Assembly: GCF_030540775.2 (NCBI RefSeq) | Contig: NZ_CP141266.1 | Location: 4,017,001 to 4,081,000, forward strand | Direction of reading: 5' to 3' | Origin: Flavivirga abyssicola | GTDB taxonomy: Bacteria > Bacteroidota > Bacteroidia > Flavobacteriales > Flavobacteriaceae | DNA length: 64,000 nt | Shown here: positions 1 through 64,000 of the stretch, piece after piece | How the letters are laid out: the number at the start of each line of letters is the position of its first letter | Position numbering within the stretch: position 1 is the stretch's first letter | Program-made: the position numbers and the translations under genes | Notes under the pieces: generated by a model | Databases searched by the model: none | Seen by the model: only the letters and a program-made list of their open reading frames with translations | What the model was told of the DNA's origin: nothing

Positions 1-1
1 A

Positions 2-964
2 GAAGAAATGCGCTTTATTGATGCCATATCTAATGGTTTAAAGCAAAGTATGGAACAACATGATGACTTGGTTATTATGGGGCAAGATATTGCTGAATAC
101 GGTGGAGCTTTTAAAATTACACAAGGGTTTGTCGAGCAATTTGGAAAAGAGCGCGTGAGGAATACTCCCATTTGCGAATCAGCAATTGTTGAAGCTGCCA
201 TGGGATTATCTATAGCAGGTATTAAAAGTGTTGTTGAAATGCAGTTTGCAGATTTTGTGACTTCTGGGTTCAATCCGGTGGTTAATTATTTAGCTAAATC
301 TCATTACAGATGGGGACAACAGGCCGATGTTGTTATAAGAATGCCTTGCGGTGGCGGTGTGGCTGCTGGTCCTTTTCATTCACAAACCAATGAGGCCTGG
401 TTTACAAAAACACCAGGATTAAAAGTCGTTTACCCAGCATTCCCCTATGATGCAAAAGGTTTATTAGCCACGGCAATTAACGATCCGAATCCTGTTCTGT
501 TTTTCGAGCATAAAGGCTTATACAGGAGTATTCGTCAGGAAGTTCCAACAGATTACTACACATTACCTTTTGGAAAAGCATCAGTTATTAAAGAAGGCCA
601 TGACGTTACTATTATTAGCTATGGCGCTGCTGTTCATTGGGTTTTGGAAACTTTGGAAAGCAACTCTGACATTTCAGCAGATGTCATAGACTTAAGAACA
701 CTTCAACCTTTAGATACGGAAACATTATACACTTCAGTTAGAAAAACAGGTAAAGCGATCATTTTACAAGAAGATTCTTTGTTTGGTGGTGTTGCAAGTG
801 ATATTTCTGCACTCATTATGGAACACTGTTTTGAGTCTCTTGATGCGCCAGTAAAACGTGTTGCCAGCATGGAAACACCTATACCATTTGCAAGTCAATT
901 AGAAGCACAATATTTGCCTAAAAATAAGTTTGAACAAGAACTAAAATTACTTTTAGAGTATTAA
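2..964 (+). CDS. 2-oxoacid dehydrogenase E1, beta (C-terminal) part, truncated at window start
   Basis: The protein matches the beta subunit of thiamine-diphosphate E1 of branched-chain 2-oxoacid or pyruvate dehydrogenase complexes. These enzymes decarboxylate the oxoacid and pass the acyl group to E2 lipoate. Family signatures visible are MGQDIAEYGGAF, RVRNTPICE, GIKSVVEMQFADF and the late VIDLRTLQPLD. The reading frame stays open to the first base of the window, with Glu-Glu before the first ATG at base 8. In Flavobacteriia E1 alpha and beta are often one fused chain of about 660-690 residues, so this is probably the second half of such a fusion (inference). If it is not fused, the ATG at base 8 would start a complete 318-residue beta subunit. 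Confidence 0.85.
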   Translation, partial: EEMRFIDAISNGLKQSMEQHDDLVIMGQDIAEYGGAFKITQGFVEQFGKERVRNTPICESAIVEAAMGLSIAGIKSVVEMQFADFVTSGFNPVVNYLAKSHYRWGQQADVVIRMPCGGGVAAGPFHSQTNEAWFTKTPGLKVVYPAFPYDAKGLLATAINDPNPVLFFEHKGLYRSIRQEVPTDYYTLPFGKASVIKEGHDVTIISYGAAVHWVLETLESNSDISADVIDLRTLQPLDTETLYTSVRKTGKAIILQEDSLFGGVASDISALIMEHCFESLDAPVKRVASMETPIPFASQLEAQYLPKNKFEQELKLLLEY

Positions 965-1159
965 ACGGTTTATTGATTATTCTAGTTTAAAATAATACCA
1001 TGTAACTTTTGTTACAATCATAGAAGGTTATTAATCGTAATTTTTACAAAAATTAATGACTCTTTTTTATGAAACATCCATAACTAAAAATTCGATACTC
1101 AAGGATAATGATTATATGGATGCTACATGTGACAAATAAAAAACAATAGGTATAAACAC

Positions 1160-2380
1160 ATGAAAAGAAGAACGTTTATTAGAAATACTTTTTTTGGTAC
1201 TGCTGCATCATTCATTAGTGCAGAAATAGTGTTTTCCTCTTCAATGCCTAAAGGTTATGTACCAATAGCATTACAAAATTCAGATCCATACAAGCTATTC
1301 AATAAGGATAAGGAGATGACGGTATTGAATGATAAACCATGGAACATAGAGGCTAAAGCCCATTTGTTAGATGATAACATTACCCCTAACAAATACATGT
1401 TTATAAGGAATAATGGCTTAATACCTCAAGATATTGATGTAGATAATTGGAAACTGATTATTGATGGTGAATCCGTTACCTCTCCAAAAACATATACACT
1501 TGAAGAGCTAAAAAGTAAATTTAAAAACTATACATATCAGCTCACGTTAGAATGTGGGGGAAATGGAAGAAGTGAATTTAATCCGCCGGCAAAGGGCAAT
1601 CAATGGACAGTTGGTGCGGTTTCTTGTGCAGAATGGACAGGCATTAGGTTAAAAGATATCCTTGAAGATGTTGGTATTAAAGATAATGCTATTTACATAG
1701 GATATCATGCAGCAGACACGCATTTAAGTGGTGATCCGGAAAAGGAACCTATTTCCAGAGGTGTGCCAATGTATAAAGCATTTCAAGAAGAAACACTGTT
1801 AGCTTTTAAAATGAATGGAGAAGATATACCACTTGCACATGGGTATCCTTTGCGGTTAATTGCTGGTGGTTGGCCGGCATCAGCCTCAGGAAAATGGATT
1901 AATAGAATAAGTGTTAGAAATAAAATCCATGACGGTACAAAAATGAAAGCACCAGCATATAGAGTGCCTTGCAAACCTGTTGCGCCAGGAGAAAAAGTAA
2001 AAGATGAAGATATGTGTATTATTGAAAGCATGCCTGTAAAATCTTTAATTACTTATCCTAAATCTGGAGCTATGATTGATGAAGGGAAAACACTAAATAT
2101 TAGAGGACATGCCTGGGCAGGAGAATTACAAGTTGGAGCTATGGAATATTCTATAGATTTTGGTGCTACCTGGAATGCTTGTAAGTTGGAAAATCCAGTA
2201 AACCGTTTAGCCTGGCAGCATTTTAAAGCATCTATTAAGTTTCCAAAAAAAGGGTATTATGAAGTTTGGGCTAGGGCAACAGATAGTAAGGGGATTAGTC
2301 AGCCCATGATATTACCAGGTTGGAATCCAAAAGGTTATTTAAATAATGCCTGCCATAGAATAGCTATTAAGGTCAAATAA
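1160..2380 (+). CDS. Sulfite dehydrogenase, molybdopterin subunit (SorA/SoxC-like)
   Basis: This is a 406-residue sulfite-oxidase-family enzyme predicted to oxidise sulfite to sulfate in the periplasm. The N-terminus MKRRTFIRN followed by a hydrophobic stretch looks like a twin-arginine export signal. The Mo-cofactor domain covers roughly residues 60-270, with the expected Mo-ligand Cys132 in LECGGNGR and a conserved GYPLRLIAGGWPASASGKW segment. A C-terminal Mo-co dimerisation domain runs from about 285 to the end. The stop codon overlaps the ATG of the cytochrome gene that follows, which supports a SorAB-type pair. The exact substrate is inferred from the family and from the rhodanese two genes downstream. 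Confidence 0.85.
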   Translation: MKRRTFIRNTFFGTAASFISAEIVFSSSMPKGYVPIALQNSDPYKLFNKDKEMTVLNDKPWNIEAKAHLLDDNITPNKYMFIRNNGLIPQDIDVDNWKLIIDGESVTSPKTYTLEELKSKFKNYTYQLTLECGGNGRSEFNPPAKGNQWTVGAVSCAEWTGIRLKDILEDVGIKDNAIYIGYHAADTHLSGDPEKEPISRGVPMYKAFQEETLLAFKMNGEDIPLAHGYPLRLIAGGWPASASGKWINRISVRNKIHDGTKMKAPAYRVPCKPVAPGEKVKDEDMCIIESMPVKSLITYPKSGAMIDEGKTLNIRGHAWAGELQVGAMEYSIDFGATWNACKLENPVNRLAWQHFKASIKFPKKGYYEVWARATDSKGISQPMILPGWNPKGYLNNACHRIAIKVK

Positions 2381-2847
2381 TGGAAGATCAAGAGTTTAGA
2401 AATAAAGTAAAACGAATTTATTTAGGGGTAGCTCTTTTTTTTGGATTATTAGTTATGGGGGCGGGAGCAATAATTTATAAATTGAAGAACCCTTCATTTC
2501 TTTCATTTGATAAAGAAAAAACAACGGAGACCTATGTTGAAATAGAAGATTTCGACAAAATTGAAAACGGTATTCATTTAGCTACCGGTTTTAAAGATGA
2601 TGTAGGACTTCAAACCGTTATAGTAAGTTGCACACCTTGTCATTCGGCAAAGTTAGTGACTCAAAATAGAGCAACTAAAGAAGGCTGGATAAGCATTATC
2701 CGCTGGATGCAGGAAACACAAAACCTATGGGATTTGGGTAAGAATGAGTCCGTTATAGTTGACTATTTAGCTAAAAATTATGCCCCTGAAGCCAAAGGAA
2801 GACGAGATAATCTAGAAGACATAGAATGGTATGATTTGGAAAAATAA
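2380..2847 (+). CDS. Membrane-anchored monohaem cytochrome c, SorB-like electron acceptor
   Basis: The protein has 155 residues with one membrane helix at about 14-33 and a periplasmic domain carrying a single c-type haem site, CTPCH (Cys84, Cys87, His88). Trp-rich helices follow (GWISIIRWMQE), and Met105-111 region residues could supply the distal ligand. Gene order and overlap with the upstream molybdoenzyme suggest it takes electrons from sulfite oxidation, as SorB does for SorA. It is longer than classical SorB and anchored by an N-terminal helix instead of being soluble. Its last codons overlap the start of the rhodanese gene. Confidence 0.8.
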   Translation: MEDQEFRNKVKRIYLGVALFFGLLVMGAGAIIYKLKNPSFLSFDKEKTTETYVEIEDFDKIENGIHLATGFKDDVGLQTVIVSCTPCHSAKLVTQNRATKEGWISIIRWMQETQNLWDLGKNESVIVDYLAKNYAPEAKGRRDNLEDIEWYDLEK

Positions 2848-3796
2848 AATAGTTATTCTGTTTCTGTGTTTTGTGTCTTGTAAAAAAGAGTCTAAAACAC
2901 AATTAAAAGAAGTTTCTAAAGGGAATCTTAGCCCTAATACAAGTTACTACAGTACAAAACATCTTGTGGAATGTGAGGATTTAATGGGGCTGCAAACCTC
3001 TTCTAATATTAAAATAATTGATTTTAGAAAACCTGAAGCATTCTTAAAAGAACATTTAGTTAATGCTATAAATATTTGGAGAACAGATATTGAGGACACT
3101 TCCTTTCCTTACAAGGGAGTTATGGCTAGCAGGTCTAAAATTGAAGCTCTTTTTAGTCGGTTAGGGATTAAACAAGAAGATCAACTTGTTGTTTATGATG
3201 ATATTGGAGCTTGTGATTCGTCTCGTTTATGGTGGGTATTAAAAAATTATGGGTTTGATAATGTCAAAATTTTAAATGGTGGATTAACGGCGTGGAAACT
3301 TAAAAAAGGAGCATTGACTTCTAATTTTATAAAATATGACGCTTCAGATTTTAAATTTCCTCTAAAAAAGAACATGTCTCTATATGCAAGTTTAGAAGAT
3401 GTAAAATCAATGGTAGTTAATGACAGTATTATTCTTTTGGACACCAGAACTGATGATGAGTTTTCTGGAAAACGTCAAAAAAAAGGAGCAAGTAGAGCAG
3501 GGCATATTCCCAACAGCATATTATTAGATTGGGCACTTACAGTAGATTTTAATGCGACAAAAAAAATCAAACCTTATAAAGACTTATTAAATTTGTATCA
3601 ATCTAAAGGAATCACAAAGGATAAAGAAATTTATGTCTATTGCCATTCAGGAGTACGGTCTGCACATACCACTTTTGTACTAACCGAGTTATTAGGATAT
3701 AAGAATGTAAAAAACTATGATGGTTCATGGATAGAATGGAGTTTTAATAAAGATTTACCTGTTGAACAGGATACAATAACAACCCTATTTAAATAA
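2831..3796 (+). CDS. Lipoprotein sulfurtransferase, two rhodanese domains
   Basis: This resembles thiosulfate/3-mercaptopyruvate sulfurtransferases, with two rhodanese domains at about residues 40-165 and 185-310. A lipobox (FVSC) near residue 17 predicts a lipid-anchored periplasmic protein. The C-terminal domain has the active-site loop CHSGVR with Cys271 after VYVYC-like strand residues. The N-terminal domain lacks a catalytic Cys loop of this type, as is normal for tandem rhodaneses. Overlap of 17 bases with the cytochrome gene and 2-base spacing to the next gene indicate one operon. It probably moves sulfane sulfur next to the sulfite dehydrogenase (inference). The start is fixed by the signal sequence. 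Confidence 0.85.
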   Translation: MIWKNKIVILFLCFVSCKKESKTQLKEVSKGNLSPNTSYYSTKHLVECEDLMGLQTSSNIKIIDFRKPEAFLKEHLVNAINIWRTDIEDTSFPYKGVMASRSKIEALFSRLGIKQEDQLVVYDDIGACDSSRLWWVLKNYGFDNVKILNGGLTAWKLKKGALTSNFIKYDASDFKFPLKKNMSLYASLEDVKSMVVNDSIILLDTRTDDEFSGKRQKKGASRAGHIPNSILLDWALTVDFNATKKIKPYKDLLNLYQSKGITKDKEIYVYCHSGVRSAHTTFVLTELLGYKNVKNYDGSWIEWSFNKDLPVEQDTITTLFK

Positions 3797-3798
3797 TT

Positions 3799-4674
3799 AT
3801 GAATACTTATATAGAAGCTTTTAGCAATGCATTTACGGGAACTGTAAACTGGACATGGAAATCTATACTTCTTGAAGTCCCCTGGTATACTAATTATTTC
3901 TGGGGATTAGTCGTTATATCTATAGCTGTTTGGGTTTTAGAAATCGTATATCCTTGGAGAAAAGAACAAGCGGTTTTTAGAAAAGGCTTTTGGATAGATG
4001 CTGTTTATATGTTCTTCAATTTTTTTGTTTTTACGATCATTATAAGTGGTGTCTATGCGGTATTAGAACAACTTTTTTCAAGTTTGGGAATTACAATGAA
4101 ATCTATCGCTTTGATAAACCTGAAAGCGTTACCGGTTTGGGGGCAATTGTTAATATTCTTTTTGATATCAGATTTCGTACAATGGTTTACGCATGTGTTA
4201 CTACATAGGTTTAACTTTCTTTGGCGTTTTCATAAGGTGCACCATTCTGTTAAAGAAATGGGATTCGCTGCCCATTTGCGTTATCATTGGATGGAAAATG
4301 TTTTTTATAAACCCCTAAAAATATTTGCTGTCATGTTGCTAGGTGGTTTTGAGCCAGATCAAGCATTTATTGTACATTTTGCAGCTATAACAATAGGCCA
4401 TTTAAACCATGCCAATATCAAGCTTACCTATGGACCTTTAAAATATATCTTTAATAACCCCGTTATGCATTTATATCATCATGCATATACTTTACCAAAA
4501 GAACGTCATTATGGTGTTAATTTTGGGATAAGTTTAAGCCTTTGGGATTATATCTTTAAAACAAATTATGTTCCAGAAGCCAGTGGCAAATTAACTTTAG
4601 GATATTCAGATGATACCAAAATGCCAAAAAACTTCTTTGCCCAGTTGTTTTATGGTTTTAGAAGAAATGACTAG
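3799..4674 (+). CDS. Sterol desaturase / fatty acid hydroxylase family membrane protein
   Basis: This 291-residue polytopic membrane protein has the histidine clusters of the di-iron membrane hydroxylase family: HVLLH, HKVHH and HLYHHAY, plus a further His pair near HLNHAN. Family members insert hydroxyls or double bonds into lipids or carotenoids at the cytoplasmic face of the membrane. It starts two bases after the rhodanese stop, so it is probably cotranscribed with the sulfite genes. The substrate cannot be read from the sequence, and a link between lipid hydroxylation and sulfur oxidation is only suggested by the gene order. Confidence 0.85.
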   Translation: MNTYIEAFSNAFTGTVNWTWKSILLEVPWYTNYFWGLVVISIAVWVLEIVYPWRKEQAVFRKGFWIDAVYMFFNFFVFTIIISGVYAVLEQLFSSLGITMKSIALINLKALPVWGQLLIFFLISDFVQWFTHVLLHRFNFLWRFHKVHHSVKEMGFAAHLRYHWMENVFYKPLKIFAVMLLGGFEPDQAFIVHFAAITIGHLNHANIKLTYGPLKYIFNNPVMHLYHHAYTLPKERHYGVNFGISLSLWDYIFKTNYVPEASGKLTLGYSDDTKMPKNFFAQLFYGFRRND

Positions 4675-4694
4675 CTGAGCATTTTTTATTTCCT

Positions 4695-5108
4695 ATGTTT
4701 AAAAATATACTTATAATTATAATCCTCATTTTAGCTTTTTTGCATTGTAAAGAAAAGGAAAGTGATCAGGATCAGGATATTTATGAGTGGAAAACTATGG
4801 ATGTTACCGTATCTGCCTATAATTCATTGGCCTATCAAACAAATTCCAATCCTAGCATAGGCGCTTTTGGAGATAGTTTAAAACCCGGGATGAAGTGTGT
4901 AGCGGTATCCAGGGATTTATTAAAAATGGGAATAAAGCACAATACGCCCATTAAAATTGAAGGACTTGATAGTGTTTATTTGGTTAAAGACAAGATGAAT
5001 AAACGCTGGAAAAAACATATAGATATTTATATGGGAACCGATGTAAAAGCAGCAAGAAATTGGGGCAAGAAAAAAGTGACTATAAGCTATCGGGTTTCTA
5101 AGGAATAA
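4695..5108 (+). CDS. 3D-domain lipoprotein
   Basis: The protein has 137 residues with an N-terminal hydrophobic segment ending in a lipobox (AFLHC, Cys near residue 18). The rest resembles the 3D (double-psi beta barrel, RlpA/MltA-related) domain: an N-terminal VTVSAYNS strand, AVSRDLLKMGI in the middle, and a closing HIDIYMG corresponding to the Asp-rich end of the motif. The usual second Asp pair is partly replaced (KDKMNKRW), so carbohydrate-active function is uncertain. It is the last gene of the plus-strand run that begins with the sulfite dehydrogenase. Confidence 0.7.
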   Translation: MFKNILIIIILILAFLHCKEKESDQDQDIYEWKTMDVTVSAYNSLAYQTNSNPSIGAFGDSLKPGMKCVAVSRDLLKMGIKHNTPIKIEGLDSVYLVKDKMNKRWKKHIDIYMGTDVKAARNWGKKKVTISYRVSKE

Positions 5109-5144
5109 AAGTTTATATTACTGTTAGGGTAGTTTTTAGAAGAT

Positions 5145-5294
5145 ACGAATTTCACGAATTTTCACGAATTAATCTGTATATAAATAGGTTTTAAGCCTGT
5201 AAAAAAGCTAGGTGATGTTCATGCTTAGATACAAGCTCATACAAAATAAAACAACAGGTTCGTATAAATTAGTGAAAATTCGTGTAATCCGTGT
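5145..5294. repeat. Imperfect inverted repeat, intergenic
   Basis: The left arm contains acgaatttcacgaattttca and the right arm, about 85 bases on, is its imperfect reverse complement (attagtgaaaattcgtg followed by taatccgtgt). The left arm is itself a short tandem of TTCACGAATT. From memory, units of this kind are common between Bacteroidota genes. No coding potential is evident between the arms. Confidence 0.6.
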
Positions 5295-5358
5295 CCAACT
5301 TTTATCATTCATTTCATATGTCAATATTTGTATACACAATAGGCTATAGATATGTTTT

Positions 5359-5916
5359 TTATTTCGTTTCAGCTTCCGAAAGTATAAAAGGGTAAGCATC
5401 TTTCACTCGTTTTAGTTCTTCTTTTGATAGTTTATCGGAAGGCTTTTTTAATACATTCATACTATAGGTATTTCTTAATTCGTAGTAAGCTTTTGAAAGT
5501 TCATCTTGTACTGCTATAAACTGTTTATAAGAAGTGTGTCTGCCGTTTTGTAATGACACTACAACTTTTTTAGGGTTATCAGATGCGTTTGAAACTTTTG
5601 TGCCATTGCAATAATTGCAAGTACCATCACCATTATTATCCAAAAAGGTTTTAGTAATTTCTTTTAATTCAGAAATAGCAACACGTTTATTTTCAATCAT
5701 AATGTCATCCTCATTATTTATCATAATGCGGAGGATATTGCGTTCCGATATTTCACTATCACAAACCATTCCGGGGGGGCATTCTTTTGGAAGTAATCTA
5801 TTTATACCCTCATCCGAAGATATGGTGGCAGTAACAAGAAAAAAGATAAGTAGTAAAAATGCAATGTCTGCCATAGATCCTGCATTTACTTCAGGAATTA
5901 ATTTTGAATGTCTCAT
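5359..5916 (-). CDS. ExbD/TolR-family biopolymer transport protein
   Basis: This 185-residue protein has the ExbD layout: a short cytoplasmic N-terminus (LIPEVNAGSMAD), one membrane helix at about 15-35 that includes the proton-channel Asp (MADIAFLLLIFFLVTATI), and a periplasmic domain. ExbD works with ExbB and a TonB protein to energise outer-membrane transport. No exbB or tonB gene lies beside it here, so it is an orphan copy or an additional ExbD acting with proteins encoded elsewhere. It carries an extra CNYCNG-type insertion near residue 98. The opposite-strand reading frame over it is a shadow. Confidence 0.85.
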   Translation of the reverse strand: MRHSKLIPEVNAGSMADIAFLLLIFFLVTATISSDEGINRLLPKECPPGMVCDSEISERNILRIMINNEDDIMIENKRVAISELKEITKTFLDNNGDGTCNYCNGTKVSNASDNPKKVVVSLQNGRHTSYKQFIAVQDELSKAYYELRNTYSMNVLKKPSDKLSKEELKRVKDAYPFILSEAETK

Positions 5917-6083
5917 AATTATAGTTTTACATGTTAATATGTTAACAAAATCACAAAAACAGTACCATTGTTTTATATGTTATTATGAGAGACAAATATT
6001 TACTTATTGTTAAACAGATATTGCAAACAATGTAGTCTCTTATTAGATTATAAACTTATTTATCATTTATACAGTTTTTAAAA

Positions 6084-6275
6084 AGTAAGGTTTTCCCTTA
6101 CTTTTAGTAAGGTTTTATTTTTTTTAACAAACCTCTTAAAAACAACAAGTTATATAGATATGTGTATTTCATGTTCTAACTATTCATGACTCAAATGCCT
6201 TGTTATTTCTAAGGTTTGGAGTTTTGCCTACTTAACCATGAATAAACCTTACTAAAAGTAAGGGAAAGCCTTACT
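6084..6275. repeat. Pair of 32-bp inverted repeats (small palindromic element)
   Basis: The arms at 6084-6115 and 6244-6275 are reverse complements over 32 bases with one mismatch. Each arm is built from alternating GTAAGG and CCTTAC units. They enclose about 128 non-coding bases, so the whole unit of about 190 bp resembles a MITE-like or intergenic palindromic element placed just before the RHS genes. The rest of the 418-base gap between the ExbD and RHS genes shows no other feature. Confidence 0.7.
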
Positions 6276-6334
6276 ATTATACCAGAAACTCTTTTTAGTT
6301 TTAACCACAGATTTACACTTTAAATAGTTTCTTT

Positions 6335-9300
6335 ATGAACGCGCGATTCATTTCTTTTTTTATTGTCTTACTTGGTTTTTCAAACACTTTACTTGCCCAA
6401 TTGTCAAATCCAGTTACTATACCACCTTCACCACAGTCGGAAGCCTTTATGAAATATGGAGACTACAGTGTTAATTATTCAACAGGCGTTCCCAATATTT
6501 CTGTACCTCTTTACGAGATTAGTCATCATGGTTATAAAATACCTGTCTCGTTAAGTTATTATCATCAAGGTTTAAAGCCCGGATATAATGTGGATGTTTT
6601 TGGTTTGGGTTGGGGATTAAATCCAACTGGAAAAATTTCAAGAGAAATTAGATATAAACCAGACGAGTTTGATGATTTTGTTATTGAGCCTGTCGATCTT
6701 TATGTTGAATCTTATGATTCGGCTTTAGGTATCTATAGTAATCCCAGATCAACAAATATTTCGGCAGATTTGTTTCATGTATCCTTGCCTAATGGGCTTT
6801 CTTTTGATTTTACCATGGGAAAAATAAATGGTAATTATCAACTATCAGTCTCTGAAGGAGAACCCGTTATTATAAATTGTATTGATCCGCCAAGTGGAGC
6901 CATTTATGATAGAACATGGGAAATAATAGATAAGGACGGTGTGAAATATACCTTTTTATCAACAGATGCCGAAAAAGTTTTTTACGGTGCTAACGCTGGA
7001 ACAATATCAACCTGGAATTTGAGTAGAATTGATTTACCCAATAGTGACGAGCCAATTACATATACGTATAGACCAGGTGTAAAAAATTTATTTAATGTCC
7101 CTAATGATACAAAAGTCCTATCAAAATGGCCTGTTGGTTGTGGTGATAGTGAAATCCCTATTGTATTGGATTACAATGTAGATTTCTTAAGTCGTGTTAG
7201 TTATGGTAATTCTTATATAGACTTTATTTATGAAACGCCTGTTAATAACACATCAAACCCTTACACAAACCATAATTTTATTAAATCTGTTAATTTTGGA
7301 GAATTAAATGGGGCATTAGTAAAGAAGGTAACATTTAATATGTCGGATCATGGAAACAGAATCCCATATAGCTATACCAATTTAATGCTATTGGATTCTG
7401 TTGATATTATCGGTTCGTCTACAACATTGCCTCCTAAGAAATACAAATTTACGTACGATAACCTCACCACTTTTGGGCCTACCTTTACAGACCATTGGGG
7501 ATACTTAAATAATAGGGAGGGCGAGAGCGGAACTTCAGGTAGATTGCCTGGGTTTTATATTTACTTACATACAGATGTTTCAGATACTTGCCTTGAGGGT
7601 GGTGCGATAAAAAATACTATAGGTTATGATTTAGCAGAGTATAAAATTGGAAATGCTAATAGGGATCCCGGTGGTGGGCATGGTCTGTTAAAAAAAATCA
7701 CATATCCAACTGGAGGATATACAGAGTTTACTTTTGAGAGAAATGCTTTTAAAAGATTAACACCATCAGACCATACAGTCCTTAATTCTTTTACTCTTGG
7801 TGGAGGTTTTAGAATCGGACAAATAGCAAATTATACGTCTGAAAACATACTGGCTTCAAGAAAAATATACAGATATGGTGAAATTGATACTAATTACCAT
7901 TATTACAATTACGGGCCTAAGCATACAGGTTTGGGTATAGCTCCTGTAGAACCTAATGCATTAAGTTATTTAAATTATACAAGGCGTTATGTTAGCTATA
8001 TAATGGAAGATCATGAATTTTTAAAATACGATCCGACCAATGGACAAGCTCGCATAAGTGTTATTCCTTTGTCTCCAGTCGCTCTTACAGGGTTTGAGCA
8101 CAGTTTTAGTAGTGCACAATTTAGGTCCATCCTTAATGGAAGACCTCCCGTTATATATCCTGAGGTTACAGTTTACACAGGAGAATTCCCGAATAGTGTT
8201 AGTCCCACTCTTGATGAAACGCTGGGTAAAACCGTCTATAAATACGATTATCTTGACTATGGGAATTTTATAGAGCCCTGGAACTTTAGAATGGGGGGTG
8301 GGTCTTATTATGTTCCTAAAAAGTACAGGTATAATAGGTTAATAGAACAGACTCACTATAAAAGAGAGGATAAGGATATTGGGCAAGGAATGCAATCTGT
8401 ATATGTTCCTATAAAAAAGATAGAGAATACGTGGGAATATATCCCTGCGGGAGGAGTAACAACACAAACTAAACTGTTGAAACTTCATCCTAATACTTCA
8501 TATACTCCTGATGGTCACCCAATGACCTATTATTTTGAAGATCATAAAATAAACGAAGAATATGTTATTCCCCGGATACGAGAAAGCATAACTACAGAAT
8601 ATACAAATGGTAGTTCAATACAAACCAAAGAAAACATGCGGTATGATGGCAATGGTTTTTTAATTGAACGCGAAGTTGAGAACAGCAATGGTAAAAAAAC
8701 TATTCAATATTATAAATATCCTAACAGCCTTACTGGACAAGATATAACACCTATTATTGAAACCATGAAAAATGATACTACCCATATTATTTCTCCGGTC
8801 ATTGAGAGTTCTACAAGGGTTAAGGAAGGGCTAACGGAAACCTTTATTTCTGGAACAAAAACAGATTATAAAGAATTTACCATAGATGGTAATACGCTTA
8901 TTATGCCTGAAAAACAAATCCAAATAGATAATTTGAATATAGAAACTACTGAATCAACTATACTGAGTTATACGGCAAACGGCAAACCAAGAGAAGTGCT
9001 AAAAAAAGATGGTTTAAGAACAAGTTATCTCTGGGGTTATAAAGACAGGTACCTTGTCGCTAAGGTAGATAATGCATCTATAGGATCAATAGAGAGTGCA
9101 TTAACAGCTATCGAACTTACTAATATTAAAAATGGGACGTACGATCGTTCTACCATGATTAGTAAGTTAAACAAAATTAGGAACAGTTTACCTAGTTCAA
9201 TGGTTGCAACCTATACTTACGACCCCTTAATAGGCATTACAAGTATGACCAAGCCTAATGGAGAAACCACCTACTATGAGTACGATGAATTTGGAAGGTT

Positions 9301-9364
9301 AGAAAAGGTAAAGGATAAAGATGATTACCTGCTAAACGAAACCGAATACAATTATAAACAATAA
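6335..9364 (+). CDS. RHS/YD-repeat secreted protein, upstream partner
   Basis: The protein has 1009 residues with a clear signal peptide (first 21 residues, ending LLAQ). The N-terminal third carries the Bacteroidota RHS opening (FMKYGDYSVNYSTGVPNISV and GLGWGLNPTGKI). The rest is beta-rich with YD-like repeats, ending in YYEYDEFGRLEKVKDKDDYL and EYNYK. RHS proteins form a hollow beta-cage around a C-terminal cargo. This one has no core-delimiting motif and no cargo domain, and the next gene starts nine bases later and continues the YD repeats. The two probably act together as a split RHS shell (inference). The start fits the signal peptide. Confidence 0.85.
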   Translation: MNARFISFFIVLLGFSNTLLAQLSNPVTIPPSPQSEAFMKYGDYSVNYSTGVPNISVPLYEISHHGYKIPVSLSYYHQGLKPGYNVDVFGLGWGLNPTGKISREIRYKPDEFDDFVIEPVDLYVESYDSALGIYSNPRSTNISADLFHVSLPNGLSFDFTMGKINGNYQLSVSEGEPVIINCIDPPSGAIYDRTWEIIDKDGVKYTFLSTDAEKVFYGANAGTISTWNLSRIDLPNSDEPITYTYRPGVKNLFNVPNDTKVLSKWPVGCGDSEIPIVLDYNVDFLSRVSYGNSYIDFIYETPVNNTSNPYTNHNFIKSVNFGELNGALVKKVTFNMSDHGNRIPYSYTNLMLLDSVDIIGSSTTLPPKKYKFTYDNLTTFGPTFTDHWGYLNNREGESGTSGRLPGFYIYLHTDVSDTCLEGGAIKNTIGYDLAEYKIGNANRDPGGGHGLLKKITYPTGGYTEFTFERNAFKRLTPSDHTVLNSFTLGGGFRIGQIANYTSENILASRKIYRYGEIDTNYHYYNYGPKHTGLGIAPVEPNALSYLNYTRRYVSYIMEDHEFLKYDPTNGQARISVIPLSPVALTGFEHSFSSAQFRSILNGRPPVIYPEVTVYTGEFPNSVSPTLDETLGKTVYKYDYLDYGNFIEPWNFRMGGGSYYVPKKYRYNRLIEQTHYKREDKDIGQGMQSVYVPIKKIENTWEYIPAGGVTTQTKLLKLHPNTSYTPDGHPMTYYFEDHKINEEYVIPRIRESITTEYTNGSSIQTKENMRYDGNGFLIEREVENSNGKKTIQYYKYPNSLTGQDITPIIETMKNDTTHIISPVIESSTRVKEGLTETFISGTKTDYKEFTIDGNTLIMPEKQIQIDNLNIETTESTILSYTANGKPREVLKKDGLRTSYLWGYKDRYLVAKVDNASIGSIESALTAIELTNIKNGTYDRSTMISKLNKIRNSLPSSMVATYTYDPLIGITSMTKPNGETTYYEYDEFGRLEKVKDKDDYLLNETEYNYKQ

Positions 9365-9372
9365 GTATAAAG

Positions 9373-12300
9373 ATGATCATGAAAAAACTATTATTTACTT
9401 TAGTTACGCTATGTGTATCATCTTTAATGATGGCGCAGACCACTACAGAAAATTATGTAAAAACAACCTCTTATCAGATAAAAACGCCAACAGGAGCTGT
9501 TTCTAATGACTATAAGATAGAAGGTATTACCTATTATGATGGTTTAGGCAGACCTAAACAAAGTATTGGGATTCGAGCCGGAGGTAACAGAGAAGATATT
9601 ATTACTTATATAGATTACGATGAGTTTGGCAGGCAAGACAAAGAGTACTTACCCTATGCTATAAGTAGTAATGGAGCCTCATATATAACCGATGCAAAAA
9701 ATGCAACATTAAGCTATTACGATAATGCTATAAGGTATGACGATGATTTTTTAGGAATGACAGTTGCAGATATCAACCCTTATTCTCAAAAAAGATTAGA
9801 GGATTCGCCCCTCAGTAGGGTATTGAGCCAAGCGGCTCCAGGTAAAGACTGGAAACAAGGAAGCGGTAATGAAATTGAATTTGACTACCAATCTAATACA
9901 AATTATAGTGTAGCAAAATTCAGTGTCGACTTAAGTTTTGCAAATAATACGTATACACCTACTTTAATAATTGGCATTGGAGCCGATGAGTTTTATGACG
10001 GAGGAGAACTTTCTAAAACCATCACCAAAGATGAGAACTGGCAGCCTAATCAAACTTATCCAACAGACCATACCATAGAAGAGTTTAAAGACAAACAAGG
10101 GCGTGTTGTTTTAAAAAGAACTTATGGTCCTTCCATGGTGAATGGTGTATTGCGGAACAACGAAAATCATGATACGTACTATGTATATGATGATTATGGT
10201 AATTTAAGTTTCGTGATACCTCCAAAATCATACCTTGGCTCAGAATTATCCGAATTGTGCTATCAATATAAGTATGATAATCGTAATAGATTAGTTGAAA
10301 AGAAAATCCCCGGTAAAGGCTGGGAATATATTGTGTACGACAAAGCAGATCGTCCCATATTAACCCAAGATGCTAAACAAAAAACAACTGGAGAATGGCT
10401 GTTTACAAAATACGATATCTTTGGTAGAGTGGCCTATACAGGAAAAGCAACAAGTGCTAATACTACCACAAGAGAAGCTGTTCAGGAAGAAGTCAATAAC
10501 TTTATAGGAAATCTTTGGGTTACACAAGCTAATAGCTATACAAATTTTGGTGGTGTAAATATGTATTATAATAATGGGGGATATCCTAATAATGACACTC
10601 CTGAGCATTTAGTTACTTTATCCGAAATACTTACCGTTAATTATTACGACACTTATGTAGATCGTCCATCTGAGGCACCTACTTCTGTAGTGATTATGGA
10701 ATCACCTACTAATGAAAACAATGCGGCTAACACAAAAGGGCTTGCTACAGTAAGGAAGGTTAAAGTACTTGATGTTCCAGGAACAAATGCGTGGATCAAT
10801 ACACTTACTTATTATGACGGTAAATCTAGACCCATATATGTATATAGTGAAAACACCTATTTAGGTACTGTTGATATTGTTGAGACTAAACTAGATTTTG
10901 TCGGCAAGCCCCTTAAAAACAAAACAACCCATATCCGAAATAATGTAACGATAGCAACTTTGGAAAATTTCACTTACGACCATGTTGGACGTTTAAAGAC
11001 ACAGACACAGTGTATAGGGGATCAGACCATGGGATACGTATGTGCCTCCGTTGTAGATTTATCTTTAACTGGTACAATTACTACCGATCAAGTAGCAAGC
11101 AATAGCATCACCATAACCAATGCAACTATTTCACCAAATACACGCTTATGGATAGACCCAGAACCACAGGAAGTAATCGTTAATAATACCTATGACGAGT
11201 TAGGGCAACTGGAGAGCAAAGGTGTTGGCGGTAAAATACTGAATAGTAATAGATTACAAACTATTGACTACGCCTATAATGTTAGAGGTTGGTTAAAAAA
11301 TATAAATCAGGATTCAAATAGTGATAATGACCTGTTTAACTTTACTATAAAGTATAATGATATTGCCGATGTAAATAAAAAGCTATATAATGGTAATATA
11401 AGTCAAACAAGTTGGAATACATTGAATTCAGACTCTAGTGAAAAAACATATACCTATACCTATGATGCATTAAACAGAATTACAAGTGGTATTGACAATA
11501 CAACCAACCAAGATTACAGTTTACAGAACATCACTTATGATAAGAATGGAAACATTACAAGCCTGTTAAGAAAAGGACATCTCAATGATGGAGCCTCTGG
11601 CTTTACTTTTGGGATTATGGACAATCTAAACTATACCTATAATACAGGAAATAAATTACAGATCGTTTCGGATAGTGGTAGTGATACATTCGGTTTTAAG
11701 GATGACTTTGCAGGTTCAGTTACAGATACAACCACAGACTATACCTATGATGCCAACGGCAACATGCTGACTGATGCCAACAAGGGCATTTCAACGAATA
11801 TCACATACAACCACCTGAATTTACCTACTCAAGTGGTACTGAATGGCGGGAATATTTCTTATATTTACGATGCTACAGGTGTTAAGCTTAAGAAGATAGT
11901 GAGCACTGGAGCTACAACTGAGTATGCAGGTAATTATGTATACGAAAATGGTTCTTTGAAATTCTTTAACCATGTGGAAGGGTACGTGAGCGCTGAACTT
12001 GTTTCAGGGTCTGTTCAATATGATTATGTATACCAATATAAAGACCATTTGGGGAATGTGAGATTGAGTTATAGTGATACCGATGGTAATGGTAGTATTA
12101 CGGCTTCTACTGAAATACTGGAGGAGAACAATTACTACCCTTTTGGCGGGCTCCATAAAGGGTACAATACCAATGTATCCAGTACCAATCCAGCTCAGAA
12201 ATACAAGTACAACGGTAAGGAGTTACAAGATGAGTTGGGTCTTGATTGGTATGATTATGGAGCGAGAAATTATGACCCATATTTAGGACGTTGGATGAAC

Positions 12301-13110
12301 ATTGACCCGTTGGCAGAGAAGTATTATGAGTTTTCAGGTTATAATTATACTCTAAACAACCCAATAGTCTTTACTGATCCCGATGGGCAAAGAGTTGAAT
12401 GGGGAGAAAATTTAAGTGACGAAGAAAAGCAGATAATAGGTCGTTTTATCTATGACTTAAGAAAAAACTCTAAAGTATTTAATAAAATTTTTGAAACATT
12501 GCATAGTAGTGAAAATATATATACCGTGGGTAATAACGGGTTAAGCGCAGATGCAAGTTTTGATCCAGATAAAGGAGTTCCTGGCGTTGAATTTGATGAA
12601 GATACTTTGGAGACTACAGAAACTTATGACGAGTCATCTAATAAAGGAGGAACTATTAGATTGCCGTTTGATTATTTTGAGCAATTTAAAGGTCTAAAAA
12701 GTAAAAGTGAGATTGTACAAAACTCGTTGGTAGAAGAGTTTGTTCATGCAGCTCAATGGGAAACTTTATTTCCAAAATCAGGAATGACTACTTTAGATTT
12801 TTATGTTGATTTTGTAGGGTCAAACTTTAATAATGGTAATTTTGAGTTTGAGGCGAAAGCATTATCAGGAATAATCCACCAACAAGGAGGGGTAGGTTAT
12901 AGAAAAGGAGGCAATTTAATTGCAGGTAATTATGGAAGATCTGTTTATAAATCAGGCTCTTTTAATAGCAGTCAATATTTTAAATCCGCTAATAATTGGT
13001 TAAACAGCCCCGAAACTAATAGTGGTTACAGAACTATGAATGGTTTTGATGTTTCAATAAATAAATCACTGCCTCCTACTTTATTAATTCAAGCAATTAA
13101 AGATAAATAA
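9373..13110 (+). CDS. RHS repeat-associated core protein with zincin-like C-terminal domain
   Basis: The protein has 1245 residues with a signal peptide (MKKLLFTLVTLCVSSLMMAQ after a short lead; ATG at 9379 is an equally good start). It has a DUF6443-like N-terminal region (YYDGLGRPKQSI) and many YD repeats. The RHS core follows at about residues 900-1010 (YYPFGG, YKYNGKELQDELGLDWYDYG, RNYDPYLGRWMNIDPLAEKY, NPIVFTDPDGQ). Beyond DPDGQ lie about 230 variable residues, the usual place for a toxin or other cargo. These contain LVEEFVHAAQ and then FEFEAKA, resembling a zinc-peptidase HExxH...E pattern with the first His replaced by Glu. Activity is therefore uncertain. Confidence 0.85.
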   Translation: MIMKKLLFTLVTLCVSSLMMAQTTTENYVKTTSYQIKTPTGAVSNDYKIEGITYYDGLGRPKQSIGIRAGGNREDIITYIDYDEFGRQDKEYLPYAISSNGASYITDAKNATLSYYDNAIRYDDDFLGMTVADINPYSQKRLEDSPLSRVLSQAAPGKDWKQGSGNEIEFDYQSNTNYSVAKFSVDLSFANNTYTPTLIIGIGADEFYDGGELSKTITKDENWQPNQTYPTDHTIEEFKDKQGRVVLKRTYGPSMVNGVLRNNENHDTYYVYDDYGNLSFVIPPKSYLGSELSELCYQYKYDNRNRLVEKKIPGKGWEYIVYDKADRPILTQDAKQKTTGEWLFTKYDIFGRVAYTGKATSANTTTREAVQEEVNNFIGNLWVTQANSYTNFGGVNMYYNNGGYPNNDTPEHLVTLSEILTVNYYDTYVDRPSEAPTSVVIMESPTNENNAANTKGLATVRKVKVLDVPGTNAWINTLTYYDGKSRPIYVYSENTYLGTVDIVETKLDFVGKPLKNKTTHIRNNVTIATLENFTYDHVGRLKTQTQCIGDQTMGYVCASVVDLSLTGTITTDQVASNSITITNATISPNTRLWIDPEPQEVIVNNTYDELGQLESKGVGGKILNSNRLQTIDYAYNVRGWLKNINQDSNSDNDLFNFTIKYNDIADVNKKLYNGNISQTSWNTLNSDSSEKTYTYTYDALNRITSGIDNTTNQDYSLQNITYDKNGNITSLLRKGHLNDGASGFTFGIMDNLNYTYNTGNKLQIVSDSGSDTFGFKDDFAGSVTDTTTDYTYDANGNMLTDANKGISTNITYNHLNLPTQVVLNGGNISYIYDATGVKLKKIVSTGATTEYAGNYVYENGSLKFFNHVEGYVSAELVSGSVQYDYVYQYKDHLGNVRLSYSDTDGNGSITASTEILEENNYYPFGGLHKGYNTNVSSTNPAQKYKYNGKELQDELGLDWYDYGARNYDPYLGRWMNIDPLAEKYYEFSGYNYTLNNPIVFTDPDGQRVEWGENLSDEEKQIIGRFIYDLRKNSKVFNKIFETLHSSENIYTVGNNGLSADASFDPDKGVPGVEFDEDTLETTETYDESSNKGGTIRLPFDYFEQFKGLKSKSEIVQNSLVEEFVHAAQWETLFPKSGMTTLDFYVDFVGSNFNNGNFEFEAKALSGIIHQQGGVGYRKGGNLIAGNYGRSVYKSGSFNSSQYFKSANNWLNSPETNSGYRTMNGFDVSINKSLPPTLLIQAIKDK

Positions 13111-13112
13111 GT

Positions 13113-13589
13113 ATGAAAAACCTAATGCTATTATTGTTTTTTATTTCTTTAGGCTGTGGAAGCACAAAGAAATACGAAGTTGAAAAATTAGATCTTTCAG
13201 GAAAAAATTTAAAGAATTTACCTAAAAAAATATTTAAATATAAAAACTTAAAAACTATTAATTTGAGAAGCAATAAATTTAGAGAATTCCCATCTCAGCT
13301 ATCTCAACTTACTTATTTAGAGAACATATATTTATCAGATAACAATATTGACTCAATCCCTATAGAGATATTGCAGTTTAAAAACTTGAAAGTTTTAGAT
13401 TTAGAGGCAAATAAGATACGTTATTTTAGAGATCTTACAGCTATGAGTAGTTTAAAAGTAATTTCTATTACTCATAACCCTTTAAAAACCAAGAAAACAT
13501 CGATAGAATGCTTAATTCCTCAAAAAACTGAAGTTTTATATGGACATGAATTTCCAAGTATAAAGAGGCTAAATTGTAAAATAAAATAG
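13113..13589 (+). CDS. Leucine-rich-repeat lipoprotein, possible partner of the RHS cargo
   Basis: The protein has 158 residues with a lipoprotein signal (ISLGCG, Cys near residue 15) and about four leucine-rich repeats of 23 residues (LDLSGKNLKNLPK, INLRSNKFREFPSQL, IYLSDNNIDSIPIEIL, LDLEANKIRYF). It begins two bases after the RHS stop codon, the position where an immunity or chaperone gene for a polymorphic toxin is usually found. An immunity role is inference from position only. LRR proteins of this kind also serve as ordinary cell-surface binders. Confidence 0.75.
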   Translation: MKNLMLLLFFISLGCGSTKKYEVEKLDLSGKNLKNLPKKIFKYKNLKTINLRSNKFREFPSQLSQLTYLENIYLSDNNIDSIPIEILQFKNLKVLDLEANKIRYFRDLTAMSSLKVISITHNPLKTKKTSIECLIPQKTEVLYGHEFPSIKRLNCKIK

Positions 13590-13619
13590 GATACTCCCCG
13601 CTGTTCCCTAGTATGGCTA

Positions 13620-13677
13620 CCGCTAGTTTTTAAAACTAGTGGCGAGTATGATCCCGATAGCGCGGACTTGCAGTCCG
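13620..13677. repeat. REP-like double hairpin
   Basis: Two palindromes lie close together after the LRR gene: CCGCTAGTTTT pairing with AAAACTAGTGG, and CGGACT-TGC-AGTCCG. Dyads with GGACT...AGTCC arms are typical of REP-like intergenic elements in Bacteroidota (from memory). No transposase of the RAYT type is present in this window. Confidence 0.6.
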
Positions 13678-13691
13678 TGAAAAGATAAGTA

Positions 13692-13721
13692 AAAGCCACA
13701 ATGTAAAAGTTGTGGCTTTTA
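13692..13721 (+). terminator. Hairpin terminator after the RHS/LRR genes
   Basis: A perfect 11-bp stem, AAAAGCCACAA with TTGTGGCTTTT, encloses an 8-base loop and ends in a short T run. It is the first strong terminator-like structure after the LRR lipoprotein gene. The symmetric A and T flanks mean it could work on either strand. Confidence 0.65.
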
Positions 13722-13765
13722 AGTTTAACCGCTTTAACAAGGTTATCAATCATATAAAAAATATG

Positions 13766-13840
13766 TTATTTATCTTCTTCGGGCAAATGTTCAATATCAT
13801 CAATACGTTTTAAAACTTCCTTGTCATAACTGGAAAGTTG
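13766..13840 (-). pseudogene. C-terminal remnant of an HTH (XRE-type) regulator
   Basis: Reading the minus strand gives QLSSYDKEVLKRIDDIEHLP followed by EEDK and a stop. This is very like the C-terminal helix of small XRE-family regulators in Bacteroidota. No helix-turn-helix precedes it: upstream sequence turns directly into hairpin repeats. It therefore looks like a leftover tail of a disrupted gene. Confidence 0.45.
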
Positions 13841-13872
13841 CCCTTCCCCGCTCGAGTATAGTATATCACTAG

Positions 13873-13892
13873 TGCCAGTTTGTAACTGGTAC
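13873..13892. repeat. REP-like hairpin (CCAGTT/AACTGG)
   Basis: CCAGTT-TGT-AACTGG forms a 6-bp stem, extended by GTG and TAC flanks. It has the same architecture (6-bp arms, TG-rich 3-base loop) as the CGGACT hairpin about 200 bases upstream, so the two are probably one repeat family bracketing the regulator remnant. Confidence 0.5.
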
Positions 13893-14119
13893 AGTCAATA
13901 GTAAGAAAAAAACAAACTAAGAAGCTACTTTAGAAATAGAGTAGCTTCATCATTCATAATTTTACTTATAATTATATTTTTATTTAACAATAGTTAAATT
14001 TAGTTATCAAGGCTGAGACAAGTTAAAGTCGAAATGCCATTAAAAACTATAGCTCAATCTCATTAAGTTAAGATTGAAATGTCTGTCTGAGTACTTCGGC
14101 TGTGCTCAGTATAGGCTTT

Positions 14120-14254
14120 TTAATAAACATAACGTCTTAACCGTTTCCAGTCATCCTCATGTGAATAATTAGGATTTGGTATAATGTTATCTGTAAGCAA
14201 GTTTTCTTGAGTTATAAGATTCAAGCATCTCGATATTTTAGTTGTTGATCTCAT
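14120..14254 (-). CDS. Tiny ORF A, 44 residues, unknown
   Basis: The frame opens with MRSTTKISRCLNLITQ and ends with DDWKRLRRYVY and a TAA stop. I do not recognise the family. Its ATGAG start follows a leader containing GCTGAACTTGTTTCAGTATC, and nearly the same leader precedes tiny ORF B about 200 bases away. This suggests a duplicated unit. The protein is basic and ends in an Arg/Tyr-rich tail, as ORF B does. Translation is unproven and the frame could be fortuitous. Confidence 0.3.
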   Translation of the reverse strand: MRSTTKISRCLNLITQENLLTDNIIPNPNYSHEDDWKRLRRYVY

Positions 14255-14313
14255 TTTTTGATTATTTGATACTGAGATACTGAAACAAGTTCAGCACAAG
14301 TAAGTTCAGTACG

Positions 14314-14336
14314 GATTGATTGATTGATTGATTGAT
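14314..14336. repeat. GATT tandem microsatellite
   Basis: Five uninterrupted copies of GATT followed by GAT sit between the two tiny ORFs. A similar run of three to four GATT copies occurs just before the GIN-domain lipoprotein gene near 23540. Confidence 0.8.
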
Positions 14337-14350
14337 GAAAATTTTGATTT

Positions 14351-14380
14351 AAAAGACGCTACCTATCTGTAGCGTCTTTT
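14351..14380. terminator. Strong symmetric hairpin overlapping the end of tiny ORF B
   Basis: A 12-bp perfect stem, AAAAGACGCTAC with GTAGCGTCTTTT, has a 6-base loop and is flanked by A and T runs, so it can terminate transcription in both directions. The last codons of minus-strand tiny ORF B lie inside the stem. Confidence 0.7.
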
Positions 14381-14449
14381 ATTATTCCATTTGTTACTTT
14401 TAGTTCCAGTTAATGTTCCGCTTAATTGATTGTTGTTTAATGTTCTCAT
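14363..14449 (-). CDS. Tiny ORF B, 28 residues, unknown
   Basis: The short frame MRTLNNNQLSGTLTGTKSN ends in KWNNKRRYR. The upstream sequence GCTGAATTTATTTCAGTATC and the ATGAG start closely match those of tiny ORF A, which is the main reason to record it. The reading frame can be extended upstream to 14563, but the ATG chosen here is the one shared in context with ORF A. Function is unknown and coding status is uncertain. Confidence 0.3.
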   Translation of the reverse strand: MRTLNNNQLSGTLTGTKSNKWNNKRRYR

Positions 14450-14746
14450 AATTGTCGTTTTTTGATACTGAAATAAATTCAGCATATGTTGATTTATACT
14501 AGATAGACGATCACAAATAAAAAATGTTACAGTACTATGCATAACAAAGTAATAAATTAACAAATTTTAACAATTTAGGCAGGGTAGTAGTAAGCTATAG
14601 CACATTTTTTAGACTTTTAAAATACTTTTAGGAATGGTTATTGTGTTAAATGAATACAAAATATTAAATAGAGTAGATATATTTTCAGATAAAAAAATAT
14701 CTTTGAAATATATTTATGCCTTAACTCAATGGAATAATAGATACAA

Positions 14747-15424
14747 ATGAGACGTTATTTTTCATTTTTTATACTCCTTCTTTTTTCGCTATCAACTTAT
14801 GCTCAGATTGATGCGAAAAAGAAGTCTATCGCCATTCCTGCAGTTAAAAGTAAAGATTCTGTTGATGTAAAGCCATTATTACCATCCAAACCCATTAATA
14901 AAAACACTGCTATTAATAATATAAATACGCCTAGAACTTCTGTAAATCTTAATATGCCTAAAAAAGAGTTTTCGATGTTCCCAAGTGAGGAATTTGGCAA
15001 TCCGGGAGAACTTTACGATAAGCGACTGAATAAAAGTTTGGATCACTTAAAATTAAGTAAGGAAGAATTAGAATTGAAAAATGGTAGTACAACGGATCAA
15101 TATTTTGGTGATTTTAAAAGTAAAGCTAAGTTTGTAAATGTGGTCTATAGAGATCATGGTTATGTTGATGGTGATGTTATTCAGGTTTTGGTAAATGATG
15201 ATGTTATTCATGCCAGAGTATTTTTAACAGGCGGTTTTAAAGGTTTTAAACTCGATTTGCAACCAGGATTTAATAAGATAGATTTTTTAGCTTTAAATCA
15301 AGGAGAGTCAGGACCAAATACCGCTGAATTTAGGGTTGTAGATGACCAAGATAATTTAATTTCCTCTAATCGTTGGAATCTGGCTACAGGTGTAAAAGCA
15401 ACTATTATTGTCGTAAAGGAATAG
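14747..15424 (+). CDS. Secreted protein of unknown function, conserved-looking C-terminal domain
   Basis: The protein has 225 residues with a signal peptide (MRRYFSFFILLLFSLSTYAQ). A Lys/Ser/Asn-rich low-complexity linker runs from 21 to 75. The folded C-terminal region at about 115-225 is beta-rich (DQYFGDFKSKAKFVNVVYRD, YVDGDVIQVLVNDDVI, LQPGFNKIDFLALNQGESG). I do not recognise a named family, though the pattern recalls Flavobacteriaceae exported proteins of unknown role. It is alone: a 1.1-kb non-coding stretch lies upstream, and the gene downstream is on the opposite strand. Confidence 0.75.
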   Translation: MRRYFSFFILLLFSLSTYAQIDAKKKSIAIPAVKSKDSVDVKPLLPSKPINKNTAINNINTPRTSVNLNMPKKEFSMFPSEEFGNPGELYDKRLNKSLDHLKLSKEELELKNGSTTDQYFGDFKSKAKFVNVVYRDHGYVDGDVIQVLVNDDVIHARVFLTGGFKGFKLDLQPGFNKIDFLALNQGESGPNTAEFRVVDDQDNLISSNRWNLATGVKATIIVVKE

Positions 15425-15435
15425 GAGAGTGGTAC

Positions 15436-15903
15436 TTACCTTGTTATTGACATCATATAAACAGAACGCCCTTCTTCATTTGGTGCTTTTATCTCGGTTT
15501 CTTTTACAAAACCTTCTCTTTTGTATAATCTAATAGCCTTTTCGTTGTCTGTAAAGACATCAAGCCATATTTTTTTAGCCTTGTAATGTTTAAAACAAAA
15601 GGCTTTTATTAATTTAATAGTCATACTTCCATAGCCCATACTTCTTTTTAATATCGCAATTCTTCTGAATTCTATGGTGTGATTTTTATTTAATAAACCA
15701 GCCAGTATCACATAGCCAATAAGGGCATTATCATATGTATTAAAAATGGAAAGGTGTTTTTCATCTTTATTAGTGATGACTTCTTTATGTTGAGCTATAC
15801 TATACTGACTAATAAATTGAGAGTATTTTTTCTCTATTTCAATAATCTCTGCAAGATTCTCGATTTTAGTTTCTAGTAGCTTAATAGATTCATTTTCTAA
15901 CAC
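15436..15903 (-). CDS. GNAT-family N-acetyltransferase
   Basis: This 155-residue single-domain protein has the GNAT core: beta strand FRRIAILKRSMGYGSM containing the acetyl-CoA pyrophosphate-binding RxxGxG pattern, then the helix IKLIKAFCF, and the later motif WLDVFTDNEKAIRLYKREGF. The acceptor cannot be inferred from the sequence. It is encoded in tandem with the aldo/keto reductase (24-base gap), so the two may be cotranscribed. Confidence 0.85.
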   Translation of the reverse strand: MLENESIKLLETKIENLAEIIEIEKKYSQFISQYSIAQHKEVITNKDEKHLSIFNTYDNALIGYVILAGLLNKNHTIEFRRIAILKRSMGYGSMTIKLIKAFCFKHYKAKKIWLDVFTDNEKAIRLYKREGFVKETEIKAPNEEGRSVYMMSITR

Positions 15904-15927
15904 TTAATCAAAATTTACAGATTAAAT

Positions 15928-16941
15928 TTAGGAAACTATCTTATCAATCAGTTTTAACTCATCTTCAGAAAAACTTAAATTATCTACAGCTTTTATATTT
16001 TCTTTTAATTGCTTTGGCGAACTAGCTCCTATTAAAACGGAGGCCACTTGCGGTTGTCTTAAAATCCAGGCAATAGCCATTTGCGATAATTTTTGTCCCC
16101 GTTCCTGGGCCATGGTATTTAGATGTTGGATTTTTTCGATATTACTATTTACAGTATCTACATTTAAATAGGTGAGGTCTTTCGCAGCTCTTGATCCTTC
16201 AGGTATACCTTTTAAATACTTTTCAGTTAACAAGCCTTGTGCTAAAGGAGAAAAGGCAATACAGCCAACACCATTTTGCTCTAAAGTATTTAAAAGACCA
16301 TTTTCTACCCAGCGATCGAACATAGAATAACGCGCCTGATGTAAAATAAAGGGAACATTTAAATTTTTAAGAATTTCAGCAGCTTTTTGGGTGTCTTTAG
16401 GTTCGTAATTAGAAATACCAACATATAAGGCTTTACCTTGACGTACAATATCGGCCAGCGCTCCCATAGTCTCCTCTAATGGTGTGTCTGGATCTGGTCT
16501 ATGATGATAAAAAATATCAACATAATCTAATCCCATACGTTTTAAGCTTTGATCTAAACTAGAAATTAAATATTTTCTCGATCCTAAATTGCCATAAGGA
16601 CCTGGCCACATATCGTAACCAGCTTTTGTTGCTATAAATAATTCATCTCTGTAAGGTTTGAAATCTTTTTTGAAGATAGTACCAAAATTTTCTTCGGCAG
16701 ATCCGTATGGAGGACCATAGTTATTAGCTAAATCTAAATGTGTAATACCTAAATCGAAAGCACATCTAATAATATCTCTTCCGTTTTGTATATTATCAAC
16801 AAAGCCAAAGTTGTGCCATAGTCCCAAAGAAATTGCAGGTAAAAGCACACCACTCTTTCCTGATCTTTTATAAGTCATGGTGTCATATCTCTGGTTTGAA
16901 GCTTGATAATTTGTTGTTCCGGATTTATCGTTGATTTGCAT
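15928..16941 (-). CDS. Aldo/keto reductase, YghZ/Gpr type
   Basis: The 337-residue sequence is close to E. coli YghZ (L-glyceraldehyde 3-phosphate reductase), an NADPH-dependent enzyme that detoxifies L-glyceraldehyde 3-phosphate and other aldehydes. Diagnostic blocks are YKRSGKSGVLLPAISLGLWH, THLDLANNYGPPYGSAEENF (Asp and Tyr of the catalytic tetrad), FIATKAGYDMWPGPYG (Lys) and YVDIFYHHRPD (His), with a C-terminal cofactor-binding SPKQLKENI. The first 22 residues are longer than the family core, and a start at the internal Met before TYKRSGK is also possible. Confidence 0.9.
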   Translation of the reverse strand: MQINDKSGTTNYQASNQRYDTMTYKRSGKSGVLLPAISLGLWHNFGFVDNIQNGRDIIRCAFDLGITHLDLANNYGPPYGSAEENFGTIFKKDFKPYRDELFIATKAGYDMWPGPYGNLGSRKYLISSLDQSLKRMGLDYVDIFYHHRPDPDTPLEETMGALADIVRQGKALYVGISNYEPKDTQKAAEILKNLNVPFILHQARYSMFDRWVENGLLNTLEQNGVGCIAFSPLAQGLLTEKYLKGIPEGSRAAKDLTYLNVDTVNSNIEKIQHLNTMAQERGQKLSQMAIAWILRQPQVASVLIGASSPKQLKENIKAVDNLSFSEDELKLIDKIVS

Positions 16942-17177
16942 ATTTTGAGTAACTAAAAATAAAGCTGTAAATGTATAAATTATATCGTTAATATACTATT
17001 GAAGGCATAAGACCGCTTTGCTGTTAGAACCAAGAACCAAGACTTGGTTGTGACTAACTGACAGACAGGGATGAAAACAAATAATGCTTCCGTAAATTAG
17101 AATTATTCAGACAACCTTTACTTATTACTCAAAGTAAGAAAAGCATGTTTAAAAAGTACTTAGATGTGAATAAAAAA

Positions 17178-18488
17178 TCAATTTCTAATCTTAGCTAATT
17201 CAGTAGTTAACTCATCTTTTATATCAGAATCACTAGCATTTAAAGGTAATTGATTAGCATTTAGAAGGTTTGGTCTTTCCAATGGATTACTACCTAAATT
17301 GAATAAAGCTTCAGAGCCATCATCAAAATAAATGTACTTATGCGTGTTGTTTCTAATGGTAATATCTTCATTTTCGGCATACACATAAGCTCTCTTTTCC
17401 ACATTATTTGTACTTGAAAGTAATTCTTTAAAACTTTTGCTATCATGAATTTCAGTAGTAGATGCTCCTGTGATATTGGCTATGGTAGTAAATAAATCGG
17501 TCGTGTTTATAAGCGCATCTTCTGTTTCATTGATACGCGCCACATTTTTTCCAGCAATAATCATAGGGACGTTAACACCACCCTGATACACACTTCCTTT
17601 TGCTCTTGTAGAAACATGTTCTTGAACAACTTGATTTGGAGTGCCATTATCGCCTATAAAAATGATAACTGTATTCTCTTTTTCGTCTTCAGACATTGAA
17701 TTGATTAGTCTGCCCATTTCGCTATCCATAGCTTCAAGGGCAGCCATATAATAGGGAAGTGGATTGCTATCTATACTTGCCTGATCTGATGGTAAAACAC
17801 CTTGGGCGTGTAAATCGTTTGGAGGTAAGTGAAATGGCGTATGTGGTGCATTGTAAGCTAACCATAAAAACCAAGGAGTAGTTTGTTCTGCAACCCAGTT
17901 AATAGCCAGATCTGTGAATTTAGTAGTGGTGTATGTTGTTGATTGTGTTGTGGTTCCATTTTCTGTTAGATTCCAGTTCCAATAGGATTGAACACCACCA
18001 CCTAAAAGACCAGCAAAATGATTTATACCCATATTATTAGGGTGCGCTGCGTTATTTGATAAATGCCATTTACCAATAACGGCGTGGTTATATGATGTGT
18101 TTGTATTTGTGTCTATATAATTTTGTAATGACGTTTCGGAAGTCGATAATACATCACCAGGAGCAAGTACATTGGTTTTAAACCCATATTTCCCTGTTAA
18201 AATAGATGCTCTAGTTGGTGAGCATGTTGGATTAGACCATAAATTTGTAAACTTAATTCCAGAATTCATTAAACCTTGAAGTGTAGGCATATTGGGTTTA
18301 ATTGTTCCTATATCATAACCGGGAGTGGCATCTAAACCCATATCGTCCGCAATGATTAGTAAAATATTAGGTCCTGTGTTTTGAGTGATTTCTGGAACGT
18401 CTTCTTCTATATTATCAATGATGTCTGCTGAATTATCACAAGAAAAGAATAATGGTATTAATAAGCTAATTACTATATATCGAATCAT
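17178..18488 (-). CDS. Lipoprotein sulfatase, formylglycine type
   Basis: This 436-residue member of the alkaline-phosphatase-like sulfatase family hydrolyses sulfate esters. A lipobox (LFFSC, Cys17) predicts attachment in the envelope. The metal site begins with LLIIADDMG, and the formylglycine signature is CSPTRASILTGK, whose Cys would be converted by a maturase. GKWHL and FIGDNGTPN complete the active site. Marine Bacteroidota use such enzymes on sulfated algal polysaccharides. No polysaccharide-utilisation genes (SusC/D) or anaerobic maturase are nearby, so the substrate is unknown. The 236-base gap downstream holds only a short AACCAAG/CTTGGTT palindrome near 17033. Confidence 0.9.
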   Translation of the reverse strand: MIRYIVISLLIPLFFSCDNSADIIDNIEEDVPEITQNTGPNILLIIADDMGLDATPGYDIGTIKPNMPTLQGLMNSGIKFTNLWSNPTCSPTRASILTGKYGFKTNVLAPGDVLSTSETSLQNYIDTNTNTSYNHAVIGKWHLSNNAAHPNNMGINHFAGLLGGGVQSYWNWNLTENGTTTQSTTYTTTKFTDLAINWVAEQTTPWFLWLAYNAPHTPFHLPPNDLHAQGVLPSDQASIDSNPLPYYMAALEAMDSEMGRLINSMSEDEKENTVIIFIGDNGTPNQVVQEHVSTRAKGSVYQGGVNVPMIIAGKNVARINETEDALINTTDLFTTIANITGASTTEIHDSKSFKELLSSTNNVEKRAYVYAENEDITIRNNTHKYIYFDDGSEALFNLGSNPLERPNLLNANQLPLNASDSDIKDELTTELAKIRN

Positions 18489-18670
18489 GAGTATTGCGTT
18501 TTAATTATATATGGTTATGTTATCTATGACAGAATAAAATCGAATAAGTTTAATCTGTCTTATAACTAATTCATTTTCAGTAGGAAAAATAATCATTTAT
18601 AATTTTACTATTAAACATTCTTGATAAACCCCACAAAGATGTTATTTTTGCACGTCACAAAATTATAGGG

Positions 18671-20224
18671 ATGTCCATTTCAATAACAGAATTAGAAGAA
18701 AGAAAAGCTGGTAAAGACTTATATAGCTACCAAAAAGGAGCCATAGATAAAATTTTTAAGAGTTTTGATGAGTCACCTCATGATTACCATTTATTATATC
18801 AACTTCCTACTGGTGGAGGAAAAACAGTTATTTTTTCTGAAATAGTTAGACAATATCTTAAAAATCATAAGAAAAAGGTATTGGTGATGACACACCGTAT
18901 TGAATTATGTAAACAAACCTCTAATGTGCTTACAGAGTTTGGTGTGTTGAACAAGGTTGTTGATAGTAAGGCAGATTTAAGTGACCAAGCAGATTATAGT
19001 TGTTTTGTGGCTATGGTTGAAACCTTAAATAACAGGTTACAAGATGATAAGTTGGATATTTCTGATATTGGTCTGGTAATTATTGATGAAGCGCATTACA
19101 ATTCATTTACCAAGCTCTTTAAATTTTTTAGTCAATCGTTTATTCTAGGAGTTACAGCAACACCTTTGAGTTCTAGTATAGAGCTACCAATGACCGATAA
19201 TTATGATGAATTAATTGTAGGTGAAAGTATAGAATCTTTAATAGATAATGGGTTTTTAGCTCGCGCTGAAATGTTTTCTTATAATGTAGGCTTAACCTCG
19301 TTAGTGGTTGGGGCTAATGGTGACTATACAGTGAAATCTTCTGAAGATTTGTATACAGATAATGATATGCTTAGCAAATTGTTACAAGCTTATGAAGAAC
19401 GTTCTAAAGGGAAAAAGACATTGATCTTTAATAACGGAATTAATACGTCTTTACATGTTTACGATACCTTTAGAAGAGCTGGATACCCTGTAGCTCATTT
19501 AGATAATACAAACACTAAAAAGGAGCGAGCACTTATTTTAAAATGGTTTAAAAACACACCTGATGCTATTTTAACATCGGTAAGTATTTTAACCACTGGG
19601 TTTGATGAACCTACTGTAGAGAGTATTATTTTAAATAGAGCCACTAAATCATTGACGCTTTATTATCAAATGATTGGTCGTGGGTCTCGTATTTTAAAAG
19701 ATAAGAATACATTTAGTGTGATTGACTTAGGAAATAATTTTCATCGATTTGGTCCCTGGGGTGATAACTTAGATTGGCAACGTATTTTTAAATCTCCAAA
19801 TTACTATTTAGATGCTATTCTAAGTGATGAGGAATTAGAAAGCAACTTCAGGTATGAAATGCCAGATGAATTACGCAAAGAATTTTCTAAATCCAAAGAA
19901 GTTTATTTCGATATACAAAGAACTTACATAGAATCTATTAGAGGTGGTGAGTCCTCTAAAGTTGTTCTAGAACGTTCTATAGAACAGCATGCCAAAATAT
20001 GTATTGAAAACAGTGAAGATGTTTATGATGCATTGGGATTAGCAAAAATGCTGGGAGACGATATCGATTTTAGAATACAGCGATATACAAAGTGTATAAG
20101 TAAGAGTACTTATAATTTTGTTGAGTGGTTAAAAGGCGATTATAGAAAAAAACTAAACGCGTATTTACGCTCAAATTTCGATGAAGTTTTTGAAGCTATT
20201 CATGGCTATCCGCCAGAGGAATAG
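18671..20224 (+). CDS. DEAD/DEAH-box superfamily 2 helicase
   Basis: The 517-residue protein has complete SF2 helicase motifs: Walker A QLPTGGGKTV, motif Ia MTHRIELCKQ, DEAH in VIIDEAHYN, motif III GVTATP, and in the second RecA domain TTGFDEPTVE and YQMIGRGSR. It resembles the SSL2/RAD25-like helicases used in DNA repair and in some defence systems. Here it is a single gene with no nuclease or methylase beside it, so a housekeeping repair or nucleic-acid remodelling role is likelier. The C-terminal 130 residues are specific to this group and have no recognised domain. Confidence 0.9.
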   Translation: MSISITELEERKAGKDLYSYQKGAIDKIFKSFDESPHDYHLLYQLPTGGGKTVIFSEIVRQYLKNHKKKVLVMTHRIELCKQTSNVLTEFGVLNKVVDSKADLSDQADYSCFVAMVETLNNRLQDDKLDISDIGLVIIDEAHYNSFTKLFKFFSQSFILGVTATPLSSSIELPMTDNYDELIVGESIESLIDNGFLARAEMFSYNVGLTSLVVGANGDYTVKSSEDLYTDNDMLSKLLQAYEERSKGKKTLIFNNGINTSLHVYDTFRRAGYPVAHLDNTNTKKERALILKWFKNTPDAILTSVSILTTGFDEPTVESIILNRATKSLTLYYQMIGRGSRILKDKNTFSVIDLGNNFHRFGPWGDNLDWQRIFKSPNYYLDAILSDEELESNFRYEMPDELRKEFSKSKEVYFDIQRTYIESIRGGESSKVVLERSIEQHAKICIENSEDVYDALGLAKMLGDDIDFRIQRYTKCISKSTYNFVEWLKGDYRKKLNAYLRSNFDEVFEAIHGYPPEE

Positions 20225-20327
20225 AGGTCTTATATAATTTTACTTCTAAAATTATTACAACATCCTTAAAATAAGGCGTATCTTTGCTTTTAGTTATTCA
20301 CATTAAAACAGCACTGTAAAATAAACT

Positions 20328-20780
20328 ATGGCAAAATCTCAAGTAACTTTTAACAAAATTGAAAAAGAAAAAAAACGCTTAAAGAAAAGAGAAGAAAAGC
20401 AAAAAAGAAAAGAAGCTCGTAGAGCTGAAGCTAAAGAAAACCCACAAGGCATTCAATTTGCTTATGTAGACTTTAATGGCAACTTAACAGACACGCCGCC
20501 AGATCCTGCGATGCGTGAGAAAGTTGAAGCCGAAAGTATTGAATTAGGAATCCCTAAGAAAGAAGATAGGGAAGAGGAAGAACCAGCAAACAAAGAAGGA
20601 AAAGTGTCATTCTTTGACCATTCTAAAGGTTTTGGTTTTATAATTGATAGTGTAAATCAAGAAAAATACTTCGTACACGTTAGTGGATTGCTTGAACCTA
20701 TTGAGGAAAATGACAAAGTTACTTACGAGTTAGAACGCGGTCAAAAAGGAATGAATGCGGTTCGAGTGAAAAAGATTTAA
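20328..20780 (+). CDS. Cold-shock-domain protein with basic N-terminal extension
   Basis: The protein has 150 residues. The first 35 are a highly charged Lys/Glu/Arg coiled-coil-like helix (KKREEKQKRKEARRAEAKE), followed by a linker. The C-terminal 60 residues form a cold-shock domain with the RNA-binding motifs KGFGFI and YFVHVS. Such proteins bind single-stranded RNA or DNA. It stands alone between the helicase and the EamA transporters, with about 100 bases upstream for its own promoter. Confidence 0.9.
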   Translation: MAKSQVTFNKIEKEKKRLKKREEKQKRKEARRAEAKENPQGIQFAYVDFNGNLTDTPPDPAMREKVEAESIELGIPKKEDREEEEPANKEGKVSFFDHSKGFGFIIDSVNQEKYFVHVSGLLEPIEENDKVTYELERGQKGMNAVRVKKI

Positions 20781-20845
20781 GATCTTTTTCTTTACTTTTT
20801 CAAGATAGTTTTTCGTTATTCTGTTATTTCTAATTACGAGCATAA

Positions 20846-21760
20846 ATGAGTATATCGCGAAAAACGATTCTTATTATTTTGGCATTTTTTGCTATTTATG
20901 TTATTTGGGGATCTACCTACCTTCTCAATAAAATAGCTGTAACAGAAATACCTCCATTTTTTGTAGCCTCCATACGTTTTACTGTGGCAGGTACACTTAT
21001 ATTCATAATAGCTAAGTTTATGAAGCTTAAGCTATCTATTAGCAGGAAGCAATTTATTAATTGTACTATAGCTGGGTTTTTGTTTTTGGTGTATGGCAAC
21101 GGTGTTTTTGTTTGGGCTCTAAAATATTTAGACAGTGGCTTTGCAGCTCTTGAAGCATCTACTCAACCACTTTTTGTGTTATTACTTATGAGGCTTATAG
21201 ATGGTAAAAAGATGCAACCAAAATCTTTAATTGGTGTTGCACTAGGCATTATTGGAATGTATCTTTTGGTAAGTCAAAAGGAACTCATTACTAGTGATGA
21301 AAGTTTGATAGGTATGCTCATGGCTTTTACCTGTGTTTTAGCCTGGAGTTATGGCAGTGTATTTGTTGCTAAGGCAGATTTACCATCAAACTTTTTTGTT
21401 AGTACAGCATACCAAATGAGTATTGCTGGCGGGTTTTTAATAGTAATAAGCTTGCTTTTAAATGAAAATTGGGTGTCACCTATAGATTGGAACCCAAAAG
21501 TACAGTGGTCTATATTTTTTTTAATTGTATTTGGGGGCGTGATAGCCTTTACAGCATTTAATTATTTACTTAAGGTTGTTTCTACAGAGAAAGCGTCTAC
21601 TTCAGCTTATGTAAACCCTATAGTTGCTATAATCCTGGGTTGGTATGTGCTTGATGAAACGATTACCACTCAAACCATTATCGCGGCTTGCATTCTCTTA
21701 ACAGGTGTTTTCTTTATTACTTCACGTAAAAGAATTAAAACCCGAACTATTGGAAGTTAA
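20846..21760 (+). CDS. EamA/DMT-family transporter 1
   Basis: This 304-residue protein has ten predicted membrane helices arranged as two EamA repeats (about 10-140 and 155-290). The family opening IYVIWGSTYLLNKIAV and the repeated STxxAYVNPIVAIILGW segment are visible. These drug/metabolite transporters export small metabolites such as amino acids. A second, diverged EamA gene follows at once and probably lies in the same transcript. The substrate is unknown. Confidence 0.9.
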   Translation: MSISRKTILIILAFFAIYVIWGSTYLLNKIAVTEIPPFFVASIRFTVAGTLIFIIAKFMKLKLSISRKQFINCTIAGFLFLVYGNGVFVWALKYLDSGFAALEASTQPLFVLLLMRLIDGKKMQPKSLIGVALGIIGMYLLVSQKELITSDESLIGMLMAFTCVLAWSYGSVFVAKADLPSNFFVSTAYQMSIAGGFLIVISLLLNENWVSPIDWNPKVQWSIFFLIVFGGVIAFTAFNYLLKVVSTEKASTSAYVNPIVAIILGWYVLDETITTQTIIAACILLTGVFFITSRKRIKTRTIGS

Positions 21761-22610
21761 GAACGCCATAAAATTTATGCTTATTAGCACATTGGCATTT
21801 GCTTGTATGAATGCTATAGTGAAACAATTGGTACATATTAATGCATATCAAATTGTTTTTTTTAGGTCGATAACGTCTCTAATCTTTACGTTTACTTTTC
21901 TACTTAAAAATAAGATTTCCATTTTTGGAAACCAGAAAAAACTTTTGATTATTAGAGGGGTAGTAGGGGTTATTTCAATGACTTTCTTTTTTATGTCTAC
22001 CAAGCATCTACCAATCGGTACAGCGGTTTCGTTACGCTATATAGCTCCTATTTTTGCAGCAATTTTTGCCGTATTCTTACTGCGCGAAAAAGTAAAACCT
22101 TGGCAATGGTTCTTTTTTACCGTGGCTTTTATAGGCGTATTAATTTTAAAAGGTTTTGATACGGAATTGAACAGCTATGGTCTTTTATTAGCTGTTATTT
22201 CTGCTGTTTTTAGTGGACTAGTATATATAACAATAAGCAAAATAGGAAAAGGAGATCATCCAGTAGTGGTGGTTAACTATTTTATGGTAATTTCAACGAT
22301 AGTTGGAGGGATACTTTCTATAAATAACTGGGCAACACCTGTAGGCATAGAATGGGTGTTGCTAACCGGGTTAGGCGCTTTTGGGTATTATGGACAATTG
22401 TTTATGACAAAAGCTTTTCAAATTGCAGCTACAAATGTTGTGGCTCCACTTAAATATTTGGAGGTTCTTTACACTGTTTTGTTTGGGGTATTTATTTTTA
22501 GCGAGATTTATACGTTTTGGAGCTTATTGGGCATTGCATTGATTATTGCAGGATTGGTCCTTAATATCTTATATAAAGGGAAACTAAAGCGAAAAGAGAA
22601 GCATGAATAG
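21750..22610 (+). CDS. EamA/DMT-family transporter 2
   Basis: This ten-helix EamA protein of about 286 residues shows FACMNAIVKQL at the start of the first repeat and LRYIAPIFAAIFAVFLLREK at its end. The frame is open back to 21705, but that would give an N-terminus with no family match. I prefer the TTG at 21750 (MEVKNAIKFMLIST), which overlaps the preceding stop. ATG at 21777 is the other candidate. Coupling with the first EamA gene suggests joint expression. The substrate is unknown. Confidence 0.85.
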   Translation: MEVKNAIKFMLISTLAFACMNAIVKQLVHINAYQIVFFRSITSLIFTFTFLLKNKISIFGNQKKLLIIRGVVGVISMTFFFMSTKHLPIGTAVSLRYIAPIFAAIFAVFLLREKVKPWQWFFFTVAFIGVLILKGFDTELNSYGLLLAVISAVFSGLVYITISKIGKGDHPVVVVNYFMVISTIVGGILSINNWATPVGIEWVLLTGLGAFGYYGQLFMTKAFQIAATNVVAPLKYLEVLYTVLFGVFIFSEIYTFWSLLGIALIIAGLVLNILYKGKLKRKEKHE

Positions 22611-22678
22611 TATTTGTATTCTAATCATTTTAAGCAGAAAGACATCACATAATCAATAACAAAGAACAATTTTATGGA

Positions 22679-22709
22679 ATTTGAGTAATCATCATGAATT
22701 TACTCAAAT
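22679..22709. terminator. Hairpin between convergent genes
   Basis: ATTTGAGTAA pairs perfectly with TTACTCAAAT across an 11-base loop. It lies between the convergent EamA and GIN-domain genes. It lacks a clear T run, so terminator function is only likely from position. Confidence 0.4.
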
Positions 22710-22804
22710 ACGATGCCTCTCTCCGCTCAAAATGATTTTAAAATGTATACATTTCGCCTTGTTGAGTACTTTAACAGCACTCAACCTGATACGAAAAGCA
22801 TGTA

Positions 22805-23533
22805 TTAATTGATTCTAATAAGTCTCGAATCCGCTTTTAAACTTTCATAAATAACTGTTGCATTGCCCTTATAGCGTAATGTACAATCTGCTACAGCTTC
22901 AATATCTATCGTTTTATTGACTGTTAGATTGGCATTGCAATCGGCAGACATTTTTATTTTTAAATCTTCAACTTCTAAATCATAGCTAGAAAGCTTGGCA
23001 TCTGCAGAAAGGTATGTGTTTAAAATGTTTACTGAGCCTGACAAATCAACATTTGAATCGGCTGTAGTTTTAAGTTCTAAATAATTAGCATCCACATGAC
23101 CTGAGAAAAAGCTATCTGCAGTTACTTTTATTTTTGCGTTATCTTCAATTAAAGTGTTTTCCAGATAAATTTGAGAGTCTGCTGTAGCAGTAAAATTATT
23201 AATATACTTCGTAGTAATATATACATTTAGTGTCTCTCTTCCTCTAATATTAAGATGATTTCTAAGGCGTACAATCAATTCATCATCTCTTTTAGATGTT
23301 ATGATATGGTCGTGTAAATTTTCGTTAGCTTCTATTCTAATAGATTCTTCAGTGTCAGAAAATGTGATATAGGCTGTAAAGCCATTGGCTATTTCTATTG
23401 ATGAGTAATCGGTAATATATACATTTCTATAGATCACTTCATCATCTGCATCTACTCTTATGGTATCTACACTACACGATGATATAATAAACCCTAAAAG
23501 TATTAATAATATATATAGTCTGTTCGTTTTCAT
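22805..23533 (-). CDS. DUF2807 (GIN domain) lipoprotein
   Basis: The protein has 242 residues with a lipobox (FIISSC, Cys near residue 20). After it comes a right-handed beta-helix-like repeat of short strands (YSSIEIANGFTAYI, KTTADSNVDLSG, IKMSADCNANLTV, IEAVADCTLRYKG) typical of the head-GIN/DUF2807 family. These are envelope proteins of unknown function, often found downstream of ECF sigma operons in Bacteroidota. It is the last gene of the six-gene run that starts with the sigma factor at 26641. A GATT microsatellite lies at its 5' end. Confidence 0.85.
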   Translation of the reverse strand: MKTNRLYILLILLGFIISSCSVDTIRVDADDEVIYRNVYITDYSSIEIANGFTAYITFSDTEESIRIEANENLHDHIITSKRDDELIVRLRNHLNIRGRETLNVYITTKYINNFTATADSQIYLENTLIEDNAKIKVTADSFFSGHVDANYLELKTTADSNVDLSGSVNILNTYLSADAKLSSYDLEVEDLKIKMSADCNANLTVNKTIDIEAVADCTLRYKGNATVIYESLKADSRLIRIN

Positions 23534-23563
23534 TTTGATTGATTGATTGATGTTTAATTTGTG

Positions 23564-23722
23564 TTACTGATTCATGTTTTTGTTTAAATCTATGATTGGA
23601 ATCCATTGAAAATTAATGGGATACCATTCGTTCGCTTCATTATCCGTTTTTAGATAAACTTTACTGTCTTTAGAATGTACATATAGTGCATTCATACGAT
23701 TTGATTTTTTCTTAGATGCCAT
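23564..23722 (-). CDS. Small coupled ORF, 52 residues
   Basis: This frame begins with MASKKKSNRMNALYVHSKD and ends NEWYPINFQWIPIIDLNKNM plus NQ. Its ATG lies inside the last codons of the outer-membrane-like gene (11-base overlap), and its stop is 30 bases before the GIN lipoprotein. It thus fills an otherwise unexplained gap in the operon. The N-terminus is basic and the C-terminus rich in Trp, Tyr and Ile. No family is recognised. Translational coupling supports a real gene, though length alone does not prove it. Confidence 0.55.
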   Translation of the reverse strand: MASKKKSNRMNALYVHSKDSKVYLKTDNEANEWYPINFQWIPIIDLNKNMNQ

Positions 23723-24380
23723 CTTTTATCTTTTTTTTGTAGCGATTTCTTCCCATATTAAATACGCCTATTTTGATTCCCATACCTCCTGAAATACCAT
23801 TTATACGGGTTAAATCATATTCAGGTTGAAATTTTACTTTGCTAGAAAACCTATATTTTATTCCAGCCTCAAGTTGTATATATCTATTAATATTATAAAG
23901 TACATTAATACCAGGTTCAACAACAAAAACATGTTCCCAATCATCATCCTCTATAATAATTTCATCATCATTATCAAGGTCATCCTCTATAAATGCGACA
24001 GCTCCGGCACCAATGAGTATGGGAAATGATAAGTTAACTTTAGATTTACTAAAGAGTATAGGTTCTAAATGCAACCCGCCATAAAACCCGATTAAATCCC
24101 TATTATGGGCATCTAACCCAAGTTTGTTTTGATCTGAATAAAATCCTGTACCTATAAAACCAATTTCGAATTGCTGATTTGCAACATAAGCGACTTTGAA
24201 ACTAGACGAATACGTTTCTGCTTTGTCAATAGTCCCATAATTAAAGCTTAAGCCTAGATAGACACCATGTACAGTGTTTTTCCGGTCATTAAACTCAATG
24301 TAATCGTCAGATTCCTGAGCGTTTAAGCTATTCAGTGAACAAAATAATAGTAATAAAAGAAAACCTTTAAGAGATTTCAT
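23712..24380 (-). CDS. Outer-membrane beta-barrel-like protein
   Basis: The protein has about 222 residues from the ATG chosen (MKSLKGFLLLLLFCSLNSLNAQ), which gives a proper signal peptide. The frame extends upstream to 24437, but that would bury the signal. Alternating hydrophobic strands (VYLGLSFNYG, FEIGFIGTGFY, IGFYGGLHLEPIL, QLEAGIKYRFSSK, GGMGIKIGVF) fit a small eight-stranded barrel. An acidic loop (EDDLDNDDEIIIEDDDWEH) would face outwards. It is the fourth gene of the sigma operon. Confidence 0.7.
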   Translation of the reverse strand: MKSLKGFLLLLLFCSLNSLNAQESDDYIEFNDRKNTVHGVYLGLSFNYGTIDKAETYSSSFKVAYVANQQFEIGFIGTGFYSDQNKLGLDAHNRDLIGFYGGLHLEPILFSKSKVNLSFPILIGAGAVAFIEDDLDNDDEIIIEDDDWEHVFVVEPGINVLYNINRYIQLEAGIKYRFSSKVKFQPEYDLTRINGISGGMGIKIGVFNMGRNRYKKKIKDGI

Positions 24381-24484
24381 AGTTGGTGTATTTGATTGTA
24401 TATAGTTATAGACACTATAATTTATGATTGGTTGCATGTAAAATGTTTTTTTTTTGAAGATTGTTTGATTTTTAAGAAAGCACC

Positions 24485-25573
24485 TTATTCTTTTAAGACG
24501 ATAATACCTTTTTTACCATTGAATGAAAATATACCGGAAGTGTTTTTTCCGTAAGCAGCTTTGATTTCCCGGATCCTTTTGCTTTTGTCGATCATATTGT
24601 TTTCAATATTATAAAAAGTTTTAGGTAGCCTCAATAAACCTTGCTCTAATGTAGCATTGAACATAAAAGATAAATCGGATATATTAATATTAATATCTGA
24701 TGATTCCTGATTTATAGAAACGTAGGCATCTGGGGTATTTATTTTTGCAATACGCAATTCGGCGACTTTCATATCGAGGGTGATTTTTTCCTCAACAGAT
24801 TCTATTTGAGCATTAGAAAAATTTAATTCCCCTTGAATTTTTTCAACTTCTTGAATTATTATTTCATCTTTACTTGAAATGATTTCTAGGTCTTTAACTG
24901 TATCAATTTCAATTTTTGTTCCACTAGTCTTTAGTAGTAATTTATTAGAAGATTCAATGTCAATATCTCCATTTTTCAAATTAATGGTTCCGTAATCGAT
25001 AGCTTTACTTCTTAGTTTACCAAACTTCATCGCTATTCTTGCATTGGGGATACCTTCATTAATCCACAAATCTCCATGCTCTATATTCGCTTTTAATCGT
25101 CCTGCCCAATTATCAATAATAACATCACCAAATTTATTTGTAATATCAATTTCTGCATGCCTTGGTAAATAAATGGTAACATTTATTTCAACATTACTTT
25201 TATCAAATTCAAAAGGATTTACCTTATTAAAATATCTTGAAAAAAGACTACTGTTTTTATCTGATATTTCTGAGGTGATACTAACAAAATCATCTACCTC
25301 TTTAATATTGGCCACAATACGATTTAGAAGGTTTTCTGCATCGTCTCTTTTTTTATTCGTTACTCGAATATCTATTTTTATAGAAATATCGTGTTCCTCC
25401 CAACCATTAATAAGTACGTTGCCATATTTATTTTCTAGATGTAGTTCCCCAGAATTAGACATCTCGTATATGTCTTCAATAGTTTTTGTTAAAACTTCTT
25501 GAGAATACATTGAAAAACTCAATAAAAATAGAGCAATTACGGTTGTTTTTTTATAAAGTATATGCATCATCAT
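24485..25573 (-). CDS. DUF4097-like secreted beta-repeat protein
   Basis: The protein has 362 residues with a signal peptide near MHILYKKTTVIALFLLSFSMYSQ. The rest is a series of short beta strands (GELHLENKYGNVLINGW, AEIDITNKFGDVIIDNW, IEHGDLWINEG, KLRSKAIDYGTINLKNGDID) like the adhesin-type DUF4097 family. Its start codons (three consecutive ATGs) lie within the last codons of the anti-sigma gene, showing translational coupling. It is probably an envelope protein whose amount is set by the sigma factor. Function is unknown. Confidence 0.75.
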   Translation of the reverse strand: MMMHILYKKTTVIALFLLSFSMYSQEVLTKTIEDIYEMSNSGELHLENKYGNVLINGWEEHDISIKIDIRVTNKKRDDAENLLNRIVANIKEVDDFVSITSEISDKNSSLFSRYFNKVNPFEFDKSNVEINVTIYLPRHAEIDITNKFGDVIIDNWAGRLKANIEHGDLWINEGIPNARIAMKFGKLRSKAIDYGTINLKNGDIDIESSNKLLLKTSGTKIEIDTVKDLEIISSKDEIIIQEVEKIQGELNFSNAQIESVEEKITLDMKVAELRIAKINTPDAYVSINQESSDININISDLSFMFNATLEQGLLRLPKTFYNIENNMIDKSKRIREIKAAYGKNTSGIFSFNGKKGIIVLKE

Positions 25574-26102
25574 TGTCTAGTTTTTTAGAACTATTAATTT
25601 GTTCTAATAAGTTTTCTATTAATTCAATTCTCTTTTTGTAGTTAATTACTATAGCTTCTAAAACTCTTTCGGTATCTACATTTTTTTGCAACTCTTCTTT
25701 AAGAATTTCATACTCAATATCTAGTTCATCCATAAAGGATAGAAACTCTTTTTTCTCTTCAGGTGATAATTGCGTGTTCTTATTCACAAGTCTTACTTGG
25801 TAAGCAACCAAACCTTTGTAGTGTGAATTAATATCGTTTAGTTCTTGTAGTGCGACATTATTTTGAATGTTTTTGCTAGCGCCACCAACTATTGAGATAT
25901 TAATTATTGAAAACACTCCTAAAGCTATAATTACTGTTGCTGCAACTTTAAAAAGTGGATTACTCCATAATTTAATAATCTTTGTTTTTGATTCTGGTTT
26001 ATTTAATCCAGATTCAATGTTTTCCCAAAGTTTACTTTTATCTGCTTTGTGTACATCAAAAAGGGCTTTGTTTTCTTTTATATATTTTTCGAAATCATCC
26101 AT
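25551..26102 (-). CDS. Anti-sigma-factor-like membrane protein
   Basis: The protein has 183 residues. A charged cytoplasmic N-terminus (residues 1-48, with KLWENIESGL) is followed by one membrane helix (FKVAATVIIALGVFSIINI) and a periplasmic helical domain with a long coiled-coil-like Glu/Lys region. Its ATG overlaps the sigma-factor stop by one base. The topology and gene order are those of membrane anti-sigma factors, although a zinc-binding HxxxCxxC motif is absent. It also resembles heavy-metal sensor anti-sigma proteins with periplasmic helical sensors. The signal sensed is unknown. Confidence 0.75.
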   Translation of the reverse strand: MDDFEKYIKENKALFDVHKADKSKLWENIESGLNKPESKTKIIKLWSNPLFKVAATVIIALGVFSIINISIVGGASKNIQNNVALQELNDINSHYKGLVAYQVRLVNKNTQLSPEEKKEFLSFMDELDIEYEILKEELQKNVDTERVLEAIVINYKKRIELIENLLEQINSSKKLDNDDAYTL

Positions 26103-26641
26103 TATAATGTCTTTACAATTTCAATTAATTTTTTCTTTGCTCTGTGATACTGTGATTTAGAAGTAGAGGGACTTATCTCTAATATTTCTGAAATCTCTAC
26201 ATGATCATAACCTTCAATTAAATATAAATTTATAATCTGTTGATAACCAGACGGCAATAATCTGATTCCTTTTATTATGTTTTTAATATCTATCTCCGGA
26301 GGCACATCTTCTGCATCCTCTTTTATATGATACATTTGATTCTCTATAGGGACTACCGGGATTTTTTTCTTTTTTAATTGATTAATACTTTTATTAATTA
26401 CAATACGTTTCAACCAAGACCCAAAAGTACTTTCATATCTAAAAGATGATAAATTATTAAAAGCTTCAATAAAACTATCTTGTACAACATCTTCAGCATC
26501 TTCTTTTATATGCATCATACGCATACTTATATTATACATAGCATCAACATATAGCTCATACAGCTTGTATTGTGCATTTCTATCACCTAACTTGCTTTTT
26601 TCAACAAGTGATTTATGCGTGTATAATATATTGGTATCCAA
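26102..26641 (-). CDS. ECF-family RNA polymerase sigma factor
   Basis: The protein has 179 residues with sigma region 2 (residues 20-90: YKLYELYVDAMYNISMRMM, EDAEDVVQDSFIEAF, FGSWLKRIVINKS) and region 4 (125-175: LPSGYQQIINLYLIEGYDHV, EISEILEISPSTSKSQYHRA). It heads an operon with an anti-sigma-like gene and envelope proteins, the common Bacteroidota arrangement for cell-surface stress control. The nine residues HIKEDAEDV occur twice, at 44-52 in region 2 and at 105-113 in the linker, and the DNA is nearly identical there. Confidence 0.9.
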   Translation of the reverse strand: MDTNILYTHKSLVEKSKLGDRNAQYKLYELYVDAMYNISMRMMHIKEDAEDVVQDSFIEAFNNLSSFRYESTFGSWLKRIVINKSINQLKKKKIPVVPIENQMYHIKEDAEDVPPEIDIKNIIKGIRLLPSGYQQIINLYLIEGYDHVEISEILEISPSTSKSQYHRAKKKLIEIVKTL

Positions 26642-26811
26642 TTATTCTGCTAGCTCTAGTTCGCCTTAAAAATAGTTCTATTATTTAAGCTACTATTATA
26701 GACAACAAAAAAAGTAAAGGGTTGCATGCTCAATATTTTTTTCTGTTTGTCACAAAAAAATAGCATATAGTGTGATGAATTTAATCAATAGTATAAAGAA
26801 GTACTAAGCTT

Positions 26812-27735
26812 TTAAAATGTATATTCGAGAATTAGCCTTTGACCAATTTTTATCGGAGTGGTTCTCCTGATATAGTTAGATCGGCATATAGAAGCTATAG
26901 ACACATTGTTGTTTGATGAAATTCCGGATAAAGTATCACCACGTTTAACGATATAAACTTTTTTACGAGTTTCTAAACTTGCAATAGCTTCCTCTTTAGT
27001 ATGTAAAACTGTTAATTTTGTTTGCCTTTTAGAATTGTGAAGCCCTGGTTGCACCCAGTTTTTAGTAACCCAGATATTTTTAGAATGTACCATATTCTGC
27101 TCACTAAAATCAAATAAGTATTCTGGGTTTATGGATATTCCTTTATAATTAACAGCTAAGTGTAAATGACTCCCTCTAGCGTTACCAGAAGTTCCGCCAT
27201 AACCAAGAAGTTGTCCATGCTTTATAGTGTCATTTGCTTTAACGGCATATTTAGATAAATGAGCATAAACAGTTTCTAATCCATTATAATGCCTAACTAC
27301 TACTGTTCTTCCATGACCTCTGGTATAATGGGCAAGACGCACTATACCATCAAACATAGATACAACACTATCGCCAGTAACAAGATCAATATCTATACCT
27401 CTGTGTGCTCTTCCTCTTCGCCATCCGTAACGAGAGGTTACCACTTTTTTAAAGTTAATAGGTGGTGTGTATAAACTATCACTAAACTTAATTTCTAAAG
27501 GAAAATTAACTTTTACGTTCTTATAAGGATTATAAGTCGTTGTATCCCAGTGTTCTTTGGTGATGTCTAAGAGGTTGTTTTTTAAATCATTAGTGTTATT
27601 GGAACCATCAATCTTAATATTTGCTTTTGCAAAAGGGAAGTCTGAATAATCAACTAACTCAATGGATTTTGGATTATGTTGTCCGAAGCTAAAAATAGAT
27701 AATATTAAAAAAAAGAGAGAAGTTAGAAATTTCAT
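26812..27735 (-). CDS. M23 metallopeptidase with C-terminal LysM domain
   Basis: The protein has 307 residues with a signal peptide (ending FSFGQ). The M23 lysostaphin-like domain at about 95-215 holds the zinc ligands His and Asp in HRGIDIDL and His-x-His in SHLHLAV. It is expected to cut peptidoglycan cross-links. A LysM peptidoglycan-binding domain closes the protein (YIVKRGDTLSGISSNNNVSI). It is a standalone gene and likely acts in cell-wall remodelling in the periplasm. Confidence 0.9.
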   Translation of the reverse strand: MKFLTSLFFLILSIFSFGQHNPKSIELVDYSDFPFAKANIKIDGSNNTNDLKNNLLDITKEHWDTTTYNPYKNVKVNFPLEIKFSDSLYTPPINFKKVVTSRYGWRRGRAHRGIDIDLVTGDSVVSMFDGIVRLAHYTRGHGRTVVVRHYNGLETVYAHLSKYAVKANDTIKHGQLLGYGGTSGNARGSHLHLAVNYKGISINPEYLFDFSEQNMVHSKNIWVTKNWVQPGLHNSKRQTKLTVLHTKEEAIASLETRKKVYIVKRGDTLSGISSNNNVSIASICRSNYIRRTTPIKIGQRLILEYTF

Positions 27736-27925
27736 ATTATAAATTCGATACTACTAAAAGATAAACGAGCTATCTTTTTAATTTTCGTTGGGCGAATTTA
27801 GATAAAAATATCAAAATGTCATGTTAATATACTGTTAGAGTTTTGCGTGGTTAAATTGTAAAAATGATATACCACAAAGAATTGTGAAAAAATAACAAAA
27901 GTCTTATTGAATAATTCATATTGTG

Positions 27926-27956
27926 AAGATCTGAATACTACATTCAGGTCTTTTTT
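27926..27956 (+). terminator. Orphan plus-strand terminator
   Basis: AAGATCTGAAT pairs with ATTCAGGTCTT (one G-U) across a 5-base loop and runs into six T residues on the plus strand. No plus-strand gene precedes it: the M23 gene upstream points away, and the next gene starts about 200 bases later. It may end a small RNA or act as a leader terminator. The rest of the 425-base gap shows no coding frame that I trust. Confidence 0.6.
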
Positions 27957-28160
27957 ATGGTAGTTTTTTAATTTTTTACCACATATTGAAGGTTTTAACA
28001 CATACATAGTTGATGTTTGATTTTGAAAAAAAGCATACATTTTGTCGATGAATTTTACCTTCAAAACCATTTCATCGTGTAATTTAAGAGTTCACATGAT
28101 TTTTATTTTTTTATGGATAGAAAGACTTAATTTTAACCTAAATTATTAAGTTTTAGTGTT

Positions 28161-28793
28161 ATGAAAAATCTAATGTCCCTTTTTTGTCTCGTATGTTTTA
28201 TATGCTTTTCTTCTACTATCACCGCACAAGAATCTGCGAGTATATCAGAAGAAAAACCTGTTGATTTTAAGAAACGTAGTCCCATTTATGATTATTCAGA
28301 AAAACAATTGAATAATGTAGATACCATTCCAGATTATGCATCCAAAAAAAATAAACTAAAAATTACTGGTACTATTTACGAAAGTGATGGTGTAACACCA
28401 GCTAAGAATGTGCTTCTTTTTATACATCAAGCTGATGAGAATGGAAATTTCGAATTAAAAAGACATAACAAAAAACGATATGTGCGTCATAGAGGCTGGA
28501 TACGAACAGATGCAGATGGGCATTATACATTCTACACGTTTGTTCCTGGTAAATATATATATGGCAATGAACTTAAACAGATACTTCCAATAGTTAAAGA
28601 ACCAGGTAAGCCTGAATATAAAATAGCAACTTACCTTTTTGATGATGATCCATTATTAAACGATAAACGTTCGAAAGTAAAACGAGCTGATGTTGGTAAC
28701 AGAATTCTTAAACTGGATAAAAAAGAAGGGTTGTATGTAGCCAAAAGAGATATTATATTGGGTAAAGAAGTTATAGACTCTTATGCTGAATAA
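28161..28793 (+). CDS. Secreted intradiol-dioxygenase-like protein, degenerate metal site
   Basis: The protein has 210 residues with a signal peptide (ending TITAQ). The centre matches the beta-sandwich of intradiol ring-cleavage dioxygenases: KITGTIYESDGVTPAKNVLL, RGWIRTDADGHYTFYTFVPG and the tyrosine after PGKY. Active members bind Fe(III) through two Tyr and two His, the latter in a PAHIHF-like motif. Here that segment reads LKQILPIVKEPG and has no His. A structural or binding role is more likely than catechol cleavage. The gene stands alone. Confidence 0.7.
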   Translation: MKNLMSLFCLVCFICFSSTITAQESASISEEKPVDFKKRSPIYDYSEKQLNNVDTIPDYASKKNKLKITGTIYESDGVTPAKNVLLFIHQADENGNFELKRHNKKRYVRHRGWIRTDADGHYTFYTFVPGKYIYGNELKQILPIVKEPGKPEYKIATYLFDDDPLLNDKRSKVKRADVGNRILKLDKKEGLYVAKRDIILGKEVIDSYAE

Positions 28794-28873
28794 TGAATTT
28801 GTGTTTTGTTAAGTTTATTACAAAAAAGCTTTAAAAAATAGATATTTATAGAATTTTGAAACTTGATTTCATT

Positions 28874-28905
28874 AAAGAGCCATCCTAATCGGGGTGGCTC
28901 TTTTC
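28874..28905 (+). terminator. Terminator after the dioxygenase-like gene
   Basis: GAGCCATCC pairs with GGGGTGGCTC (with one wobble) and is followed by TTTT, about 80 bases after the stop codon. A preceding AAA run makes it able to act in both directions. The following 300 bases, up to the lipoprotein gene at 29212, hold nothing else I can identify. Confidence 0.75.
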
Positions 28906-29211
28906 TATAGGAGCTTTTTCTCTGCCGTATTAGATTTCATTTATTATAGAAATAGGAGGATGTAGGCCTGAACTATGCCTCGCAGTAAATAACACTTCTA
29001 AAATATTTTTATTATATTTAAACCATCGCTTAAACATTAAGTGATTAATCTCTCCCTATTAAAATTATTAATACGCTTTACTGTCTAACAATTTACCTTT
29101 TTGGGTACTTGTTAAGCTATTTGTTTAATGAATTTGGCATTATCAAACGTCATTGTTTGCGCTTCATTCATTAGAACTATTAATAATTATACATATTAAA
29201 ATCATTTAAAA

Positions 29212-29559
29212 ATGAAGCCATTTAAGTATTTATCGATAGCTATTTTCTGTTGTATTTTAACGTCTTGCTATTCTGTGAGATTTCGTAATGTAAATGGTGC
29301 GCCACAACCTGATCCATTTTCAGATAGAGATGATTACTACAGAGGTATGGCAGTCGTAGAGTTCGATACTGTTATAAGTATCAAAGTAAGTTCAGAAGAT
29401 TTTACGTATTTAATCAAAGAAAAAGAAGCTTGCGAATCAGGAAAGTTAAATATTATTGAATACCGTAATACCTTTGGAGGTGTCTTATTAAGTGCTATTA
29501 CTTTTGGAAGAAAACGAAAAGTGAAAGTTAAGTATGTGTGTGAAAAATTAACAAATTAA
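29212..29559 (+). CDS. Small lipoprotein, Bor-like
   Basis: The protein has 115 residues with a clear lipobox (ILTSC, Cys near 19). It resembles small Bor/Iss-type or similar outer-membrane lipoproteins in size and in the closing LLSAITFGRKRKVKVKYVCE, which has a positively charged C-terminal strand. The only other Cys residues could form a disulfide. It precedes an FAD-linked oxidase gene by 6 bases and is probably cotranscribed with it. Function is unknown. Confidence 0.65.
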   Translation: MKPFKYLSIAIFCCILTSCYSVRFRNVNGAPQPDPFSDRDDYYRGMAVVEFDTVISIKVSSEDFTYLIKEKEACESGKLNIIEYRNTFGGVLLSAITFGRKRKVKVKYVCEKLTN

Positions 29560-29564
29560 GCATT

Positions 29565-31127
29565 ATGGCGACTACTAAAAGTAAATTTTTAAAAGAATGG
29601 AATACATTACATAAAAACGGACCTTTTCCGTTAAAAATTCTTTACCAGACTAAATTGGAAGGCGAACGAGCCATGCCTAAAAAGTTAGATCGTTATAACG
29701 ATGCGGCAAAAGAAATTCAACGTTTAATAAAGGAAACACATGCAGATGGAGATGGATTTCGTGCCTATGGATCAGCATGGTCAATGAATCATATTGCGAG
29801 TCATAAAGATAGAATGCATTATAATGGTTTTATGAATATTTCTTTACCCATTAATGCTAGTGATTGCCACGCTAATTCCAATTATGATTCATCAAATCTA
29901 TTTCTATTTGAATGTGGAACGACGATAAAAGAGGTGTCAGAGATTTTGGCAGAAAACGGAAAGTCTCTTAAAGCAAGCGGCGCAAGTAATGGTCAAACGT
30001 TAGCAGGTTGTATCTCTACCGGAGTACATGGTTCTGCTTTAGATGTTGGATCTGTACAGGATTATGTTGTGGGATTGAATCTGATAATTGGCCCAAATGA
30101 TGATGATATAGTATATATAGAACGTGATTCCAAGCCAGTTTTAAGTAATGAGTTTGTTAACAAGTTAAACGCAAGAATCATAAGAGATGATGGTTTATTT
30201 CATGCAGCAATGGTTGGTTTAGGCGGTTTTGGGTTTATACATGGAATCGTTATAGAAGCAGAGCCTATTTTTTTACTAAAACGTTATGTGAAAAAGATTA
30301 GTAAAACAACGGCTTATGAATTGGCAAAAACCATGGATTTTGAAAATGCGTCATTCACCATTCCAGAAGAGACGAATTCAAATGGAAAGGGAAATACACC
30401 CTACCATTATAAAATCTTTATCAACCAATATAGTAATGCCCCAGATTGTGTTGTGGAATTAATGTATAAGAAACCATATGTAGAACCTTATCCAGATCCG
30501 TTCCCAGTAATAAAAGAATCCCTTTATAGGGATCTTATCTTTCTATTTGTTAAACTTGCTGAAAATTTACCTAAAAGTATTCCATGGTTGGTAAAGCGTT
30601 TACGCAATACTATACTACCAAAGGTCGATGATCAAACAACAGGGATGCTAAAGGAAATATTCTGGGATGCACCTTATCAAGGACCTGCTTTTGCTTGTTC
30701 ATTTGGTATAGATCATAAAGATGGGCCAAAAGCTATGGAGCTTTTAGGAAAACTAACCAGAGATGAAGGCCCCATACCAGGGATCTTTGCCATGCGATTT
30801 GTTAAGCAATCTCAAGGTACTATAGCATTTACTAAGTTTCCTATTACTTGTATGTTAGAAATAGATGGTGTTCTTTGGAAAGAAACCAGAAAGATTATGA
30901 GCTTAAAGAAGTTTTCTAAACGCATGATAGAAGTGCTAAAGGATAACAACATCCCGTTTACCTTACATTGGGGAAAAAATAGTGATTGGGAATTTCCAGA
31001 ATTAGTAGAACATATGTATGGAAACCAGGCTAATAAATGGATTGCACAAAGAAAGTCATTATTATCGGAAGATATGTATGAGCTATTTTCAAATAAGTTT
31101 TTAAAGACGATTGGTTTAGCACCATAA
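29565..31127 (+). CDS. FAD-linked oxidase (PCMH/aldonolactone oxidase type)
   Basis: The 520-residue flavoprotein has an N-terminal FAD-binding PCMH domain: FRAYGSAWSMNHI, then LKASGASNGQTLAGCISTGV with HGS, the dinucleotide-binding loop of aldonolactone and cholesterol-oxidase-like enzymes. The C-terminal half is the substrate/cap domain and ends in FTLHWGKNSDWEF, like the HWGK motif of D-arabinono-lactone/GLDH-type oxidases. It would oxidise a sugar lactone or polyol with O2 or a quinone as acceptor. There is no signal peptide, so it is cytosolic. The substrate is unknown. Confidence 0.85.
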   Translation: MATTKSKFLKEWNTLHKNGPFPLKILYQTKLEGERAMPKKLDRYNDAAKEIQRLIKETHADGDGFRAYGSAWSMNHIASHKDRMHYNGFMNISLPINASDCHANSNYDSSNLFLFECGTTIKEVSEILAENGKSLKASGASNGQTLAGCISTGVHGSALDVGSVQDYVVGLNLIIGPNDDDIVYIERDSKPVLSNEFVNKLNARIIRDDGLFHAAMVGLGGFGFIHGIVIEAEPIFLLKRYVKKISKTTAYELAKTMDFENASFTIPEETNSNGKGNTPYHYKIFINQYSNAPDCVVELMYKKPYVEPYPDPFPVIKESLYRDLIFLFVKLAENLPKSIPWLVKRLRNTILPKVDDQTTGMLKEIFWDAPYQGPAFACSFGIDHKDGPKAMELLGKLTRDEGPIPGIFAMRFVKQSQGTIAFTKFPITCMLEIDGVLWKETRKIMSLKKFSKRMIEVLKDNNIPFTLHWGKNSDWEFPELVEHMYGNQANKWIAQRKSLLSEDMYELFSNKFLKTIGLAP

Positions 31128-31178
31128 TATAAAACAACAACCTTATATATTGCAGAGTTAGACCTATGTTTTTAGTGA

Positions 31179-31196
31179 ATTCTGAGCGCTCAGAAT
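31179..31196. repeat. 18-bp perfect palindrome
   Basis: ATTCTGAGCGCTCAGAAT is a perfect dyad with no loop, between the oxidase and M64-like peptidase genes. It could be a dimeric regulator site, a hairpin of the TGAGC/GCTCA repeat type common in Bacteroidota, or part of a weak terminator. No T run follows. Confidence 0.6.
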
Positions 31197-31303
31197 CTTG
31201 GACGCTTATCTGGTAATTGCCATTTTTAATTCCAACTTCCCTAATATTTTTATATTTCCCCTTACTTCACGTTTTTATGGGCAAGAATAACAGTTATTAA
31301 AAA

Positions 31304-31369
31304 CAGGAAAAACACCCTTTTGAAAGGGGAATAAAACTAATAGTTTGTTCTTGTTATAGTTTAATTTTA
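31304..31369 (+). promoter_or_regulatory. Promoter with CAGG-CACCC-N8-GGGG upstream element
   Basis: CAGGAAAAACACCC, eight bases, then GGGG, is followed exactly 32 bases later by TAATTTTA, a near match to the Bacteroidota -7 element TAnnTTTG. The same blocks with the same 8- and 32-base spacings occur upstream of the Nif11-like gene near 49.2 kb. The CACCC/GGGG pair is an imperfect dyad, suitable for an activator. It lies about 55 bases before the peptidase ATG. Confidence 0.6.
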
Positions 31370-31422
31370 CAACATGCTAACAGTTTGACTTTTAGCATTT
31401 AATAACTTCAAAACAACTAAAT

Positions 31423-32493
31423 ATGAAAAGTAAAAAGAACTTACAATCGTTTTCGATTCTGGCAGGTATTGTTATGACAGTATTCCTGTCATCCTGTGAA
31501 AAAGACCCAGTTACGTTAGCTTTGCACGAGCCCATTCACCCTACGAGTAGTCAACAAGTAACATACAATCTCACTAAAGTGACATCTGGTAGTATTGACT
31601 CAGCAAAATTGTACGAACAAGTAAGCACAATTAATAGTAGTGGTACTATCACTTCAACAGGTTCTGATGTATTATTGCAAACCTGGACAAGTCCTTCTGG
31701 TGATTTATCTCATACAAAAAGCAGTGGTCATGGATCTAACAAACTCGTAACGTATCGTTGGGAAATAACAACTCCCGATCAAAGCAAAACATTTGAAGTA
31801 ACCTATGCAACACGACCATATCCTGTTACTAATATGCCGGCACCGGTATACTGCCAAGGTGATCCTGATGATGTGTTTGATGTTGTATTTATACCAGACA
31901 CAGATATTACAACTATGTCTAATTTTTATGACAATTGCCACGGTGCCATAGAAGAAGCTTTCTTTGATGAACCTCATACCAGGTTTTGGAGGCGTCAATA
32001 TAATTTTTATATTAATAAACAGAAAGGAACAGCTACCGATTATGATGATATTGCCACAGATGGTACACATCAGGTTCCTTCAAACAATGCTAACTTAGCT
32101 TTTGCAGAAGGAAGGGTTTTAATGCATGAAAATAATTTGAGAGACTACGCTTCTGGAGGGTTGTTTTCTACCGAAATGCAAAATAGAGGAACGATTATGC
32201 ATGAATCTGGACATGCGTTATATGATCTTGCAGATGAATATGGTGGTGGTGTACATTGGGAAGAAACGAATTATCCTAATAATTGGCCAACATTAGCCGA
32301 TGCTCAAGCAGCCGGTAATAATTATGGAAGTTGTAAATCACCATCAGATGCTACAGAAATGGGGTCTAGTGGATGGTATCATTTATGTGTATCAAATTGC
32401 CAGATGGTAACCTCTGGACTTACACATACAGAGTATGACTGTCCTTGTAAATCCAGAATTACATATACAGTACTTGATAACGCTATAAATTAA
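31423..32493 (+). CDS. M64-like zinc metallopeptidase, lipoprotein
   Basis: The protein has 356 residues with a lipobox (FLSSC, Cys near 25). The N-terminal 130 residues form a beta-rich domain. The catalytic part begins near DVVFIPD, a feature of M64 (IgA-peptidase-like) enzymes. The zinc site is HESGHALYDLADEY, that is HExxH plus a distal DE. Several Cys near the end (YGSCKSPS, HLCVSNCQM, YDCPCKSR) suggest disulfides. It is exposed in the envelope and probably degrades proteins. It pairs with the exported protein that starts 6 bases after its stop, and its promoter is of the shared CAGG/GGGG type. Confidence 0.85.
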   Translation: MKSKKNLQSFSILAGIVMTVFLSSCEKDPVTLALHEPIHPTSSQQVTYNLTKVTSGSIDSAKLYEQVSTINSSGTITSTGSDVLLQTWTSPSGDLSHTKSSGHGSNKLVTYRWEITTPDQSKTFEVTYATRPYPVTNMPAPVYCQGDPDDVFDVVFIPDTDITTMSNFYDNCHGAIEEAFFDEPHTRFWRRQYNFYINKQKGTATDYDDIATDGTHQVPSNNANLAFAEGRVLMHENNLRDYASGGLFSTEMQNRGTIMHESGHALYDLADEYGGGVHWEETNYPNNWPTLADAQAAGNNYGSCKSPSDATEMGSSGWYHLCVSNCQMVTSGLTHTEYDCPCKSRITYTVLDNAIN

Positions 32494-32499
32494 AATACA

Positions 32500-33018
32500 A
32501 TGAAAACCATATATAAAATAATAGTAGCTCTAATATGCATCACTAATGTTTTAGCTATACAGGCTCAAGAAACCAATGAGGAAAAAAGAAAACAGGCTGA
32601 GAAAAACACATCGCCATTTACACTAGGTCATTTTTCAATAAACGAACATTCATTTTATGTCTTAACAGTGCATGTAACAGATGGAACTATAGTATTGGAT
32701 GAACGTGCCGTTTTAAAAGAAGTGGGAGGGAAGCTTCCGCATCAACGAGGTAACTTTAATATTGAACTTTTAAACACAGAAGGGAAAGTTATTAGTAATT
32801 ATATGATACCAGACCCACTCTTAGTCAGATCTTGTGAAGAAGGAAAGGACGACAATACATTTTTAAAATCTGGAACGATTCAAATTCCGTTTCAAAAATC
32901 TCCGGATATTTCGAGATTAGTTTTAATTAGAGACAAACAAACAGTTGGAAATTTAGATGTTACAGCTTTAATAAAGGGAAAAGGCAATGATGATAAAGAC
33001 GAAAGGGAAGATGATTGA
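32500..33018 (+). CDS. Exported partner protein of the M64-like peptidase
   Basis: The protein has 172 residues with a signal peptide (ending LAIQAQ). Beta-rich segments (FYVLTVHVTDGTIVLDERAV, RGNFNIELLNTEGKVISNYM, TIQIPFQKSPDISRLVLIRD) suggest a beta-sandwich. The C-terminus is strongly charged (GNDDKDEREDD). M64 peptidases often have an accessory beta-sandwich domain of this sort within the same chain. Here it may be a separate protein (inference). Function is unknown. Confidence 0.7.
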   Translation: MKTIYKIIVALICITNVLAIQAQETNEEKRKQAEKNTSPFTLGHFSINEHSFYVLTVHVTDGTIVLDERAVLKEVGGKLPHQRGNFNIELLNTEGKVISNYMIPDPLLVRSCEEGKDDNTFLKSGTIQIPFQKSPDISRLVLIRDKQTVGNLDVTALIKGKGNDDKDEREDD

Positions 33019-33379
33019 TTAATGTTTTTAATTTAAAGACAAAAACTATCTTTTATGTCATAGAGATCGCCATGCAATGTTGTACAGTAAATGATTTGTT
33101 TTTTGTAATGTTCAGTGTACGTAACCATCCTAATACGCTAAATAGCTATAAGCAATTTTTAATAAATGGATTAGTTTAGGATGTGTATGCTGAACATGTT
33201 TTAGTAACCTTATATAATTTTCTAAATTCAGACAACCAATAATATGAAATACCTATAAAACATATAATTTTAAATAATTTTTATATATTTACAGTAATTA
33301 CTTGCTTTTTAAGTAGTTTTATTCTCCTTATAAAGAGTTTTTAATAGCAAATTTAATCATTAACTCTAATTCATTTATT
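33019..33379. other. Non-coding gap before the repeat-peptide gene
   Basis: This A/T-rich stretch of 361 bases has no credible frame. A TATATTTA sequence about 85 bases before the repeat-peptide start could be a weak -7 element. ACTTGC...AAGT makes a small dyad near 33302. No terminator with a T run was seen after the peptidase partner gene. Confidence 0.4.
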
Positions 33380-33787
33380 TTGGGAAAATCTAAACAAACA
33401 CCTCATTTTGATTCTTTTATGCAGGAAGCAGGCGAAGTTAACAGATCTCTGGCTAACGAAAGTTCTATTCTATCAGAAATTGCATCAGCAGAACCTGTTG
33501 TAATAAGCGAACTGCTATCTGCCGAACCAGCAATGATGGAAAAAATACTGTCTGCTGAGCCCACTATGTTATCTGAAATTGCATCAGCAGAACCAACCAT
33601 ACTTGGAGAATTAATAGCCGCAGAGCCATCCTTATTTGCCGAAATAGCAACTGCTGAACCTGCAATGTTATCAGAAATAGCCGCCGCAGAACCTGTTGTT
33701 TTTTCTAAAATAGCGGCAGCAGAGCCGGTAATTTTTGGAAAAGCAATGGCCAGTGTGATTTCTGAAATTGCAAGTTCGAAAAAATAA
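33380..33787 (+). CDS. Repeat peptide with 11-residue AEP repeats
   Basis: The protein has 135 residues. After about 28 non-repeated residues (GKSKQTPHFDSFMQEAGEVN...) come eight copies of an 11-residue unit, consensus [SGA]-[EK]-[IL]-x-x-A-E-P-x-x-[ILFM] (for example SEIASAEPVVI and SEIAAAEPVVF), plus a degenerate ninth copy. There is no signal peptide and no Cys. The start is TTG (ATG at 33419 is the alternative). A perfect 13-bp hairpin separates it from an adenylate-forming enzyme and four coupled genes. No family is recognised. It could be the scaffold or substrate of that enzyme set. Regular Glu and Pro spacing suggests short helices capped by Pro. Confidence 0.75.
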   Translation: MGKSKQTPHFDSFMQEAGEVNRSLANESSILSEIASAEPVVISELLSAEPAMMEKILSAEPTMLSEIASAEPTILGELIAAEPSLFAEIATAEPAMLSEIAAAEPVVFSKIAAAEPVIFGKAMASVISEIASSKK

Positions 33788-33807
33788 ATCATCATACATT
33801 TTAAAAC

Positions 33808-33871
33808 CAGATGCTCTAAGTATTTTATTTCCTGAGACTACTCGTATGGGAATAATAGCTTAGAGCATCTG
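33808..33871 (+). promoter_or_regulatory. 13-bp perfect hairpin between repeat peptide and enzyme genes
   Basis: CAGATGCTCTAAG and CTTAGAGCATCTG are perfect complements separated by 38 bases. There is no T run right after the stem, so it is better seen as an mRNA stabiliser, processing site or attenuator. This would let the peptide be made in excess over the enzymes. Confidence 0.6.
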
Positions 33872-33895
33872 ATTATTAAAAAATTCAGTTATCAG

Positions 33896-35362
33896 ATGGA
33901 TGACCAAACATTGCTTACCGAAAAGCGCCATGTCATTATGACTCCAGATAGATTTCTATCAAAAGTTATAGAATTACCAGAAAAATTAGAGTCAAATCAT
34001 GTAGGATCTGGGATTCTGGCTCCGTTATTTTCTTATATAATCACAGAGCCTGTTAAGTATCACGAAGGCTATGAATTATTACAAAACAAGTTATTAGACC
34101 TTACCTTAAGGACGGCTAAAGAAAATACACCTTACTATAAAGAAACAATACCTAATGATGCTAATTGGACCATATCTAAATTAGATCGATTACTTACGCT
34201 AAGTAAAGATGAACTTTATCAAAATCGTGCAGAGATTCTATCTGAAATCACAACCTTTGGTTTTGTAACTTTTACAACAGGAACCACAAACCAGCCTCCA
34301 TTACTTATTGAAAGGTCTCAGGAAGAGCAATTATATCTTCAAAACTTTTTTTCGATTTTACAGTCAGGGATGTTGCATTCAGAAAAATTAAAACCTCTTG
34401 GCATTGTTGAAGGCTCTATGAACCATGGTTCTGTTTTAAGGCTACCGGGTATAGGGTATAATTTTATGATTGAACTAACTAAGGATTATGGCGTTATCCG
34501 TACAGCCTGGTTGCTACAAAATGAATTTCACTTTAATGGTATTGAAAATAAAGTAAGTCAATTAAATACAACAGTAATGGGATTAAGTTATTTATACCAG
34601 TATTTAACTGAAAACAATATTGAAATTCCAAAAGACCAGCTTAATTCAATAACAATCTTTGGTTGGCCAGTTCCCAAAAGCAGACGCAAAAAATTTGAAG
34701 ATTATTTTAATGTAAAAATTAGTGATAATTATTCCATGTCTGAGATGTTTGGAGGCGCAAAATATTGTCAGCAGTGCGATGGGTACCATTTTGACCCGTT
34801 TGTTGTCCCTGAAATAATAGATTTAGAAACAGGTAAACAATTAGAAACGGGTACAGGAGAACTTATATTAACACCCCTTTTTCCTTTTACGCAGCGTTTT
34901 GTTTTGATACGTTATCGCACTGGTGATTTAGTCGATGTAACTAAAGTAAACTGTGATAAAGGCATACTGGCTTATAAATTTAGAGGACGATTAAAACGTT
35001 GTGTTAAAATGACTCCAGACTTATATTTTGGGGAGGCAGAAATCGCAAAGGCGATTGATGACATTGAAGAACTTAACAGAGCATCAACAGGATTTAGCAT
35101 TTTTAAAGATAATAACAAGAACAATTGGCCATTGTTTAAAATGGTTAAAAAAGATGGTTGTTTCGAAATTCTGATTGAGCTAAAATTTGATCCTCAAAAG
35201 GATTCGAAAACCTCCAATAAAGTACTAAAAAAAATATATGATAAAATACTTTTAGAACTACCAGATTCAGTGACTAACTGGATACAACAAAACCCAGATA
35301 ATTTTAAAATAACCTTGAAATCACCACATAGTTTTGAAAAAAGAGACTATTGGAATTTATAA
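33896..35362 (+). CDS. Adenylate-forming enzyme, PaaK/CapK (F390-synthetase-like) type
   Basis: The protein has 488 residues. AMP-binding motifs of the phenylacetate-CoA ligase/CapK branch are present: the P-loop FTTGTTNQPP, DNYSMSEMFGG for the Tyr/Glu motif, then CDGYHF, TGELILTPLFPFTQRF and the RYRTGDLVDV hinge. A CxxC pair (KYCQQCDGYH) recalls the zinc site in some members. Such enzymes activate a carboxylate as an acyl-AMP, then pass it to CoA or an amine. It is the first of five coupled genes. The substrate is unknown and need not be aromatic. Confidence 0.8.
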   Translation: MDDQTLLTEKRHVIMTPDRFLSKVIELPEKLESNHVGSGILAPLFSYIITEPVKYHEGYELLQNKLLDLTLRTAKENTPYYKETIPNDANWTISKLDRLLTLSKDELYQNRAEILSEITTFGFVTFTTGTTNQPPLLIERSQEEQLYLQNFFSILQSGMLHSEKLKPLGIVEGSMNHGSVLRLPGIGYNFMIELTKDYGVIRTAWLLQNEFHFNGIENKVSQLNTTVMGLSYLYQYLTENNIEIPKDQLNSITIFGWPVPKSRRKKFEDYFNVKISDNYSMSEMFGGAKYCQQCDGYHFDPFVVPEIIDLETGKQLETGTGELILTPLFPFTQRFVLIRYRTGDLVDVTKVNCDKGILAYKFRGRLKRCVKMTPDLYFGEAEIAKAIDDIEELNRASTGFSIFKDNNKNNWPLFKMVKKDGCFEILIELKFDPQKDSKTSNKVLKKIYDKILLELPDSVTNWIQQNPDNFKITLKSPHSFEKRDYWNL

Positions 35363-35376
35363 TTAAACTAAATATT

Positions 35377-36099
35377 ATGACGACACAAACTGTTAATAAC
35401 ACTTTAAAAGAAGAGCCTATTGTTAAGGGAAAAAGTAAGTACCTATATAATTATGACAATGAACATTACATCGCACAATTAATTCCTTCATTATCAAGTT
35501 TTACTTATGATAGGTATGAAATGGTGGAAAAAACCCAAGATTTACGATTGGATTTTTATGAAATGGCTGTCGCATTGTTAAATAAACATGATGTCCCTAC
35601 AGCATTTGTTAAACGATTAGACACAGATAAATACCTGACACGAAAATGTACAAGCCCTCCTTTTGAGGTGATCGTTAAAAATTATGCAGTAGGGTCGACA
35701 CAACGAAAATATCCAGGTCTTTTTCCAGATAATCATAAATTTTCAACGCCCATTGTAAAATTTGATTATAGAATTGATCCTGAAGATATTCCTATTTCTG
35801 CGGATTATTTAAAAGTTTATGGAGAAGATCCAGATTTACTGAAAAAATTAGCATTAAAAACAAATGAGATCTTATGTGAGTGGTTATCTCCAAATGTTCT
35901 AGTCGATTTTTGTTTAATTTTTGGTACCAACAATGATGGAGAAGTTTGTATTACTTCAGAAATATCACCTGACTGTATGCGATTAAAATCTGAAAATGGT
36001 GAATCCCTTGATAAAGATTTATTCAGACAGGGTAAAAGCCATGAAGAAATTATTGATACCTGGACGCAGCTTATCGCCGACATAAAATCAAAAAAATGA
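35377..36099 (+). CDS. PurC-like (SAICAR-synthetase-family) amide ligase, diverged
   Basis: The 240-residue sequence aligns throughout with bacterial PurC: IVKGKSKYLYNYDNE at the ATP site, FEVIVKNYAVGST, and the end EISPDCMRL...GESLDKDLFR. PurC joins aspartate to a carboxylate in purine synthesis. Catalytic-region differences stand out: the usual DFKFEFG is DFCLIFG and the usual DEISPD is SEISPD, so the enzyme has probably been recruited to another amide bond. ATG at 35377 is chosen, 14 bases after the ligase stop; the upstream TTG in frame gives no family match. Four bases overlap the SDR gene. Confidence 0.8.
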   Translation: MTTQTVNNTLKEEPIVKGKSKYLYNYDNEHYIAQLIPSLSSFTYDRYEMVEKTQDLRLDFYEMAVALLNKHDVPTAFVKRLDTDKYLTRKCTSPPFEVIVKNYAVGSTQRKYPGLFPDNHKFSTPIVKFDYRIDPEDIPISADYLKVYGEDPDLLKKLALKTNEILCEWLSPNVLVDFCLIFGTNNDGEVCITSEISPDCMRLKSENGESLDKDLFRQGKSHEEIIDTWTQLIADIKSKK

Positions 36100-36788
36100 G
36101 TAAAAAAGTATTATTAATAACAGGTTCAAACCGTGGTGCAGGTTATGGGATTGCTAAATACTTTTATGATCAGGGCTATGAAATAATATCCTTAAACAGA
36201 ACATTAAAAAATGAAGCATGGCTTGGTGAGTTAAAGTGTGACCTTAGCAAGCCAGATCAGATAATAGGCAGATGTCAGGATCTTGTTAAGGAATCTGTAA
36301 GTATAGATGTATGTATATTAAATGCTGCGGTTAGAAAATTATCATTTATAGAGGATATGCCTTATAAAGATTGGGAAGATTCAGTAGCAACGAATTATTC
36401 AGCAGTTTTTTACTTGCTAAAATCACTTTTACCTATCTTTAAGTCATCAAAAACTTATATAACAGTTATTGGAAGTCATGCTGCAACACATTATTTTGAT
36501 GGAGGTGTAGCTTATTGCAGCACTAAAGCGGCATTAAAAGCTATGGTTGAAGTATTTATTCAAGAAACCAGGGATTATGGAATTAGAACAACTTTAATTA
36601 ATGCGGGAGCAATAAATAATAGACCTAAGGGGAATGATGATAAAAAGTTACAACCGGAGAGCATAGGCAAATGTATTTTCTCTGTAGTTAATTCTAATTC
36701 TGATGTTCTTTTAGGAGAGTTGGAAATTCGTCCATCAATACCTTTAAAACCAAATGAATCGGGCATAAGTAAATTGCAATATGTATAA
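36096..36788 (+). CDS. Short-chain dehydrogenase/reductase
   Basis: The protein has 230 residues. The Rossmann fold opens with the cofactor motif TGSNRGAGYGIA. NAAV follows, with a Ser in TVIGSHAATHY and the catalytic YxxxK (YCSTK). It reduces or oxidises an alcohol or carbonyl with NAD(P)H. The ATG overlaps the PurC-like stop (ATGA), and its stop overlaps the HAD gene, so translation is coupled. The substrate is unknown and probably a product of the two ligases before it. Confidence 0.9.
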   Translation: MSKKVLLITGSNRGAGYGIAKYFYDQGYEIISLNRTLKNEAWLGELKCDLSKPDQIIGRCQDLVKESVSIDVCILNAAVRKLSFIEDMPYKDWEDSVATNYSAVFYLLKSLLPIFKSSKTYITVIGSHAATHYFDGGVAYCSTKAALKAMVEVFIQETRDYGIRTTLINAGAINNRPKGNDDKKLQPESIGKCIFSVVNSNSDVLLGELEIRPSIPLKPNESGISKLQYV

Positions 36789-37653
36789 ACAATCTAATTT
36801 TTCCAATACCATTTTTTATTCCGATTTGGATGGCACACTATTAAATAATAGTGCTAGGTTAGCTCCAAAATGTTATGCAGATCTTCAGAAATTAATTGAT
36901 GATGGTCTCTTGTTTAGTGTCGCTAGTGCAAGAAATTTAACTACGATTCGAAATATGTTAAATGGCATTCATTTAAGTTTACCTGTTGTTAATTTAAATG
37001 GTGCTTATATCTCCGATATCAATACCATGCAGCACATTCAAATTAATGGTATTGAAAAAAATATTAAAAAGAATATTTCTGAGATCATTGAGAGAAATAA
37101 TCTTGGTGTTTTTATTTCTAATCATCAAAAAAATAAAGATGGGATTCTATATTATGGATTAAAAAATCACGGTGAGCACTCGTATTTATGTGATCGACAA
37201 AACAGCAAAGATCAAATTTTGGTAGCTGTTGATCAATTATCTGAGGCCATTTCAAGTGAGGTTACCTGTTTTACATTTATAGATAAAAAAGAAAAACTAG
37301 AAGAATTAATGGCCTATATTCTTAAACATAATGGTCATGGCATAAAAACCCATTTATTTGAAAATCAATACTCAAAAGGATGGTTTTGGCTAACAGTCCA
37401 TAGCCATTTGGCAACAAAATCCAATGCACTTCAGTTTATAAAACAGGAGTATAACTATACCGATAAACTTTTAACGGTATTTGGAGATGGTATTAATGAT
37501 GTAGAAATGTTTGAGTTGGCAGATACAGCAATATCAGTGAATAATGCAATTCCTATTATTAAAGAGAAGTCAGATGTTGTTATTGGTAGCAATGATGAGG
37601 GAAGTGTTGTTAATTACCTCAATCAGTTAAAAAACCAATCCGTTGAATTCTAG
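36781..37653 (+). CDS. HAD-superfamily phosphatase, Cof/IIB type
   Basis: The protein has 290 residues with the nucleophile motif DLDGTLL, motif II with SVASARNLTT, a C2 cap between about residues 85 and 195, and the metal motif FGDGINDVEMFELA. Members dephosphorylate small phosphorylated metabolites. Adjacent to an APH-like kinase, it suggests a phosphorylated intermediate in the pathway of this operon. It overlaps the upstream and downstream genes by 8 and 11 bases. Confidence 0.88.
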   Translation: MYKQSNFSNTIFYSDLDGTLLNNSARLAPKCYADLQKLIDDGLLFSVASARNLTTIRNMLNGIHLSLPVVNLNGAYISDINTMQHIQINGIEKNIKKNISEIIERNNLGVFISNHQKNKDGILYYGLKNHGEHSYLCDRQNSKDQILVAVDQLSEAISSEVTCFTFIDKKEKLEELMAYILKHNGHGIKTHLFENQYSKGWFWLTVHSHLATKSNALQFIKQEYNYTDKLLTVFGDGINDVEMFELADTAISVNNAIPIIKEKSDVVIGSNDEGSVVNYLNQLKNQSVEF

Positions 37654-38632
37654 TCAAATCATTAATTTATGCCTGTCTTCAGAGTTTCAACAAAAATATA
37701 GGTATGAAAAAACGATAGAAACACATATATCATGGATTCTATTATGTAAAGAGTACGCTTTCAAAATTAAAAAACCGTTAAAACTTAAATTTCTTGATTA
37801 TTCAGATGTATCAAAAAGGGAATTTTATTGTAAAAAAGAGCTAAGTTTAAACGATCGGTTTGCTCCAAATGTTTATTTAAAAGTAGTCCCTATTATTTAC
37901 TATCAGAATCAATTCAAGCTTGGAGTAACCTCTGGAGATATTATTGATTATGCTGTTATGATGAAACGGTTAGATGACACACATTTGCTTGCTAATCGTA
38001 TTAATAAAAATATTTTGAAAGCGCCGGAACTTTCAAATTTTTCAACATACATCTATAAAATTCATAAAACATCTAAAGTTTGTTCAGATTTTAATGCTAA
38101 TAAATTAGAAACAAGGTTAAATCAGGTTTTAGAATTAAAAGATAGCATTTGTAAAAAAATTGGAAAAGCAGGTTTTGAGCTTATTCAAAAAGTTATTACG
38201 ACCTCAAATCGGTTTTTAGAAGCAAATAATGCTTTATTCCAAAGTAGGGTTAAACAGAATTATATAAAACATGTTCATGGCGATTTACACTTTGGCAATA
38301 TTTTTATTGACCGTGAAAACATTGTACTTATCGATTGTATAGAATTTGAAGAAGATTATAACAAAATAGATTTATTAGACGATCTGGCAGCCATATTAGT
38401 GGATTTCGATTTTTTTGGAAGACCATATGCTGCCACAAGCTTTATAAACGAATATATATCACATTACAAAGGTAAAACCCCAATGAACGATGCATTGTTA
38501 AATTACTATAAAATGCATCGATCGGTTACAAAGTTTAGTGTAAACATAATGGGAGAGGATGATGAGAACATAGTTAACGCAAAAAAATATTACGCTTTAA
38601 TAAAACAATATGAAAACCTAATTATAGCATAG
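37643..38632 (+). CDS. APH-like kinase (COG2187 type)
   Basis: The protein has 329 residues. Its N-terminal part matches the uncharacterised COG2187 aminoglycoside-phosphotransferase-like family (ETHISWILL, FKIKKPLKLKFLDYSD). The kinase core carries HGDLHFGNI (catalytic Asp, metal Asn) and IDCIEFEEDY. COG2187 proteins in other species may be fused to a P-loop kinase; here that part is absent. TTG is the start, since the next in-frame Met is far inside the domain. It is the last gene of the operon. The substrate is unknown. Confidence 0.82.
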   Translation: MNSSQIINLCLSSEFQQKYRYEKTIETHISWILLCKEYAFKIKKPLKLKFLDYSDVSKREFYCKKELSLNDRFAPNVYLKVVPIIYYQNQFKLGVTSGDIIDYAVMMKRLDDTHLLANRINKNILKAPELSNFSTYIYKIHKTSKVCSDFNANKLETRLNQVLELKDSICKKIGKAGFELIQKVITTSNRFLEANNALFQSRVKQNYIKHVHGDLHFGNIFIDRENIVLIDCIEFEEDYNKIDLLDDLAAILVDFDFFGRPYAATSFINEYISHYKGKTPMNDALLNYYKMHRSVTKFSVNIMGEDDENIVNAKKYYALIKQYENLIIA

Positions 38633-38713
38633 AATAAAAATATAAGTTTATAATAACGAACGTTTTATAATATTTTGTAACTTAGAAACTATATTATTTC
38701 CAATTAACGTGAA

Positions 38714-39268
38714 ATGAAATCTATTTATATTTTTATTGGGATTATGATGATGTTTTTCTCATGTAAAGCATCAAAATCAACTGCAACTCAAGCTGAGATA
38801 GATTTCCTCAATTCTCTAGTAAACAAGCAAGCGTTCACCATTAAATCAGACCGAGCCTATCCCCAAGTAACAAATGCGTTGCAACAAGTTCTTAATTCGG
38901 GGTTAATGCAACCTGGGAGTAATTCAAGTGTTATTTCTTTAATTGGAAATTATAATTTTTTAACTATATCTAAAGACAGTGTTTCGTCCTTTTTACCATA
39001 TTTTGGAGAAAGACAGATGCAAGTTGCTTATAATGGAGGAGATAGTGCGATACAGTTTGATGGAATTTCAGAAGACTATAAAGCTGTTCAAAATAAGGAT
39101 CATAGTTATACCATTTCATTTCAAGCAAAGAGTAAATTAGAACATTTTCAAGTATTCATTAAATTATTCCCAAACTTAAAAACACATATAACAGTAAATG
39201 GAAATTCTAGGTTTCCAATTAGTTACTCCGGGGATTTGGAATTAATAGATAAGAATACTGTTAAATAA
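38714..39268 (+). CDS. DUF4251 lipoprotein
   Basis: The protein has 184 residues with a lipobox (MMFFSC, Cys17). The rest matches the DUF4251 family pattern: FTIKSDRAYPQVTNALQQVL, YNFLTISKDSVSSFLPYFG, YNGGDSAIQFDGIS and HFQVFIKLFPNLKTHITVNG. Such lipoproteins are common in Bacteroidota and have no known function. It starts 81 bases after the APH-like kinase and may have its own promoter. The 282-base gap downstream contains no other feature I can support. Confidence 0.85.
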   Translation: MKSIYIFIGIMMMFFSCKASKSTATQAEIDFLNSLVNKQAFTIKSDRAYPQVTNALQQVLNSGLMQPGSNSSVISLIGNYNFLTISKDSVSSFLPYFGERQMQVAYNGGDSAIQFDGISEDYKAVQNKDHSYTISFQAKSKLEHFQVFIKLFPNLKTHITVNGNSRFPISYSGDLELIDKNTVK

Positions 39269-39550
39269 TATAAATGTTAAGTTTCTTCAAATTTTAACGA
39301 AATACAACTTGTATGATCTGCTGCAGATCATTAGGCTAAATTTCACAACTATTTCCTGTTACCAAACGTGTAGAATGATTATAAATTAGTAATAATTTCG
39401 TTTTTAATAATCGATACGAAAACAAATTCCTACAAAATTTACTACATTTAAGAATTCCTAAAAATAATTAATAGAAAATCAATATTAAGCTTTTTGATCT
39501 AAATCAAGGACCAATAGCTTGTCTTAAATAAGAAACTAAAACTATTAATT

Positions 39551-40756
39551 ATGAAAAAATGTATTTATTTTTTAGCCTTACTAATTATTTCAACATCATG
39601 TAGAAAACATGAGAAAAAACAAGAGGTAGTTGATTTAGCTACAGGACCATCGTCTACAACCACCTGTAAAAATACTTATTCAGAGACTAACGATGTTCAA
39701 ATTGAAAAAGATAAAATTTTTAGTTTACTTTCCTTAGCAGTGGTGTATAAAAACTGGCAAACTCCAGAAACTAATCCAGTTAGAGGGTACAATATTGGTT
39801 CTGTATTAATTGCACCATCAGGTCAAGTTGTTAAATGGGCTAGAAACTGTGTGGATACCACAGCTAATAGCACACAACATGGAGAGGTTAGACTCATGAC
39901 GAGTTATTTAGGCATGACACAATATTTTTCGTTAAAAAATGAAGATGACAACCCCTATACATTATACACATCATTAGAACCATGTGCGATGTGCAGTGGA
40001 ATGATGACATTGCAATCATTAAATAGAACTGTTTATAGCCAAACAGACCCAGATTTTGGAAAAGCTATCCAACGGTTAGAATTTGATGCTGCAGATTACG
40101 GCGGGTGTCCGCCATATCCAAGAGCCGTAATTAGTGATGTGTCTCCATCAATATATCGTTTTATGTTAGATACAGCTTACGTTAATTATTTGAAAAAAGG
40201 CTATGATAGAAGTATTACTAAATTTCTAACAACAGAAAACGCCAGAGTTATATATGCCAGCGCTGTAGATGCATTATTAAATTATCAGGTCGCTTATCCA
40301 GAAAATCAAAGCGCATTAAATAATGCTATTTCGTATTATAATAATATAGTTTCTGATACCTATACACCTTTAGACGATGATGATGATTTAGTTACTACAG
40401 TTTTTACAATCAAGGGGGCTAACACTACTACAGGTACAACAGATGTATATAAAACCTATGGAGGCAATTTATATCAAATAAGCAATAGCCAAGTGTTTAC
40501 TACATTAAATGATATTGATGGCGATGTATTTTTTACTATAATTAATAGCGCTAATCCATCTGAATATGCCATTATTGATTCCGGAGCAAATATTAATACA
40601 GGGGAAGCTTTAGTTAATGTTATGTATCAATATGGTGTGTCCTGTACCGTGACTAAGGAAAAAGAAGAAAACGGTGTTTATTATTTCACTATTGATACAG
40701 CAATAACACATGATAATGATTGTAAATGGAATGGTTCTGAATGTGAACCAATTTAA
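39551..40756 (+). CDS. Lipoprotein with cytidine/adenosine-deaminase-type domain
   Basis: The protein has 401 residues with a lipobox (ISTSC, Cys17), so it is predicted to be exported, which is unusual for this fold. Residues about 50-200 form a deaminase domain: HGEVRLM (zinc His and catalytic Glu, with HGE instead of HAE), and TSLEPCAMCSGMM (the PCxxC pair) as in TadA-like enzymes, then TVYSQTDPDFGKA. The C-terminal 170 residues, including FTIKGANTTTGTTDVYKT, form an unrecognised beta-rich region. The substrate outside the cytosol is unknown. A detached T9SS sorting domain lies just after the stop. Confidence 0.75.
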   Translation: MKKCIYFLALLIISTSCRKHEKKQEVVDLATGPSSTTTCKNTYSETNDVQIEKDKIFSLLSLAVVYKNWQTPETNPVRGYNIGSVLIAPSGQVVKWARNCVDTTANSTQHGEVRLMTSYLGMTQYFSLKNEDDNPYTLYTSLEPCAMCSGMMTLQSLNRTVYSQTDPDFGKAIQRLEFDAADYGGCPPYPRAVISDVSPSIYRFMLDTAYVNYLKKGYDRSITKFLTTENARVIYASAVDALLNYQVAYPENQSALNNAISYYNNIVSDTYTPLDDDDDLVTTVFTIKGANTTTGTTDVYKTYGGNLYQISNSQVFTTLNDIDGDVFFTIINSANPSEYAIIDSGANINTGEALVNVMYQYGVSCTVTKEKEENGVYYFTIDTAITHDNDCKWNGSECEPI

Positions 40757-40773
40757 ATTAAGGGAGTCAATAA

Positions 40774-40941
40774 ATTGCACTGATTAAAAGTAATCTGAAA
40801 TTACTAAATATGTCTGGACAGCTATTAATAGAAACAAAAGAGACATCTCAATTAGATATGACAGGGTTTAAATCAGGAATTTATATACTGCAAGTTAATG
40901 CCGGAAAGCAAACTAAATTCATTAAAATTGTTAAGCAATAA
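40774..40941 (+). pseudogene. Detached T9SS C-terminal sorting domain
   Basis: The frame reads IALIKSNLKLLNMSGQLLIE, TKETSQLDMTGFKSGIYILQ, then VNAGKQTKFIKIVKQ and a stop. That is the final sorting module of a type IX secreted protein. It has no gene body: the frame is closed by TAA immediately upstream, and the preceding lipoprotein gene uses another frame. The best explanation is the end of a lost T9SS cargo gene. An ATG at 40810 would give only 43 residues. Confidence 0.7.
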
Positions 40942-40985
40942 AGTTTCTTTTTGCTATTTATAAATAAAGTTTTTAAAATAATTTT

Positions 40986-41024
40986 AAAAAGGGTGTTAAA
41001 ATGACACTTTTAACACCCTTTTTT
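40986..41024 (+). terminator. Strong terminator after the sorting-domain remnant
   Basis: GGGTGTTAAAA pairs perfectly with TTTTAACACCC across a 6-base loop, followed by six T residues and preceded by A residues. It separates the lipoprotein region from the membrane-protein block downstream. The next 150 bases have no further feature. Confidence 0.85.
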
Positions 41025-41180
41025 AATACAGTAACGTTGATCTAACTAACCAGAATGTAAAGACTTTTTGAGGTTTAAAAACTTACTCCTTTCAAATCCA
41101 TATGTTTTTCTTATATTAGAGGAGAAGTTAAAATCCTCAAAACCATCTTCTTATATCTCTTAATTATGGTGTTTTTATAG

Positions 41181-42152
41181 ATGCCATTTAGAGTGAAAAA
41201 TTTACATTTTAAAATCTTAATATTAATTCTATGCTTGCCTTCGGGAGGGATTCTATTATTGAAGGCATTTGGTTTTACTCAAATGTATGCTTCTGTTTAC
41301 AGCCTATTTATCCCTTCCATTTTATTACTTTTTTTAATAACAAGCATTACTTACAAAAGCCATCGGGAGCTTTTTCACCTTGTCATTATAGGCGCTTTTG
41401 GAGGTTTAATAGGAACCTTTGGGTACGATCTTATTCGTGTACCATTCATACTTATGGGGAGTCGCATATTTGCACCAATAAACATGTATGGTGTTTGGAT
41501 TACCGATGCCTCTTCCGGTAGCCATTTTTCAGATACTATCGGATGGCTATATCACTTTTCTAATGGTATAACTTTTGGCATTATGTATGCCTTATTTATG
41601 AAAAATAAAAGCTTTTGGTGGGCCATTGCTTATGCACTTTTATTAGAAACGATATTTGTTATCTCGCCTTTTGGGGAACTATTCGGGCTTAGGTCTAAGC
41701 CACTTTCATTAGTGGCAGCTTATCTCGGCCATGTTGCCTATGGTTACCCGCTGGGGAAAATGGTTCAAAATTACACCAAGACCATTGAAAGTTTAAAGTT
41801 TTTTAAAAAAGGATTGATGCTAAGTGCTGGGGCGATAAGTCTAATAGTGATCATGATGTTGTTTCAATTTCACTCTGAAACAAAAGAAACCGAAGTTATT
41901 TTTACTTCCCAAGGATTAAAACCACATATTATAAGAGTAAATCACGGAGAATCAATAAAACTAAAGAGTCAAATGAATTCTGTTATCACCGTTTTGATCA
42001 ATGGAGAAGCACTAAGCTTACAACCAAAACAAGAAATTCTTAAAAAAATTGATCAACCTGGTATATTTCAAGTAAAAATTAAGGAACACCAAGCTATCAA
42101 TAGCATTTTTATACTCAATGAACCAGTAGAAAATTTTAATCAAACACCTTAG
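41181..42152 (+). CDS. Polytopic membrane protein with cupredoxin-like tail
   Basis: The protein has 323 residues. About seven hydrophobic helices lie between residues 8 and 230 (ILILILCLPSGGILLLKAFG, SILLLFLITSI, FWWAIAYALLLETIFVI). A 95-residue outer tail follows (EVIFTSQGLKPHIIRVNHGE, LKKIDQPGIFQVKI) with the strand order of a cupredoxin but no Cys/His/Met copper site. I do not recognise the membrane part. Its stop is four bases before the next gene, and the two plus the very large gene that follows form a block. Confidence 0.6.
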   Translation: MPFRVKNLHFKILILILCLPSGGILLLKAFGFTQMYASVYSLFIPSILLLFLITSITYKSHRELFHLVIIGAFGGLIGTFGYDLIRVPFILMGSRIFAPINMYGVWITDASSGSHFSDTIGWLYHFSNGITFGIMYALFMKNKSFWWAIAYALLLETIFVISPFGELFGLRSKPLSLVAAYLGHVAYGYPLGKMVQNYTKTIESLKFFKKGLMLSAGAISLIVIMMLFQFHSETKETEVIFTSQGLKPHIIRVNHGESIKLKSQMNSVITVLINGEALSLQPKQEILKKIDQPGIFQVKIKEHQAINSIFILNEPVENFNQTP

Positions 42153-42156
42153 CACA

Positions 42157-43647
42157 ATGGAATTTAATTACAACAAGTCAACCCTGAATTCTATATTGAA
42201 AAATGCACTCTATTATTTTTTATGGGGACTTGCGTTTAATGTACTCGTTTTTATAGTCATCTGGATTTTAAGTAAGTGGAAATTTATGCAGGTTTTTCAA
42301 AATCCCTTCTTAAACCCCTTTAAAAATATTTGGTTTTGGATTATCATGGGAGCTGTTATAGGGTGGTTTAAGCGAAAGCAAAACATAAAAATGACTTTAA
42401 AACGATGGGGGAGAACCTTTCTGTATATTTTTATCTTTGGAGCCTTTATCACGTCTTTACAATTGTATTATGTCCATAGAAAAAATGGTGGATGGAATGG
42501 TTTAACGGGACCGGAATGTGTACATAAATACCAACATTACTTTTTAATAAAATCCAAACAGCATTTTGCAAATCTTGATAATTGTTTAATTGGAAAAAAA
42601 GCACAAAAAGACCCGGATTATAAAGCCTCACCGTATAGGTATAGACATCTTGAGGATTTTAAAGGACAGTTAATTGATTACGATATTATAAACCCTAAAA
42701 TCATCTGGGGACTAATTATTTTCAGTTTAATAATTATTATAGAGCTTTTTAGAAAACAAGGCCCTATTAGAACATATAAAGGTATAAGTTGCTATGTGAA
42801 TTATTGGCAAGAAGGCTTTTCAGCTTATAAGAAAGCACAGTTAGAACTTGTTTTTCTGGGCGCTTCTTCAATTTTAATTCTACTATTCCTACTTCCTAAA
42901 ATTAATGGGTTGCCTAATAGTAAAATTCCAATTTTTCTAGCCATAGCCATAGCAGTTGTGGTACTTAGGGAGGTTATAAAAAAGCCTAACGGCACCTATT
43001 TTTCATCATCCAAATCATTACAATTATTCTATTTTATGATAGGTGTATTACTATCCTGTATTTTACTCATAATTTCAGCTGGTAAAGGGTTCTATTTATT
43101 AATTCTTATAAGTATAGTTGGCTATCTCGTAATTTCAAAGTTAGCAGTATTTCCTATGGTAAAAGTCGTTATACTACTAATGGTTCTATTAGATGTAGAT
43201 ACTATGTTTGGATTAGATGATGGTACATGGAATGAAGGAACAAATATATTAGACGATTCCGATGGAGATATTTCAGTAAATCAAGCAGAAGAAAATGGGG
43301 GGGCGGCTGCTCTGGTTGCAGACATAGCCCAAGAAGATGAAGAAGAGGAGGAGGAGGAAGAACCACGTGGACGTAGAGACCCTTTTGATGCTTTGATTTT
43401 TAATCCAGAGATCTCCACCAAAGAATACATAATAGAGAAGGTGCTAGATTTAAAAGAACGTCTTGAAGGTCTAAAAGAAAATGGTGCGTCAAGTGATCAG
43501 GGTAATATAGACAGAGCGATAAAAGATCTTAATACGATTTTAGAAGCCGTGAGTAGTAATCAAGAATTGTCAATTCAGGATATTGATGAAATCAACAACA
43601 TTATGGAATATCCAAACAGCGTATATAAATCTTTAACGAGTAGTTGA
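42157..43647 (+). CDS. Membrane protein with acidic linker and helical tail
   Basis: The protein has 496 residues. At least seven hydrophobic segments lie between residues 15 and 345. They are followed by a low-complexity acidic stretch (EDEEEEEEEEPRGRRD) near residues 395-410 and a soluble helical C-terminus (ERLEGLKENGASSDQ, AIKDLNTILEAV). I do not recognise a family. It lies between the cupredoxin-tailed membrane protein and the large secreted gene. Possible roles include an anchor or channel for that protein, which is inference from order. Confidence 0.6.
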   Translation: MEFNYNKSTLNSILKNALYYFLWGLAFNVLVFIVIWILSKWKFMQVFQNPFLNPFKNIWFWIIMGAVIGWFKRKQNIKMTLKRWGRTFLYIFIFGAFITSLQLYYVHRKNGGWNGLTGPECVHKYQHYFLIKSKQHFANLDNCLIGKKAQKDPDYKASPYRYRHLEDFKGQLIDYDIINPKIIWGLIIFSLIIIIELFRKQGPIRTYKGISCYVNYWQEGFSAYKKAQLELVFLGASSILILLFLLPKINGLPNSKIPIFLAIAIAVVVLREVIKKPNGTYFSSSKSLQLFYFMIGVLLSCILLIISAGKGFYLLILISIVGYLVISKLAVFPMVKVVILLMVLLDVDTMFGLDDGTWNEGTNILDDSDGDISVNQAEENGGAAALVADIAQEDEEEEEEEEPRGRRDPFDALIFNPEISTKEYIIEKVLDLKERLEGLKENGASSDQGNIDRAIKDLNTILEAVSSNQELSIQDIDEINNIMEYPNSVYKSLTSS

Positions 43648-43732
43648 TCGAAACAAACTTTATAAATCTAAATCTATGTTATTCAAAGATATTGCATTTG
43701 TAAAAACAAGTTTAAGAATCATGTATAACCAT

Positions 43733-46700
43733 ATGAAAAGTAGGTTAAATAAGGTTTTAACCATTTTACTAATCATATCCTCTGGCTTAACATGGGGGCA
43801 ATCTCATGAATTATCTGGCGAATGGGTTATACAGTTTGGAGGAAGTAATAAAAGTGAAGCTACAGTATCCCAAACAGGAGAACAACTCGTGTTTTGGATC
43901 AAGGTAAAAGATGAGTTATTGACATACACAGGAACGATAGAGAACGATTCTATAGAATTATCACAACCAACCGATGGAAATTGGGAAAGCGCAGAAGAGC
44001 GAGAATGTCATAAACAAATAATGGCACAACCTGAATTGTATCCAAATTACAAAAGCACTATAAAATTAAAGGTTAAAGACAATACAATGGAAGGTAGTTA
44101 TACGTTTACCAAGACTATTTCCTGTGAAGAAGATGTTGTCATTACAATTTCAGAACCTAAAACTGTTAAACTCACTCCAGTGAATTATTGCTACTGGATT
44201 TCGAGTAAGCGTATCTTGAAAGCTCCTAATAATAAGTTAGAATTACAAGATACTATTTATAAAAGCGAGCAATACATAAAAGACTTGGTGGTAGATGAAA
44301 AGGGTAATCGTTTATACTGGGCAGAAGGCAATCATATTTATAGTGTTAATCAGAAGGGAAAGTCTAAATTAACTATGACTACGGCTAAAGAAGCAGTATT
44401 TAGCCCTCATAGTTTGGCAGTTGATAATAAGAATAGTAAACTGTTTTGGATTGAAGGTGATAGTATTATGTCTACACCACTAAGAAATAATCTCAGGACA
44501 TCTATAAGAAGGGAACCCAATTCTCCAATAGGTTTGAAAATAGATGAATCAAACGAAAAACTATATTGGATTGCACAAAGTAACAGCAGTATAAGGCGAT
44601 CTAATTTAGATGGATCGGAAGCAGAAGATTTTGTTACAAATATCACTGCTACGTATTTGGATATAGATGAAAAGAAGAAAGTGCTTTATTTCACAACCTA
44701 TGGAGAAATTAAGAAAGTCGCTTTAAATGATCCAGGCAGTATTAGCGATGTACGAACAGGTTTAAATGAGCCAAAAGATGTATTCGTTGATTCTGAGTCT
44801 AACAGACTCTTTTGGATAGAGTCTGGTAGCCTGACAAAGTATATTGTTAGGTCCCCTATAAGATTCAAAAAAAGAAAAGACACCATACTGGCAAAATACA
44901 GCATAAATGATTTAACCTTAGGACCAAAGGGTCCATCTTCTTACGATGAAGTAAAAATTGAAGGGAGTTTAATGCTCAAAGAGTCCGTTGCTGGTAAATC
45001 ATTACTACAAGAACTGATTAAAAACGATACCTACTATCAAGTGCTTTTATCCGAATATGCTAGTCAGGAATCCGATTTTAATTTAACCGATACCCGATTA
45101 TTGCTATTGTGGGGAGAAAAGTTTCCTAAACGCCGTCATCGAGGTAACAATATTGTTTTTACATCTTCAGATCCTAAAATAAAATATCAGGAATACGATA
45201 CCTGGAATTATAGATTAGATGACACCCAAAGAGATAAGTATAATAATTATCCTTTGTGGTTAACAAAAAATAGTGGATTAAAAGCACGAACCTGGGACAT
45301 GGCATGGAAATTTGTTAAAGATTCCTTAGGACAAACTGGTTTGGATTCCATAAAAGAGATGGATCATATGCTTGTACTAGCTACACCCACAGACGGCGTA
45401 ACACCAGGGCTAAAAAGCTTTACGATGAACGATGCTGAAGCCGACTGGTATTTAAAATCTGGAAACACTAATGCATCTATGCGTTTTTTTAGAAAGTTAC
45501 CTAACGGTAATGAGGAAACCATTCAAAATATCTATGCGGGCGATCCTTTTTTTATTGAAGTAAATCTTTCTAAAGAATTACCTATCAGTATTTTAGACTT
45601 ATCTTTTTTTATTGATAATCAGCCATTGCAAATGGGTAGAATAAACCTTAAAGCATCTAAGCAGCGAAATAAGAAAGTCTACAGAACAAGTTCAATAACA
45701 TTACAAGAATTTTCACAAAATGGCGGTCAATTACAAATAGGTATGCAAGGTGGCGCCCAAAGTGTATGCAAAGTAGGTAGTATTTTTAAAGCTGCAGTTT
45801 CTAACAATGCTTTGTTTAATAACGGCATTGCACCATCCAGTTCAGCACCTTTAACAAATCCAACGTCATCATTATGGCATAAAACCTTAGGAGAAACCAT
45901 AGCACTAACTAACCTTTCTATTCCCGAAGATGAGTGGGAACGCTCCTTAAGAAAGCCTATTGAAACTTTTACGAATATGGATATTTCTGAGCCCATAAGA
46001 TCGGTTATAGACTACTTAAAAGGGCGAAGGAGTTCAAATAGACCACATAGTTATTCCAACAGTTGTACTGTAATGTTGGGGGATTACAGTGCCATGATAT
46101 TACTTAAACGGTATTTTGTTCAACACATGACAAGTTATTCCGATTCATTACAGAAAAAAGAAAACGACGCTATTTTTCGATATGGTTTTTGGGAGATGAT
46201 GAGACCACAAATGTCTGATGAGAATTTTCCTTTAGGGCATATTGAAGTAACCGATGATGAAGTTCCTCTAAGACAGGCGTTTTCAAAAAACTATATTTTA
46301 GAGAAATATAGCGATCCAAAAGATGCCGAACGCTGGATAAAAGCTGCAAAAAAAGACGGGTTTACCAAATATTTAAACTCAGTTGAACGCTCCTTAGCTG
46401 TTGCTAAAGGCATAGATGATAAAGAAATTAAAAAGCTTATGGAGTTAACGGGCTTTGGTTTTAAAGCCATGATAGACTTGGTAACGTCCGATTTGCAGAA
46501 GAAAAAGTACGATCCAGAAAGTGATTTGGATTGTGAAGTGACTCCACATATATGGGAACCAGATTACACAGGACGTAATTGGGTGAAAACCATGAGTAGT
46601 ACTGCCAAGCACTGTAGAGCGAATGATGACCTTCAGGCAGCAGGGACCGATGTTTTGTTGGCATCTGCTAGTCTATTGGTATTTCCTATTGGAGCTGTTG

Positions 46701-48910
46701 GAGCCTATGGAAAGGTTGCAGCTGCGGTATATGGTGCAGCCCTTGGAAGTGGGGAAATTATACGGGATAATATTAAGTTTAGTGATGAAGATAGAGAATT
46801 AGACTTTTCAGCAGGTTCATTTGCTCTTTTAGGAACCGAACGTTATGCTATGGCTAAACTTAAAGTAACCCCAACATGGGCTAGAATGCTGTCTTATTTT
46901 GGTGGTGGATTGGGGGTCGCTGGGGATGCTTTCGATATTTTAAAGTTTGTGGGCAAAGTAGATATGGCCAGTGCTTATCGTAAATTGCCAGGCATTCTAA
47001 ATGATATTAACAGTAAAGGCGCTTTGGATGCTTATCAGGCGATGTCAAAAAATAACAAAGCCCGGTTTCTATTGCTTTTAGGAGAAGCTGAAGAATTAAA
47101 ACGCCTTCCTACCGATCAGTTAAGTGATGCCCAAAAGCGTTTAATGATGGCTGCTGAGCAATTTTCGGAAGAATTAGATGTTGCCGCAAAAGCTAAAAAA
47201 ACCATCACGCAAAATAGCGATGCTGCTGTAAGTTTAAGTGAAGGTTTACCCTCAAATTTAAAGGATAAAGTACCAATTATTAAAGATGATGCCTTACCTG
47301 GCAGTTCAGTACGTATAGAGTATGAATTGGATACCAATGGGTTTCTGTCAAAAATAAAGCTTAGAGCAGGAAAGAGTGCTACTGTACAACATATAGCTGA
47401 GCATGTTCCTACATTAACTAAAATGAAAGAATTTGAGGCAACAGCGAGCCGGGCAGCAAATTTATATCGAAAAATTAGGCATTGGTATCGTCGGATTTTC
47501 AAAGGGGATCCTCCGTTAGGCTCAAAAGCCTGGGAGTCTATGCAGGAAATTCAAAAATTGAATGCGATTATCGATAATAGGTTAGGCAAATTAGCTTCTG
47601 GAATAGATGCTGTAGACCCTCAGGTACTCACCAAAGAACTTCAGTATTTAACCAAGCAATTAACAGAACATCAAAAAACATTCGAGAAATTTATAAATAA
47701 CCCAGCACTAGGACGTGGTTTTGTGGCCGCAGATGGCTTAGAAGCAGCCAACTCTAAGGCAAGAGTTGCTACACGTAACATGTTGGATGATCTGGCTGAT
47801 ACCCGTATTCCTTCTAATAAAAGTGTACTTTGTGCCCAAGCCAAACGTATAAAAAAGGCTTTAGCGTATTTAGATACTAGCAATCCTCAGTTTTTAAATG
47901 ATCTTCTTGACATCGTGGTGCGTCGAAGTGATGCACGTACCTTTAATCAACTCACAAAAATACTTGAAGGTATCGCGCAAATTGATAACCTATCACCAAG
48001 TCATTTTAAAGGGATCAAAAGCTTTTTAGAAGCTACAGGGGATATGGAAGCTTTGGGGGTTATTTTTCAGCGTGCCACTAGGGGAGGTGATCCCGATATA
48101 GTTAGGACTATTTTAGGAAGTATGGGAAAAATGGCTCAAAACGAAAAAGCTCTAGGGGGCATGGCTTCCTATATTAAAAGAATGGGTTATGAGGTTGGTA
48201 CGGTAAGTAAATTAAGAGACCTTATTGAAAAGACAGATGCTATGAGCTTTACGGACGATCTGTTTGAAGTAGTGCATACATTTCGAAATAATGATGGATT
48301 TCATAAAGTACTGCAGAACCTATCCAGAAATGCCGATAATGGAACATATATAGATGACCTCGCTGAGTTTATGGAAGGTGTTGATGAACTTGACAAATTT
48401 GTAGACTTAAACGCGTTTAATGATATTGCATTTAAAGGGGCATTAGGGCATATTTTTGCAGCTAAAGAACTGATTAAGAAATATAACCCCAGTCAGCTAA
48501 TATTCGAATTTAGAGTTCCAAATGCTCAATTTAAAGATTTTAGATTCATTGATATTCTGGTGGCTAGTGATGATTTAGAAGATGTTTTAAAAATTGTTGA
48601 GATCAAGGAATATTCTAAATTGGAAGGTCTTTTTAAGTTTGGGATTAAAAAACAATTTGCTAAAGATATTTTTATAGCACATTTAAATGGTTTGTCTCTA
48701 ACTTCAGGTGTACGATGGATGATAAGTAAATCTGTGTTAATAGAAGGAAGGCGAGCAGCACAACTATTAAAACTGAAAAAAGAGTTTTTAAAAGTGTTTG
48801 ATAATGCATCATTAAAGAAGAAGTTTTTCTGCAATATGAGCAAAACCGAGATAGATGCTTTTAAGGCAGAAATACAAGACAATTTTGATGAAATATTTAA
48901 GTTTTTCTAA
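43733..48910 (+). CDS. Very large secreted protein: YWTD-like repeats, C-terminal PD-(D/E)xK-like domain
   Basis: The protein has 1725 residues from the ATG that begins a signal peptide (MKSRLNKVLTILLIISSGLT, then WGQ). The frame is open from 43676, but that start would bury the signal. An N-terminal beta domain comes first, then at about 180-400 LDL-receptor class B-like units (RLYWAEGNHIYSVN, KLFWIEGDSIMS, KLYWIAQSNSSIRRSNLDGS). A hydrophobic Gly/Ala patch lies near 980-1010 (LLVFPIGAVGAYGKVAAAVY), followed by long helical regions. The last 130 residues contain RFIDILVASDD and then IVEIKEY, a D...ExK pattern (Asp1607, Glu1623, Lys1625) like PD-(D/E)xK nucleases. A polymorphic toxin is plausible, but no immunity gene was found. 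Confidence 0.75.
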   Translation: MKSRLNKVLTILLIISSGLTWGQSHELSGEWVIQFGGSNKSEATVSQTGEQLVFWIKVKDELLTYTGTIENDSIELSQPTDGNWESAEERECHKQIMAQPELYPNYKSTIKLKVKDNTMEGSYTFTKTISCEEDVVITISEPKTVKLTPVNYCYWISSKRILKAPNNKLELQDTIYKSEQYIKDLVVDEKGNRLYWAEGNHIYSVNQKGKSKLTMTTAKEAVFSPHSLAVDNKNSKLFWIEGDSIMSTPLRNNLRTSIRREPNSPIGLKIDESNEKLYWIAQSNSSIRRSNLDGSEAEDFVTNITATYLDIDEKKKVLYFTTYGEIKKVALNDPGSISDVRTGLNEPKDVFVDSESNRLFWIESGSLTKYIVRSPIRFKKRKDTILAKYSINDLTLGPKGPSSYDEVKIEGSLMLKESVAGKSLLQELIKNDTYYQVLLSEYASQESDFNLTDTRLLLLWGEKFPKRRHRGNNIVFTSSDPKIKYQEYDTWNYRLDDTQRDKYNNYPLWLTKNSGLKARTWDMAWKFVKDSLGQTGLDSIKEMDHMLVLATPTDGVTPGLKSFTMNDAEADWYLKSGNTNASMRFFRKLPNGNEETIQNIYAGDPFFIEVNLSKELPISILDLSFFIDNQPLQMGRINLKASKQRNKKVYRTSSITLQEFSQNGGQLQIGMQGGAQSVCKVGSIFKAAVSNNALFNNGIAPSSSAPLTNPTSSLWHKTLGETIALTNLSIPEDEWERSLRKPIETFTNMDISEPIRSVIDYLKGRRSSNRPHSYSNSCTVMLGDYSAMILLKRYFVQHMTSYSDSLQKKENDAIFRYGFWEMMRPQMSDENFPLGHIEVTDDEVPLRQAFSKNYILEKYSDPKDAERWIKAAKKDGFTKYLNSVERSLAVAKGIDDKEIKKLMELTGFGFKAMIDLVTSDLQKKKYDPESDLDCEVTPHIWEPDYTGRNWVKTMSSTAKHCRANDDLQAAGTDVLLASASLLVFPIGAVGAYGKVAAAVYGAALGSGEIIRDNIKFSDEDRELDFSAGSFALLGTERYAMAKLKVTPTWARMLSYFGGGLGVAGDAFDILKFVGKVDMASAYRKLPGILNDINSKGALDAYQAMSKNNKARFLLLLGEAEELKRLPTDQLSDAQKRLMMAAEQFSEELDVAAKAKKTITQNSDAAVSLSEGLPSNLKDKVPIIKDDALPGSSVRIEYELDTNGFLSKIKLRAGKSATVQHIAEHVPTLTKMKEFEATASRAANLYRKIRHWYRRIFKGDPPLGSKAWESMQEIQKLNAIIDNRLGKLASGIDAVDPQVLTKELQYLTKQLTEHQKTFEKFINNPALGRGFVAADGLEAANSKARVATRNMLDDLADTRIPSNKSVLCAQAKRIKKALAYLDTSNPQFLNDLLDIVVRRSDARTFNQLTKILEGIAQIDNLSPSHFKGIKSFLEATGDMEALGVIFQRATRGGDPDIVRTILGSMGKMAQNEKALGGMASYIKRMGYEVGTVSKLRDLIEKTDAMSFTDDLFEVVHTFRNNDGFHKVLQNLSRNADNGTYIDDLAEFMEGVDELDKFVDLNAFNDIAFKGALGHIFAAKELIKKYNPSQLIFEFRVPNAQFKDFRFIDILVASDDLEDVLKIVEIKEYSKLEGLFKFGIKKQFAKDIFIAHLNGLSLTSGVRWMISKSVLIEGRRAAQLLKLKKEFLKVFDNASLKKKFFCNMSKTEIDAFKAEIQDNFDEIFKFF

Positions 48911-48952
48911 ATAACGTGAATCTTGTTTAAGAGTTCAAGATGTCACTTCGTG

Positions 48953-48971
48953 TCCCGAACTTGCTTCGGGA
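48953..48971. repeat. TCCCGAA/TTCGGGA hairpin repeat
   Basis: The sequence TCCCGAA-CTTGC-TTCGGGA is a 7-bp dyad. From memory it is one of the commonest short intergenic palindromes in Flavobacteriaceae. It lies 43 bases after the stop of the large gene. Confidence 0.6.
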
Positions 48972-48992
48972 TGTATCGAGAAGCTTTTTTTG

Positions 48993-49025
48993 TCGAAAAT
49001 TTATTTGTTTTCGATACGATTTTTT
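48993..49025 (+). terminator. Possible terminator of the large gene
   Basis: TCGAAAA pairs with TTTTCGA across an 8-base loop, and a run of T residues follows six bases on. It is weaker than the other terminators here. The remainder of the 501-base gap to the Nif11-like gene contains the regulatory element listed separately and no coding frame. Confidence 0.4.
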
Positions 49026-49222
49026 GCAAAAATCACTAACTGACATAAATTTTCTTATCAAAGATTCACTTATATAATTAAATTCCTAGATGATTTATTG
49101 TGAGTAATGGCTGTAAAAGTTAGTATTTCAAAGCCTTTATATTAAATTCTATACACATCATATACCTTTTCTAAACCAATCAAATTCCGATAATTCAACA
49201 GGGAAAACCCTATAAAATTAAT

Positions 49223-49289
49223 CAGGAAAAATCACCCTGACAAAAGGGGAAACTTCATTAATATCAGTTGCTTATAACATGTAATTTTG
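49223..49289 (+). promoter_or_regulatory. Promoter of the Nif11-like gene, CAGG-CACCC-N8-GGGG type
   Basis: CAGGAAAAATCACCC, eight bases, GGGG, 32 bases, then TAATTTTG, a perfect TAnnTTTG -7 element. Spacing equals that before the M64-like peptidase gene. An additional GGGAAAACCC dyad lies at 49201-49210. The -7 element lies about 120 bases before the ATG, leaving a long 5' leader. Confidence 0.65.
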
Positions 49290-49411
49290 AATAAGAAATT
49301 ACTGATCACACCTATTTAGCCATTTGTAATAAAGACTATAAACAAAATAGTGGGAATAACCTGAAAAGCCACTATAAAAGGGAGTAGGGATTTATTTTAA
49401 TACATTTTAAT

Positions 49412-49657
49412 ATGGATGATTGCTCAAGAAAAACAGCAGAAGATTTTGTAAACTACCTGATAGTTCAGGACAACTCAAAGGAAATCCTTTCCTTAAAAAA
49501 TCATGATCAAGTACTAGAGCTTGCTAAAGCTAAAGGCTACGAAATTAATCTGGCAGAACTTCAACGAGAAATGAAAAGGTTAGTTACTTTTTCTCTTTCA
49601 AGAAAGGGGGTTCCACAATGGGTAGTAGACCGTATGTCTGTTGATGTACATGATTAA
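49412..49657 (+). CDS. Nif11-leader-like peptide, candidate RiPP precursor
   Basis: The protein has 81 residues. Residues 9-52 match the Nif11 leader pattern: aromatic and hydrophobic spacing in AEDFVNYLIVQDNSKEILSL, then VLELAKAKGYEINLAELQ (the family's AK.aGy motif). The C-terminal 27 residues (RLVTFSLSRKGVPQWVVDRM...) would be the core. No Gly-Gly cleavage site is visible, so processing, if any, is different. A terminator-like hairpin and then a DUF6445-type oxygenase and an HTTM-like gene follow. The start is the only ATG near the domain. Precursor status is inference from the leader and context. Confidence 0.7.
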   Translation: MDDCSRKTAEDFVNYLIVQDNSKEILSLKNHDQVLELAKAKGYEINLAELQREMKRLVTFSLSRKGVPQWVVDRMSVDVHD

Positions 49658-49664
49658 TTTACTT

Positions 49665-49699
49665 GAGCACTGTACAACTTTTGCAGTGCTCATATTTTT
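49665..49699 (+). terminator. Hairpin between Nif11-like peptide and oxygenase genes
   Basis: GAGCACTG pairs perfectly with CAGTGCTC across an 11-base loop and runs into ATATTTTTTG. Partial read-through would give more peptide than enzyme mRNA. It starts seven bases after the peptide stop codon. Confidence 0.75.
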
Positions 49700-49725
49700 T
49701 GTTATGATTCTAAAATTTAAAAAAT

Positions 49726-50319
49726 ATGTTTAAAATAATTGATGATTTTTATGATAACCCTGATGAAATTAGAGACTTTGCTTTAAAGTGTACCTATAAA
49801 AAACCTATTTCTGCCAAGTGGAATGGGCTTCGATCTGTAGAAAAACATACCTCTACTAAAAGTACGCTTTTTAAAATAGCCGAGCTTTTAAATTTGGAAA
49901 ATAAACCTAATTGGAAACAGATAGAAATTTCAGATAATTTTTGGCAACGCGCTTCAGTTGGAATGTTTAATACGTTATACTCTGGTGAACAAGATACCAT
50001 TCATTTTCATTATTTCACTGGGCGATGGTCCGGCGTATGTTATCTGGCTCCAGAACAGTTTTGCAAGGGAAAAACGGCTTTAACATTCTTTCGTCACAAA
50101 GAAAAAGATATAACAACTGTAAATGCTTTAGGTGAAAAGGACGTATTAAGTATCAAAAAAGATCTTGAGAATGAAAGTTTATGGGAAGTTATTGATACAG
50201 TAGAAATGAAATACAACAGAATGATTGTTTTTGATGGTCAATATTTTCACAAAGCTTCAGACGGGTTTGGCACCAGTCCCAGCAATTGTCGTTTAACCCA
50301 ACTTTTTGGCTTTAATTGA
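49726..50319 (+). CDS. DUF6445-type (2OG-Fe(II)-oxygenase-like) protein
   Basis: The 197-residue protein has a jelly-roll iron-oxygenase pattern: HFHYFTGRWSGVCYLAPEQ (candidate iron His), the late FDGQYFHKASDGFG (second His), and CRLTQLFGFN, where Arg could bind 2-oxoglutarate. The N-terminal IIDDFYDNPDEIRDFALK is typical of the DUF6445 group. The iron-ligand Asp/Glu is not certain. Members may hydroxylate amino acid side chains; here the neighbour peptide is the obvious candidate substrate (inference). The ATG lies 27 bases after the hairpin. Confidence 0.75.
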   Translation: MFKIIDDFYDNPDEIRDFALKCTYKKPISAKWNGLRSVEKHTSTKSTLFKIAELLNLENKPNWKQIEISDNFWQRASVGMFNTLYSGEQDTIHFHYFTGRWSGVCYLAPEQFCKGKTALTFFRHKEKDITTVNALGEKDVLSIKKDLENESLWEVIDTVEMKYNRMIVFDGQYFHKASDGFGTSPSNCRLTQLFGFN

Positions 50320-50338
50320 TACATTAAAACAGCTTCAA

Positions 50339-51682
50339 ATGAGTTTAAAAGTTATATTTATTGGTACCATTATCCATTTATTGGTTTATTCAGCATCATT
50401 TGGTTTCATTAAAAATCAATTTCGAGTATATCCTATAGGTGGCTTGTATTTAAATTCATTCTTGTTTAGTGCCGTTGAAATCATTTTATTTATAACACTT
50501 GCCAGCGGAGTTTTCTATAATACCAAAATATTAAGCTTAATACTTTTTATTACTTTATCATTGTACATATTAAATTTTTCAAAACGCCTATCTAATCATT
50601 TAATATTAGTTTGGTTTATAGTTTTGTACAATACCATATTACATTTCTTATCTGTTCCGAGCAAGGAAGAAAGTTTAAATTCCTTTATTCAGGCTTTGTT
50701 TCTGTTAACACTTTTTTTTGCCGGATTTCATAAACTGAATAGCAGTTTTTTTAATTTTCAGACTAGTTGCGGGTCAGGTAGTTTATTACAACTGGCTTTA
50801 TTAAAAGGAATGAAGTTAAATCGCGTTAATAATGCATTTATAATTTTTGGAATTTACTTTGTAGTTTTCTTAGAGTGTTATAGCTTATTACCATTGTTTT
50901 TTGATGTATTTACACCTGTATATATAATACTTATTAGTTTGCTCATCATAGGTTTTGGATACATTGCCCACATTCACTTCTCTATAATAATGTTAGGGTG
51001 TCTTCTATCATTTTCAAATGAAATAGCGTTTCATTTAAATGCTCAGATCTGGGTTATTATTGTTATAATATCACTTATCCTATTCAGAGCTTTGGGAAAC
51101 TATTATAATTATTTATTACCCGTTTTGGCAAAGTTTAATTTTCTGGTTTTTTCTGTTTTAAGTACGTTTCTTTTATATGTTGTACTTGATAATATATACA
51201 ATTTTAAGAAGGATTTTTTCGGAATATTTTTGGTCCAACCTATAAGTATACCATTAATTTTTCTTTACGTCCTAAATAGCATGGGGCCATATTTAGGAGT
51301 TAAATACGAGTTTAGTTTTGCTATGTTTAGTAATCTTAAATATAATTGTCAGAATCATTTTATTATTAAAAGACCTTTACTTAAAATGAAAGTAAGATAT
51401 TTTGAGATAAAAAAAATAAAAGGCGTTCCAGATTCAATTTTAGTTAATTTCTTGAAAGACTATAAAGTATGCCATTATAACATAGGCTACTTGATGGATG
51501 TTTGTCATATTATTGTTAAATCAGAAGATTTTAAAAACTTTAAAATTACAGGAACGTTTAAAGATTCCAATGCGTTGATTACGATAGATCGAGATTCATT
51601 GTTAAAACTTTCTTTAGCAGAAAAATTAGGAATCTTTCCTTTTCAAATATCAAAATCGGATTTATATACTATACCGGCTTAA
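50339..51682 (+). CDS. HTTM / vitamin-K-carboxylase-like membrane protein
   Basis: The protein has about 447 residues with ten or more hydrophobic helices. Two signatures recall HTTM/gamma-carboxylase-related proteins: LFFAGFHKLNSSFFNF near residue 140 and the later MGPYLGVKYEFSFAMFSNLK with NCQNHF. A soluble C-terminal domain of about 110 residues follows. ATG at 50339 is chosen, 20 bases after the oxygenase stop; the upstream in-frame TTG (50306) overlaps that gene. It probably works with the oxygenase on the peptide or exports it. No carboxylase activity can be claimed. Confidence 0.65.
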   Translation: MSLKVIFIGTIIHLLVYSASFGFIKNQFRVYPIGGLYLNSFLFSAVEIILFITLASGVFYNTKILSLILFITLSLYILNFSKRLSNHLILVWFIVLYNTILHFLSVPSKEESLNSFIQALFLLTLFFAGFHKLNSSFFNFQTSCGSGSLLQLALLKGMKLNRVNNAFIIFGIYFVVFLECYSLLPLFFDVFTPVYIILISLLIIGFGYIAHIHFSIIMLGCLLSFSNEIAFHLNAQIWVIIVIISLILFRALGNYYNYLLPVLAKFNFLVFSVLSTFLLYVVLDNIYNFKKDFFGIFLVQPISIPLIFLYVLNSMGPYLGVKYEFSFAMFSNLKYNCQNHFIIKRPLLKMKVRYFEIKKIKGVPDSILVNFLKDYKVCHYNIGYLMDVCHIIVKSEDFKNFKITGTFKDSNALITIDRDSLLKLSLAEKLGIFPFQISKSDLYTIPA

Positions 51683-51784
51683 TTGTAAAGTTGTGTAAAG
51701 GAACACTTTTTACGTGACGACGTAGGGGAGAAGCGTTGTATATGGAATGAAATAAAAGTTCAAATCACAAATATTACTTTAGTA

Positions 51785-51816
51785 TTTGCTTAAATAATAA
51801 AATAATGATATTTTTG
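51785..51816 (+). promoter_or_regulatory. Promoter of the arsR-merT genes
   Basis: TTTG, 20 bases, TATTTTTG gives a good match to the Bacteroidota sigma-ABfr consensus (TTTG...TAnnTTTG). The arsR ATG begins only five bases after the -7 element, so the transcript would be nearly leaderless, and an ArsR dimer bound here could block it. Confidence 0.65.
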
Positions 51817-51820
51817 AATT

Positions 51821-52198
51821 ATGAAAAATAACATTTGCATAAGGCTAAAAGCCGATGCTAAACAAATAATAAATTGTAGAGAAGTGGTTCAAGAATTGGA
51901 TAATTCTTTTGATGAGCTTTCAAGTATTTTAAGTTTAACTGGAAATTCAGTTAGATTGAAGCTATTATATTTACTAAACAAAGAAGGTCGTTTATGTGTT
52001 TGTGATTTAAGCGACATTTTAGAAATGAATGTTTCGGCTATTTCACAGCATTTGAGAAAGCTTAAGGATAGAAATCTTATTTATTCTAAAAAGGAAGCGC
52101 AAACAATCTTTTATTCAGTTTCGAAAGATAAACTAACATTACTAATTCCATTTTTTAAAATATTAGATAATAGTAAAGTTTTAGAAGATAAATTATGA
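51821..52198 (+). CDS. ArsR/SmtB-family metal-sensing repressor
   Basis: This 125-residue winged-helix protein has LTGNSVRLKLLYLLNKEGRL, the metal-loop Cys pair LCVCDLSDIL, the recognition helix MNVSAISQHLRKLKDRNL and wing IYSKKEAQTIFYSV. Cys19 in INCREV gives a possible third thiol ligand. The neighbouring merT gene suggests mercury or another thiophilic metal as the signal. It is the first gene of the operon and its stop overlaps merT by four bases. Autorepression is likely from the family. Confidence 0.88.
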   Translation: MKNNICIRLKADAKQIINCREVVQELDNSFDELSSILSLTGNSVRLKLLYLLNKEGRLCVCDLSDILEMNVSAISQHLRKLKDRNLIYSKKEAQTIFYSVSKDKLTLLIPFFKILDNSKVLEDKL

Positions 52199-52560
52199 GT
52201 TCAGAAAAGAAGTTAGTAGGAACAACCATTGTTACTGCAATAGCGGCTTCATTATGTTGTATTACCCCAGTTTTAGCCTTAATAGTGGGAACAAGTGGAG
52301 TAGCGTCAACATTTTCTTGGATTGAACCGTTTAGACCATACTTAGTTGCTTTAACAGTTTTAATATTAGCAATTGCTTGGTATCAAAAATTGAAGCCTAA
52401 AAAAGAAGAAATTGATTGTGAATGCGAAGAGGAAAAGCCAAAATTTATTAACTCTAAAAAGTTTCTAATTTTAGTTACGTTGTTCGCAGGATTAATGCTT
52501 GCATTTCCATATTATTCTCAAATATTTTATCCAAGTTCGAATAAAAAAATGTTTATGTAA
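52195..52560 (+). CDS. merT: Mercuric ion transporter MerT part
   Basis: The protein has 121 residues and three membrane helices. The mercury-binding pair is in ASLCCITPVLALIVG (Cys-Cys in helix 1), and a loop carries CECEEEKP. In many Bacteroidota MerT is fused to a C-terminal MerP (HMA) domain as MerTP. Here the frame stops at a TAA just after a run of seven A residues, and the HMA domain continues in the -1 frame. The protein seen is thus MerT only. It brings Hg(II) into the cell for a reductase, and no merA gene is present in this window. Confidence 0.85.
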   Translation: MSSEKKLVGTTIVTAIAASLCCITPVLALIVGTSGVASTFSWIEPFRPYLVALTVLILAIAWYQKLKPKKEEIDCECEEEKPKFINSKKFLILVTLFAGLMLAFPYYSQIFYPSSNKKMFM

Positions 52561-52781
52561 AAGAATCGAATGTTAACAAAGTTGAATATAATATAAAAGG
52601 AATGACTTGTGCTGGATGTGAAGCACATATAGAAAGTGAAGTGAACAAACTTGAAGGAATAATTGAAGTTAAAGTAAGTCACAAAAAAGGTAATACAGTT
52701 GTTAAATATGATAAAACAAAAGTTACCAATAAAGAAATTGAAAATACAGTTGGGAAAACTGGATATAAAATTATAGAATAA
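52548..52781 (+). pseudogene. MerP (HMA) domain of MerTP, out of frame
   Basis: The frame continuing from the seven-A run encodes VYVKESNVNKVEYNIKGMTC, then AGCEAHIESEVNKLEGIIEV and finishes GKTGYKIIE. That is a heavy-metal-associated domain with the metal site GMTCAGC. It has no start codon of its own before the metal site. Either one A was lost from an original run of eight, or ribosomes slip -1 on the A run. A second frame break in the next gene favours mutation. Confidence 0.75.
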
Positions 52782-52986
52782 TGGAAGTACTATTAAATCA
52801 ACTATAACTTGCCCTAAATGTGGTCATAAAAAAGAAGAAGAAATGCCAATAACAGCTTGTCAATTCTTTTATGATTGTGAAAACTGTAAAGAAGTCTTAA
52901 AGCCAAAAGAAGGTGATTGTTGTGTGTTTTGTTCTTATGGAACTGTAACTTGTCCGCCAATTCAAGAAAATAAAAGTTGCTGTTAA
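52781..52986 (+). pseudogene. GDCCVFC small Cys-rich protein, frameshifted
   Basis: After the overlapping TAATG, the natural start reads ATGGAAGTAC and soon stops. The -1 frame gives STIKSTITCPKCGHKKEEEM, PITACQFFYDCENCKEVLKP, KEGDCCVFCSYGTVTCPPIQ and ENKSCC. This Cys-rich protein is commonly found beside merTP in Bacteroidota (from memory). One added A after ATGGAA would restore the frame. A shortened form from the ATG at about 52842 would lack the first CxxC. Confidence 0.65.
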
Positions 52987-53483
52987 GGTGTTATGTAGAA
53001 TAGAACCTAAAAGTTTAAAACGACCTCTATATAATTTTGGCTAAAACAATAGGTGAGTGGAGCGTCCATATTTTAGGGGGCTAGTAATACATAATCTTAG
53101 GAGTTTCTATTTTACAATACAACTAAAACAGTCTTAAAAAGTTAGCCTGTTTCCTAAAATATAGCGTAACGAGCCGTACATTGTTTCCAAAATTATATGC
53201 AGTCTTGAATTTTTGTTTCTTTTGTTTCAAGACAAAAGATATAATAAAACCTTAGAGAGTTCAAAAGTTGAATTTCTATTTGACATAATGTTAGAAGTAC
53301 TAAATAAAAGAAGTTTAATCGGTGTTATGCATGAAACAAGTGTATAGAAATTTTAAGCATGGATTTGAGCAAAGGAAAATTTTATACTCTTGTGGCAACA
53401 CAACGAAAAGCTCGTGAAAAAAATATAACGAGAATATCCTCACCAACGTAAAGTTCAAAACGAATCTAAAAGCTAGCTTTTTT

Positions 53484-53577
53484 TTGGCGTTGGCAAGCGA
53501 TGGATAATTGTGTTTAAAAAAATTACTGCGATAGCATAATTATTTTTAAAAAGCAATCGAGAGCTTGGCAGCGGCAA
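53484..53577. repeat. Large imperfect hairpin, dispersed-repeat-like
   Basis: TTGGCGTTGGCAAGCGAT is answered by ATCGAGAGCTTGGCAGCGGC (with a few mismatches and a small bulge). An inner A/T-rich pair (ATAATTGTGTTTAAAAA and TTTTTAAAAAGCAAT) extends it into a stem of nearly 40 bp with a loop around CTGCGATAGC. TTTTACATAACGACTAATTA follows. The structure could be a folded mobile-repeat or recombination-site-like unit. Confidence 0.5.
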
Positions 53578-53920
53578 TTTTACATAACGACTAATTATAG
53601 TTCATAATGTATAAACGTGAAGCTTCTTGAGAATCGCTTATTTAAAAATTGCTGAATGATTGTACGGAATATTAAAATTATACGAAAAGCCAAACACGAC
53701 TGCTTAATGACCCCAGTACTACACACCAAATAGAAACGAACACATTCTGGGATATTTTACATAGTATAAAATTATAACTATCCAATGTTATGAAATACAT
53801 TTGTACTATAATTAATATTATGTAAAATATAATTTTAGCACTCCATACTTCTATTACTTCGTTAATGTTAAATTTCCTCTAAACTTATAAGTTCTTCTTT
53901 TATTATACGACCGATACTAT

Positions 53921-53928
53921 TATATTTG
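53921..53928 (+). promoter_or_regulatory. -7 promoter element before the DedA-like gene
   Basis: TATATTTG is a perfect TAnnTTTG element. It makes the TTG at 53931 an unlikely translation start and supports the ATG at 53946 or 53955. A clear -33 TTTG is not seen. Confidence 0.5.
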
Positions 53929-53945
53929 TTTTGCCTTTAATTTAC

Positions 53946-54578
53946 ATGAGAATAATGAAGCCTAAAACGAAGTCTAAATCTAAGACTGATAAAAAACGAA
54001 TACACTTACTACATCAGTATTATAGCTATACTGGGTTTTATAGTTTTGTTTGGGAAGCTGTTAAAAAAGCGTTGCCTGTTATTATTATACTTGTCGCTGG
54101 AATTTATGTATTAAATCATTTTTTTAATATCAATGATGCTTTGGTGCGTATAACAGAAACGCTTCCAGCATATGGTGTTCTCACATTTTTCTTTGTATCG
54201 GAAACGCTTTTAGGTATTATACCTCCAGAGGTTTTTATTGCCTGGTCTGGAAAAATGCCAAGCCCTTGGATATATCTTGGTTTTTTAGCTTTTTTATCTT
54301 ACTGTGGAGGTCTTATCTCTTACTGGTTGGGCGTTTTTATTACAGAAACCCCTAGTGTTCATAACTATTTAGAGGTTAAAATGGCAAAACAGCTTAAGAA
54401 CTCTAAAAAATGGGGAGGGTTCCTCATTGTTGTAGGCGCTTTATTGCCACTACCCTTTTCTATATCCTGTATGGCTGCTGGGATTATTCACTTTCCATTT
54501 AAAAGCGTAGTCCTTTATGGTTCTTTACGTTTATTGCGTTTTGCGATTTATGGGCTTATTATTTTTAATGTCCTATAA
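53946..54578 (+). CDS. DedA/VTT-like membrane protein
   Basis: The protein has 210 residues. A basic N-terminus (MKPKTKSKSKTDKKR) is followed by a first helix (LPVIIILVAGIYVLNHFF) and the VTT-type core LLGIIPPEVFIAWSGKMPSP and GALLPLPFSISCMAAGII. The Gly/Pro motifs fit DedA/YqaA-family scramblases or flippases of undecaprenyl phosphate and phospholipids. ATG 53946 is preferred because the -7 element sits just upstream. It starts a plus-strand set with DUF3817 and MscS genes. Confidence 0.8.
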   Translation: MRIMKPKTKSKSKTDKKRIHLLHQYYSYTGFYSFVWEAVKKALPVIIILVAGIYVLNHFFNINDALVRITETLPAYGVLTFFFVSETLLGIIPPEVFIAWSGKMPSPWIYLGFLAFLSYCGGLISYWLGVFITETPSVHNYLEVKMAKQLKNSKKWGGFLIVVGALLPLPFSISCMAAGIIHFPFKSVVLYGSLRLLRFAIYGLIIFNVL

Positions 54579-54640
54579 AAGAGGCTAAAATCTAGGCTCT
54601 TAAGCTTCCACATTGTATTTTTGTATTTTAAAAAATATCT

Positions 54641-54931
54641 ATGTTATCATTTATCAATATATTTAGATTGGTTGCTTTTTTAGAAGGCATCTCCTATATT
54701 TTACTATTATTTATAGCAACACCAATTAAATACCTTATGGGTGACCCTCAATACGTTAAATTATTAGGAATGCCACATGGCTTATTATTTGTCGCTTATA
54801 TAGCTCTTGCTTTTATGTTAAAAAAAGATTTTAATTGGGATACGAAACAATTTACTACGGTTCTTATAGCATCCATTATACCTTTTGGAACTTTTTATAT
54901 CGATAGAAAATATTTAAAACGCCTTAACTAA
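54641..54931 (+). CDS. DUF3817 integral membrane protein
   Basis: This 96-residue protein has three membrane helices with the DUF3817 opening FRLVAFLEGISYILLLFIAT, PIKYLMG and the HGLLFVAYI motif. The family has no known function. Its last base is the first base of the channel gene that follows, which suggests coupled translation. Confidence 0.88.
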   Translation: MLSFINIFRLVAFLEGISYILLLFIATPIKYLMGDPQYVKLLGMPHGLLFVAYIALAFMLKKDFNWDTKQFTTVLIASIIPFGTFYIDRKYLKRLN

Positions 54932-56220
54932 TGCAAGAAATTGTCCAAAATGAGGTCGTTGATAAGGCTTTACCTGGAGATAGTTACCGTCATTTAATCT
55001 ATGAGTATCTGACCAAATTAGGCGTTTCTGAAAATACAGCAGAATACCTAAACATGTTGGGGCTTCTCTTTATATTAATCATCGTTGTATTTATTATTGA
55101 TTTTGTGATTCGCAAGATTCTGGTAAAAACCTTTTATAAGTTTGCTTCAATATCAAAAACAAATTTTGATGATCTGTTGGTAGATAATAAAGTACCACGC
55201 AATATCGCCCATATTATTCCGCTTCTTATTGCCATGGAATTCACGCCAATCATTTTTAGGGATTTCCTAAATTTTGATGGTGTTATTGAAAAAGGACTTC
55301 AAGTATTTGCTATTATACTAACACTATGGATAGTAAGGAGTTTTCTAAATACTTTAAAAGATTACTTTAAGACGCTTCCTCGTTTAAAAGATAAGCCTAT
55401 TGATAGTTACATTCAGGTTTTTATGATTTTTGCGTGGGTTGCAGGCTTTATGTCAGCTATAGCGATAATTACGGATACTCCTTTTATCAAATTCCTAACA
55501 GCTCTTGGTGCGGCTTCAGCAGTGATTATACTCATCTTTAAAGATACTATCTTAGGATTTGTTGCAAGTATCCAAGTATCTATTAATGACATGGTACGTA
55601 TTGGCGATTGGATTACATTTGAAAAGTATGGCGCAGATGGTGATGTGATTGAAATTAACTTAGCAACTGTTAAGGTTCAGAATTTTGATAAAACGATAAC
55701 AACCATTCCCACTTACGCATTAATTTCTGATTCTTTTAAGAACTGGCGAGGCATGATGAGTTCTGGTGGTAGACGTATTAAGCGGTCTATATCAATTAAA
55801 ATGGACAGTGTACATTACCTTACTAAAGAACAATTGAATGCCCTTAGTGGTATTCAACTTATAAGTACCTATTTAGAGCAGCGTCAGGCAGATATTAATA
55901 ACTTTAACAATACACATAATATTGATAAAACGAAGCTGTTAAATGGAAGAAATCTTACCAATTTGGGGGTTTTTAGAAAGTATGTTCAGACTTATGTGGA
56001 GAAGCATTCTGCAATTAACAAGGATATGACTATTATGGTACGTCAGTTAGCTCCTAGTGCTCAAGGCATTCCCATTGAGATTTATGCTTTTAGTAGTGAT
56101 AAGCGTTGGGCAAATTATGAGTATATTATGGCTGATATATTCGATCATTTAATAGCAGCACTTCCCTATTTTGATTTAGAAGTTTTTGAATATCCTTCAA
56201 CTATTAAATTGAATTCATAA
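54931..56220 (+). CDS. Mechanosensitive channel, YbdG/MscM type
   Basis: The protein has 429 residues. Five hydrophobic helices precede the conserved pore helix and beta domain (ALGAASAVIILIFKDTILGF, DWITFEKYGADGDVIEINLA, FDKTITTIPTYALISDSFKN with WRGM), which match E. coli YbdG closely. A cytoplasmic C-terminal cage domain ends the protein. It opens under membrane tension on hypo-osmotic shock. It is cotranscribed with DUF3817, and a bidirectional terminator lies between it and the convergent T9SS protein gene. Confidence 0.9.
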   Translation: MQEIVQNEVVDKALPGDSYRHLIYEYLTKLGVSENTAEYLNMLGLLFILIIVVFIIDFVIRKILVKTFYKFASISKTNFDDLLVDNKVPRNIAHIIPLLIAMEFTPIIFRDFLNFDGVIEKGLQVFAIILTLWIVRSFLNTLKDYFKTLPRLKDKPIDSYIQVFMIFAWVAGFMSAIAIITDTPFIKFLTALGAASAVIILIFKDTILGFVASIQVSINDMVRIGDWITFEKYGADGDVIEINLATVKVQNFDKTITTIPTYALISDSFKNWRGMMSSGGRRIKRSISIKMDSVHYLTKEQLNALSGIQLISTYLEQRQADINNFNNTHNIDKTKLLNGRNLTNLGVFRKYVQTYVEKHSAINKDMTIMVRQLAPSAQGIPIEIYAFSSDKRWANYEYIMADIFDHLIAALPYFDLEVFEYPSTIKLNS

Positions 56221-56221
56221 A

Positions 56222-56262
56222 AAAAGGCCTGCGTTAATTAGCACACAAGCCTTAAGTTTTTA
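56222..56262. terminator. Bidirectional terminator between convergent genes
   Basis: AAGGC and GCCTT, with inner TG/CA pairing, form an imperfect stem flanked by A residues on the left and T residues on the right. On the minus strand it ends in seven T residues, which suits the T9SS protein gene. On the plus strand a GTTTTT run serves the channel gene. Confidence 0.6.
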
Positions 56263-56279
56263 TATAAATAATTATAATG

Positions 56280-57071
56280 CTATTTTACAAATTTAGCAAA
56301 ACCTTCTATGGTCTTATAAATGTATAATCCAGAAGATAAATCAGAAACGTTTATAGTTCTTGAACCTTTACCTTCTTTGGCAACAGCACCCATGATGTTA
56401 TATATTTTATAATCAGAAGCTTCAGGTACATTTAAATTACCTTCTTTAACGTATACTCGGATTTCTTGTACATCAAAATCATTGTTACTCAATACTGGGT
56501 TAACAACCATGTTTCTTAAATTTACTCCAAGGTAACCGTCTAATGGATTATTGGAAGGATTTAAAATATCAGCAGCATCTGCTGCAGGATTAGTGAAATG
56601 AGCAGTTTTAGGCTGAGCCCAGTCAAAATCATTTTTATCACCATTATTGAAAAACCTGAATTCATAAGTCTCACCAGAAGGTAGAGCAGAAGAACTTACT
56701 AAGTCTTTTTGTCCACAAACATTAGGTGGTCCTACGCAGCCACCTATTTCAGTAACCTTATTATCGGCTGGCCAAACAAAGGTAGCATTAACACTACCAG
56801 GTGTTGTGCCTGATCCTGTAGATCCGTAATCAATATCTATAAATCCTGTTAAAGGATAATTTCCAACCCTTAGATAGAACGCATAAGTACCTGACAATGC
56901 TGATCCATCACTAACTTGATAATCAATAGTAAATGTCGCATTCTCTCCGGGCGTTACAGAGGATGGTGGAGTAACACCAATAATTGTTAGAGTTGGCTCT
57001 TGAGCAAACCCTAGTGTGGCAGATAAAAAAGTTAGAACAACTAGAGAATCTTTAAGTAATTTTTTCATCAT
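56280..57071 (-). CDS. Secreted protein with T9SS sorting domain
   Basis: The protein has 263 residues with a signal peptide (ending LGFAQ). A beta-sandwich domain at about 25-165 (GENATFTIDYQVSDGSALSG, VGNYPLTGFIDIDYGS) has one Cys pair (GGCVGPPNVCGQ). The last 75 residues are a type A sorting domain (VYVKEGNLNVPEASDYKIYN, SGLYIYKTIEGFAKFV). It should be exported by type IX secretion and attached to the cell surface or released. The ligand is unknown. Confidence 0.85.
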   Translation of the reverse strand: MMKKLLKDSLVVLTFLSATLGFAQEPTLTIIGVTPPSSVTPGENATFTIDYQVSDGSALSGTYAFYLRVGNYPLTGFIDIDYGSTGSGTTPGSVNATFVWPADNKVTEIGGCVGPPNVCGQKDLVSSSALPSGETYEFRFFNNGDKNDFDWAQPKTAHFTNPAADAADILNPSNNPLDGYLGVNLRNMVVNPVLSNNDFDVQEIRVYVKEGNLNVPEASDYKIYNIMGAVAKEGKGSRTINVSDLSSGLYIYKTIEGFAKFVK

Positions 57072-57239
57072 GTTTTTTAGTTTAAATAATTTATTATAAA
57101 ATTATGATGATTATAGATACAAAAGTTCATCAAAATTAACTTAGAGTTGTATAGAATTACCCAAAAGCTACGAAAAAACTGAAATAAAGAAAATTAGCTA
57201 CCTTAATTTTATGTCTAAAATATTTTATAAATAAAGTTT

Positions 57240-58298
57240 TTAAATATTTTCAGCCAACCAGTCTCCTACCTCACTAGTCCCATATGCTTTTCCTCCATTA
57301 GCTAAATCTTCTGTAACAACACCTTCTGCTAATGATTTGTTTACAACATCTCTAATAGCAGCACCTTCTTCGGGTAAGTTAAAAGCTGTTTCAAACATCA
57401 TAGCAGCAGATAATACCGTTGCTAAAGGATTTGCAATATTTAGCCCTGTAGCTTGAGGATACGATCCGTGAATAGGCTCAAATAAAGCAATATCACTTCC
57501 CATAGAAGCCGATGGCATCAATCCCATAGATCCTGAAATTACAGACGCTTCATCTGTTAAAATATCTCCGAATAAGTTTTCAGTAATTAATACATCGTAG
57601 CTATTAGGCCATTGTACCAATCTCATGGCAACAGCATCAACAAATTCATAGCTCACTTCTACTTCTGGATAATCTTTTTCCATAGCTTGAACTGTTTCTC
57701 TCCATAAACGAGATGTTTCTAAAACATTCGCTTTATCTACGCAACATAGTTTTTTAGAACGCGTCATGGCTAATTCAAATCCTTTTTTAGCTAATCGTTG
57801 CACTTCTTCTCTTGTGTACACGCAGTTATCATAAGCTGTTTCGCCTTCATCCCTTCTCCCCTTTTCTCCAAAGTAGATACCACCAGTCAATTCACGTAAA
57901 AACACTAAATCCGTGCCTTCAATACGCTCTTGTTTTAGTGGCGATTTATCTATTAATGATGGAAATGTAAAGGTGGGTCTTACATTGGCAAATAAGCCTA
58001 ATTTTTTACGCATTTTTAATAAGCCTTGCTCTGGACGTACCTTTGCAGATGGATCGTTATCGAAACGCGGATGACCAATAGCACCAAATAAAACGGCATC
58101 TGAGGCCACACATACATCGTGGGTTGCATCTGGATAAGGCTCTCCAACAGCATCAATGGCTGCGGCACCAGTTAATGCTGGTTTCCAAGTTATTTCGTGT
58201 CCAAATTTTTTAGCAACAGCATCACTTACCTTTACAGCTTGATCTATTACTTCTGGTCCTATACCGTCTCCGGCTAAAAGCGCAATATTAAATTTCAT
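57240..58298 (-). CDS. leuB: 3-isopropylmalate dehydrogenase
   Basis: This 352-residue enzyme of leucine biosynthesis oxidises 3-isopropylmalate to 2-oxoisocaproate with NAD+ and loss of CO2. The NAD/metal motifs are clear: [12 protein letters not shown] at the start, [12 protein letters not shown] in the active site, and [20 protein letters not shown] with [12 protein letters not shown] for the metal Asp residues. It is the last gene of the leuC-leuD-leuA-leuB operon and follows leuA by 21 bases. Full length for the family. Confidence 0.97.
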
Positions 58299-58319
58299 TT
58301 ATTTTGTTTTATTGTAATC

Positions 58320-59846
58320 TTAATTAATAATAATGTTCAGCATTTTTTCGGTCGCCTTAATAGCAGACACGGTCTGATCTGAATCTAAACCACGTGTTTT
58401 AAACTCTTTTTCAGGATTCTTATTTTTCCAGGTAATAATAGTTTCACACAAAGCATCAGAATGACTCCCTGGGGGTATTCTTACGGCATAATCTATCAAT
58501 CCAGGCAATATCATGTCTTTCTTCTTGAAGATACTTCTAATGGCATTCATAAAGGCATCAAATTGCCCGTCACCTGAAGCATTTTCTTCAAAAGTTTCGT
58601 TGTTTATGGTAATAGAAACCGTTGTAGAAGGTTTTAAGCCTTTTGAATGTGTTAGCACATAAGAATTAACTTTTACCTTTTCTTCATATGTATAATCCAA
58701 AACATCAGATATAATATATGGTAAGTCTTCTTTTGTAACCACTTGTTTTTTATCACCCAACTCAATAATACGTTGGGTTACCTTTCTTAAGTCTTCATCA
58801 TTAAGCTGAAGCCCTAATTCCTGTAAATTCTTCTGAATATTAGCTTTTCCAGATGATTTCCCCAATGCATATTTACGAGTTCTTCCAAAACGTTCTGGCA
58901 ATAAATCACTGAAATATAAATTATTTTTATTATCGCCATCGGCATGTATACCTGCCGTTTGCGTAAATACATTAGCACCAACTACAGGTTTGTTAGCAGG
59001 AATCATAACCCCGGAAAACGTTTCAACTAATTTACTAACGGTATATAAAACGGTTTCATTTACGCCAACTTTTATTTCGGGCATAAAATCATTAATAACG
59101 GCAATAGTGCTTGACATTGGTGCATTACCAGCGCGTTCACCCATCCCATTTATGGTTAAGTGAAGTCCGTCTGCACCAGCCTTAAGCGCTTTCATAACAT
59201 TGGCTACCCCTAAATCGTAATCATTATGGGCATGAAAATCGAAATGTAAATTCGGATATTTATCCTTGATTTCTTTTACAAAATCGTAAGATTCTTTAGG
59301 TGTAATAACGCCCAAAGTATCTGGTAACATAATACGTTTTATAGGCTGCGTTGAAAGGAATTCTAAAAATTCAAAAACGTAGTCTTTAGAATTACGCATA
59401 CCATTGCTCCAATCTTCTAAATAGACATTGGTTTCTATGCCTTTTTCTTTAGCTAATAAAGCTACTTGTGAAGTTTCTTTAAAGTGCTGATTAGGTGTTT
59501 TTTTAAGCTGATGAGTTAAATGGTTTAATGAACCTTTAGTGAGTAAATTTTGAACCTTAGCACCAGCTTCAATCATCCAATCTATTGAGACTCCTTTATC
59601 AACAAACGTGAGTACTTCAACGGTATGTAAATAATCATTTTCCTTAGCCCAATTCGTAACATCCTTTACAGCTTGAAGCTCACCTTCTGATACTCTGGCA
59701 GACGCTATTTCTATACGGTCTACTTTTAACTCTTCTAATAAAAGTTTTGCAATGGTTAGTTTCTCTGAAGCAGAAAACGACACGCTCGAGGTTTGTTCAC
59801 CATCGCGCAATGTCGTATCCATTATTTCTATTTTCTTCATTGCCAT
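58320..59846 (-). CDS. leuA: 2-isopropylmalate synthase (LeuA-family)
   Basis: The protein has 508 residues. The HMGL-like catalytic barrel opens with MDTTLRDGEQTSS (metal Asp) and contains FHAHNDYDLGVANV (metal His pair). A C-terminal LeuA regulatory/dimer domain spans roughly 380-500 (VNSYVLTHSKGLKPSTTVSI, GDGQFDAFMNAIRSIF). It condenses acetyl-CoA with 2-oxoisovalerate, with leucine feedback through the C-terminal domain. A related citramalate- or homocitrate-synthase activity cannot be excluded by sequence alone, but its place between leuD and leuB supports LeuA. Confidence 0.9.
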   Translation of the reverse strand: MAMKKIEIMDTTLRDGEQTSSVSFSASEKLTIAKLLLEELKVDRIEIASARVSEGELQAVKDVTNWAKENDYLHTVEVLTFVDKGVSIDWMIEAGAKVQNLLTKGSLNHLTHQLKKTPNQHFKETSQVALLAKEKGIETNVYLEDWSNGMRNSKDYVFEFLEFLSTQPIKRIMLPDTLGVITPKESYDFVKEIKDKYPNLHFDFHAHNDYDLGVANVMKALKAGADGLHLTINGMGERAGNAPMSSTIAVINDFMPEIKVGVNETVLYTVSKLVETFSGVMIPANKPVVGANVFTQTAGIHADGDNKNNLYFSDLLPERFGRTRKYALGKSSGKANIQKNLQELGLQLNDEDLRKVTQRIIELGDKKQVVTKEDLPYIISDVLDYTYEEKVKVNSYVLTHSKGLKPSTTVSITINNETFEENASGDGQFDAFMNAIRSIFKKKDMILPGLIDYAVRIPPGSHSDALCETIITWKNKNPEKEFKTRGLDSDQTVSAIKATEKMLNIIIN

Positions 59847-60443
59847 TTATAGCATCAAACCATTTGCAAATGTTTCTATATCGCCTTTTATGTTTTGTAA
59901 ATAATCAATATCATCAAAACCATTAAGCATATTATCTTTTTTGTAACTATTTATATCAAAAGATTCTTGTGCTCCTGTAGATTTTATAGTAATAGTTTGC
60001 TCTGGTAAGTTTACTTCAATTTCTGTATTAGCATCTTTATATATGGCATCAAAAATTTGCTCAGAAAATTCAGCACTCACTTGTACAGGTAAAACCCCTA
60101 TGTTTAAACAGTTGTTCTTAAAAATATCAGCAAAAAAGCTAGATACTACACAACGAAATCCATAATCATAAACCGCCCAAGCTGCATGCTCTCTAGAAGA
60201 ACCAGAACCAAAATTCTTTCCTCCTACTAAAATTTTACCACTATAAACAGGATTGTTTAGTACAAAGTTTTCTTTTGGCGTATCATCAGCATTATATCTC
60301 CAGTCTCTAAATAAATTATCTCCAAAACCTTTACGCTCTGTCGCTTTTAAGAATCTTGCAGGTATAATTTGATCGGTATCAACATTTTCTAGAGGTAATG
60401 GAACCGCTGTGCTTGTTAGTGTATTAAATTTGTCGTATGCCAT
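59847..60443 (-). CDS. leuD: Isopropylmalate isomerase, small subunit
   Basis: This 198-residue swivelling domain of 3-isopropylmalate dehydratase has the family motifs NVDTDQIIPARFL, GKNFGSGSSREHA (substrate loop) and FKNNCLNIGVLPV. It works as a heterodimer with LeuC, encoded 86 bases upstream in the same direction. Its stop directly abuts the leuA start region. Confidence 0.96.
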   Translation of the reverse strand: MAYDKFNTLTSTAVPLPLENVDTDQIIPARFLKATERKGFGDNLFRDWRYNADDTPKENFVLNNPVYSGKILVGGKNFGSGSSREHAAWAVYDYGFRCVVSSFFADIFKNNCLNIGVLPVQVSAEFSEQIFDAIYKDANTEIEVNLPEQTITIKSTGAQESFDINSYKKDNMLNGFDDIDYLQNIKGDIETFANGLML

Positions 60444-60529
60444 GTTTTTTAGTATTCAGTTGCCAGTATTAGTTGGCAATATTTTTAAATTATATTTTAT
60501 ATGAATCCTTCAAAAGTTCCCTTTTGGGA

Positions 60530-61924
60530 TTATAATAAGTCTCTTGGATCGGTTACTACACCTGTAACTGCTGCAGCTGCTGCCACTAATGGGCTAGCAA
60601 GTAATGTTCTGGAACCAGGGCCTTGACGCCCTTCAAAGTTTCTATTAGAAGTACTTACTGCATATTTTCCAGCAGGAACCTTATCATCATTCATTGCTAA
60701 ACAAGCAGAACAACCCGGTTGCCTTAATACAAATCCAGCTTCAGTAATAATATCTAAAATACCTTCTTCTTTAATTTTATCTTCTACTTCGTGAGAACCA
60801 GGAACTAACCAAGCCGTAACATGATCTGCTTTTTGTTTTCCTTTGACGATTGAAGCAAACGCTCTAAAATCTTCAATTCTACCATTAGTACAGCTTCCCA
60901 AAAATACATAATCAATCTTTTTACCAAGCATAGAATCGTTTTCTTCATAGCCCATATAGTCTAAAGACTTTTTGTAAGTCGCAACACCACCTTCAACAGC
61001 ATCAGCATTAGGAATGTTATTAGAAATACCAATTCCCATGCCCGGATTTGTACCATAAGTAATCATTGGTTCTATATCGCTAGCCGAGAACGTTAATTCT
61101 TTATCAAACGTTGCGCCTTCTTCTGTTTTTAAGGTTTTCCAATGTGCCACTGCCTTATCCCAAGCCTCTCCTTTTGGAGATAGTGGTTTGTCCTTTAAAT
61201 ATTCGAAAGTGGTTTCATCTGGTGCAATCATACCACCACGAGCACCCATCTCTATAGATAAGTTACAAACAGTCATACGGCCTTCCATAGTCATGTTTTC
61301 AAAAACATCACCTGCATATTCTACAAAGTACCCTGTAGCACCAGAAGTGGTTAATTTTGAAATAATATAAAGCGCTACATCTTTAGGTGTCACACCCTTT
61401 CCTAACTGCCCATTTACATTAATGCGCATTTTTTTAGGTTTTGGTTGCATGATACATTGTGTAGATAATACCATTTCCACCTCAGATGTTCCAATACCAA
61501 AAGCTATAGCACCAAAAGCGCCGTGTGTCGATGTATGTGAGTCTCCACAAACGATGGTCGCACCAGGAAACGTAATACCATTTTCAGGCCCTACAACGTG
61601 AACAATACCATTTTTTTTATGACCAAGTCCCCAATGGCTAATACCATATTCGTTAGAGTTATCTTCTAAAGCTTTTAATTGATTTGCCGATAACGGATCT
61701 TCAACAGGTAAATGCTGATTAATAGTTGGTGTATTATGATCTGCTGTAGCAAATGTACGCTCAGGATACAGAACGCTTAAGCCTCTGTTTTTTAAACCTA
61801 AAAATGCTACTGGACTTGTTACTTCGTGTATAAAATGACGGTCTATGAAGAAGACATCTGGTCCGCCTTCAATCTTTCTTACAACATGCGAATCCCACAC
61901 TTTGTCAAATAATGATTTACTCAT
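60530..61924 (-). CDS. leuC: Isopropylmalate isomerase, large subunit
   Basis: This 464-residue aconitase-family subunit binds a [4Fe-4S] cluster through Cys residues in [13 protein letters not shown] and [26 protein letters not shown] and the opening VWDSHVVRK are further diagnostic blocks. It isomerises 2- to 3-isopropylmalate. It is the first gene of the leu operon. A TAAATTTG promoter element lies about 42 bases upstream. I saw no leucine-codon leader peptide. Confidence 0.97.
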
Positions 61925-61965
61925 AAAATATTTTAAAATTTAATGTATTGTATAAAATAGGTAAG

Positions 61966-61973
61966 CAAATTTA
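61966..61973 (-). promoter_or_regulatory. leu operon -7 promoter element
   Basis: On the minus strand the sequence TAAATTTG fits TAnnTTTG and lies 42 bases before leuC. Just upstream, where a -33 element or regulator would bind, is a small dyad (ACTGC, nine A, GCAGT). Confidence 0.55.
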
Positions 61974-62116
61974 TGAAAAACTGCTTTTTTTTTGCAGTCT
62001 TTTAGGTGTATAAGACACTTTGGTATTAAATTTTTATAAAATAACTAATGAATGGTCTATTTTTTAAATAAAATGCAATATTTTATTAAAATCGCTTATA
62101 ATTTTAAAACAGGATA

Positions 62117-63004
62117 TTAAAGCAATGTTTGTTGTTTGCTTTCATTAGGAATAGTAAGCGCATAACCTAGTTCGCTGTTTAATTTTTTTATAAAATAAGC
62201 AGATAATAATGGGGACTCTTTTTCTATGTTTTGATGAATAAAAAAATCAATTTCCTTAATACCAGAATCTTTCCAAAGTTTTAATCGTTTCACCCAATCA
62301 TCCAGACGAGAATAGTCGGTGGCATGATTAGCACCTACATACCTAACAAATGCGGTGGCATTGGTTAAACGCATATGCATTAAATCGCGTCTACCTGCCG
62401 TATCTACAATAACATTTGAGATGTTGTTTGCTTCTAAGAGTTGATATAATTCTTCTGCTATCGTCTTATCATTATACCAATCCGTATGCCTAAATTCAAT
62501 GGCTAAGGGGATTTCATTTGGCCAATTTTCCACGAAAGTGACTACCTTATTAAAATCCTTAGGAGCAAAATTGCTATGCATTTGCAAAAAAATAGTTCCC
62601 AGTTTTTCTTTTAAATTAGAAGCATTGTATAAATAATTCTCAACAATTGCCTGCGTTTCATTTAATCGTTTCCAATGACTTATTTCCTGATTTAATTTGG
62701 GGAAAAATTTAAATCCTGCAGGTGTTTTATTATACCAGGTAGCAAATTGTTCGGCTGGAAAAATTCTATAGAATGTGGCATTTAACTCAATGGAATTGAA
62801 TTGTCTAGAATAATATGCTAACTCATCTTTGGTACCTCTTGGATAAAACCCTTTGAGATCTGCCCTATTCCATTTTGCACACCCTACATAAATTTCGGGA
62901 ATGTTATCATCTTTTACTTTACTTAATACTTTATTGGTCTCTAAATGATCTTCAGGTAAAGTAAAATCAATTATTTCTGGGTTGTCTACTCTTCCAAATT
63001 TCAT
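62117..63004 (-). CDS. DUF72 (YecE-like) protein
   Basis: The protein has 295 residues with DUF72 TIM-barrel motifs: YVGCAKWNRADLKGFYPRGT, FNSIELNATFYRIFPAEQF, FLQMHSNFAP, PLAIEFRHTDWYN and FFIHQNIEKES. The family has no settled function, with links to nucleic-acid or cofactor metabolism proposed. It has no signal peptide and stands alone between the leu operon and tetR. The gap upstream shows nothing before the tetR promoter. Confidence 0.9.
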   Translation of the reverse strand: MKFGRVDNPEIIDFTLPEDHLETNKVLSKVKDDNIPEIYVGCAKWNRADLKGFYPRGTKDELAYYSRQFNSIELNATFYRIFPAEQFATWYNKTPAGFKFFPKLNQEISHWKRLNETQAIVENYLYNASNLKEKLGTIFLQMHSNFAPKDFNKVVTFVENWPNEIPLAIEFRHTDWYNDKTIAEELYQLLEANNISNVIVDTAGRRDLMHMRLTNATAFVRYVGANHATDYSRLDDWVKRLKLWKDSGIKEIDFFIHQNIEKESPLLSAYFIKKLNSELGYALTIPNESKQQTLL

Positions 63005-63284
63005 ATATATACATTATGTTTGTTTATCGAATTCAAATGTAGTAAAAATGTTATGCTTTAGAGCATTTAGATTTACTTAGGCTGAAAACTTTTGACACTA
63101 ATTTTACGAATTAAAAATCTACAAATTAAAAAATAATAGTTACTTGTGTTTTAATTTTTATAACGTATTGACTGTTCACTGAATACTGAATATTCCTCTC
63201 AATCCCCAAAGTAAAAGTTGAAATAAAAAAAGGAGTTTTATCGCAAATAACAAAAATTTAACAATTAGGTTTAAAAATATTTTA

Positions 63285-63310
63285 TACATTTGGAACGTTC
63301 ATTTCAAATA
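63285..63310 (+). promoter_or_regulatory. tetR promoter with overlapping operator-like site
   Basis: TACATTTG is a -7 element. Overlapping it, ATTTGGAACG, TTCA, TTTCAAATA (23 bases) matches the palindrome before the next gene at nearly all positions outside the four-base centre. This predicts autorepression by the TetR protein. It also shows that the TTG at 63290 lies inside the promoter and is not the start codon. Confidence 0.7.
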
Positions 63311-63313
63311 GAT

Positions 63314-63895
63314 ATGCCAAAAGTAGAAACATTTAATAAAGAGTTAGTCTTAAAACAAGCTACTGATGTTTTTCATGACAAGGGATTTAATGCCGCGTCC
63401 ATGCAAGACCTAGTAGATGCTACAGATCTTAATAGATCGAGTATATACAACTCTTTTGGAAGTAAATTAGATTTGTTTTTAGAGTGTTTAAAATCATATA
63501 AAGAAATGCATTCTACAAGAATATCGGAGACTTTAGAAAAGGCTCATAATCCATTACATGCTATAGAGCTTCTTTTTGAATATTATTTGAATGAAATTAT
63601 TAATGACAAAGAAGATAAAGGTTGTTTGATTACCAATTGCACATCAGAAATGGCAAATCAGGAACCATCCATTACAAATTTTTTATGTTCTAATCAGATT
63701 TTTTTTATTGGATTTTTAGAAGACCTGGTTCGTAAGGGTCAGGAAGAATCAGCCATTAACCTTAACAGAACTCCAAATGAATATGCCCTATATTTATTTT
63801 CGTCTATTCAAGGTTTTAGAACTGCTGGAATACTAATCTCAAACAAGAGCAAGTTGAAAACTATTGCAAAAACAATTATACAAACATTAATTTAA
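63314..63895 (+). CDS. TetR/AcrR-family transcriptional regulator
   Basis: The protein has 193 residues from ATG 63314 (MPKVETFNKELVLKQATDVF). The TetR helix-turn-helix is FHDKGFNAASMQDLVDATDL, then NRSSIYNSFGSKLDLFLECL. The C-terminal ligand domain contains CLITNCTSEMANQ, like the AcrR-type regulators of oxidoreductases. Operator-like sites lie over its promoter and 12 bases before the SDR gene that follows, so it probably represses both until a small effector binds. Confidence 0.88.
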   Translation: MPKVETFNKELVLKQATDVFHDKGFNAASMQDLVDATDLNRSSIYNSFGSKLDLFLECLKSYKEMHSTRISETLEKAHNPLHAIELLFEYYLNEIINDKEDKGCLITNCTSEMANQEPSITNFLCSNQIFFIGFLEDLVRKGQEESAINLNRTPNEYALYLFSSIQGFRTAGILISNKSKLKTIAKTIIQTLI

Positions 63896-63907
63896 TTTTT
63901 TTTAACC

Positions 63908-63933
63908 TTATTTGAAACGATTGTTTCAAATAA
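63908..63933 (+). promoter_or_regulatory. Perfect TetR-type operator before the SDR gene
   Basis: TTATTTGAAAC and GTTTCAAATAA are perfect 11-base arms around GATT. The size suits a TetR dimer. A closely similar site overlaps the tetR promoter about 620 bases upstream. Confidence 0.75.
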
Positions 63934-63945
63934 AAATATATTACT

Positions 63946-64000
63946 ATGAGTAAATTAAAAAACAAAGTCGCCATTATTACTGGCGCAAACAGTGGAATTG
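63946..64000 (+). CDS. Short-chain dehydrogenase, cut by window end
   Basis: Only the first 18 codons are present: MSKLKNKVAIITGANSGI. That is the cofactor-binding start (TGxxxGI) of an SDR. It is the predicted target of the TetR regulator, in the common tetR-SDR arrangement for inducible carbonyl reduction. Confidence 0.8.
   Translation, partial: MSKLKNKVAIITGANSGI

Follow-up and report, generated by a model that had tools for sequence, protein, structure and literature searches.

Glutamate-periodic peptides beside a PaaK-like ligase: a putative pentostatin-like operon in Flavivirga abyssicola

The window analyzed here, a 64,000-nucleotide stretch of Flavivirga abyssicola DNA, encodes a small repeat peptide, a strong hairpin, and five enzyme genes, all on the + strand. 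The peptide gene (33380..33787; 135 aa), taken from the list of open reading frames, starts with TTG; ATG occupies the corresponding place in Aureisphaera and in genome G231. Spacing analysis delimits eight 11-residue units (33488..33727), each with an invariant Glu-Pro within the triplet AEP: the EP dipeptides fall at residues 38, 49, 60, 71, 82, 93, 104, and 115, and every spacing is 11. The initial annotation had read eight such AEP repeats, and they stand: shuffling the peptide's own residues never produced an in-register run of eight EP (0/20000), the longest run being three. That annotation also placed a hairpin between the peptide and enzyme genes. This is borne out by folding energy (about 33808-33871; −32.9 kcal/mol, z −6.3), which none of 200 shuffles equaled. 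The hairpin is stable in all four Flavivirga-genus loci (z −3.4 to −6.9); z for the region is −0.8 in Aureisphaera, −0.5 in G231, and −2.1 to +0.5 in six alphaproteobacterial loci. Possibly, the hairpin keeps the peptide in excess of the enzymes.

Five genes follow, the first after a gap of 108 bases: a PaaK-like adenylate-forming ligase (33896..35362; 488 aa); a SAICAR-synthetase-like enzyme, resembling PurC and PenC (35377..36099; ATG start); a short-chain dehydrogenase/reductase (SDR), PenB-like by role (36096..36788); a Cof-type HAD-IIB phosphatase (36781..37653); and an APH/COG2187-like kinase (37643..38632; TTG start), present in five of six flavobacterial loci. These ends and starts agree with the gaps of 14, −4, −8, and −11 bases first reported. 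Three of the family assignments made at that time are confirmed by matches above cut-off: SAICAR_synt (PF01259, 104 bits), adh_short (PF00106, 93.6 bits), and Hydrolase_3 (153.4 bits). The phosphatase reaches 125.3 of the 137 bits set for the Cof subfamily model. The kinase has below-cut-off matches only (TCAD9, 27.9 of 40 bits; APH, 19.7 of 23.2; RIO1, 16.2 of 22), and its motifs HGDLHFGN and IDCIEF presumably fit COG2187.

The ligase has no Pfam match at E 0.1, and its NCBIfam matches, to PaaK-type models, all lie below cut-off: 38.4 of 646.3 bits for the PaaK CoA ligase equivalog TIGR02155, and 76 of 300 for NF045666. The core motifs of the ANL superfamily of adenylate-forming enzymes are GT, E, and RYxxGD. 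All are present in the ligase and invariant over eight ligases (G129 T130, E283, R339 Y340, and G343 D344), which upholds its original designation as an adenylate-forming enzyme. (A structure model, with pLDDT 52, was too poor and was set aside.) The PurC-like enzyme scores 63 of 189.9 bits against the housekeeping PurC equivalog. The PurC residues DFKxE and DExSPD are replaced by DFCLIF and SEISPD in all six PurC-like proteins, so that the conserved Lys, Glu, and Asp become Cys, Ile, and Ser. (The G231 row of this gene was out of register and was left out of the codon-level comparison.)

The peptide gene lies upstream of the same enzyme operon in all six flavobacterial loci, representing three genera. 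Over these six genomes the EP positions are conserved 48/48 while their codons drift, with synonymous variation at 15 of 16 codon positions; of five comparisons for the gene, the three that are not saturated give dN/dS values of 0.05, 0.02, and 0.10. The Glu-Pro periodicity is thus under purifying selection. Repeat number is eight in every flavobacterial peptide, and the covariation with the operon for which a comparison had been proposed is not seen. Co-occurrence, proposed alongside it, is: among the genomes drawn, the peptide and the PurC-like clade were found only together, with neither an operon lacking the peptide nor an unlinked peptide gene, and the peptide had no other real match. Two peptide searches beyond its own genome, G225, and G231 yielded weak matches in two genomes (of five matching) and in five (of six). 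The two were rejected as lying in the tails of proteins that we take to be ribosomal L21, and the five as antisense to unrelated repeat-rich or Ala-rich reading frames. A tblastn search of plasmids with the peptide gave no match, and PHROGs and PADLOC offered nothing useful.

The initial annotation knew of no described pathway with this gene set. In fact, the set resembles pentostatin/coformycin biosynthesis (the PenA, PenB, and PenC proteins; mac and ade clusters). As far as the available text describes them, PenA is HisG-like, PenB an SDR, and PenC SAICAR-synthetase-like (PMC12648386); homologues of HisG and SAICAR synthetase also occur in related clusters, according to an excerpt of PMC13055916. 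The flavobacterial operon likewise joins a SAICAR-synthetase-like enzyme to an SDR, and the Aureisphaera operon has genes for HisG-like, PurC-like, and SDR proteins in that order. The window's likeness to PenC is at family level (PF01259, a comparison with the family model rather than with PenC itself), and that to PenB is at superfamily level only (PF00106, likewise the model rather than PenB itself). Unlike the pentostatin clusters, the window operon and four others lack the HisG-like gene; these five genomes have only an ordinary-sized HisG elsewhere. Also unlike those clusters, the loci include the PaaK-like ligase, Cof-type HAD, kinase, and repeat peptide, and they come from Bacteroidota, whereas the clusters in the accessible descriptions come from actinomycetes and fungi. 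Since the window has no PenA homologue, its operon would qualify as pentostatin-like, not as a proven member. (A high-scoring Persicobacter SDR was rejected as a relative, with nothing else of the operon nearby. Plasmid searches returned five hisG-type records with the HisG-like protein and, with the SDR, 297 records below 60% identity; among the 15 listed, one was followed up.)

The closest ligases found outside flavobacteria are encoded on alphaproteobacterial plasmids. Once three long-branched rows (Streptomyces, Roseibium, and one Azospirillum) had been dropped, the rebuilt tree split 11 PaaK-type controls, with 100/100 support, from 11 rows of flavobacterial, Rhizobium, and Aminobacter/Mesorhizobium ligases, and grouping of the flavobacterial ligases with PaaK-like proteins of their own family was rejected (p-AU 9e-5). 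In all seven loci fetched (for Rhizobium, five of eight matching records), the plasmid ligase gene is preceded by one for a peptide of 83-88 aa with Glu at every fourth residue, a periodicity matched by 0/2000 shuffles. No such peptide precedes the ligase in 12 control PaaK loci; four of these lack an ORF of 45-200 aa upstream, and in four the available upstream sequence is shorter than 1000 bases. (Of 16 generic PaaK loci, L007-L022, eight were dropped as controls, the script finding no + strand ORF above 350 aa.) The count reflects few independent alphaproteobacterial lineages: among the five Rhizobium peptides read, the only difference is one missing tetrad, and Aminobacter and Mesorhizobium share one peptide. 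The flavobacterial repeat length is 11 and the alphaproteobacterial 4; these Ala/Glu-rich helices could have arisen independently.

The plasmid genes nearby point to other nucleosides. The Rhizobium locus encodes FolE, QueD, QueE, QueC, nitrile hydratase alpha, IMPDH-like, PurA, PurB, phosphoribosyltransferase, HAD, and subtilase proteins, a probable toyocamycin/sangivamycin-type set; the Aminobacter/Mesorhizobium locus encodes beta-RFAP synthase, PurC, PurH, and a subtilase, and appears formycin/pyrazofurin-like by comparison with those clusters as partly described (PMC8724604). Glu-periodic peptides with ligases of the same clade thus recur beside other nucleoside-antibiotic gene sets. Available passages on the corresponding Streptomyces clusters mention no peptide, ligase, or subtilase (PMC8724604, PMC12648386); a review lists toyJ-L, whereas the Rhizobium annotation shows the nitrile hydratase alpha subunit only.

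With this recurrence, an operon of the ordinary small-molecule kind with the peptide as a chance neighbor, which only the general prior favors, becomes extremely improbable: linkage in every flavobacterial locus, purifying selection, the lack of real matches elsewhere in the genomes drawn, and the alphaproteobacterial pairs all speak against it. One ligase relative departs from the pattern. The Roseibium ligase groups with the clade yet sits in a cluster of heptose, radical SAM, and dioxygenase genes, where the periodicity of a small Ala/Glu ORF is not significant (p 0.16); counting Roseibium, peptide linkage holds in 13 of 14 loci. In phages there was one partial ligase match (25% coverage), and a scan of IMG/VR with the ligase alignment gave eight stretches that matched a pattern, none of them a relative.

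Because the peptide and same-clade ligase recur with different nucleoside-antibiotic sets, the Glu residues are implicated. The three nucleoside types share ribose and are not known to have a common carboxylate; a peptide Glu would therefore be the simplest common acyl donor. In a low-confidence peptide model (6 rows; pLDDT 71, five models 42-71; used as a hint only), it is the EP Glu, at 71, 82, 93, 104, and 115, that breaks the helix. The initial annotation offered either a small-molecule cluster or modification of Glu side chains on the peptide by both ligases. The evidence favors the cluster and the Glu modification together. Outside the Flavobacteriaceae only the PaaK-like ligase was found with Glu-periodic peptides, and the PurC-like enzyme better fits the base-making part than peptide ligation.

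This suggests a model, to which we assign slightly less than an even chance, in which the operon makes a purine nucleoside of the coformycin/pentostatin kind, and the nucleoside or a late precursor is attached to a ribosomal carrier peptide. The nucleoside would be formed from a purine nucleotide by the SDR, the HAD, and the PurC-like enzyme, joined in Aureisphaera by the HisG-like phosphoribosyltransferase. On the peptide, the PaaK-like ligase would adenylate the side-chain carboxylates of Glu and join each, as ester or amide, to a nucleoside hydroxyl or amine, loading up to eight copies per peptide; we infer this loading chemistry. Inside the producer the conjugated inhibitor would stay masked until freed by proteolysis, presumably through the neighboring subtilase in the alphaproteobacterial versions. 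Against the model, the flavobacterial operons contain no protease gene, and five of the six lack a HisG-like gene. The kinase would be accessory, handling 5'-phosphate or conferring self-protection. More tentatively still, and on balance doubtful, peptide and ligase may form a portable two-gene module, a new class of ribosomal carrier fitted to unrelated coformycin-, sangivamycin-, and formycin-like pathways, each peptide storing many nucleosides or serving as their masked, multivalent prodrug.

The same linkage data, flavobacterial and alphaproteobacterial, would also be expected if an early precursor were placed on the peptide Glu, in the manner of amino-group carrier proteins, the nucleoside assembled while bound, and then freed, so that the conjugate is not the product. 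Multiple fixed Glu sites suit a carrier, and biosynthesis on carrier peptides is an established idea in the available parts of PMC9303977 and PMC11212132. Nevertheless, the precursors differ, being GTP for deazapurines (PMC12648386) and glutamate carbons for formycin (PMC8724604) as given in the accessible text; no single early precursor is then shared, and we consider this course unlikely, though worth keeping in view.

Another possibility is that the repeats only dock enzymes, as the Glu-rich helical leader of a RiPP whose product is a short C-terminal core plus nucleoside, as in microcin C. As in RiPPs generally, a conserved small precursor gene lies beside a putative modifying enzyme in 6/6 loci. 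Speaking for a leader, the repeats of the Rhizobium and Aminobacter peptides give way to a distinct tail at the C-terminus, and subtilase genes are close by in the alphaproteobacterial loci. In Flavobacteriaceae, however, it is the EP motifs that are invariant and the final residues that vary, and neither the window operon nor its flavobacterial counterparts have a protease gene, making a leader improbable. Equally improbable is a peptide with a structural, membrane-surface, or sequestering function, protecting its producer or assisting export, beside a ligase whose substrate is a small acid. Lipid-binding helices such as those of apolipoproteins can contain amphipathic 11-residue repeats with Pro, and the low-confidence peptide model is a string of helices. 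On the other hand, a PDB fold search with that model found no significant match (best E 1.9), and ligases of this clade also occur behind peptides whose repeat length is quite different.

The carrier-conjugate model departs from known peptide systems. Microcin C, a peptide-nucleotide RiPP, similarly joins a ribosomal peptide to a nucleotide, but there a ThiF-like enzyme makes a single connection at the C-terminus, whereas the present model has an ANL-type ligase acting on many internal Glu residues. Amino-group carrier proteins (LysW/AmCP) and pearlin carrier peptides also employ a peptide or its Glu carboxyl as a biosynthetic handle, with a single terminal site and ATP-grasp or PEARL ligases, in contrast to 8 to 13 internal Glu residues and a PaaK-like ligase. 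Graspetides are repeat peptides with ATP-activated side-chain carboxylates, as predicted here; unlike them, the operon proteins show no ATP-grasp match, and no Thr, Ser, or Lys partner is conserved across all repeats of the flavobacterial peptides.

If the model is correct, pathways to pentostatin-like nucleosides extend to Bacteroidota, and side-chain carboxylates of ribosomal peptides serve bacteria as attachment points for nucleoside antibiotics. Such coupling might protect the producer from its own product, and the ligase would be a natural enzyme for peptide-drug conjugation. The role of PenC-type enzymes, termed unclear in the available text of PMC12648386, would acquire a fresh context. 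A PaaK-like ligase gene downstream of a short Ala/Glu-periodic ORF would offer a handle for genome mining.

No clean empty insertion site was found, as the neighbors of the DUF4251 gene differ among the seven non-carriers that have it. Of 12 Flavivirga-genus genomes, 11 have this gene, which lies downstream of the operon in the window.

The genome carrying the window is a single contig of 4.68 Mb, with same-genus relatives including Flavivirga rizhaonensis and F. amylovorans. The initial annotation described the anatomy of the region correctly: a 135-residue peptide (33380..33787, forward strand) with eight Glu-Pro (EP) dipeptides spaced 11 residues apart; a hairpin; and five packed genes (33896-38632, forward strand) separated by gaps of 14, -4, -8, and -11 bases. 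None of 20,000 shuffles reached an in-register run of eight EP dipeptides, the shuffle maximum being three. Orthologous peptides are encoded in six loci: the window; F. rizhaonensis (L026); F. amylovorans (L027); an uncultured flavobacterium, genome G010, placed in the Flavivirga genus (L028); Aureisphaera galaxeae (L029, counted once with genome G225); and genome G231 (L036). Covariation of repeat number had been proposed as a check, but all six flavobacterial peptides contain exactly eight EP dipeptides at spacing 11. These dipeptides are kept at 48 of 48 places, with synonymous change at 15 of their 16 codon positions, and dN/dS is 0.05, 0.02, and 0.10 in the three unsaturated comparisons of five. 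The TTG start is backed by ATG at the matching place in Aureisphaera and G231; the L028 start is uncertain. The Glu-repeat peptide is, by conservation, a real gene product.

The peptide gene lies directly upstream of the operon in each of the six loci, upholding the linkage originally claimed: co-occurrence is complete among these flavobacteria. The system is nonetheless rare and patchy. Real matches to the peptide profile were found in 3 of 397 family genomes (its own, G225, and G231; any match at E 0.01 in five), 1 of 395 from a phylum draw (its own; any match at E 0.001 in six), 1 of 79 G231 relatives (G231 itself), and 1 of 247 G225 relatives (G225 itself); these draws are samples that overlap one another. 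At a cut-off of E 1e-25, the window's own genome was the sole match both for the PurC-like profile, among 395 phylum genomes, and for the ligase profile, among 296. Within the Flavivirga genus, the ligase is present at 78% identity or more in 4 of 12 genomes. The DUF4251 gene adjoining the operon (38714-39268) occurs in 11 of these 12, operon present or not. The product of the second gene downstream (39551-40756), probably a lipoprotein, has a cytidine/MafB19-type deaminase zinc site; in L026 the gene is inverted. Another probable lipoprotein (31423-32493), in which inspection by eye shows an HExxH motif, is upstream of the peptide in only two of the other five loci.

A strong hairpin separates the peptide gene from the enzyme genes in the window. 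It is present in all four Flavivirga loci (z -3.4 to -6.9), which would accord with surplus peptide production in this genus. Folds at the same place elsewhere score z -0.8 (Aureisphaera), -0.5 (G231), and -2.1 to +0.5 (six plasmid loci). By eye, a terminator-like stem with a T-rich run follows the Aureisphaera peptide gene (L029, 5884-5967; fold not significant, z -0.8), possibly a leaky terminator occupying the place of the Flavivirga hairpin.

The operon ligase matches PaaK-type models, every one far below cut-off, and among solved structures the closest in sequence is a phenylacetate-CoA ligase (59 bits); core adenylation motifs are invariant in eight ligases. The second enzyme is a SAICAR-synthetase (PurC) homologue in which DFKxE and DExSPD of the three best solved PurC proteins have become DFCLIF and SEISPD in all six loci. 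In E. coli PurC the acidic residues replaced here are Glu179 and Asp191, which act as metal ligands. SDR and HAD are unremarkable members of their families; the kinase is weakly APH-like, with no match in the Aureisphaera genome at E 0.001. Between its ligase and PurC-like genes, Aureisphaera encodes a 203-residue HisG-like protein. The other five genomes contain only ordinary-sized HisG (frames of 286-299 residues) away from the operon, 26-30% identical to the Aureisphaera protein.

These enzymes recall pentostatin synthesis, in which, according to excerpts of PMC12648386, PenA is HisG-like, PenB is an SDR, and PenC is SAICAR-synthetase-like with unclear function; the mac cluster for aristeromycin and coformycin was found with PenB and PenC. 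The related ade, pentostatin, and pyrazomycin clusters, as excerpts of PMC13055916 describe them, contain homologues of HisG and of SAICAR synthetase. Because the full triad is present in Aureisphaera and two of its three members in the window, the operon enzymes are read as a putative coformycin/pentostatin-like purine-nucleoside pathway. The window operon lacks a PenA (HisG-like) gene and its likeness to PenB and PenC is seen at the family level, so it is not classed as a pentostatin-cluster member.

Related ligases occur on plasmids: tblastn against 72,556 records matched 17. The 11 top-scoring matches, from Rhizobium (8), Roseibium, Aminobacter, and Mesorhizobium, show 24-26% identity over 85-87% of the query. 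In all five Rhizobium records fetched, the ligase is preceded by a small peptide with Glu at each fourth residue: 88 residues with 13 Glu in an unbroken run in four records, and 84 residues with 12 Glu in strain Vaf10. L050 and L062 are the two records covered in full, and there the ligase is followed by subtilase, FolE, PurA, and PurB; the opposite strand encodes QueE, an IMPDH-like protein, nitrile hydratase alpha, QueC, HAD, and a phosphoribosyltransferase, and then comes QueD. Three shorter stretches match this order up to their ends. The locus comes close to the toyocamycin/sangivamycin set (compare excerpts of PMC12648386); of the three nitrile hydratase genes, one is annotated. These Rhizobium leguminosarum plasmids (L050, NZ_CP030762.1 117734-129402; L062; part of L045) apparently carry a near-full 7-deazapurine set of this type. 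In L063 (CP090199.1 143815-145271), also a Rhizobium plasmid, the subtilase stretch is annotated as two hypothetical proteins; it is a single gene in other strains.

In Aminobacter and Mesorhizobium, the ligase is preceded by an 83-residue peptide whose 11 Glu are spaced four residues apart. Nearby genes encode beta-RFAP synthase, PurC, PurH, and subtilase, resembling the formycin and pyrazofurin clusters in the excerpted PMC8724604. The Aminobacter PurC retains the Lys and Glu replaced in the flavobacterial enzyme. The common set (L051, NZ_AP017989.1 ~55663-68000; L065) also includes a phosphoribosylanthranilate-isomerase gene. The Roseibium ligase (L052, NZ_CP128602.1 ~15000-42000) lies beside heptose genes (GmhB-like, RfaE2, RfaD), radical SAM genes, genes for PhyH-type dioxygenases, and a small ORF rich in Ala and Glu.

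The lag-4 Glu periodicity was matched by none of 2000 shuffles for either the Rhizobium or the Aminobacter/Mesorhizobium peptides. A uniform test covered ORFs within 1000 bases upstream of the ligase (1000 shuffles each, p per single ORF). A small Glu-periodic ORF (0/1000 shuffles) was present at 13 of 13 loci (six flavobacterial, five Rhizobium, two Aminobacter/Mesorhizobium), which represent only about three independent lineages. The Roseibium ORF gave p 0.16; counting it within the clade makes 13 of 14. The lowest p among the 12 control PaaK loci was 0.054, so none reached 0.05; four of these loci offered no testable ORF. At the locus of a remote Streptomyces protein, one of five ORFs gave p 0.042, from two Glu pairs.

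In a ligase tree with three long-branched rows (Streptomyces, Roseibium, and one Azospirillum) left out, the 11 flavobacterial and plasmid ligases split from 11 PaaK-type controls at 100/100. A topology that unites the flavobacterial ligases with their own family's PaaK-like proteins is rejected (p-AU 9e-5). In the all-row tree the same set plus Roseibium is recovered at 94/89, and long branches meet. BLAST scores agree with the split: 112-139 bits between flavobacterial and Rhizobium/Aminobacter ligases, versus at most 74 bits to PaaK controls among the matches listed.

Three differing putative nucleoside types go with one ligase clade and one kind of peptide. Among the papers that searches of an open-licence PMC library listed, none describes such a peptide-linked system, a sangivamycin-type cluster in Rhizobium, or a Bacteroidota coformycin-type cluster, which, given that scope, is weak evidence of absence. 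The three nucleoside types are not known to have a carboxylate in common; the peptides contain regularly spaced Glu carboxylates. The simplest reading of these sequences, for that reason, is that the ligase would adenylate Glu side chains of the peptide and join the activated Glu to the nucleoside or to an intermediate. A low-confidence AlphaFold model of the peptide, for which a PDB fold search gave no significant match, predicts short helices with breaks at the EP glutamates.
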